DNA of 28,057 nucleotides from a virus. The notes beneath the pieces were generated by a model. It searched no databases. It was not told the DNA's origin and worked only from the letters and a program-made list of their open reading frames with translations. How positions within the stretch are numbered: the first letter of the stretch is position 1; the number at the start of each line of letters is the position of its first letter. The translations under genes were made by a program, and so were the position numbers. Positions 1 to 28,057 of the stretch are shown here, piece after piece. Where the stretch lies: the IMG/VR virus record IMGVR_UViG_3300040801_004913, positions 1-28,057 of that record; one strand, 5' to 3'.

Positions 1-2
1 CG

Positions 3-77
3 GACGTCCAGCGGGCCGCCGACGAGTACCACACCATGGCGGCGAGGACGGCCGACCTGATATCGGCCTACACCTGA
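3..77 (+). CDS. C-terminal end of an unidentified protein (cut by window edge)
   Basis: An open frame enters from the left edge and ends at a TGA at 75-77. The visible tail is 24 residues, ending DLISAYT. Codon third positions are mostly G or C, as in the neighbouring genes. It is too short to assign. A recombinase or other phage-end gene would fit the location, but nothing in the residues supports that. Confidence 0.4.
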   Translation, partial: DVQRAADEYHTMAARTADLISAYT

Positions 78-226
78 GCGGCCCCCTGCCGCCTACTCCC
101 CCCAGCCTGACTCGCGGGGCAACGACCAGCTCGTCGCCCCGCTGCTTTTTGGCGAATCGCCGATGGAAGCCCGCCGGCGGCCAGTACCCTCGCCGCGTCT
201 CGGTCGTCCAGCCGGGACAACCTCCA

Positions 227-260
227 CCCGTCACGGGGCCCCCCTCCGTGGCGGGACTTT
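227..260 (+). terminator. Putative rho-independent terminator, copy 1 of a repeated hairpin
   Basis: Arms CCCGTCACGG (227-236) and CCGTGGCGGG (246-255) pair over 10 bp with one G-U wobble. The loop is 9 nt and TTT follows at 258-260. The same arms recur at 3415-3445. It lies 150 nt after the truncated gene ending at 77, which is far for its own terminator. Confidence 0.5.
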
Positions 261-489
261 CCACCCCCGCCTGAGATTCGAGCTTTCACATTCGCGAGCT
301 TCGGATTAGGCTCCACGAGTGGCTCTCGGTCAGGGCCGCTTCCAGGGACCTTTCCGGAGCTGACTCGAAGATCACTCGGACTCGCCTCGCGGGCGCGTCA
401 GATGCCCGCCGCGATACCGCCAAAGACGGATCGCCTGCGCCAGCAGTCCGCACGATGACTACTACTCTCATCTGACCCACGGACCCGAA

Positions 490-520
490 CCCCTCTCCCC
501 TGCCTCGGCGGGGTGAGGGG
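490..520. repeat. GC-rich inverted repeat
   Basis: Arms 490-500 (CCCCTCTCCCC) and 510-520 (GGGGTGAGGGG) pair with a single mismatch around a 9-nt loop. There is no following T run, so it is a dispersed-type hairpin or mRNA structure rather than a classic terminator. It lies about 100 nt before the HIRAN-domain gene. Confidence 0.4.
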
Positions 521-623
521 GTGTTCCAGGGGTCAGGGAACTTTCCGGGCGCGGCAGGATGCCGGCCTCAACTTGACGACTCGCCGGGGCCGGGGATGGC
601 CGGGGCGGGTTCTGGGGCACCGC

Positions 624-1289
624 ATGTCGACGATCGCGGAGACGAAGTACGTCGTCGATGCGCCCGAGGGCTACAAGAAGCTCGGCGCGAGGATGAAGGT
701 CGAAGGCGCGTTCGTCGCCGAGAGGTCTCCCGACCACCGACGATTCGCCCGCGGCACCAACCACCGGCTGCAGTTCAAGGCTGAGCCCGACAACGAGTAC
801 GACAAGAACGCGATCAGGGTGTTCGGGGCGGTCAACGAAGGACGCCGCAAGGTCACACGCCTCGACCTCGGGTACGTCCCAGCAGATGTGGCGAAGGTGA
901 TCGCCGACCGTGAGCTTTGCCCCGAGCGATTGGTTGGCCTCGTCACATCGTGTCGGTGGGTCCGATACGACGACTTCGACGACGACGATGACGGCGGAGT
1001 GGACCGCCACTTTGTCGACTTCAACATCTTCTGGCCCACAGACGGAAGCGCTTCCACTCACGTTGCGAGGGCGGAACGCGAAGTCGAGGAAGCTCGGGCA
1101 GCCGAAGCGAGGCAAGCCGCAATCGAGGACGCCGCCCGGCGGCGAGCCGCTCGCGAGGAACGGGTGAGAGCAATCGCCGCGAAGTGGCACGGGCTCCGCG
1201 GCGGAGACAAGCTCGCGATCGCCGTAGGCGGGGTCGCCGTCATTGCGATAGTGGCGGGGACGGCGTGGGCGATTGCCGCTGTGGGATGA
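624..1289 (+). CDS. HIRAN-domain protein with C-terminal membrane anchor
   Basis: The protein is 221 aa. Residues about 25-115 match the HIRAN pattern: a basic/aromatic stretch, then AEPDNEYDKNAIRVFG (residues 53-68), then LGYVPADVAKVI. HIRAN domains are known to bind DNA ends or stalled replication structures, alone or fused to helicases and nucleases. A poly-Asp stretch follows, then an Ala/Arg/Glu-rich helical segment likely to be a coiled coil. The C-terminus (about 198-220) is one strongly hydrophobic helix, so the protein would sit on the membrane with HIRAN in the cytoplasm. I chose the ATG at 624 because the upstream GTG extension (513) adds only a low-complexity Arg/Gly segment. HIRAN joined to a membrane tail is unusual. 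It is the first of four rightward genes. Assignment from motif only. Confidence 0.75.
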   Translation: MSTIAETKYVVDAPEGYKKLGARMKVEGAFVAERSPDHRRFARGTNHRLQFKAEPDNEYDKNAIRVFGAVNEGRRKVTRLDLGYVPADVAKVIADRELCPERLVGLVTSCRWVRYDDFDDDDDGGVDRHFVDFNIFWPTDGSASTHVARAEREVEEARAAEARQAAIEDAARRRAAREERVRAIAAKWHGLRGGDKLAIAVGGVAVIAIVAGTAWAIAAVG

Positions 1290-1456
1290 CCCCACCCACT
1301 GCGTCGCCTGGGGCCGCGATGGCGAAGCCTGGTACGCGACGCGGGATGGGGACCGGGGGATGGGGTGAGCGACCCCGACGGCCCCTCTTATCGCTCAGGC
1401 GAAACGTAGTCAGCAAGCTCTTCACCGTTCACAACACAGTCACGGAGTACCGCTCG

Positions 1457-1717
1457 ATGCCCAGTCTCAAGCTCGTTGAGGATCAGACGTTCGATCACCA
1501 AACTGTCCTGGTCACGGGACACCACTTCCTTCGATGCAAGTTCCATAGCTGCGACTTCCTTTTTCGCGGGATGCCATTTGGGTTCGATAGCTGCGAGTTC
1601 TACGGCGCGTCGACCTGGGATCTTCAGTTCGTAGCGTATGACGAAACCCAGTGGGACGAATTTCTGACTGCAGTGGCGCCCATGGTCACCAAACAGCTAC
1701 CCCGCCTACCGAAGTGA
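1457..1717 (+). CDS. Small pentapeptide-like protein
   Basis: This is an 86-aa protein starting at ATG 1457, with GGAG 9 nt upstream. Residues about 24-55 show a repeating pattern of aromatic/Leu, Arg/Asp/His and Cys (LRCKFHSCDF, FDSCEFYG), like a short right-handed pentapeptide-repeat helix or the small 'FxNCxF' hypothetical family. Two Phe-Cys cores are visible, but the coil count is too low for a full pentapeptide protein. GC content is visibly lower than in the phage genes. It ends 19 nt before the next gene, so it may be the first gene of an operon with the 337-aa and membrane proteins. Function unknown. Confidence 0.7.
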   Translation: MPSLKLVEDQTFDHQTVLVTGHHFLRCKFHSCDFLFRGMPFGFDSCEFYGASTWDLQFVAYDETQWDEFLTAVAPMVTKQLPRLPK

Positions 1718-1736
1718 TCGGCCGAACATGTGACTC

Positions 1737-2750
1737 ATGTCCAACACGGGCTCATATCGCACCATGACCACCACGATTCAGATTCTTCCGTTCGAGATCG
1801 TCACGTACGACGGAGTTCCTCCGGACAGATTCCTTAGAGAGGTTGAGGCGTTCAGTGGGAAGCGTCATAGCCGCGGATCTCAAGCCGACGCGCCTGAAAC
1901 CGAGGAGTCGGCGAGGTATCTGTACTGCGGCCATCTGCCCGACGGCTACTTCGGAGGCTTGGTCCGATCCACGCACGGGTCTACTGCACTGGCTTCCGAC
2001 GCAGATGACTCGGACAAGGTCGGCATCTCTACATTTTCCCTTGATCCGCAGAACAAGACGTTCACAACCGCGAACTACATGCTCCTGAATCCACAGACTC
2101 TCAAGGGCATGTACGTTGCGTACCGCCACTCTGCCTCATTGGGAGACTTGAAGTGGATGCTTCGGCGGATGCACAGGAACGCGGTAAAGAAGCTGCGAGA
2201 TGAATTGGTTGAGCAGCTTGTGGCATCGGAGGGCATAGAGCGAACCGAAGCGCGAGCCAGAGCGAATGAGCAGATCAGCGGAGAGTTTGCGATCCGGCAA
2301 CTCGTCGACTCTGCGACGTTTGATGAGCTGCTGGATGAGGCGAGGCGAGTTTCCTATTTCGAACTCGACGTTGCTACTCCGGTCTATGACGAAGGGCTGG
2401 ACGGTCTCGCTGCCCACGCAGATATGAACGTCATGGGGTTCTACATGAGCAAGGCTGGGGCCGTGACCGAAGTAGTGGCAGCGATCCGAGAAGCGATCAC
2501 AAAGCGAAAGCCAAAGTCCGCGATGGTCCGGGGGTCGTTCGAAGATGGGAAGCAGAGGATTCTCAGGCTCACAACTGAAAGGCGCTATCCTGTAGAAGAG
2601 TTCGACCTTGGCCCGAACCTTAAAGAACTCGTGGTCGAAGACGTTCAGGAATGGGCGAAGGCGGGAGCGATGAAGTGGCTGTACGAAGCGATCAGAGACA
2701 ACGAAGGTCTCGCCGGGCCGCCGCCGCCCGGCGATGGCTTGCCGGGATAA
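1737..2750 (+). CDS. RexA/KwaB-like candidate: soluble partner of a four-helix membrane protein
   Basis: The protein is 337 aa with no signal peptide or membrane segment. The N-terminal third looks alpha/beta (YLYCGHLPDGYFGGLVRS). A charged helical middle follows (about 130-200). The C-terminal part has a beta-rich segment (MVRGSFEDGKQRILRLTT) and a final amphipathic helix. From memory, this order resembles lambda RexA, which also has an early YLY segment, a late beta segment of the type xRAKDEAGD, and a C-terminal helix. The likeness is in layout, not strong identity. The stop overlaps the next start as TAATG, so the two proteins are translationally coupled. In RexAB and Kiwa a soluble, DNA-sensing protein works with a four-helix membrane protein. 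An alternative start is ATG 1764; neither has a clear Shine-Dalgarno. A defence role is inference. Confidence 0.65.
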   Translation: MSNTGSYRTMTTTIQILPFEIVTYDGVPPDRFLREVEAFSGKRHSRGSQADAPETEESARYLYCGHLPDGYFGGLVRSTHGSTALASDADDSDKVGISTFSLDPQNKTFTTANYMLLNPQTLKGMYVAYRHSASLGDLKWMLRRMHRNAVKKLRDELVEQLVASEGIERTEARARANEQISGEFAIRQLVDSATFDELLDEARRVSYFELDVATPVYDEGLDGLAAHADMNVMGFYMSKAGAVTEVVAAIREAITKRKPKSAMVRGSFEDGKQRILRLTTERRYPVEEFDLGPNLKELVVEDVQEWAKAGAMKWLYEAIRDNEGLAGPPPPGDGLPG

Positions 2751-3361
2751 TGCCGTACAAGGGCATCATGCTCGCGTGGGCATTGCTCACGGCCGCGGCG
2801 GCTGCGGCAGCTTTGTTCGCCTCGTACATATGGGGTGACGGAGGCCTCTGGCGGTTTTACTCGGAGAGTCTCCGGGGGAACCTCTTCTCGGGCATGTTCA
2901 GTGCGGCAGCGTTCATGTTGTCCTTGCTGACGTTCACGATCGTCTCCATGCATGCACACCTATATTCCTCTCCGGGGTACCGGCGACATGTCAAGGTGGT
3001 GGGGCAAGTGCAGCCAGTTAGCGAACTCTACGACCCTCTGCGAAAGCTCATGCAGAGGCTTGTGGCCGCCACATCGGTATGCCTGGTAGCAGCGGTCTTC
3101 CAGCTGACTCTCGGCATCATCCCGACCCAACTCACTGCAGCCTTGGCTATCGGAGGATCGGCTGCAGCAGCAGCGTTTCTAGCGAACGGTCTCCTAGAGG
3201 TGGCGCGCAACTTGCAGCGACTCATCACGGAGTGGCAGAAGGAAGCTGATCAGGAGGAGGAGGCCGCGAAAGCCGCTTCCCGCGATGACAGAGACCGGCC
3301 AGGCCGCTCCGCCGCAGCCATTCCGCCCCCCCAAGAATCTCCGCCCCCTTCCCCAGATTGA
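2750..3361 (+). CDS. Four-helix membrane protein (RexB/KwaA-like candidate)
   Basis: This 203-aa protein has four predicted transmembrane helices, at about 5-28, 46-67, 104-124 and 127-149. A charged, Ala/Glu/Arg-rich tail and a Pro/Ser-rich end follow and are probably cytoplasmic. The ATG at 2750 shares its A with the TAA stop of the upstream gene, which decides the start; the longer open frame from 2651 overlaps the upstream gene heavily. RexB of lambda is a four-helix inner-membrane ion channel, and KwaA is also a four-helix membrane protein. Size and topology fit either, but I see no diagnostic residue. A rho-independent terminator follows at 3415. It could depolarise the membrane when its soluble partner is triggered; that is inference. 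Confidence 0.75.
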   Translation: MPYKGIMLAWALLTAAAAAAALFASYIWGDGGLWRFYSESLRGNLFSGMFSAAAFMLSLLTFTIVSMHAHLYSSPGYRRHVKVVGQVQPVSELYDPLRKLMQRLVAATSVCLVAAVFQLTLGIIPTQLTAALAIGGSAAAAAFLANGLLEVARNLQRLITEWQKEADQEEEAAKAASRDDRDRPGRSAAAIPPPQESPPPSPD

Positions 3362-3414
3362 CGCGTCCGGACGCTACGCTCAACCCTCTGGTCTTTCCAT
3401 CCCGGAACACCTCA

Positions 3415-3451
3415 CCCCGTCACGGACCTGCCTTCCGTGGCGGGGGCTTTT
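3415..3451 (+). terminator. Rho-independent terminator, copy 2 of a repeated hairpin
   Basis: Arms 3415-3426 and 3434-3445 pair over 12 bp with one G-U wobble around a 7-nt loop. TTTT follows at 3448-3451. It ends the rightward island and faces the end of the leftward phage operon, so it separates converging transcription. The core arms are identical to those at 227-255. Confidence 0.75.
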
Positions 3452-3580
3452 GTCAGACGGAAAACCGCCGACTCTCCGCCCACCGCTTGAGTCGCGTGAT
3501 GCACCCGCAGCCCGGGGCCGCCGCCACGCGGACCGGCGACTGGAGCCAAGGACGCTTCGGCCACGGCTCCCCGATCCACT

Positions 3581-3802
3581 CTACCCCGAGCCACCGCGCC
3601 GCCGGCACCGCACCGCCGGCACCGCACCGCCGGCACCGCCCGCACCTTCACGGCCCCGTCGCAGCCGCACGTCCGCCGCCTGGAGGCCGCCGGGGGCTTC
3701 GCCGACTCCCGAGGCGGATTCAGCGTCGAACGCCAAGACGCCCAGGCCTCGGCCCGCCTTCTCCGGCCCGTCAGCGAGCGCCTCGCCGGCGGCCTCTTTC
3801 AC
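3581..3802 (-). CDS. Possible small phage protein at the end of the late operon
   Basis: This 73-aa frame starts with a GTG that overlaps the upstream stop as GTGA, the same coupling used throughout this operon. The first 50 residues look protein-like (Ala/Gly/Glu-rich helix, then VLAFDAESAS). The last 20 residues run through the 14-bp tandem repeats and are Gly/Arg-rich. The opposite-strand frame over the same DNA has slightly higher G/C in third positions but no start codon. I accept this frame mainly because of the overlap. Confidence 0.4.
   Translation of the reverse strand: MKEAAGEALADGPEKAGRGLGVLAFDAESASGVGEAPGGLQAADVRLRRGREGAGGAGGAVPAVRCRRRGGSG
3601..3642. repeat. 14-bp tandem repeat, about three copies
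   Basis: The unit GCCGGCACCGCACC occurs at 3601-3614 and 3615-3628, with a third, imperfect copy from 3629. Because 14 is not a multiple of three, a change in copy number would shift the reading frame of the small gene overlapping it at the very end of the operon. Confidence 0.7.
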
Positions 3803-4107
3803 TTCCGGCCAGGCAGCGGCGCCACCCTGTTCAACGCCGCCTGCCGTCGCCCGCACCCTCCGCATCCACCACGAAGCCGCCGCCGCACCGGCGCCGGTCC
3901 GTGCTCAGCCAGCAGCCGCTTGATCGGCGCGGCCGCCGCGGCGAGCAGGTCCCCCAGCCCGCGAGGCCGGTTGCGGCCGGTCGCGTAGCACCAACGGCAG
4001 ACGCCCGCCGACGGCCGCTCCCCCCACCGCGAGATCGAGCAGGTCGCATCGCCGCGACGGAACCGGCACGGCGGCAGCTGCTCGAGCTCGATGCGGCGGG
4101 CGGTCAC
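3799..4107 (-). CDS. Cys-rich small phage protein
   Basis: This is a 102-aa protein. Its GTG start overlaps the stop of the 316-aa gene as GTGA. Cysteines occur in pairs: PPCRF and DATCSIS early, GVCRWCYATG in the middle, and CGGCGRRQAALNR near the end. This suggests a metal-binding (zinc or Fe-S) mini-domain. A hydrophobic Ala-rich helix (GLGDLLAAAAAPIKRLL) lies between the second and third Cys groups. I recognise the style CGGCGRRxxxLN from phage hypotheticals but know no function. Its place downstream of the tail genes suggests a virion or late role. Confidence 0.7.
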   Translation of the reverse strand: MTARRIELEQLPPCRFRRGDATCSISRWGERPSAGVCRWCYATGRNRPRGLGDLLAAAAAPIKRLLAEHGPAPVRRRLRGGCGGCGRRQAALNRVAPLPGRK

Positions 4108-5054
4108 GACAGCGACGCCACGCCGGCGATCGACAGCCCGTCCCCCGGGTCGGCCTGATCGCTCGGGCTCACGCTGCAGCTGAAGCGGCTGAAGCTGGAG
4201 ATGAGCCCGGACCGGGTGATGATCTCCGTCGTCCCCACGACCCCGTCCGGAGAGCCGGGGACCACGACGCCCGCACCGAAGTCCCCGAGTCCGAAGCACG
4301 CTTCGCTGTCCTGGACGCACGGGAACGGCCGCGTGAGCCGGATGGTCACCTCGTGCTGGAAGCACACACAGTCCGCCACCGGGGGGTCGTCGGAGAGGAC
4401 GAAGCCGAGCGTCCGGCCGAAGGCCCGGTGCACGATGGTCACGTCGAGCCGCTGCTCGAGGTAGTGGCAGCCGCCCACGGAGACCGCGGGGACCGCCGAG
4501 AGGTTGGCGGACTCGACTCGTCGGAAGAGCGACCCGGCCCACCAGCCGTTCCATAGCGGAGCGAACGGTGCCGGCGGCGACGTGCGGTAGCCGTTGTCCC
4601 GGACGTAGCCCACGGGGGTGGTGCCGACGTCCAGGAGCGTGGGCCCGGGCGAGATGATCTCCGTGGCCCAGAGCGCCCCGGGGTATCCCGCCGAGTCGCC
4701 GCACTGCCCATGGTCACTGCCGCCGTAGGGCGGGAACGTCCCGCTCGCGGTGTACCCCGCGGTCGTCGGCGGGAAGCTGCCAGAGCAGGTCAGCGGCACC
4801 TCGGGGCCGTTGACGTCCCAGGCGAACTCCGAGGGCCCGAAGTCGAAGCCGCCGTCCACCGGAGCCGTGGGGCTGCCCAGGATGGGCCCGATCTCGAACG
4901 TCCCCTCGAACGCGAGCAGCAGGTTCGAGACGTCCAGGAGGTAGCTGGTCGGGCAACCTGACGGGATCCCCAGGCTGCCCTGGCAGCCGCCCATGAAGCA
5001 CGGTCCCTCCGGGCACGGGCTCCCCCCGCCGCAGCAGCACCGCCGGTGGCTCAT
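4104..5054 (-). CDS. Cys/Gly-rich virion-associated protein, unknown function
   Basis: This 316-aa protein starts with an ATG that overlaps the upstream stop as ATGA. The N-terminus is strikingly rich in Cys and Gly (MSHRRCCCGGGSPCPEGPC). The rest is predicted to be mostly beta, with Pro, Gly, Ser and aromatic residues (for example YPGALWATEIISPGP and NGWWAGSLF). Further Cys residues are scattered, including CVC and pairs near the C-terminus. There is no signal peptide or membrane helix. Its position at the distal end of the tail operon and the beta-rich composition suggest a tail-tip or fibre component. No family recognised. Confidence 0.75.
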   Translation of the reverse strand: MSHRRCCCGGGSPCPEGPCFMGGCQGSLGIPSGCPTSYLLDVSNLLLAFEGTFEIGPILGSPTAPVDGGFDFGPSEFAWDVNGPEVPLTCSGSFPPTTAGYTASGTFPPYGGSDHGQCGDSAGYPGALWATEIISPGPTLLDVGTTPVGYVRDNGYRTSPPAPFAPLWNGWWAGSLFRRVESANLSAVPAVSVGGCHYLEQRLDVTIVHRAFGRTLGFVLSDDPPVADCVCFQHEVTIRLTRPFPCVQDSEACFGLGDFGAGVVVPGSPDGVVGTTEIITRSGLISSFSRFSCSVSPSDQADPGDGLSIAGVASLS

Positions 5055-6013
5055 GCGACCCGCTCCGCCTCGAGCAGGGTCTCGGCCGCCGCGAGCGAGA
5101 CGGTGCCGGTGCCGCTCGTCCGGCTGAGCTCGACCCGAATCAGGGCAGTCGACCCGCCGGCCACGGTCAGGTACCCCACGACCGATCCGGTCGCCGGCTC
5201 ACTGGCGAGCGCGACCGCGTCCAGCTTCAGAGTCGGCCCGAACGTGGCCCATCCCCCGCCATCGACATTCGCCGACAGGCGAACCCCGGCGAACGAGGTC
5301 GAGCCCGACGAGAGCGTGATGCCCGCACGGATGGACACACGGTACGTTCCAGGCTGGACCGACAGTTCTCCGGCGGTCGCCCCCCATGACATCGCCGCCG
5401 GATCGATGAACGTCGCCGCGCTCCACTTGTCGACGGCCGCCCAGGTCGCCGATGAGCTCGTCTGAGCGATCACGCGGCCGGCGGCGAACCCCACCACGGT
5501 GGGCAGGTCGAGGGCGTCGCACTCGCCGTCGTCAGCGGGCAGGACCGAGCACCAGGCCTCGATCGTGCCGTCGGGCAGCGGCCAGAACGTCGCTGGGACG
5601 ACAACCCCGGGGGCCAGCGGCACCGCGTCGAACCCGGCCGGGAAGGACGCGCCGTCGTGGTCCACGCCGCTCCCCTGGAGGCCCGTGCCAGCATTCGGGA
5701 CCAGGATGCCGTTCCTGAGCGGGTTGACCGTCGTCGTGCCGCTCCGACCGTCCTCGGCCGCCTCCCAGCCGTCGTAGCCGGCCGAGGCCTTGACGGCCTC
5801 CTGCCAGGCGTAGGCGTACCGGTTCGGCGACTCCTCCAGGGCGGCGCCGACGATCACCGGGATCGTCACCGGCCGACGGTCGCGGCGCGGGATCGCGGCG
5901 ATCACGTCTCCGCCGGTCGAGCCCCCACCGACGATGCGGACATCGCGCCCGCCTCGCGGGGACTTCGCCCCACGCCGGAGCGCGGCGAGGACCTGTCGCC
6001 CCGTCATCCTCAC
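5051..6013 (-). CDS. Distal tail/virion protein candidate, unknown family
   Basis: This 320-aa protein has a GTG start that overlaps the upstream stop as GTGA; an ATG two codons in would also work. The N-terminal 35 residues are basic. Then comes a loop-rich middle (GYDGWEAAEDGRSGTTTVNP). The C-terminal half is beta-sandwich-like, with alternating hydrophobic Ser/Thr/Gly strands (GTYRVSIRAGITLSSGSTSF, WATFGPTLKLDAVAL), resembling C1q/TNF-like or carbohydrate-binding jelly rolls of phage tail proteins. A receptor-binding or tail-tip role is plausible from position and fold style only. Confidence 0.75.
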   Translation of the reverse strand: MRMTGRQVLAALRRGAKSPRGGRDVRIVGGGSTGGDVIAAIPRRDRRPVTIPVIVGAALEESPNRYAYAWQEAVKASAGYDGWEAAEDGRSGTTTVNPLRNGILVPNAGTGLQGSGVDHDGASFPAGFDAVPLAPGVVVPATFWPLPDGTIEAWCSVLPADDGECDALDLPTVVGFAAGRVIAQTSSSATWAAVDKWSAATFIDPAAMSWGATAGELSVQPGTYRVSIRAGITLSSGSTSFAGVRLSANVDGGGWATFGPTLKLDAVALASEPATGSVVGYLTVAGGSTALIRVELSRTSGTGTVSLAAAETLLEAERVA

Positions 6014-6840
6014 AGCGGGAGCCCGTCGAAGTCGGTCTCGTCGTACTGCTCCACCGTCGCCGAGGCGCCCACCTCGGTCTGCCAGTCGGACGGCGGCTCG
6101 CCGGTCTCGGGCAGGGTGTAGACGACCTGAGGGTCCCAGCCGTTGGGATTCTGGCGGAACGTGAATTGGAAGCGGTAGAGCGGCATGACGTCGTCCGGGG
6201 CCGGCAGGCCGGTCTCCACCGCTCGGTCGACGAGCTCGACACCGACGCGGGTACAGAGCCAGGTCCCCGGCTCGCCCCCCTCCCAGTCGGGCGCGTCCGG
6301 GTTCGGCGCGGTCGTCGCGGCGTTGACCTTCCCGGCGAACTGCCGGGCCAGGGCCCGCGGCGTCCGGGTGAAGATCGACCGCTCGAGCGTCAGCTCCTCC
6401 CGCGGCCGCAGCACGCTCACGGTCACGCCGGTCGGGGGCCGGTTCTTGTAGGTGAGGACGATCGGGTCGCCGTTCTTGTCCCTCTGGGTCTGCTCGTCCT
6501 CGAGCGAGACGTCGAGGGACGTCAGGTAGTCCTCGCCCGCCGGCGGGGCGGACTCCTCGCGGCCGCGGAAGCGAACGGGCTCGTAGCTGAGCGTGAAGTC
6601 GACGATGGTCGGCCCGACGTAGGACACCGTCCGCGTCTTAAGGAAGAGCTCGGGATAGTTCGGGTGGAGGCTGCCCGCGGCAGGGAGTCCCGACACCCCC
6701 GCCGCCTCGGCGATCCGGCTCTGGGCGGAGACGGCCGAACTCAGGCCCGTGACCCTGGCGAGCCGGGTCGCGCCCCGGACCTGCCCTCCGGTCTCCGTCG
6801 CGCTGGCCGATGACACGAGATCGAGGTGAAGCGTCGCCAT
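6010..6840 (-). CDS. Tail-associated protein, unknown family
   Basis: This 276-aa protein starts at ATG 6840, 4 nt after the gp10-like gene stops. An Ala/Ser-rich N-terminus is followed by a mixed alpha/beta region with strands such as YVGPTIVDFTLSYEP and DYLTSLDVSLEDEQTQRDK. The C-terminal part has aromatic strands (LYRFQFTFRQNPNGWDP). It follows the tape measure and gp10-like genes, where many siphophages encode distal tail or tail-tip proteins. I see no Dit, Tal or gpL/gpM signature. Confidence 0.75.
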   Translation of the reverse strand: MATLHLDLVSSASATETGGQVRGATRLARVTGLSSAVSAQSRIAEAAGVSGLPAAGSLHPNYPELFLKTRTVSYVGPTIVDFTLSYEPVRFRGREESAPPAGEDYLTSLDVSLEDEQTQRDKNGDPIVLTYKNRPPTGVTVSVLRPREELTLERSIFTRTPRALARQFAGKVNAATTAPNPDAPDWEGGEPGTWLCTRVGVELVDRAVETGLPAPDDVMPLYRFQFTFRQNPNGWDPQVVYTLPETGEPPSDWQTEVGASATVEQYDETDFDGLPL

Positions 6841-6844
6841 GAGG

Positions 6845-7327
6845 TCACCCGAACTTCCTGGCCCAGGCCTTCTCGACCCGGTCCGTCACGGTCTGGAACA
6901 GGTGCTCGGCGATCTTCGGCCCTCGCCGCTCGAGCACCTTGCGGATGAAGGGCCGGGCGCGAGAGTGGCGCGTCCCGAACTCGACCAGGTGCAGGTAGTA
7001 GGAAGGGTCGATCTCGCGAGGCTTGCCGTCCTTCGTCTCGCCCCCGTCGGGGTGCGGGAACCGCCGGCCGCGCTGCGCCCCGACCCGCAGCGCGATGAAT
7101 CCCTGGGCCTTCTTCGCACGCTTCATGTACGTGATCGAGTCCTGGAGAGCCCCTGAGGCCGGCCGAACCGGGGCGGCGATCGCAACCCACTCGGCCAAGT
7201 CACGCCCCACCGGCGCGAGCGCCCGGTTCACCGCGGTGAAGCCCTCCTCGCCAAGGGAGCCGAGCATCTTCATGAGGTGCTTCGCCTCACGCTCGTCGAA
7301 CGTGGCCACGATCATCGGGAGCGTCAT
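6845..7327 (-). CDS. HK97 gp10-like head-tail/tail completion protein
   Basis: This is a 160-aa protein starting at ATG 7327, overlapping the tape measure stop as ATGA. The hallmark of the HK97-gp10 family is near the C-terminus: YYLHLVEFGTRHSRARPFIR, a conserved EFGT followed by a small-residue RPF(I/L)R element, with a long N-terminal helical region before it. The family normally joins head and tail and sits between the connector and tail-tube genes. Here it is downstream of the tape measure, an unusual place. It could have been moved, or adapted as a tail-tip protein. Confidence 0.75.
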   Translation of the reverse strand: MTLPMIVATFDEREAKHLMKMLGSLGEEGFTAVNRALAPVGRDLAEWVAIAAPVRPASGALQDSITYMKRAKKAQGFIALRVGAQRGRRFPHPDGGETKDGKPREIDPSYYLHLVEFGTRHSRARPFIRKVLERRGPKIAEHLFQTVTDRVEKAWARKFG

Positions 7328-8829
7328 ACCGCAGCCCCCGTGATGACCGTCCGGAACTCCCCGCTCTCCAGCTTGGAGAGCATGGCCCGGAGCAGCGTCG
7401 CGACTTCGGCCTGGGTCTCCTGGTTGGCTGGCCGGTCCTTCGCCGATGCGCCGCCGGTCACGGCGACGTTGCGGAGCGAGTCGACGACCCGGAACCCGCC
7501 GGCCGCCGGCTCCTCAGCCGCTCGCTCCAGGGCGCCGCGGATCATCGCCCCAGCGCCGGCGACGCGGTCCGCGACCGCCGCGGCTCGCTCACCGACCGCA
7601 CTGAGCACCGAGCTCGCGAGGCCCCCGAAGTCGAGCAGCCTGCCGCGCTCTTCCTCGAGCACGGCGGCGGGCGTGCCCTGGCCGGCGCCCGCGGCGGCTC
7701 GCCGCGCTGCGTCGGCGGCGATCTGCCGCTGCCGCTGCAAGATCTTCGACTCGAAGGTCGGGGACTCACCGATGGCCTTCGCCACCCCGGCCCAGTATTT
7801 CTCGCCGATCTTCGCGAAGTCGGCGATCTCGTCGTTCAGACTGAGCTTCGAGAGCTCCACGGAGATGCCGGGGATCCTGTTGATCGCCGCCTCGACCTTC
7901 GAGATGATCAGGTCGGCCTTCTCCGCGATCCAGCCGACGGCCTTGAAGATCCCCTCCCAGAGCTTCGCGAACCCGAAACGGACGGACTGGATGGTGTCCG
8001 CGATCCACGCGATGGCCTTCGAGATCGGGCCGAGCGTGCTGGTGGCCTTCTTCCCCGCCGCGTCGGCCTTGTCCCCGGTGCCGAGGATCAGGTCCGAGAG
8101 CACGGTGATCGCCGGCGCGAGGTCGATCGCGATGCGATTGAACACGCCGCTGAAGGCCTTCTGCATGCGATCGACCGCATCGTTGGCCGCCTCGATCTGC
8201 GCGTGGTCCACGCGGCTCATCGCCAGCCCGAGCCGCTCCGCCTCGGCCTGCATCCGGTCGAGCCCGGCCGCACCGAGGTCCAACGTGTTCACCAGGGCGA
8301 CGCCCTCGGAGTCGAAGAGCTTCATCGCGAGTCGCACCTGGTCGGACCGGCTGCCCACCTGACCCATGGCGTCGGCGATGGCCTTGAACTGCTCGTCCGG
8401 GCGCATCGCCTCCAGGGCTCCGGCGTTCAATCCGAGCTCCTGGAGGGCCGCGACCGCCTCCCCGGTCCCGTTGGCGGCCTCGGACACCCGGCGCGTCATC
8501 CGCTGCAGGCTCATGTCCAGGGTGCCGGCCGAGACGCCCGTCTGCTCGGCCGCGTGGCGCAGGCCGGCAAGCTTCTCGGTGGCGATCCCGATGCGGTCAG
8601 CCATCTTGGCCGTCGCGTCCATCGCCGCGAAGCTCTTCGCCGTGAACGCCCCGAGGGCTGCCCCGCCAGCCACGCCCGCGAGGACGGGATGGAAGGACGC
8701 GAGCCCCTTCACCATGCGGCCGGCGGACTTCGTGAACCGGGCCATGGTCCGGCGGGCGGACTTCATGCCGGCCTCGAACTTCGCGGTCCGCGTGCGGATG
8801 TCGACGTAGAACGTCCGAACCTTGGCCAT
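7324..8829 (-). CDS. Tail tape measure protein
   Basis: This 501-aa protein starts with an ATG at 8829 that overlaps the chaperone stop as TGATG; a TTG one codon upstream is possible. The N-terminus (VRTFYVDIRTRTAKFEAGMK) and the following FTKSAGRMVKGL are typical of minor tail/tape measure proteins. Ala-rich helices (about 45-240) and a hydrophobic stretch near 280-310 (ISKAIAWIADTIQSVRFGFA) follow. Tape measure length sets tail length, and 501 residues would imply a short siphovirus tail. It is smaller than most tape measure proteins (often over 700 aa). Its place right after the frameshifted chaperone genes supports the call. Confidence 0.88.
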   Translation of the reverse strand: MAKVRTFYVDIRTRTAKFEAGMKSARRTMARFTKSAGRMVKGLASFHPVLAGVAGGAALGAFTAKSFAAMDATAKMADRIGIATEKLAGLRHAAEQTGVSAGTLDMSLQRMTRRVSEAANGTGEAVAALQELGLNAGALEAMRPDEQFKAIADAMGQVGSRSDQVRLAMKLFDSEGVALVNTLDLGAAGLDRMQAEAERLGLAMSRVDHAQIEAANDAVDRMQKAFSGVFNRIAIDLAPAITVLSDLILGTGDKADAAGKKATSTLGPISKAIAWIADTIQSVRFGFAKLWEGIFKAVGWIAEKADLIISKVEAAINRIPGISVELSKLSLNDEIADFAKIGEKYWAGVAKAIGESPTFESKILQRQRQIAADAARRAAAGAGQGTPAAVLEEERGRLLDFGGLASSVLSAVGERAAAVADRVAGAGAMIRGALERAAEEPAAGGFRVVDSLRNVAVTGGASAKDRPANQETQAEVATLLRAMLSKLESGEFRTVITGAAV

Positions 8830-9149
8830 CAATCAGCCCTCCGCCCCGTCGCCGCGAGCCACTGGTGGGCCCGCAGCTCGATCTCCTCGGGGCTCTGCCG
8901 CCGGCTCCGCCCGAAGTCCGGCATGAAGTCGCCGGGCGTCACCTCCCGTCGCCCGCCGAACGCCGCGATCTGGGCGGCGATGATCCCCGCCCGCAGGTCC
9001 GCCCGCTCCGGGCCGAACGGCTCGATCCGGTCGAACGCGGACCACTCGGTGAACTCCGCCGAGTCGATCTCGCGCTGAGCCCGGCGGACGCTCATCCCCA
9101 GGGCGAGGGCGAGGCGGAACCACTGGCGGCGCTCCGGCCGCCGCCTCAG
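8829..9149 (-). CDS. Tail assembly chaperone, T extension read by -1 frameshift (GT product)
   Basis: This frame has no need for its own start. After GGGAAAC at 9155-9149 it is entered in the -1 frame and adds 106 residues to the 112-aa G protein, giving a GT product of about 218 aa. The added part contains RQWFRLALALGMSVR and then FTEWSAFDRIEPFGPERADL, the typical tail assembly protein T/DUF4035 pattern (EFxEWxAYxxxEPFGExRxDL). In lambda, G and GT hold the tape measure during tail assembly, and their ratio matters. Independent initiation at ATG 9095 is possible but would cut off the conserved FRLALALG segment. Confidence 0.85.
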   Translation of the reverse strand: MRRRPERRQWFRLALALGMSVRRAQREIDSAEFTEWSAFDRIEPFGPERADLRAGIIAAQIAAFGGRREVTPGDFMPDFGRSRRQSPEEIELRAHQWLAATGRRAD

Positions 9150-9155
9150 TTTCCC
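9125..9155 (-). promoter_or_regulatory. Programmed -1 ribosomal frameshift site
   Basis: On the minus strand the slippery heptamer G GGA AAC (9155-9149) lies in the correct zero frame, directly before the TGA of the G gene. Three nt later a perfect 7-bp all-G/C stem with a 7-nt loop follows (arms 9139-9145 and 9125-9131). The lambda G-T site is G GGA AAG. Slippage joins G exactly to the T frame. Confidence 0.88.
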
Positions 9156-9484
9156 TCGGCGTCCTCGATCTCGTCCTCACCGATGCCGGAGATCGTGCAG
9201 CCGGCCTCGAACACCCGATGCAGTGCCGCCGCGTTCCGCTCGAGCAGCTTCTCGACGTCCGCGTCGGTGAACAGCAGCTCGCCGTGCTCGTCGCACGCGG
9301 TGCGGGTGACCACGAGGGTCCGGACGCCCCGCACCTGCCGGTTCACCGCGAGGGCGTCGAACTCGTCGCGGTCCGCCCCGGTCATCGATCGGACGCACAC
9401 GTGCCCGCCCCACTCGGGGACATCGACACGCTCGATCTGTCGGTCATCGGCGTTCAGGATGGCGTTGCGGGTCAGGATCATCAT
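9146..9484 (-). CDS. Tail assembly chaperone G-like
   Basis: This 112-aa protein has a GGAG upstream of its ATG pair (9484/9481). It contains the small acidic chaperone fold seen in many siphophages: VPEWGGHVCVRSMTGADRDE, then VVTRTACDEHGELLFTDADV, then a helical acidic end. It lies between tail tube and tape measure, as gpG does in lambda. The acidic end (DEIEDAEGN) finishes with the slippery sequence, so a fraction of ribosomes continue into the T extension. The upstream gap to the tube gene is 55 nt. Confidence 0.85.
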   Translation of the reverse strand: MMILTRNAILNADDRQIERVDVPEWGGHVCVRSMTGADRDEFDALAVNRQVRGVRTLVVTRTACDEHGELLFTDADVEKLLERNAAALHRVFEAGCTISGIGEDEIEDAEGN

Positions 9485-9539
9485 GGGCTCCGGGGTGGTT
9501 GCTGGGGGGCGGGGAAGAGGTCGAAGAGGCGGCCGCGGG

Positions 9540-9935
9540 TCAGGACGCCGCGGTCACGTTGATGTCGCCGGAGACCTTGATGGTCACGTCCTGGGTGACC
9601 TTGTTGTCCGACTCCTGGTTCGCGGATCCGAGACCGGTCACGAATCCGGAGAACGCCCAGGTCGCCCCGCTCTTGAAGGTGAGCGTGATCGTCTCCGCGG
9701 CGCCGTTGATCGGAGGCAGCTCGTCGGGGTTGAAGTGGAGTCCGAGCGTCATCTCCCCGTTGTCGACCAGGTCGCCGGGGATGAACACCCGGGAGCCGAC
9801 CGTGCCGAGGTGCGAGACATCGATCGCCGGGCGGCTCGGCGCCGGCGTGCCGAAGTTGGTGATCTCGGCGGTGAACCCGGAGGTGCCGAAGACGACAGTC
9901 GATCCGTGGCCGGTCTGAACGCCTGGAGATGGCAT
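9540..9935 (-). CDS. Major tail tube protein
   Basis: This is a 131-aa protein, a usual length for the compact lambda-gpV-like tube proteins. Strand-rich sequence includes GSTVVFGTSGFTAEITNFG, then IDVSHLGTVGSRVFIPGDLV (the conserved 'IDVSHLG' loop of this family), then MTLGLHFNPDELP and a terminal VTIKVSGDINVTA. It would stack as hexameric rings around the tape measure. Position between the completion protein and the chaperones is canonical. The start at 9935 lies 10 nt after the preceding gene's stop at 9946. Confidence 0.85.
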   Translation of the reverse strand: MPSPGVQTGHGSTVVFGTSGFTAEITNFGTPAPSRPAIDVSHLGTVGSRVFIPGDLVDNGEMTLGLHFNPDELPPINGAAETITLTFKSGATWAFSGFVTGLGSANQESDNKVTQDVTIKVSGDINVTAAS

Positions 9936-9945
9936 GGCTGAGCTC

Positions 9946-10359
9946 CTACGCGAGTGGCTCGACGATCCAGGCGTCGAGCTCGATGGGGATGCGGAACACC
10001 GGAGACTCGCCGCCGTCGTCGTCCTCGTCGACGTCGTCGGTCACGCGGCCGAAGGTGAAGTGGTCGACGCTCACCCCGCCGGCGACGCCGGACCAGCCGT
10101 CGAGGTCGAGGCGGATCGCCTCGGAGATCTCGTCGGCCTGGACGGAGGAAGCGGCGTACGCGGCGACGATGAAGTCGTGGCGGGCCAGGGCCGAGGGGCC
10201 CAGGAGGTGGCGGACGCCCTCGCGGTCGGTCCGCTGGAACGTGACGAAGGGCAGCGTCGCGTGCTGCGGGGCCAGTCCGGGGTAGATCCGGCTCCCGACG
10301 ATGGCCGAAAGCCGGCTGCTCGAGCTGAGCGCGGCGAAGATGGCGGCCTTGGCGCTCAC
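9946..10359 (-). CDS. Tail terminator/completion protein (DUF3168-like)
   Basis: This 137-aa protein uses a GTG start at 10359 that overlaps the adaptor stop as GTGA; the longer frame from 10599 would run over the adaptor gene. The pattern is an N-terminal helix (AIFAALSSSSRLSAIVGSRI), a loop YPGLAPQHATLPFVTFQRT, and strands ending in FRIPIELDAWI. This matches the DUF3168 or gp10/gpU-like tail terminators that cap the tail tube. An Asp-rich loop (DDVDEDDDGGE) is present near residue 110. Confidence 0.75.
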   Translation of the reverse strand: MSAKAAIFAALSSSSRLSAIVGSRIYPGLAPQHATLPFVTFQRTDREGVRHLLGPSALARHDFIVAAYAASSVQADEISEAIRLDLDGWSGVAGGVSVDHFTFGRVTDDVDEDDDGGESPVFRIPIELDAWIVEPLA

Positions 10360-10691
10360 CCGCTGACGCCCTCGGTGGCCATGATCTCGAGCACGGCCCC
10401 CCGCTCGTCCCGGTTCAGGATGGTCGTGATGCCGAAGACACGGTCGCCGAAACGGATCCGGTCGCGCGAGGTGATGGTGAGGCCCCCGGCGCGGAGCATG
10501 ATCCGGTGGGAGACGTTCGCCTGGGTCGCCTCGCTGGCGATGAACTCCCTGCCGCTGACCGGCTCGATGCCGGCCCATCTGGTCGCCACGCGGCTCCACG
10601 TGAGCGCGACGCCGCCGTGGGCGTCCCGGCTCTCGGCCGCCCGCTCGATCGTGACCCGGTGCCGCAGACGGCCGGCGCGGAGGCTGCTCAC
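10356..10691 (-). CDS. Phage head-tail adaptor (SPP1 gp16-like)
   Basis: This 111-aa protein starts with a GTG overlapping the connector stop as GTGA. The sequence is typical of head-tail joining proteins: LRHRVTIERAAESRDAHGGV, then WSRVATRWAGIEPVSGREF, then ATQANVSHRIMLR and a C-terminal FGDRVFGITTILNRDE. The family forms a dodecameric ring below the connector and closes the head. Neighbouring connector and terminator genes support this. Confidence 0.88.
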   Translation of the reverse strand: MSSLRAGRLRHRVTIERAAESRDAHGGVALTWSRVATRWAGIEPVSGREFIASEATQANVSHRIMLRAGGLTITSRDRIRFGDRVFGITTILNRDERGAVLEIMATEGVSG

Positions 10692-11263
10692 GAGGTGCCC
10701 CCGATCACCCGGTGCGGCTGCAAGAGGGCCTCAGCGGCCATCGGCACCTTGGCGAGCCCAGCCCCAGCCACGATCGGCTCGCGGAACTCGTAGAACTGGC
10801 CGACCACGAGCAGGATCGCCTGCCGGATGTCCTGGGAGATGGCACCTGCCGACGCGTGGCCGGCGACGTAGGTGATCGTCACCGCCTGCGGGTGCACCTG
10901 GGTCCCCGGCCAGGACTGCCCCGGGGCGAGGCAGACGTACGGGACCACCTCGTCGAGGATCGCCAGGTAGCCCGACGGGTCGAGCACCTGGTCCGCGCCG
11001 TCGAGGTCCCGGTAGCCGATCGACGACACCGCCGAGACCGGCCCCGACGCGAGCTCCATCCGATCTCCGAAGCACGGCCGCGTCTGCCGCAGGGTGCGGG
11101 GCATGAGCGACAGCCCCAGCACCCCTTCCGCCCACGACGTCGCCGCACGCACGTAGCTGGCCAGCAGCTCGTCCTCGTCCGTGTGGTCGATCCGCAAGTG
11201 GTCGCGGACGTCTGCCACTGACACCGGGGTGTCAGTCGCCGGGATGGTCACGCTGAGGCCCAT
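10688..11263 (-). CDS. Head-tail connector protein (HK97 gp6-like)
   Basis: This is a 191-aa protein. It starts VTIPATDTPVSVADVRDHLR, the usual opening of gp6-type connectors (substrate helix after 'PVS..E.K.HLR'). Then comes DEDELLASYVRAATSWAEGV, a helix bundle found in this family. A beta/loop insertion of about 80 residues (PCFGDRMELASGPVSAVSS) and a final helix (DIRQAILLVVGQFYEFRE) follow. It binds the portal ring. It is 3 nt from the upstream small gene and overlaps the next by 4 nt. Confidence 0.87.
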   Translation of the reverse strand: MGLSVTIPATDTPVSVADVRDHLRIDHTDEDELLASYVRAATSWAEGVLGLSLMPRTLRQTRPCFGDRMELASGPVSAVSSIGYRDLDGADQVLDPSGYLAILDEVVPYVCLAPGQSWPGTQVHPQAVTITYVAGHASAGAISQDIRQAILLVVGQFYEFREPIVAGAGLAKVPMAAEALLQPHRVIGGTS

Positions 11264-11266
11264 GCG

Positions 11267-11560
11267 TCAGCCGGCCTTGCTGCCCGCCGACTTCCCGGCC
11301 GGCTTCACGGCCGCCGCCAACGCCGCCTTGCCGCCACGGGTCTCCGCCTCCGGGTGCTGCGACGGCGCCCGCTCCGCCCGCGGCTCGTCGCGGCTCTGCG
11401 CCTCCCGCAGCCGAGCGGCGGCCTCGTGGTCCTTCGTCGCCTCGACGGCGAACCCGCCGGCGATCAGCCCTCGGGCTTCCTTGTCCGGGATGTCGTACAC
11501 CGCTCCGGCCACTCGCATGACCTTGGGCCCGCACATGGACTGCTGCATGTAGATCTTCAC
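11267..11560 (-). CDS. Small head-module protein, unknown function
   Basis: This 97-aa protein starts at GTG 11560, with GGAG 6 nt upstream. A farther GTG (11620) would place a strong hairpin inside the coding region, so I prefer the shorter form. Residues 1-45 are a compact beta/alpha unit (VAGAVYDIPDKEARGLIAGG), as in small proteins found after major capsid genes in many siphophages. The rest is a Lys/Arg/Ala-rich, probably unstructured tail ending KPAGKSAGSKAG, possibly nucleic-acid binding. Confidence 0.7.
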   Translation of the reverse strand: MKIYMQQSMCGPKVMRVAGAVYDIPDKEARGLIAGGFAVEATKDHEAAARLREAQSRDEPRAERAPSQHPEAETRGGKAALAAAVKPAGKSAGSKAG

Positions 11561-11579
11561 GTCGCGCTCCGGCGGGCCC

Positions 11580-11607
11580 CGCGGAGCCGCCCGAAGGCGG
11601 CCCCGCG
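11580..11607 (-). promoter_or_regulatory. Strong UUCG-capped RNA hairpin after the capsid gene
   Basis: On the minus strand, 12-bp arms (11607-11596 and 11591-11580) pair with one G-U wobble around the tetraloop TTCG. There is no T run, so it is unlikely to be an efficient intrinsic terminator. It sits 23 nt after the capsid stop and could stabilise the capsid mRNA or reduce readthrough into the connector genes. Confidence 0.7.
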
Positions 11608-11629
11608 AGTCCCGATTCACAGGCTGGGG

Positions 11630-12994
11630 TCAGGAGGAGGCCATCTGCAGGGTCTTCACCGCACCGTGCGACGCACCGGCGTACCGGCCGTCGTGGCGGC
11701 TGAAGGCGAGGAAGCCGACCTGCAGGTTGTCCATGTACCGCTCGGCGAAGCGGACCAGGGTGACCGACCGCACGTCGCGGATCGTGTAGTCGGCGAAGTG
11801 CCCATAGGCCATCACCTTGGCGTCGGCCGCGATCTCTGCCACCGACTGGTTGATCACGTACGGATCGCCGTCGATCGTGTCCGGCTCGCCCACGATGCGG
11901 CTCGGCTGCCAGAGCGGCCGGGCGTCGCCCGATCCGATCGACAGCTTCTTGATCGCCGCGAGCGTCGTGTCGTGGAGCATGAACCGGCCACCCAGCTCGC
12001 GGTACGCCGGGTCCACCGAGTGCTTCAGGTCGATGATCTCGCTGAACGCCAGGGCCGCCGCGGCCGCCGCCGTCTTCCCGACCGTCGCCGCGGTCATCAC
12101 CCCCTGCGGCTGCCCGGTGCCCGTGCCCGTGGTGAAGAACGCGTTCGTCGCCCGGCCGAGCCGCTCGGCCAGCTTCATCATCAGCCAGCTCTCCAGGTCG
12201 AAGCCCGAGTCCTGGAGCAGCTGCACCGGGACCTTGACGATCTTCGAGCTGAAGGTGAAGGCCTTCAGGACGTCCGCCGCGAACGTCGGGTCGCCGTCGG
12301 TCGCATGAGCGACGTTCTCGCCCACGATCACACCGACGTTGCCGGTGTCGTCCGCCGACGGGTACGGCATGTCCGCCCCCGACGCGGTCGTCAGGATGGT
12401 CGCCCCGACGCGTCGCATGCCGCCGAAGGACTTCATCCGGTCGATGATCCGGGTCACGAAGTCCTCGGGGATCGTCTCGCCGCCGGCGCCGCTGGTGGTG
12501 CTGTCCAGGGCTCGCAGCTCGGGCGATCCGCCGCCCCGGAGCGTCACCGAGTCGCCGCCCGCGGGGACCCCGTCCGGGGCCGACCCGCTCGCCAGGAGCT
12601 CCCGCTCCTCGGTCGTCAGCGCCCCGGAGCCCCGGCACGCCCACTTCCGGAAGGCCGCGCGCCGCTGGCGGTCGCCGTCGCGCTGCTCTCCGCGGCGGCC
12701 GCCGCCGGCCGGCCCCTCGCCGCCGAGGTCCAGGGAGAACCGGCGATCGTGGAGGCCCTCGCCCATGGAGTCGAGCTGCTCCTGCCGCTCCTCCATCGCC
12801 TGGATCTGGTCCTCGGCCTCGCGGATCTGGACGTCGAGCGCGTCAATGTCCGCCCGCCGCTTGTCCCACTGCTCGGACTCTTCGGCGGTGAACTCGCGAG
12901 CCTCTTCGCGGACCGCCTTGAGGGCCTCGCGGCTCTGCTCCCACAGGTCCGCCTTCTTCGCCCGCAGCTCGCGGGCCTTCGTGTAGAGCGTCAT
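11630..12994 (-). CDS. HK97-fold major capsid protein
   Basis: This is a 454-aa protein. Residues about 5-75 form a charged coiled coil (ELRAKKADLWEQSREALKAV onward), the scaffolding-like delta domain removed by the prohead protease. A Gly/Arg-rich linker follows. The capsid core begins near residue 150 (ETIPEDFVTRIIDRMKSFGG), with typical blocks PVQLLQDSGFDLESWLMMKL, NAFFTTGTGTGQPQGVM, FMLHDTTLAAIKKL and the closing MDNLQVGFLAFSRHDGRY. The start at ATG 12994 is preferred to the open upstream extension, which contains the stem-loop and has no protein-like sequence. It follows the protease in the usual order. Confidence 0.93.
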   Translation of the reverse strand: MTLYTKARELRAKKADLWEQSREALKAVREEAREFTAEESEQWDKRRADIDALDVQIREAEDQIQAMEERQEQLDSMGEGLHDRRFSLDLGGEGPAGGGRRGEQRDGDRQRRAAFRKWACRGSGALTTEERELLASGSAPDGVPAGGDSVTLRGGGSPELRALDSTTSGAGGETIPEDFVTRIIDRMKSFGGMRRVGATILTTASGADMPYPSADDTGNVGVIVGENVAHATDGDPTFAADVLKAFTFSSKIVKVPVQLLQDSGFDLESWLMMKLAERLGRATNAFFTTGTGTGQPQGVMTAATVGKTAAAAAALAFSEIIDLKHSVDPAYRELGGRFMLHDTTLAAIKKLSIGSGDARPLWQPSRIVGEPDTIDGDPYVINQSVAEIAADAKVMAYGHFADYTIRDVRSVTLVRFAERYMDNLQVGFLAFSRHDGRYAGASHGAVKTLQMASS

Positions 12995-13034
12995 TTCGCT
13001 GATCTCCGGGGCTATCTGCCGGGGACCAACGCAC

Positions 13035-13078
13035 ACGCGGACCGCCGGCACTTGAATGAAGTGCTGGACAGTCCGCGT
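13035..13078 (-). promoter_or_regulatory. Long two-step stem-loop between protease and capsid genes
   Basis: Outer arms ACGCGGAC (13035-13042) and GTCCGCGT (13071-13078) match perfectly. After a small internal loop (2/3 nt), inner arms 13045-13053 and 13059-13067 pair over 9 bp with one wobble and close on a 5-nt loop. It lies within one of the longer gaps of the operon (192 nt) and 40 nt before the capsid start. It may be a processing or stability element, or a site linked to an extra capsid promoter. Confidence 0.7.
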
Positions 13079-13186
13079 CGAATCACCGCTCGAGCACGGG
13101 ACCTGTCGTTCCTCGCAGGCGGACGGATGCGAACTCGCCCAGGGGCACGGCCCCACCGCTTGCGAAGCGAACAGGATGTCGTTCCA

Positions 13187-13816
13187 TCATACCCTCGGCA
13201 TTCCCGGCGCGAGTCCTTCGATTTCCTTCCGTGCCGCCCACGCCGCAGCCCGTTCGCTGCGCGCTCGCTCGCGCGCCTCGCTCGATCGCTTCGAGACGTC
13301 AGTCGCCGGGTTCGCCGCCCGCGTCACCACCGAGACGTCGAACAGGTCCAGGTCGAGGAGCTCACGCACCTCGACGATCACCCCGTCGTCCTCGCGCGTC
13401 GTCCACCGGTCGCCCCCCACGGCCGGCCGGAAGGCGAAGCTCATCTGCGAGAGGTCCCCCCGCTGGATGAGGTGCAGCACGTCGTTCCCCACGCTCGTCT
13501 CCGCCACGTCCGCCTCGATCCGCAGACCGGTCGCGTCCTCCGCCAGGCGGAGGGTCCCCGAGCCGGACCGGGCGAGCAGGTGGCCCGCCTCGTGGTTGAA
13601 GAGAGCCGGGACGTCCTGGGCCTCGCGGATCGCCCTGGCGAACGCCCCGGGCCGCACCACCTCGATGAACCCGTAGGACCGGGGGTCCCCGATCGGGTAC
13701 TCCGCGTCGAACACCGAGGCGTGGCCGACGATCCGCCGGCCGTCGCCTTCCTCGCCGGCGCGGACCTCCGCCGTGAACTGGAACGTCCGACGCTCGATCT
13801 GCACTGTCTGGCTCAT
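13187..13816 (-). CDS. Prohead maturation protease (HK97 gp4 / S78 family)
   Basis: This 209-aa serine protease starts with an ATG overlapping the portal stop as ATGA. Visible signatures are RRIVGHASVFDAEYPIGD (residues 28-45), FIEVVRPGAFARAI, the catalytic His in ALFNHEAGHLL (His75), and the catalytic Ser in GDLSQMSFAFRP (Ser126). The C-terminal EVRELLDLDLFDVSVVTRAA contains the conserved 'L.D.SVV..PA' element. It trims the delta domain from capsid subunits after assembly. The family is usually 170-230 aa, so it is full length. Confidence 0.92.
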   Translation of the reverse strand: MSQTVQIERRTFQFTAEVRAGEEGDGRRIVGHASVFDAEYPIGDPRSYGFIEVVRPGAFARAIREAQDVPALFNHEAGHLLARSGSGTLRLAEDATGLRIEADVAETSVGNDVLHLIQRGDLSQMSFAFRPAVGGDRWTTREDDGVIVEVRELLDLDLFDVSVVTRAANPATDVSKRSSEARERARSERAAAWAARKEIEGLAPGMPRV

Positions 13817-15519
13817 GCCTCGGCCTCCATGATGATCCTGGCGAGCTCGTCGGCCCGCTCCGTGTCCCAGGCGGCGAGCCGACGCTCCACCCCCGCCCGC
13901 CAGTCGCCCTCGGCCCGCAGGACCGCCTTCAGGCGGCTCTCGCCGCTGATCCGGACCCGGCGGGCCGCCGCGGCCGCGTCGATGTCCAGGTGGGCCAGAG
14001 GGCCCGCGAGCGACCTCGCCGCGAACGCCTCGTGGTCGTCGTAGAGATCGCCGAGCTGGGCCTCCAGGGCCTCGCTCGAGCTCGCCCGCTTCGCGGCCCG
14101 CCGCAGCCGGTCGAGCTCGCGGGTGGCGACGCGGCCGGCCTCGGCGCTCAGCCACGCCGCGGCGACCCCCGGGGCGCCGGGAGCATCCCGCCGGCCGCCC
14201 TCGCTGCCGCCCGAGTCGCCCGCATTCGGATCGCCGGGGTCACCTGGCTCGCCGTCGCCCTCCCCGGGGCCGGCGCCGTCCTCGTCGTCGCCGCTCGAGT
14301 TGATCTCGTCCACCTCAGCCGCCGGCGCCATCGCCAGCTGGATCCGGTGCACGTCTCCCTCGGGCCCGATCGGGTCCATGTCCTCGAGCTCGCGGACCTC
14401 GTTGATCGAGAGGACGCCGATGCCTGTCATCTCGCGGTAGAACTGCGACCGGGCCTTCGAGTCGCCCCGGAGCAGCGCCTCGGGGTTCATCTTCACGTAG
14501 TAGCCGGCTGCCTGCTCCGCCGGCGTGAACAGCCGGCGGTTGAGCTCCTGCTCGATCCGCCGCATCCACCGGTTGAGCGAGTACCGGACGAACTCGCCGG
14601 ACTGGTGCTCGATGTTCGAGAAGGTCGCACGCGACAGGTCGTAGAGCATGTGCGGGGGGACGCTGAAGATCCGGGCGACCTCCACCACGCTGAACTGCCG
14701 GGTGTCGAGCAGCTGGCTCTTCTCGGCGTCGTTGGTCGTCTGCTGCCAGTCCATTCCCTCTTCGAGCACCATCGTTCGGAACGCGTTGTTCGCTCCGCCG
14801 TAGACCTCCTGCCATCGGTCCCGGAGTCGGTCAGCCGACTCGGGCTTCATCGTTCCGGGATGCTTCAGGATCCCGCCCGCGGTCGTCCCGCGCGCGTAGA
14901 AGCGGCCGGCGAACTCCTGAGCCGCGACCGCGACGCCAAGGGATCGCCTGGCATGCCGGATCGGCCGGAGCCCGAGCACGCCGTCCATCACCATGCCGGG
15001 GATATGGATGAAGTCGCCCGGGTCCGCGGTGACCATCCGGCCCCCCACGGTCACGTCCAGAGCCATCGCTCCGCCGATCTTCCGCGGTGTGCACGAGGTG
15101 GCCACCACCGGCAGGAGCTCCACCGGACGCATGCGGCGGTCTCGACCGATCAGGGCGTACCCGTTTCCGTGAAGCAGCACGTTCCCCATGAGCATCTCGA
15201 GGAACACCTGCGGCGTCATGAGCTCGTTCGGCTGGCGGTGGAGCAGCTGGCGAACAGGGTGCTTCGGATCGACCCGCTCCCTGCGATCGTCAGTCTGACG
15301 GAGCACGCGAAACGGCAGGCTCGCCAGCGTTCCGGCCAGCAGTTGGATCGCCTGCCAGACCGACGTCAGGCCCATCGCCGTCGTCTCATTGACGGCCGGC
15401 ACCTCGCCCTCGTCCTGCAGGCCGAAGTAGGCGAGGACCCGCTTGTTCGAGAGCGGCACGGCCGGGTTCTCGATCGAGAGCGGAGCGTCGCGGCGGAGGA
15501 TGTTGTTCAGCCACTTCAT
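13813..15519 (-). CDS. HK97-type portal protein with C-terminal extension
   Basis: This is a 568-aa protein. The portal core spans about 1-430: TSVWQAIQLLAGTLASLPF, the helical LLHRQPNELMTPQVFLEMLM, GNGYALIGRD, and IFSVPPHMLYDLSRATFSN. After MTGIGVLSINEVRELEDMDP (the usual end of portals near residue 410) comes an acidic Gly/Pro/Asp linker (about 445-490). An Arg/Ala-rich helical domain of about 90 residues follows. HK97 portals are about 420 aa, so the extension is extra and could reach into the capsid interior. ATG 15519 overlaps the terminase stop as ATGA. Confidence 0.92.
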   Translation of the reverse strand: MKWLNNILRRDAPLSIENPAVPLSNKRVLAYFGLQDEGEVPAVNETTAMGLTSVWQAIQLLAGTLASLPFRVLRQTDDRRERVDPKHPVRQLLHRQPNELMTPQVFLEMLMGNVLLHGNGYALIGRDRRMRPVELLPVVATSCTPRKIGGAMALDVTVGGRMVTADPGDFIHIPGMVMDGVLGLRPIRHARRSLGVAVAAQEFAGRFYARGTTAGGILKHPGTMKPESADRLRDRWQEVYGGANNAFRTMVLEEGMDWQQTTNDAEKSQLLDTRQFSVVEVARIFSVPPHMLYDLSRATFSNIEHQSGEFVRYSLNRWMRRIEQELNRRLFTPAEQAAGYYVKMNPEALLRGDSKARSQFYREMTGIGVLSINEVRELEDMDPIGPEGDVHRIQLAMAPAAEVDEINSSGDDEDGAGPGEGDGEPGDPGDPNAGDSGGSEGGRRDAPGAPGVAAAWLSAEAGRVATRELDRLRRAAKRASSSEALEAQLGDLYDDHEAFAARSLAGPLAHLDIDAAAAARRVRISGESRLKAVLRAEGDWRAGVERRLAAWDTERADELARIIMEAEA

Positions 15520-17126
15520 AGGACGATCGGCTCCCGGGAGTCGTAGATCGAGCCGTGGAACTCGGGCGCCGCGATCGCCTGGCCGAGGCCCATGATCACG
15601 CCGATGATCCCGTCGATCCTCGCCGTGCTCTTCTTCTTGTCGAGCTTCACGTTGCCGGCCGCGTCCATCGTCGCCGCCGCGTTCCCGGCCATCCATCGGA
15701 GCACCGGGTGCCCACCGTGGGCGAGACCGCCGGAGATCACCAGCCGCTCGAGCTCACGGGTGGGCGCGCTCATCGACGCGAAGCCCTGGCCGAAGGGGAC
15801 CATCTCGAAGCCGTCGCCCTCGAGCTGCGTCGTGATCTGCGTCGCGTTCCACCTGTCGACGGCGATCTCGCGGATGTCGAACTGCTCGCCCAGGACGCCG
15901 ATGTCCCGGCGGATGACGTCGTAGTCGGTCACGTTGCCGGGGGTCAGCGAGATGAGCCCTTCCTTGGCCCACAGCCGGTAGGGGACGCGGTCTCGTCGCT
16001 CACGCTCGACCAGGTCGTCCGAGGGGAGCCAGAACCGGGCCGCGATCCGCCACGGCTGCCCGTGCTCTCTGGGCGGGAACACCAGCCCGAGGGCTGAGAG
16101 GTCGGTCGTCGAGGCGAGGTCGAGCCCGGCGAAGCACGTCTCGCCGCGAAGCTCCCGCTCGTCGACCGGCGCGTCGCAGTCGTCCCACCGGGCCATCTGC
16201 AGCCACCGGACGGCCTGCTCGGTCCACTGGTTCAGGTGCAGCTGGCGGAAGGTGTTCTCGGCGACCGGACTCTCCTGGGCCCGGCGGCAGGCCTCCTCGA
16301 CGTACTCGTGTCGCAGGGAGACGCCCAGGCACGGGTTCGCCTTCGCCCAGACTTCGGGGTCGGTCCAGTCGTCGTCTTCGTCGGCGGCGAAGATCACCGT
16401 GAGGAAGCTGGGGTCCTCGACCAGGCCGCTCCGAACGCGGACCGCGTACTCACGCTCGTGCCAGCAGAGCGACTGCCGGTCGTAGCCGGCGGTCGTGATC
16501 GACACGATGAGCGGCTGGTGCCGGGCTCCCTGGGCGGTGGCAAGCACGTCGAACAGCTCGCGATTGGGCTGGGCGTGCAGCTCGTCGAAGATGACGCCGG
16601 ACGGGCTGAGGCCGTGCTTCGTGAAGGCATCGCTGCTCAGGGCCTTCATCTTCGATCCCGTCGAGGCGACCTCGAGCGTCTTCGACGCGCGGTACGCCTT
16701 CACCATGGGGCGGAGGACTTCGCTCTGGTCGGCCATCTTGGCCGCCATGTCGTAGACGATCGACGCCTGGTCTCGGTCGGCCGCCGCGGTGTAGACCTCG
16801 GCCCCGGGCTCGCCGTCGGCCAGGAGCAGGTACAGGGCGATGCCGGCTCCGAGCGTGCTCTTCCCGTTCTTCCGCGGGATCTCGAAGTAGGCCTTCCGGT
16901 ACCGGCGAGATCCGTCGGCCCGTCGCCGCCACCCGAAGAGCTCGCCGATCACCCGCGCCTGCCATTGCTCGAGGATGAACGGCTGCCCGGCATGCTCGCC
17001 CTTTGTGTGTGTGAGCACTCGCTCGAAGAACCGCAGCGCCCGGTTCGCGGCCTCCTGGTCGAAGTAGAACAGCTTCGCCGCGGCGGGCGAGAGCGGCCGG
17101 TCGAGATGGCCGAGGGCCTCCATCAT
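15516..17126 (-). CDS. Terminase large subunit (HK97 type)
   Basis: This 536-aa DNA-packaging motor starts with an ATG overlapping the small-subunit stop as ATGA. The ATPase domain shows an adenine/translocation segment (PFILEQWQARVIGELFGW), Walker A IPRKNGKST (residues 83-91) and Walker B SGVIFDELHA (Asp181-Glu182). The coupling motif VSITTAG follows. The RNase H-like nuclease domain begins at FAGLDLASTTDLSA (Asp336), with IAVDRWN and a late ARIDGIIGVIMGLG carrying further acidic metal ligands. It cuts and pumps DNA through the portal encoded next door. Length and motifs are complete. Confidence 0.95.
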   Translation of the reverse strand: MMEALGHLDRPLSPAAAKLFYFDQEAANRALRFFERVLTHTKGEHAGQPFILEQWQARVIGELFGWRRRADGSRRYRKAYFEIPRKNGKSTLGAGIALYLLLADGEPGAEVYTAAADRDQASIVYDMAAKMADQSEVLRPMVKAYRASKTLEVASTGSKMKALSSDAFTKHGLSPSGVIFDELHAQPNRELFDVLATAQGARHQPLIVSITTAGYDRQSLCWHEREYAVRVRSGLVEDPSFLTVIFAADEDDDWTDPEVWAKANPCLGVSLRHEYVEEACRRAQESPVAENTFRQLHLNQWTEQAVRWLQMARWDDCDAPVDERELRGETCFAGLDLASTTDLSALGLVFPPREHGQPWRIAARFWLPSDDLVERERRDRVPYRLWAKEGLISLTPGNVTDYDVIRRDIGVLGEQFDIREIAVDRWNATQITTQLEGDGFEMVPFGQGFASMSAPTRELERLVISGGLAHGGHPVLRWMAGNAAATMDAAGNVKLDKKKSTARIDGIIGVIMGLGQAIAAPEFHGSIYDSREPIVL

Positions 17127-17581
17127 CCGGCGAGCACCTCGGCCAGGGACTTCGGACCGTTCGACGTGGGAATGGCCAGGCCGGCACGCTCCGCCGGCGA
17201 GAGTCCGAAGTCGACGATGAACTGCCGGATCCGCTCGTGCGCCGCCCGTTCATCCCGGATCGCGGGGTTCGCCTTCATGCCGCCGTAGCTGTCGGGGATC
17301 TCCCGTCCGTCCTTCGCCAGCCTCGCCCGGGCGTTCTCGAAGTCGGTCAGGGCGATCACGCCCAGAGCCAGCGCGAGCCCGTCGTTCTCGGTGAGCAGGC
17401 CGGGCGTTCGGGAGAGCAGGTCGGCCCACTCCTCGAAGGTCGGGGCAAGCTCGCCCAGCTCGAGCATGGCGCGTGGGTGACCCGCGGGCGGCGACGGCTC
17501 ATCGCCCCTGGTCTCCCCTCGCCACGACCCGCGGAGCTTCAACTTCGCGGTCGGCGTCGGCTTCGGTCCTCGCTTGCCCAT
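17123..17581 (-). CDS. Terminase small subunit (P27 family-like)
   Basis: This 152-aa protein opens with GKRGPKPTPTAKLKLRGSWR, the basic start seen in P27-type small terminases (xxGRPPKPTxLKxLxGNPG). A helical middle (EEWADLLSRTPGLLTENDGL) and a C-terminal region with GLSPAERAGL, also typical of the family, follow. It would recognise the packaging site and load the large subunit. It lies between the HNH nuclease and the large terminase. The 124-nt gap upstream is AT-richer and may hold the recognition site. Confidence 0.88.
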   Translation of the reverse strand: MGKRGPKPTPTAKLKLRGSWRGETRGDEPSPPAGHPRAMLELGELAPTFEEWADLLSRTPGLLTENDGLALALGVIALTDFENARARLAKDGREIPDSYGGMKANPAIRDERAAHERIRQFIVDFGLSPAERAGLAIPTSNGPKSLAEVLAG

Positions 17582-17583
17582 CT

Positions 17584-17624
17584 AATTAGTTGCCCTCTCA
17601 TCCTCAGCGACTTGTTGACTAATT
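17584..17624. repeat. AT-rich inverted repeat upstream of the small terminase
   Basis: AATTAGT (17584-17590) and ACTAATT (17618-17624) form a 7-bp inverted repeat, centres 34 bp apart, in the only AT-rich part of this area. It is a candidate terminase-binding (cos/pac) or promoter-linked site. Evidence is only position and symmetry. Confidence 0.35.
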
Positions 17625-17705
17625 GATCGAATGCAGAAAACCCCGAAACCCGTGAAGATGCGTGCGAGCCCTACCGCCTCGGTCTCCCGGCGCGGCCTCC
17701 AGAGA

Positions 17706-18044
17706 TCACGAGCCCCCCTCCCCCCGCTGTCTTCGTCGACGAACGTCCTGTCCGGTCTTCCGGGAGTGGCACGGACGGCAGAGCGGCTGCAGGTTCGACC
17801 AGTCGTGGGTCCCGCCGTCGCGCAGCGGGACGACGTGGTCGACCTCCGTCGCAGCAGTCGTCCGCCCCATCTCGGCGCAGTGCGAGCAGAGCGGATGCCT
17901 GGCGAGGAAGGCCCGGCGAGACCTCCGCCATGCCCGGTCGTACCCGCGTGCCGCGGCGCTCGGCCGGTCGTCTCGTGGAGTCGGCACGCGGACCGGCCGC
18001 TCTCTCCGGAGCCGATCGAGGTTGGATGGCGGACGACGGGGCAT
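17706..18044 (-). CDS. HNH endonuclease
   Basis: This 112-aa protein has an N-terminal basic region and a C-terminal HNH core: a zinc-type pair PLCSHC (Cys53, Cys56), EVDHVVPLRDGGTHDWSNLQ (Asp69-His70 and Asn84) and PLCRPCHSRKT (Cys89, Cys92, His93). HNH proteins next to terminase genes are known to help DNA packaging or cos cleavage in HK97-like phages. The ATG shares one base with the upstream stop (TGATG). It is complete, with both Cys pairs and the HNH triad present. Confidence 0.92.
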   Translation of the reverse strand: MPRRPPSNLDRLRRERPVRVPTPRDDRPSAAARGYDRAWRRSRRAFLARHPLCSHCAEMGRTTAATEVDHVVPLRDGGTHDWSNLQPLCRPCHSRKTGQDVRRRRQRGEGGS

Positions 18045-18739
18045 CAGGAAGCCACCCCACCCCGCTCGTCCTCGACGAGGACCGGACAGACGCCCACCAG
18101 CCGCTCACCATTCTGCGTCGTTGCGGTCACCACGACCTCGTACCGCACGCCATCGGTGCCGCCCTGGATCTGGAATCCGACGATCGCTCCAGCGGGCCAC
18201 GTCTCCCCCCGGGACAGGACAGGCTCACTCGACACCACGACCGATCCAACAACCATCGAAGAATCGCCGCCCACGACGACCGCCGACGCCGCGACCACGG
18301 AGTCACCCGGGGCCATCTTCGTCGCGAAGACGACGCTGCAGTGCCTCAGCTCGCTGGGGTGCATGAGCACCTCGGCCCCTCGGTTCGACAGATCCGAGCG
18401 ACCCACCACCCACGCGAAGGACCCGGGGAGCACAACAGGCGAGTCTCCAGCCAGCCCCACCGCCGCCACCTCATGCGATGGAGCCACTGCGTCCAGGGTG
18501 GCGAGACGGACCACTGCAGCCCCAATGACGGCCTCGTGCGAGGGGGCCTGGACGATGACGGCCGCTCCAGCGCCGGCCGATGCAACAGCGATGGACTGGT
18601 GTGGTGGCGCCGAGACGGCAACCGCCGCCTCGCGGACGACCACGGCAGATGCCGCCGCCTCGTGAGGTGCCGCGGATGCGACGACCGTCGCCTCCACGGT
18701 CGCTCCGATCGCCTGCCCGATGAAGTACGCCAGCAGCAT
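18044..18739 (-). CDS. Repeat-containing phage structural protein
   Basis: This 231-aa protein's residues about 17-97 hold four imperfect 21-residue repeats rich in Ala and Val around a (P/S)HE motif, with His at 26, 47, 68 and 89. A more degenerate hydrophobic Ser/Val region follows (VVAASAVVVGGDSSMVVGSV). The C-terminus (about 180-225) looks like a beta-sandwich common in phage proteins (TWPAGAIVGFQIQGG, then YEVVVTATTQNGERL). It could be a fibre shaft or decoration protein with a solenoid repeat. There is no enzyme motif. It lies between HNH and other fibre-like genes. Confidence 0.72.
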   Translation of the reverse strand: MLLAYFIGQAIGATVEATVVASAAPHEAAASAVVVREAAVAVSAPPHQSIAVASAGAGAAVIVQAPSHEAVIGAAVVRLATLDAVAPSHEVAAVGLAGDSPVVLPGSFAWVVGRSDLSNRGAEVLMHPSELRHCSVVFATKMAPGDSVVAASAVVVGGDSSMVVGSVVVSSEPVLSRGETWPAGAIVGFQIQGGTDGVRYEVVVTATTQNGERLVGVCPVLVEDERGGVAS

Positions 18740-18741
18740 GC

Positions 18742-19122
18742 TCAGCTCGCAGGTGCCGTATAGGTGAAGCTCGAGATCCGAACTGCCTCGCCGGTCGTGA
18801 CGACCACGCTCGGCAGCGTCATGTCGCCGCCGCCGCCCGTCGCGGTGACCGTCCCGCTGAAAAGAAGTGTGCCGTCCCGGTCGTAGACCTCGAACCCGTC
18901 AGCGCTGCCGTCTGCGACGGCGGTCGCCTCAACAGGCAGACTCGCTCCCGCGGCAGCCCCGTTGGAGGCGTCGCCGAAGGCCGGGTTGGGCAGGTTGATG
19001 GTCGCTAGGGTGGTCGCCCCATCCTTGATGACGCACGTCGCCGTGCCGGCCCCCTGATCGATCAGGTCCACGACGGCGTCCGCTGCGGCGCTGCGAGCCA
19101 CGTTCTCAAGTGTGATGGCCAT
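18742..19122 (-). CDS. Small virion-type protein, unknown function
   Basis: This is a 126-aa protein starting at ATG 19122 with GGAG upstream. After an N-terminal helix (LENVARSAAADAVVDLIDQG) it is a string of beta strands with Gly, Ala and Thr (GTATCVIKDGATTLATINLP, TLLFSGTVTATGGGGDMTLP), ending VRISSFTYTAPAS. This is typical of small phage decoration or fibre-tip proteins. It ends 2 nt before the repeat-protein gene. No family recognised. Confidence 0.72.
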   Translation of the reverse strand: MAITLENVARSAAADAVVDLIDQGAGTATCVIKDGATTLATINLPNPAFGDASNGAAAGASLPVEATAVADGSADGFEVYDRDGTLLFSGTVTATGGGGDMTLPSVVVTTGEAVRISSFTYTAPAS

Positions 19123-19144
19123 GTCGATGGCTCCAATCTGCGGC

Positions 19145-20149
19145 TCAGGCGGCCGCCTTGATGTATCCGGTGAGGATCACCTCGGTGGTGTCCGGGATGG
19201 TGGTCGAGCTCTCGGTGGTGAGCACGGGATCGGAGCCGTCCGTGCCGGCTGTGTTCGACAGGACCACCCGAGGTGGCTGCGAGTTGTCGATGGTGACCAG
19301 AACGCAGCCCTTCAGGTCATCCACGCCGACGGTCTGCGAGTCAGCTAGGACAAGGTTCACGGTCGTCGCGTCGCCGCCCGCTGCCACGGTCCCGTCCAGG
19401 GCGGAACTACAGAGGGCGGCGAGCTTCCGGGCGCGGCTGGCCGCCCCGGTAATTGACTGAACGTCCGCCACCTGCGATCCATGCAGGCAGGTTTCAGGAG
19501 CGATCGCCCCGCCGCCGTGAGTGCCGGCCAGCTGCACGACATAGCCCGTGGTGGGGTCCGTCTGGCTCGCAGTGCTCAGTGTGTACGTCGCGGTGCCGTC
19601 GATGCGAGTCAGCGCCTGCGCCGTGAACAGCGGGGTCCCGGCGTCGTCCGTCACAGTCAGCGTCGGCGTGGCCACCGCCCCCGAGACCGGCGCCCCGTTC
19701 TCGTACACCGTGACCATCCAGCGGTCGTTGGCCCCGTCGCGGCCGAACACCGCTCGGATCTGATATGAGTCTGAGAAGGGCGAACCGTTCTGCGACGTGA
19801 GGTTCGCGTCCTGGTTTCGCTTGCCGATGCTGAACGACACGATCTCGATCTTCTCATAGGTCACCCCGTCGATGATCGCCCCGAGCAGGAACACCGCGTA
19901 GTCCGCTCGATCGGTGAAGTCCGCATCGCCGCTCGTGTCGATCGCGATCCGGTGCGAGCCCACCACGGATCCGCGGTCCTTCGTCAGCGTGGTGCTGCCG
20001 CCGTCGAGCGTCATCGCGACGCCGTCCTTCTCGACCACGATCGAAGTGGTGCCGGTGAACGTGACTAGCTCCCTCGACGAGTTGAAGGTCTGGAAGTTCC
20101 GCTCGACCGTGTCGCCGAGCACGAAGTCACCTCGGTAGGTGTCGGACAT
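19145..20149 (-). CDS. Fibre/baseplate-like protein
   Basis: This 334-aa protein starts at ATG 20149 because AGGAGG lies directly upstream; the longer frame from 20206 lacks this. The N-terminal domain is BppU-like in style: GDFVLGDTVERNFQTF, then TSIVVEKDGVAMTLDGGST, then DYAVFLLGAIIDGVTYEKIE. The middle is an Ig-like beta segment (VTDDAGTPLFTAQAL) and the C-terminus is Thr/Ser/Asp-rich strands. Such proteins form tail fibre bases or shafts. It is one of four fibre-like genes in a row. Confidence 0.72.
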   Translation of the reverse strand: MSDTYRGDFVLGDTVERNFQTFNSSRELVTFTGTTSIVVEKDGVAMTLDGGSTTLTKDRGSVVGSHRIAIDTSGDADFTDRADYAVFLLGAIIDGVTYEKIEIVSFSIGKRNQDANLTSQNGSPFSDSYQIRAVFGRDGANDRWMVTVYENGAPVSGAVATPTLTVTDDAGTPLFTAQALTRIDGTATYTLSTASQTDPTTGYVVQLAGTHGGGAIAPETCLHGSQVADVQSITGAASRARKLAALCSSALDGTVAAGGDATTVNLVLADSQTVGVDDLKGCVLVTIDNSQPPRVVLSNTAGTDGSDPVLTTESSTTIPDTTEVILTGYIKAAA

Positions 20150-20162
20150 GTCGTCCTCCTGC

Positions 20163-21257
20163 TCAGACGAGCACGGGGTTGGTGAGTGGGTGGAGCGATG
20201 AGGCACCGCCGCCGCCGGTCACGATCTCAGACAGGATCGGGAGTATGGTCGTAGCCCTGAATCCATCCGAAACGTTGTCGTAGTCAGTCCATGTGCCCGG
20301 CGAGTCGGCGGTGCAATAGAACATTCCATCGTTCATGGCTGCGAGCGATTCCGCGTCCGCGAACGAACGAACGACTTCGTACGTGATGCCAGCAGCGTCC
20401 GTCGCTTCCACGACGATCCGCAAGGCATCCCCAGCGACAAACGAAACCGGATCGAAGAAGTGCCGACGCCCAGCGGCGTATGACTGCCCATAATTCGCAA
20501 TCTCTCGAGACGGCACGGACGACGTGGCCAAGACAGTCCCCGAGGAGCCCTTGAAGACCTTGACGTCGTACGTCCGATTCTCCGTCCGATTGACCACGTA
20601 CGCACCGGCAAGCGTTCCGGCGAAGTTCGGCTTCCAAAGAAGCCCTCGGTAGACCGGGCTCCCGCCGCTCGACCATGTACCGACAGAGATCCCAGCGAAG
20701 TTGTCCGAGTCTGTGATGGTTCCGCCTACGTACTCGCCGTCCGAGTAGACGATCCCGATGATCGGCATGTTCTGGTTATTGGGGATCGACCAGGTCCCAC
20801 CAGCTAGCGTGAGATGGTGTGGGATCGAGTTCTCGACATGCTGTCGCTGGGCGATATTGACGACGACGTTGTTCGACCCGTCGATAGTCCCTGACGAATG
20901 CCTGAAAGTCGCTGCGTAGAAGGCTCCCGCCGAGACAGTCAGCGCATTGTCGAGCGTGAACTCATTGAGCCCAACCGATACGATGCCCGTTGCCGATGCT
21001 GGCGACCCGCCACCGCCCACGGTGCCGTCGGGGATTCCCGCCGCGACGCCTTCGACAGCAGCGCGGAATGCCGGCGAAGTGCCGTTGAGTGCCGAGACGT
21101 GAAACACCAACTTCGAGATGCTTCCGTCCTTCGGAGCACAGAACACCACCGCGAATCCGTCGTCGGAAGCATCTACAGTGTGCGTGCTGTTGGATGGAGT
21201 CGTTGTCCCAGGAAACTTCGACACATCGCCGAACACGAGATTCGAGAGTACGGCCAT
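20163..21257 (-). CDS. Beta-rich tail fibre/receptor-binding candidate
   Basis: This 364-aa protein consists of repeated beta-sandwich modules: SKLVFHVSALNGTSPAFRAA near residue 50, YAATFRHSSGTIDGSNNVVV near 115, and a second round GAYVVNRTENRTYDVKVFKG near 220 and DALRIVVEATDAAGITYEVV near 285. The two halves look alike, consistent with tandem domains. There is no signal peptide, membrane helix or enzyme motif. Base composition is less GC-rich than in the head genes, common for host-recognition genes exchanged between phages. Confidence 0.72.
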   Translation of the reverse strand: MAVLSNLVFGDVSKFPGTTTPSNSTHTVDASDDGFAVVFCAPKDGSISKLVFHVSALNGTSPAFRAAVEGVAAGIPDGTVGGGGSPASATGIVSVGLNEFTLDNALTVSAGAFYAATFRHSSGTIDGSNNVVVNIAQRQHVENSIPHHLTLAGGTWSIPNNQNMPIIGIVYSDGEYVGGTITDSDNFAGISVGTWSSGGSPVYRGLLWKPNFAGTLAGAYVVNRTENRTYDVKVFKGSSGTVLATSSVPSREIANYGQSYAAGRRHFFDPVSFVAGDALRIVVEATDAAGITYEVVRSFADAESLAAMNDGMFYCTADSPGTWTDYDNVSDGFRATTILPILSEIVTGGGGASSLHPLTNPVLV

Positions 21258-21260
21258 GTG

Positions 21261-23324
21261 CTAGCTCCCCAACAGAAGAATTAAGCCGGTGCTGCCGCCC
21301 CGATATGCGATGCCCGACGACTCGCCGAAGTAACCATCGGGTTTGGAAACCTCTGACCGCCCGAATCCGGCTCGGATGTGGTCTATCGCAGGGGTGGCCG
21401 TGTACCGCCAGTCCCAATCGCCCTTGCGGTTCTCGACCGCGGCCCCGATGAAGGCCTCGTAGGTGGACGTCTCCCCAATACTCGACATATAGGTGTCGAT
21501 CGTGCGGCCTGGGTCCGGCCACGCCCCAGATGGGTCGGCCGTGGATTGATTCGTCTCGCCGAGGGTGGTCGCCCACGATAAGGGGCTCACGCTCGGGCCA
21601 TCGACACGCATCCACGTCGAGATGCCCGCGGCGTTGCCCTCCCAGAACCATGTATTGCTGTCCAACGTCATGCCGAACGACGCTGAGTCGGCCACCTTGC
21701 CAATCCAATCCTGGTCGGTGCCCTCGGCGTAGAAGATCGTGTTGGTCAGTGCCCACGACGTGAGGCCCGTCGTCTCGATGTCGATCCGGAACGAGACCTC
21801 GGCATCCCACTTGTATGCGATGCAGTTGTCGATCGTCATGACGACGGGCAGCGGGCCACTCCCGCCGATGCCAAACGCCTCGCCAGTCTGAAGGTATGGC
21901 CCCGCACCCGTGTAGTCAGAGTCGACTACCAGACAATCAGAGATTGTCGCGGTTCGGCCTTGAAGGGTTAGCCCTGAACGACGACCGGCACCGTTGATGT
22001 CCCTTGTGCCAATGACCACGTTCTGCGTGAACCTGCTTTCGTGGTTGTAAACAGCACTGTCATTGTTTGCGAGGAACGACGCGAGCGGATTGCTGATGTA
22101 GAGGTTGCGCTCGTTGATCCCGCCGGGCCGCTGCTGGATGCCGTGCGAAGATGCGTCGGCGGTGATGTTGCCCCGGAAGATCCCGGAGGTGCATCGCTCG
22201 GTGACGTATACGTTGTGGTTGAAGATTGTCGCGACGCCTCCATGGGGAGAGGCTGCGCCGGGCGGAAGTAGGTCGGAGGCCCATCCGTTGTGCCAGAAGA
22301 CGTTGTCCTCAATGAGCCAGTTGTTCCAGTCGTCGATGAAGATCCCTTGCTGATGCCCACTCGTGGCAGCCTGCCAGTTCTTCATGAATGTACTGCGGCG
22401 AACCGTGAGGCCATCGCCAGTTGGTGGCTCCGCCGTGTAGTCAGGTACCGTGTCGGATCTGAGGTTCACCTGCGCGAAGCGGACGCGAACGTCCTCAATC
22501 AGGACGTCGCGGTTGCCTCCGATCCCGGTACCACCTATCTGAATGCCGTCTCCAAAGTTTGCCGTGGGGTCCGCCCATCTCGGGTCGTCCGGGTCATGGG
22601 TCCAAGCGTGGATGTCGAGTCCAGTGATCGCGACCTGTTCAACTGGGTTCGTGCGGCCGCCACCGCCATCGAACCGAATGCTGTAGTTCATGACCGGACG
22701 CGCAATGGTCTCAGAGCCGTAGCAGCCGATCCTGAAGCTGGCGCCCGAGACCTTCGTCCACGTCTTGATATTGACCTGCGATCCATCACCATGCTCTGTG
22801 CCGCGCTTGACCATGACCCAATCGGGCTTGCCCTGCCGACTGTTGGCCACAGCGATGGCGGCTGGCAGCGTCGCGTAGGGCGACGGCGCCTCGACATCCG
22901 TCGGATTCTCTGGATCCATCGGTGTGCCGGCGGGGACGAAGACCGCGGTGCCGTCATTGCCAGTGTCAGGATCGACGTAGTAGATCCGCGTATCGTCGGC
23001 CGAGTCCACCGAGCCGGTGACCGGTGCGAGCACGGTCCATCCGAGCATGTCCCGCTTCCACGGGCTCTTCGTCTCGTCCTGCCGGCTGACCGTCTCCCAG
23101 AGCGGTCGGCTGGTCTCGGGCACGGTCACCCATGCGAGGGTCAGCAGAACGACGGCGAGGGCGCCTGGTACGGCCTTCCCCCAGTGCTTCCGGCACCATC
23201 GCCCCCATGACGGGAACAGCGAGTTGAAGCGGGCGAGCCAGGTGTGGTCCTTGGTCAGCCGCACCAGCCCGATGCCCTTGGACAGCCGCTTCCAGATCCG
23301 CTTGACGACCGGGTGCATCATCAC
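21261..23324 (-). CDS. Membrane-anchored right-handed beta-helix protein
   Basis: This 687-aa protein has a basic N-terminus (1-50), then one hydrophobic helix (51-68), then an acidic extracytoplasmic region. Residues about 115-150 hold a start common to parallel beta-helix proteins (YYVDPDTGNDGT and YATLPAAIAVA). The following 350 residues repeat short strands such as VLIEDVRVRFAQVN, WLIEDNVFWHNGWA and GIFRGNITADASSHGI, the pectate-lyase-like beta-helix pattern. This fold is found in tailspikes and polysaccharide lyases. Virion spikes rarely have a membrane anchor, so it may act on the host envelope. The GTG start overlaps the upstream gene as GTGA; an in-frame ATG follows immediately. Confidence 0.78.
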   Translation of the reverse strand: MMMHPVVKRIWKRLSKGIGLVRLTKDHTWLARFNSLFPSWGRWCRKHWGKAVPGALAVVLLTLAWVTVPETSRPLWETVSRQDETKSPWKRDMLGWTVLAPVTGSVDSADDTRIYYVDPDTGNDGTAVFVPAGTPMDPENPTDVEAPSPYATLPAAIAVANSRQGKPDWVMVKRGTEHGDGSQVNIKTWTKVSGASFRIGCYGSETIARPVMNYSIRFDGGGGRTNPVEQVAITGLDIHAWTHDPDDPRWADPTANFGDGIQIGGTGIGGNRDVLIEDVRVRFAQVNLRSDTVPDYTAEPPTGDGLTVRRSTFMKNWQAATSGHQQGIFIDDWNNWLIEDNVFWHNGWASDLLPPGAASPHGGVATIFNHNVYVTERCTSGIFRGNITADASSHGIQQRPGGINERNLYISNPLASFLANNDSAVYNHESRFTQNVVIGTRDINGAGRRSGLTLQGRTATISDCLVVDSDYTGAGPYLQTGEAFGIGGSGPLPVVMTIDNCIAYKWDAEVSFRIDIETTGLTSWALTNTIFYAEGTDQDWIGKVADSASFGMTLDSNTWFWEGNAAGISTWMRVDGPSVSPLSWATTLGETNQSTADPSGAWPDPGRTIDTYMSSIGETSTYEAFIGAAVENRKGDWDWRYTATPAIDHIRAGFGRSEVSKPDGYFGESSGIAYRGGSTGLILLLGS

Positions 23325-23689
23325 GCCCCTCCGCTCGACGCGCGCATCGCGGCGACCTCGGCCCCAATGCGCGCCAGTTCCTCGCGTGCTGCGTGCAGGT
23401 CGGCCGTCAGCTCGCGGTTCTCCGATCGTGCTGTGAGCAGCTCAGCCGTAAACCGCTCGGCCTGCAGCCGCGTCTCCTCCCGGGCCGCCCGCAGCTCATC
23501 CCGCAGGTGATCGACGTCCGCCTCGAGCCGGCGGACCAGCGCGTCCTGGACCTCGAAGCTGGTGGGTGAGTCGGCGATCCGGATGATCCGCTTCCGCAGG
23601 GCGATCCCGATGCCGATGAGCAGCGAACCGCCCGCCAGGATCAGCGTGCCAGTCCACGAGTGGTGCGGGCTGGGCGGGCCGACGCTCAC
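23321..23689 (-). CDS. Membrane/coiled-coil protein (i-spanin-like candidate)
   Basis: This 122-aa protein has a short N-terminus, one transmembrane helix (about 12-31, WTGTLILAGGSLLIGIGIAL), an Arg/Lys stop, and then a continuous charged coiled coil (about 45-115). That is the topology of Rz-type inner-membrane spanins, which span the periplasm during lysis. The lipoprotein two genes upstream could be its outer-membrane partner. It could also be a simple membrane protein of another role. It has a GTG start with a GTGA overlap. Confidence 0.7.
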   Translation of the reverse strand: MSVGPPSPHHSWTGTLILAGGSLLIGIGIALRKRIIRIADSPTSFEVQDALVRRLEADVDHLRDELRAAREETRLQAERFTAELLTARSENRELTADLHAAREELARIGAEVAAMRASSGGA

Positions 23690-23868
23690 GACGAGGCCGG
23701 CCCGCGGCCGATTGCGTCGAGCCGATCCCGCCAGTCGCCCATCGCGTCGTGCTGGCCCTCGCGGGCGGCCTCGAGCATCTCAGCTGCCTGAGCCTCCGTC
23801 AGCTCGCCTCGGGCGACTCCGTCCCGTACAGCCTCGACGGCAATCCGGAGGAGAGTGGCGATGGTCAC
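23686..23868 (-). CDS. Small helical protein, unknown function
   Basis: This 60-aa protein starts at GTG 23868, which overlaps the lipoprotein stop as GTGA, and it overlaps the next gene in the same way. It is amphipathic and helical (TLLRIAVEAVRDGVARGELT, then QAAEMLEAAREGQHDAMGDW) with no clear membrane segment. It sits between the lipoprotein and the coiled-coil membrane protein and may belong to their function. Confidence 0.6.
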   Translation of the reverse strand: MTIATLLRIAVEAVRDGVARGELTEAQAAEMLEAAREGQHDAMGDWRDRLDAIGRGPASS

Positions 23869-24191
23869 CGCGTCCACGAGGCACCTCCAGCCTGGGCGAG
23901 GCCATCGATGGCCGCGTCGACGATGTCCATGGCCGCCTCGAACTCCGTCCCACCATCCGGGAGCCGGAGGTACGCGCGGTCCAGGGCCGAGTTGGCGCCC
24001 TCGACTACAGGATCGAGCCGGCGAAGCGTGTCGTCGTCGATCACGCCACGATCGTGGGCGGCGAGCGACGCCCGTACGCCGTGCTCGAACCAGCCGGCGG
24101 AGCGGACCCACCGCTGGGTCGGGTTGCCCTGGCAGCCGGCGAGCACGAGGCACGCGATGGCCGCGAGGGCAGTGAGGGCGTGTCGACGCAT
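23865..24191 (-). CDS. Phage lipoprotein (o-spanin-like candidate)
   Basis: This is a 108-aa protein with a clear lipoprotein signal: MRRHALTALAAIACLVLAGC, lipobox LAGC with Cys20. GGAGG precedes the ATG at 24191 with 7-nt spacing. The mature part is helical (VRASLAAHDRGVIDDDTLRR, then a second helix ending AIDGLAQAG), as in small lipoproteins often found in phage lysis regions. It would be attached to a membrane facing the periplasm. It is the first gene of the group following a 148-nt gap, so it may have its own promoter. Confidence 0.78.
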   Translation of the reverse strand: MRRHALTALAAIACLVLAGCQGNPTQRWVRSAGWFEHGVRASLAAHDRGVIDDDTLRRLDPVVEGANSALDRAYLRLPDGGTEFEAAMDIVDAAIDGLAQAGGASWTR

Positions 24192-24280
24192 GGTGAGCCT
24201 CCGATGTCGAGTGGGGAGGTCGCAGACGGCAGGTGCACCGCCTTCGTCCTGGGTGGATCACTCTTCAGAGGCATCATCGG

Positions 24281-24300
24281 TCGCGCGCGCGCGCGCGTGT
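24281..24300. repeat. (CG)8 alternating purine-pyrimidine tract
   Basis: Eight CG units (24282-24297) continue into TGT, giving about 20 bp of alternating pyrimidine-purine sequence that could form Z-DNA under supercoiling. It lies in the longest gap between the replication and lysis-like genes. Nearby, TTCAA occurs twice 11 bp apart (24328 and 24339), possibly an operator-like pair. No confident promoter is visible. Confidence 0.5.
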
Positions 24301-24339
24301 CGACCTGAACTCGCGCATTGCCGGCTATTCAACCCCTGT

Positions 24340-24612
24340 TCAAGGGCTGATCGTGACCTTGGAGGTTCGGACCCGGTGCGAGCCGGCCCGTGTCGGCACG
24401 GCTCCGTACCTCGAGTGCGCGCGGGCCGGTGCGACCATGCCGCGGTCTCGCAGGACCCCGACCAGCTCGTGAGCGCGCGTCGTGCTGACGCTCAGGCCGT
24501 CGGCGATCTCAGCCAGGCGGACGCCCCTTTCCTCCAGGTCGTAGACCCGAACGATCACCATCAGGGCGTGCAGCTGCCGAATCGTCAGCGGCGGTCGGTT
24601 CATCCAGATCAC
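24340..24612 (-). CDS. Small winged-helix/HTH DNA-binding protein
   Basis: This 90-aa protein starts at GTG 24612, overlapping the nuclease stop as GTGA; ATG 24603 is an alternative. Residues 9-62 form an HTH-type unit: TIRQLHALMVIVRVYDLEER, then VRLAEIADGLSVSTTRAHEL (helix-turn-helix), then VGVLRDRGMV. The basic C-terminal tail (HRVRTSKVTISP) may touch DNA. It could regulate the downstream late genes across the 148-nt gap. The nearest style is the MarR/Rrf2-like HTH of phage regulators; the family is uncertain. Confidence 0.75.
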   Translation of the reverse strand: MIWMNRPPLTIRQLHALMVIVRVYDLEERGVRLAEIADGLSVSTTRAHELVGVLRDRGMVAPARAHSRYGAVPTRAGSHRVRTSKVTISP

Positions 24613-24986
24613 TCCTCGCAGGCCTCCGGGACGACTCGCTTCAGGACCTCGAATCGGTCCTCCTGCACCCGCCTCACCAACAGCAGCGGAAGCCGGCCGT
24701 ACCGACTGAAGAGGGCGATCCTCCGCCGCGCCGACGGCGTGATCATGCCCTTCACGTCCACGAGGTAGGGCGGCTGCTCGTGCGGGATCACCAGGAAGTC
24801 GAGGATCCACCGAGTCATCGGGTCGGTGCCCATGTCCACGCCGACCTGGGGCATCCAGACGCGGACGCCAGGGTCGAACTCGAGGCGCCTGGCGAACAGC
24901 ATCTCGGCCTTCGAGTCGTACCTTCGGCCGAGGTACTCACGCTCCGCGGCCGGCGCCACGTCGTACTTCCCGCCTCGGCGCCTCAC
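24609..24986 (-). CDS. DUF1064-type nuclease-like protein
   Basis: This 125-aa protein starts at GTG 24986, overlapping the initiator stop as GTGA; the longer frame from 25091 lies inside the initiator gene. It follows the DUF1064 layout seen in many phages: GKYDVAP, then YDSKAEMLFARRLEF, then WILDFLVI and YLVDVKGM. Glu28, Asp63, Asp77 and Lys79 fit a PD-(D/E)xK nuclease-like core, thought to resolve branched DNA during replication or recombination. Its place directly after the replication initiator supports this. Confidence 0.82.
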   Translation of the reverse strand: MRRRGGKYDVAPAAEREYLGRRYDSKAEMLFARRLEFDPGVRVWMPQVGVDMGTDPMTRWILDFLVIPHEQPPYLVDVKGMITPSARRRIALFSRYGRLPLLLVRRVQEDRFEVLKRVVPEACEE

Positions 24987-26245
24987 GCCGTCGCCCTCGC
25001 GCGGACCTGTTCGCGGGCCGCCCGACGCCGGACGCTCGACCGGAGCCACACGGCGAGGACCAGCTCGTCTGTCCAGGACGCCGGTGGCCACCGGGTGGCC
25101 CCGCCCGTGACCGCGCGGACGAACTCCACCAGCTCGATCCCCGTCAGCTGGCTGAGGTCGGCCAGAGCCGAGGCCCGCGTGTCGGGCAGCGGCTCGACGC
25201 CCGGCGCGGGCCCGGGGGGCGGGCCGCCGTGTGCGGGTGGCGCCATGCCCGCCCGGAGCTTCGCCAGTGCGAGCCCGGCGCGGTTCTCGACGCCCTTGGC
25301 GTTCGCCGCGTACCGCGCCCAGCCGGCGACCGCGGCCGGGCCGTGGTCTGCGACGGCGGACGCCGCAGCGTGCGGCGCGGCTCCCAGCCGCTCGAGCAGG
25401 GCCGCGGCCGCCGCCGCCCGGTCAGGCTCCGCGGCTCGCCCCCCTGCCGCCGCGACGGCTCGCTCCCAGCCGGCCGGATCGCCCCCGCCCTCCGCCGCGG
25501 CCCGCAGCGCGTCTCGGCCGGCCTGGTCATCGTCGGCGGCTCGACGACGTCGGGACGCGAACACCCGGTCCAGCGCCGCGAGGCCTTCGCCGGTTCCCCC
25601 ACCCCCCGAGGGGATCGCACCACCCCCACCAGCCAGCTCGCCGTACGCGTCCGCCCCGCGGGTGTCTGGTGGTGGTTCTTGATTCTGGGATTCTGGATCG
25701 TCGGCGCGCGGCGCCGGGGTTCCCCGGACCGAGGCGCCGGGGTGGGGTGCGTCAGGCGCCGGGGTTCGCTCGACCCCGGACTGCGGCGCCGGGGTGAACT
25801 CCGGCGCCACGCGCCGGGGTACCCCGGACTGCGGAGCCGGGGTTGCGACCAACCCCGGCGCCTCGCGATGGGGTGATCCGTGGTCAACCCCGGCGCATGA
25901 CGCCGGGGTGACGGCTCCATCGGCCGGCGGCGAGCCATCACCGTAGAGCGAGGCCGAGCCCACGAACCTGATCAGCGGCGATCGCCCAGCTCGCCGTTCC
26001 ACGTGGATCAGTCCTGCGGCCTCGATCTTCGAGAGGTTCCTCCGCACCGTGGCCTCGCACTTCCCCATCGCCGCGGCAAGCGTGGTGGCAGAGACCCAGG
26101 TCACCTCGGTCCGGTCGTCGCGGAATCGCATCAGCGCCCCGAGGATCGCCTGGCCGGCGAAGGACAGCGCCCGGAACGCCGGGTCGTCGTAGAGCCGCGT
26201 CGGGCACATGGTGAACTGAACGGTCCGCTGAGCTGCCGGCCTCAT
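24983..26245 (-). CDS. Replication initiator-like winged-helix protein with internal repeat array
   Basis: This 420-aa protein starts with an ATG overlapping the upstream stop as ATGA. Residues about 10-90 form a winged helix: QAILGALMRFRDDRTEVTWV, then SATTLAAAMGKCEATVRRNL and IEAAGLIHVERRAGRSPLIR. The middle (about 113-179) is Pro-rich, with repeated TPAP peptides forced by a DNA repeat array on the plus strand (25710-25909). The last 190 residues are Ala-rich, followed by a helical end (VLAVWLRSSVRRRAAREQVR). This layout (N-terminal DNA binding, origin repeats in the middle, C-terminal partner-binding region) recalls lambda O. A role in replication start is inference; a transcription regulator is possible. 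Confidence 0.7.
   Translation of the reverse strand: MRPAAQRTVQFTMCPTRLYDDPAFRALSFAGQAILGALMRFRDDRTEVTWVSATTLAAAMGKCEATVRRNLSKIEAAGLIHVERRAGRSPLIRFVGSASLYGDGSPPADGAVTPASCAGVDHGSPHREAPGLVATPAPQSGVPRRVAPEFTPAPQSGVERTPAPDAPHPGASVRGTPAPRADDPESQNQEPPPDTRGADAYGELAGGGGAIPSGGGGTGEGLAALDRVFASRRRRAADDDQAGRDALRAAAEGGGDPAGWERAVAAAGGRAAEPDRAAAAAALLERLGAAPHAAASAVADHGPAAVAGWARYAANAKGVENRAGLALAKLRAGMAPPAHGGPPPGPAPGVEPLPDTRASALADLSQLTGIELVEFVRAVTGGATRWPPASWTDELVLAVWLRSSVRRRAAREQVRARATA
25671..25700. other. Candidate DNA-unwinding element next to the repeat array
   Basis: This 30-bp stretch is 50% A/T in a region that otherwise has about 75-80% G/C. It contains two adjacent GATTCTGG copies (25681-25688 and 25689-25696). 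It touches one end of the repeat array, like the AT-rich part of the lambda origin. Supported only by composition and position. Confidence 0.4.
25710..25909. repeat. Iteron-like repeat array inside the initiator gene
   Basis: The 10-11 bp unit GGCGCCGGGGT or a close variant occurs on the plus strand at 25710, 25733, 25755, 25785, 25810, 25833 and 25899. It occurs inverted at 25852 and 25887. Spacing is mostly 22-30 bp, two to three helical turns. A longer 23-bp unit repeats at 25773-25795 and 25821-25843 with one mismatch. Such arrays are binding sites for phage and plasmid initiators. Confidence 0.75.
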
Positions 26246-27030
26246 CGCGAGGCCTCTCGTCGCACGGACGCGAGCCGCTTCGTCAGCTCGTCGAACGTCT
26301 CCTCCTCGCCCGGCATCCACCACTTCGGATCCACCGGCGGCGGCTCGGGGAACATCTCCTCGATCTGGAGGAGGACCCAGTCCATTTGCTCTTCCGCGAG
26401 CTCACGTTCGGCCTCGGCCGGGTTGGACCAGAGCAGCACGTTCTCGACCCGAAGAGCCCGGCAGATCGCCAGGTGCATTCGGAACTCGTCGCGGGTCGTC
26501 CGGCTTCGGAACGCCCACTGACCGGGCAGGTTCACCCACGCGGCCTGATACTCGCGAGGCTCCACCTGAGCGACGTTGGGCGGAAGCGGCAGCTCGTAGA
26601 GGACCATGGAGTTCGCGGGCACGCCGAACTGAGCGACGGTGGCGCCGGTCGCGGCCTCGATCTCCTCGATCCCCCACTCGAAGATCGCCTGGTACTCGGG
26701 CGTGAACCGATGGTCGACCCTCCTGGTGCGGTCCCAGCCGAGGTTCGGGTGCTCGATGCACACCACCTCCGGCGAGGCTCCGAGCTCGGCCAGCTCGGTC
26801 GTGAAGGCGTCCATCCACTGCCGCCAGAACGCGCGGCGGATCTCGTGGCTCGGGAAGTCGAACGGCCCGTCGTCGTAGAGGAACTGGAGGTACGGGAAGA
26901 GGCCTGCCTCGAGCACGCGAGTGGCCGTCAGCTGCGGAGCATCGGCACGGACCCGCACTCGCTGCATCGAGTGGAACGGGTGCCCCCCATCGGGGACGAG
27001 CTCGTGGTCGCGGAAGATGAATCTCGGCAT
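26242..27030 (-). CDS. Unknown protein of the early region
   Basis: This 262-aa protein starts at ATG 27030 with AGGAG 7 nt upstream. It is rich in aromatic and acidic residues with alternating strands and helices (FPYLQFLYDDGPFDFPSHEI, VVCIEHPNLGWDRTRRVDHR, NSMVLYELPLPPNVAQVE, YQAAWVNLPGQWAFRSRTTR). Acidic residues sit at strand ends (IEHPN, YELPL) in the manner of TIM-barrel glycosidases, but this is weak. There is no membrane helix or signal peptide, so it should be cytoplasmic. It is coupled to the initiator gene by ATGA, which suggests a role in early infection. Confidence 0.7.
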   Translation of the reverse strand: MPRFIFRDHELVPDGGHPFHSMQRVRVRADAPQLTATRVLEAGLFPYLQFLYDDGPFDFPSHEIRRAFWRQWMDAFTTELAELGASPEVVCIEHPNLGWDRTRRVDHRFTPEYQAIFEWGIEEIEAATGATVAQFGVPANSMVLYELPLPPNVAQVEPREYQAAWVNLPGQWAFRSRTTRDEFRMHLAICRALRVENVLLWSNPAEAERELAEEQMDWVLLQIEEMFPEPPPVDPKWWMPGEEETFDELTKRLASVRREASR

Positions 27031-27090
27031 CGGAAGACTCCTGGACTCGGCAGCGACCGTCAGCCGGCCGCGCGCAGTCCGGTCGGTGAA

Positions 27091-27447
27091 TCAGTCGTGC
27101 TGGCCGCGGGACGACTCCCGAGCGGCGTCTGCGGTGGAGCGGATGCGGGCAGCCGCGAGTCTCAGGCCCCGGGCGGTCTGGACCTCGCCCGCGGCGGCGA
27201 GGTCGTCGGCGATCGAGTCGAGCTCCAGGGCGTGCTGGGAGCACTCGGCTACGACCTGGCCGGCGACGGCTGCCGCCTGGCCGACCCGCTGACGGGTGAG
27301 CGTGGCGACGCCGACGGCGTGCTCGACGTCCTGGGAAAGGTCCAGGACGGGTGGCGATGGCTGGCCCGTCACCGCGGTGTAGAGGCGGTGGACGCTGCGG
27401 CAGAGAGCCCCGTCGAAGGGGCCCGCGGACGGAGACGCGTGGTTCAC
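27091..27447 (-). CDS. Small helical protein of the early region
   Basis: This 118-aa protein starts at GTG 27447, which overlaps the upstream stop as GTGA. After a short N-terminal part (ALCRSVHRLYTAVTGQPSPP) it is two long Ala-rich helices (DVEHAVGVATLTRQRVGQAA and SQHALELDSIADDLAAAGEV), typical of an antiparallel helical hairpin. No motif is recognised. The longer open frame in the same phase runs over the next gene. Confidence 0.65.
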   Translation of the reverse strand: MNHASPSAGPFDGALCRSVHRLYTAVTGQPSPPVLDLSQDVEHAVGVATLTRQRVGQAAAVAGQVVAECSQHALELDSIADDLAAAGEVQTARGLRLAAARIRSTADAARESSRGQHD

Positions 27448-28010
27448 GTGCGGGCCCCCCGCCGGTGCGCCGGTGCGTGCGGGCAGGTGGCGAAGTGGCT
27501 GCGGTGCACGGCCGGGCGGAACTCCGAGTCGCGCGGCTGGGCCGTGGCCACGTCCACGGGCATCCCCCGGGGCTTCGACGCGGTGTCCAGGAACACGATC
27601 GGGGCACCGCACGAGGAGCACGGGCGCACGTTCAGGCGCTGGCGGGCAGCCTCTTCGGCATCGATCGGCCCCCAGCCTTGGGTCAGGCGGTCGGGGTCGG
27701 TGTACGCCCCCGCACTGGCCCCGAGGAGCCGGCATGCGTATCCCAGGGTCCGGCGGCGGATCGAGGGGCACCACTCGGGCCCGGCGATCGGCTGGGTGTC
27801 CCCGGCCGCGTTGACCAGCTCGACGTCGCCCCCGCGGGGGCCGCGCTGGGCGATCACGATCTCGACGACCAGCTCGTCCGGCCCCGCCGACAATCGGCCC
27901 TCACGGGCCATCGCAGCGTTGCGCGCTGTCCGATCGGCGGCGTTCCGCTCGGCCAGGGTCGTCCCGGGCCTGCGGTCGGGCTCCGGGTCCCAGAGCGTCG
28001 GCGCGGTCAC
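27444..28010 (-). CDS. Zinc-ribbon-like phage protein, unknown function
   Basis: This is a 188-aa protein with a GTG start at 28010, overlapping the upstream stop as GTGA. Its C-terminal third has a metal-site pattern: RPCSSCGAPIVFLDTASKPR, then MPVDVATAQ, then HRSHFATCPHAPAHR (CxxC followed by HxxHxxxC). The layout CxxCxxPI then PVD occurs in early phage proteins of unknown role. The middle includes WCPSIRRRTLGYACRLLGAS. It is probably cytoplasmic. Confidence 0.72.
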   Translation of the reverse strand: MTAPTLWDPEPDRRPGTTLAERNAADRTARNAAMAREGRLSAGPDELVVEIVIAQRGPRGGDVELVNAAGDTQPIAGPEWCPSIRRRTLGYACRLLGASAGAYTDPDRLTQGWGPIDAEEAARQRLNVRPCSSCGAPIVFLDTASKPRGMPVDVATAQPRDSEFRPAVHRSHFATCPHAPAHRRGART

Positions 28011-28057
28011 CGGCCACCCCCGCCCGCCATGGCGGCGGCCGCGGCCATGTCCATCGC
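28007..28057 (-). CDS. C-terminal end of an upstream early gene (cut by window edge)
   Basis: The frame enters from the right edge and ends at a TGA that overlaps the next GTG start as GTGA. The visible tail is AMDMAAAAMAGGGR. It continues the coupled early operon beyond the window. Function cannot be assigned. Confidence 0.55.
   Translation of the reverse strand, partial: AMDMAAAAAMAGGGGR

Follow-up and report, generated by a model that had tools for sequence, protein, structure and literature searches.

What kind of system is encoded by the two overlapping genes at 1737-3361 of this viral DNA, and is it a phage-exclusion system of the RexAB type? The window analysed here is the whole of IMG/VR virus record IMGVR_UViG_3300040801_004913 (positions 1-28,057; 28,057 bases). 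In the preliminary description the pair had been taken for a RexAB- or Kiwa-like module, possibly a divergent or new member of this type of defence.

The first gene (1737-2750, + strand) encodes a predicted soluble protein of 337 aa, which is probably RexA-like and of the phrog_2802 family, as judged from a profile from which it had been left out, its homologue in locus L124, phrog_2802 and a fold model of the family. The second gene (2750-3361, + strand) encodes a predicted four-helix membrane protein of 203 aa, as judged from a left-out profile, its hydrophobic segments and the alignment; it is RexB-like by position and topology. The 337-aa protein contains no hydrophobic segments and the 203-aa protein contains four, beginning at about residues 6, 49, 106 and 131. 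The stop codon of the first gene and the start codon of the second share one base within a TAATG overlap (2748-2752, + strand), and short overlaps or gaps are found at this position in the homologous pairs. Scanning and folding indicated a terminator-like hairpin that closes the unit at 3415-3445 (+ strand, listed to 3452), with a 12-bp stem followed by GCTTTTG (-25.2 kcal/mol). The two proteins, their coupling and the terminator are therefore as they had been described earlier.

The first 9 residues of the 337-aa protein are missing from the homologues. For this reason translation of the soluble gene perhaps begins at the in-frame ATG of position 1764 instead, giving a protein of 328 aa; there was no ribosome-binding site to decide between the starts at 1737 and 1764. 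The membrane protein carries the signature FY-x3-LRGNLF-x-G-x6-F-x-LS-x2-TF, and the alignment shows that the strongly conserved blocks LRGNLF..G and LY.PLR..L belong to this protein. Homologues of both genes occur as pairs in other phages and genomes, which excludes chance and confirms that the genes are real.

The late genes of the window form an HK97-type siphophage cluster, in which tail, tape measure, capsid, protease, portal and terminase genes were recognised, all on the - strand. The terminase gene is located at 15516-17126, the capsid gene at 11630-13156 and the tape measure gene at 7324-8832 (all - strand). In the cluster listing the portal and protease genes lie between terminase and capsid, the tail genes (- strand) run down to about 4104, and replication genes are present at the right end of the window. 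The pair, on the + strand, thus lies opposite to all recognised late genes, in line with the preliminary description. No repressor or integrase was recognised across the 28-kb contig.

To the left of the tail genes, a + strand group consists of a HIRAN-domain gene (about 606-1289, + strand; Pfam E 1.7e-7), a small gene of 86 aa (1457-1717, + strand; phrog_26297, E 1e-5) and then the soluble/membrane pair. The pair is lower in GC: its GC3 is 0.67-0.70 and that of the phage core genes about 0.93, a difference that makes the pair look acquired. The gene at 1457-1717, whose PHROG family is of unknown function, is low in GC like the pair and possibly belongs to one acquired cassette with it. Near-identical hairpin stems (CCCGTCACGG...CCGTGGCGGG, then CTTT) are present at 226-255 and 3415-3445, at both ends of the + strand group; they are perhaps repeated terminators or the marks of a mobile cassette. 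The HIRAN protein beside the pair has a C-terminal hydrophobic helix. HIRAN domains usually occur in DNA-repair and replication-fork proteins, and one would not readily expect this protein next to a prophage moron.

Searches with the window proteins in Pfam, NCBIfam, PADLOC and PDB sequences, and by tblastn against phages and plasmids, gave no significant match. The sole direct match in the first searches was a weak one, of residues 107-167 of the soluble protein to phrog_2802 in PHROGs (E 0.0099). Pattern scans with single window proteins gave no relatives, and nothing was found in 300 genomes of the phylum to which the nearest genome with a terminase belongs. When 299 genomes from the phylum of a Neorhizobium genome (G008; Pseudomonadota) were searched in six frames, one significant homologue of the soluble protein appeared, on a bacterial genome contig (L124, E 2.2e-8). 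The next gene on this contig overlaps it as ATGA and encodes a homologue of the membrane protein (31% identity), which shares the blocks FY...LRGNLF.G and LYDPLR. Other weak matches from the genome search (L125-L133) were not counted as homologues; those inspected (L126 and L131) fall in unrelated genes or reading frames.

Viral contigs were then scanned with a pattern based on the two-row alignment of the membrane proteins, which yielded three of them (L134, L135 and L136), each with both genes. The soluble protein of L136, used as a query, led to the E. coli phages vB_EcoS-569R4 and mEp460_4F5 (L138/L139), in which both genes are also present. Over nearly their full length, the soluble proteins of L124, L134, L135 and L136 matched phrog_2802 at 1e-35 to 1e-52, showing that the weak direct match of the window protein is real. 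HMMs were built from the five homologues, leaving out the window protein; four of the five soluble members had been shown to be phrog_2802. The soluble HMM recovered the window protein over residues 54-303 (50.5 bits, E 7.8e-13 at Z 100,000), and the membrane HMM recovered the 203-aa protein (92.3 bits, E 2.3e-25). Judged by these profiles, the soluble window protein is a distant member of phrog_2802.

The preliminary description had raised the question of conserved co-occurrence in other genomes. The two genes were adjacent, with the soluble gene first, in each of the six distinct loci (the window, L124, L134, L135, L136 and L138/L139), and in every homologous pair the intergenic spacing fell between -14 and +4 nt. 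Three loci were found via the membrane gene and two via the soluble gene; since the partner was present every time, the pairing is not a search artefact. In the lambdoid phages vB_EcoS-569R4 and mEp460_4F5 the pair runs on the opposite strand, with antiterminator Q on one side and the lysis genes on the other; in mEp460_4F5 (LR595868.1) it occupies about 37.6-39.1 kb (- strand). Its orientation opposite to lytic transcription, in the window as well as in the E. coli phages, fits the expectation for a lysogenically expressed unit. In L136 (2063-4914) the pair is preceded on the same strand by an HTH repressor-like gene (2063-2461), from which two unknown genes separate it, and beyond the pair the opposite strand carries a gene for a DnaB-type helicase. 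In lambda, cI stands upstream of the rex pair, as the repressor-like gene does in L136.

AlphaFold run on the window protein as a single sequence produced a model with a pLDDT of 39, for which the PDB gave no fold matches. An AlphaFold2 model was made of the soluble homologue of L136 (L136A), using an alignment in which the window protein and two further homologues were included. This model had a mean pLDDT of 56.5 and a pTM of 0.60, and was best in the N-terminal half. Among 350,542 PDB chains, lambda RexA (8TWQ) ranked first (E 1.8e-4, probability 1.00, 337 alignment columns), and it was the only match below E 1e-3 for this model, which is that of the homologue and not of the window protein itself. 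The TM-scores against RexA were low (0.31-0.35) due to the poor second half of the model. Ranks 2 and 3 were taken by chain N of yeast inner-kinetochore complexes, which we take to be Chl4. IML3 and CHL4 are given as relatives of RexA in the RexA structure paper (PMC11077077). On the basis of the model, the phrog_2802 soluble family likely has the RexA fold. The fold comparison that had been proposed with RexA and KwaB thus came out in favour of RexA, at moderate confidence and for the L136A homologue, and KwaB was not among the matches shown.

Pfam RexA (PF15969) and RexB (PF15968) did not match the window proteins or their homologues at E values up to 1; as a control, the lambda proteins do match these families. 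In an ungapped alignment, lambda RexB was no more similar to the 203-aa membrane protein than to composition-keeping shuffles. The 203-aa protein could be an analogue of RexB; homology is not claimed. By sequence the pair is not a lambda Rex homologue; it is probably of the RexAB type, in a new sequence family. The RexAB reading given earlier is largely supported.

Single proteins of the window or its homologues did not match Pfam DUF4747 (PF15931) either, whereas the profile of the soluble family resembled it (score 32.9, P 0.0011), colinearly over 106 columns in the C-terminal half; the best of 18 decoy families scored 18.9 against the same profile. Lambda RexA and Sbash gp30 have been reported to contain a DUF4747 motif (PMC6426596), as has the CarolAnn Rex-like protein. 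In all four DUF4747 loci fetched (L107, L108, L109 and L110, from Pseudomonadota), the DUF4747 gene lies directly upstream of a gene for a membrane protein with 3-4 helices, which suggests that pairs with DUF4747 generally belong to the RexAB type. Thin-profile hhalign comparisons are weak, as lambda RexA against DUF4747 fails too, and their negative results were for this reason not used.

A second RexAB-like pair type was also observed, phrog_31143/phrog_9879, in which a 330-aa soluble gene overlaps a four-helix gene. Pairs of this type are located at 980-2541 (- strand) of L053, 2489-4034 of L121, 2489-4055 of L122 and 2249-3863 of L123; the carriers are a phage contig whose terminase is related, tectivirus-like Vibrio phages and, by a weak match (E 0.06), Shigella phage SfII, where the pair stands between Q and the holin.

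Of the known systems, lambda RexA-RexB has the soluble gene followed by the four-helix membrane gene like the window pair, and its RexA (8TWQ) is the fold match of the phrog_2802 family model. However, the window proteins are longer than those of lambda, do not match Pfam RexA or RexB, and were not seen next to cI. The actinophage pairs Sbash gp30/31, CarolAnn gp44/43, Butters gp30/31 and Toast gp42/41 have the same layout, and those of Sbash and Butters come after the late tail/lysis genes, as in the window, although sequence similarity between the actinophage pairs and the window pair is undetectable. Antiphage activity has been shown by experiment for the pairs of Sbash (PMC6426596), CarolAnn (PMC6426606) and Butters (PMC7542560). 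By description, the pair can also be likened to RexABpp of Pseudomonas putida (PP_5643-5644), which consists of a four-helix membrane effector and a DNA-binding protein with the RexA fold, the latter of about 37 kDa (PMC12894663).

In lambda, Sbash, CarolAnn and RexABpp both proteins are required, the soluble protein senses infection and the four-helix protein damages the membrane or stops growth (PMC12894663). We consider it fairly probable that the window pair is likewise a prophage-borne superinfection defence of the RexAB type, in a new sequence family. The genes themselves, the coupling between them, the recurrence of the pair in different phages and the fold match between lambda RexA and one member of the family are the parts established by computation. 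Given the conserved pairing and order, this fold match and a placement of the prophage type, the pair is best explained by the standard RexAB scheme. The soluble protein, with a RexA-like two-domain fold, would be dimeric and probably a DNA-binding sensor, responding to replication or recombination intermediates or to proteins from an incoming phage. Once triggered, the sensor would switch on the membrane protein made from the overlapping gene, which may oligomerise into a pore or channel and cause loss of membrane integrity or potential. Growth would stop and the infecting phage would fail, sacrificing the infected cell. DNA binding, activation of the membrane protein, channel formation, membrane damage and phage exclusion are in this scheme inferred by analogy with the studied RexAB systems.

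The logic may be reversed, as reported for the Rex-like pair of mycobacteriophage Butters, which has the same order and a four-helix partner (PMC12894663, PMC7542560). The soluble protein would then be a toxic antiphage effector, sequestered by the membrane protein until infection. The window sequence does not separate this from the standard logic, but the four other studied systems, lambda included, have a membrane effector (PMC12894663) and the strongly conserved blocks sit in the membrane protein, so we regard the reversal as unlikely. A toxin-antitoxin pair, a superinfection-exclusion membrane protein with an accessory factor, or another non-Rex moron would equally be a small two-gene unit on the opposite strand. 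Such a unit is nevertheless distinctly unlikely, as the only confident PDB fold match of the family model is lambda RexA and the conserved four-helix partner fits RexB.

It has been proposed for lambda RexA that DNA binding near the operators tunes the phage's own lysis-lysogeny switch (PMC11077077), and the pair of L136 does lie downstream of a repressor-like gene. That this would be the main role of the pair, with exclusion as a by-product, is very unlikely given that in the E. coli phages the pair is flanked by Q and the lysis genes and that in the window it lies beyond the tail genes, in both cases away from any recognised repressor, and that its GC in the window looks acquired. A divergent Kiwa (KwaA-KwaB) system, which also combines a four-helix membrane protein with a soluble partner, can practically be dismissed, and with it the Kiwa half of the earlier RexAB/Kiwa-like assignment: the Pfam and PADLOC profiles of KwaA and KwaB (PF16162) were unmatched, the profile score against KwaB (19.5) was at decoy level, KwaB structures exist in the PDB and none was among the fold matches shown for L136A, no sequence match was found, and the gene order is reversed, with the membrane gene (kwaA) first in Kiwa locus L140. 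The RexAB half stands, by gene order, four-helix partner, conserved pairing and the fold match to RexA.

RexAB is one of the phage-exclusion systems that have been known longest and, to our knowledge, its trigger is unsolved. By the count of a 2026 paper, no more than five RexAB-like systems have been described (PMC12894663). We lean slightly towards the view that phrog_2802 and its LRGNLF four-helix partner form an unrecognised RexAB lineage, undetectable from known Rex sequences and present in phages from several groups of bacteria, lambdoid E. coli phages among them, and that this lineage, together with the DUF4747 and phrog_31143 pairs, shows a large hidden superfamily of Rex-type sensor-channel systems. 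By analogy, this would give a probable function to phrog_2802, which is listed in PHROGs as of unknown function and to which none had been assigned before. Its members in the lambdoid E. coli phages mEp460_4F5 and vB_EcoS-569R4 may provide an easily tested laboratory system in which to study how infection is recognised by the sensor and how the membrane protein is opened.
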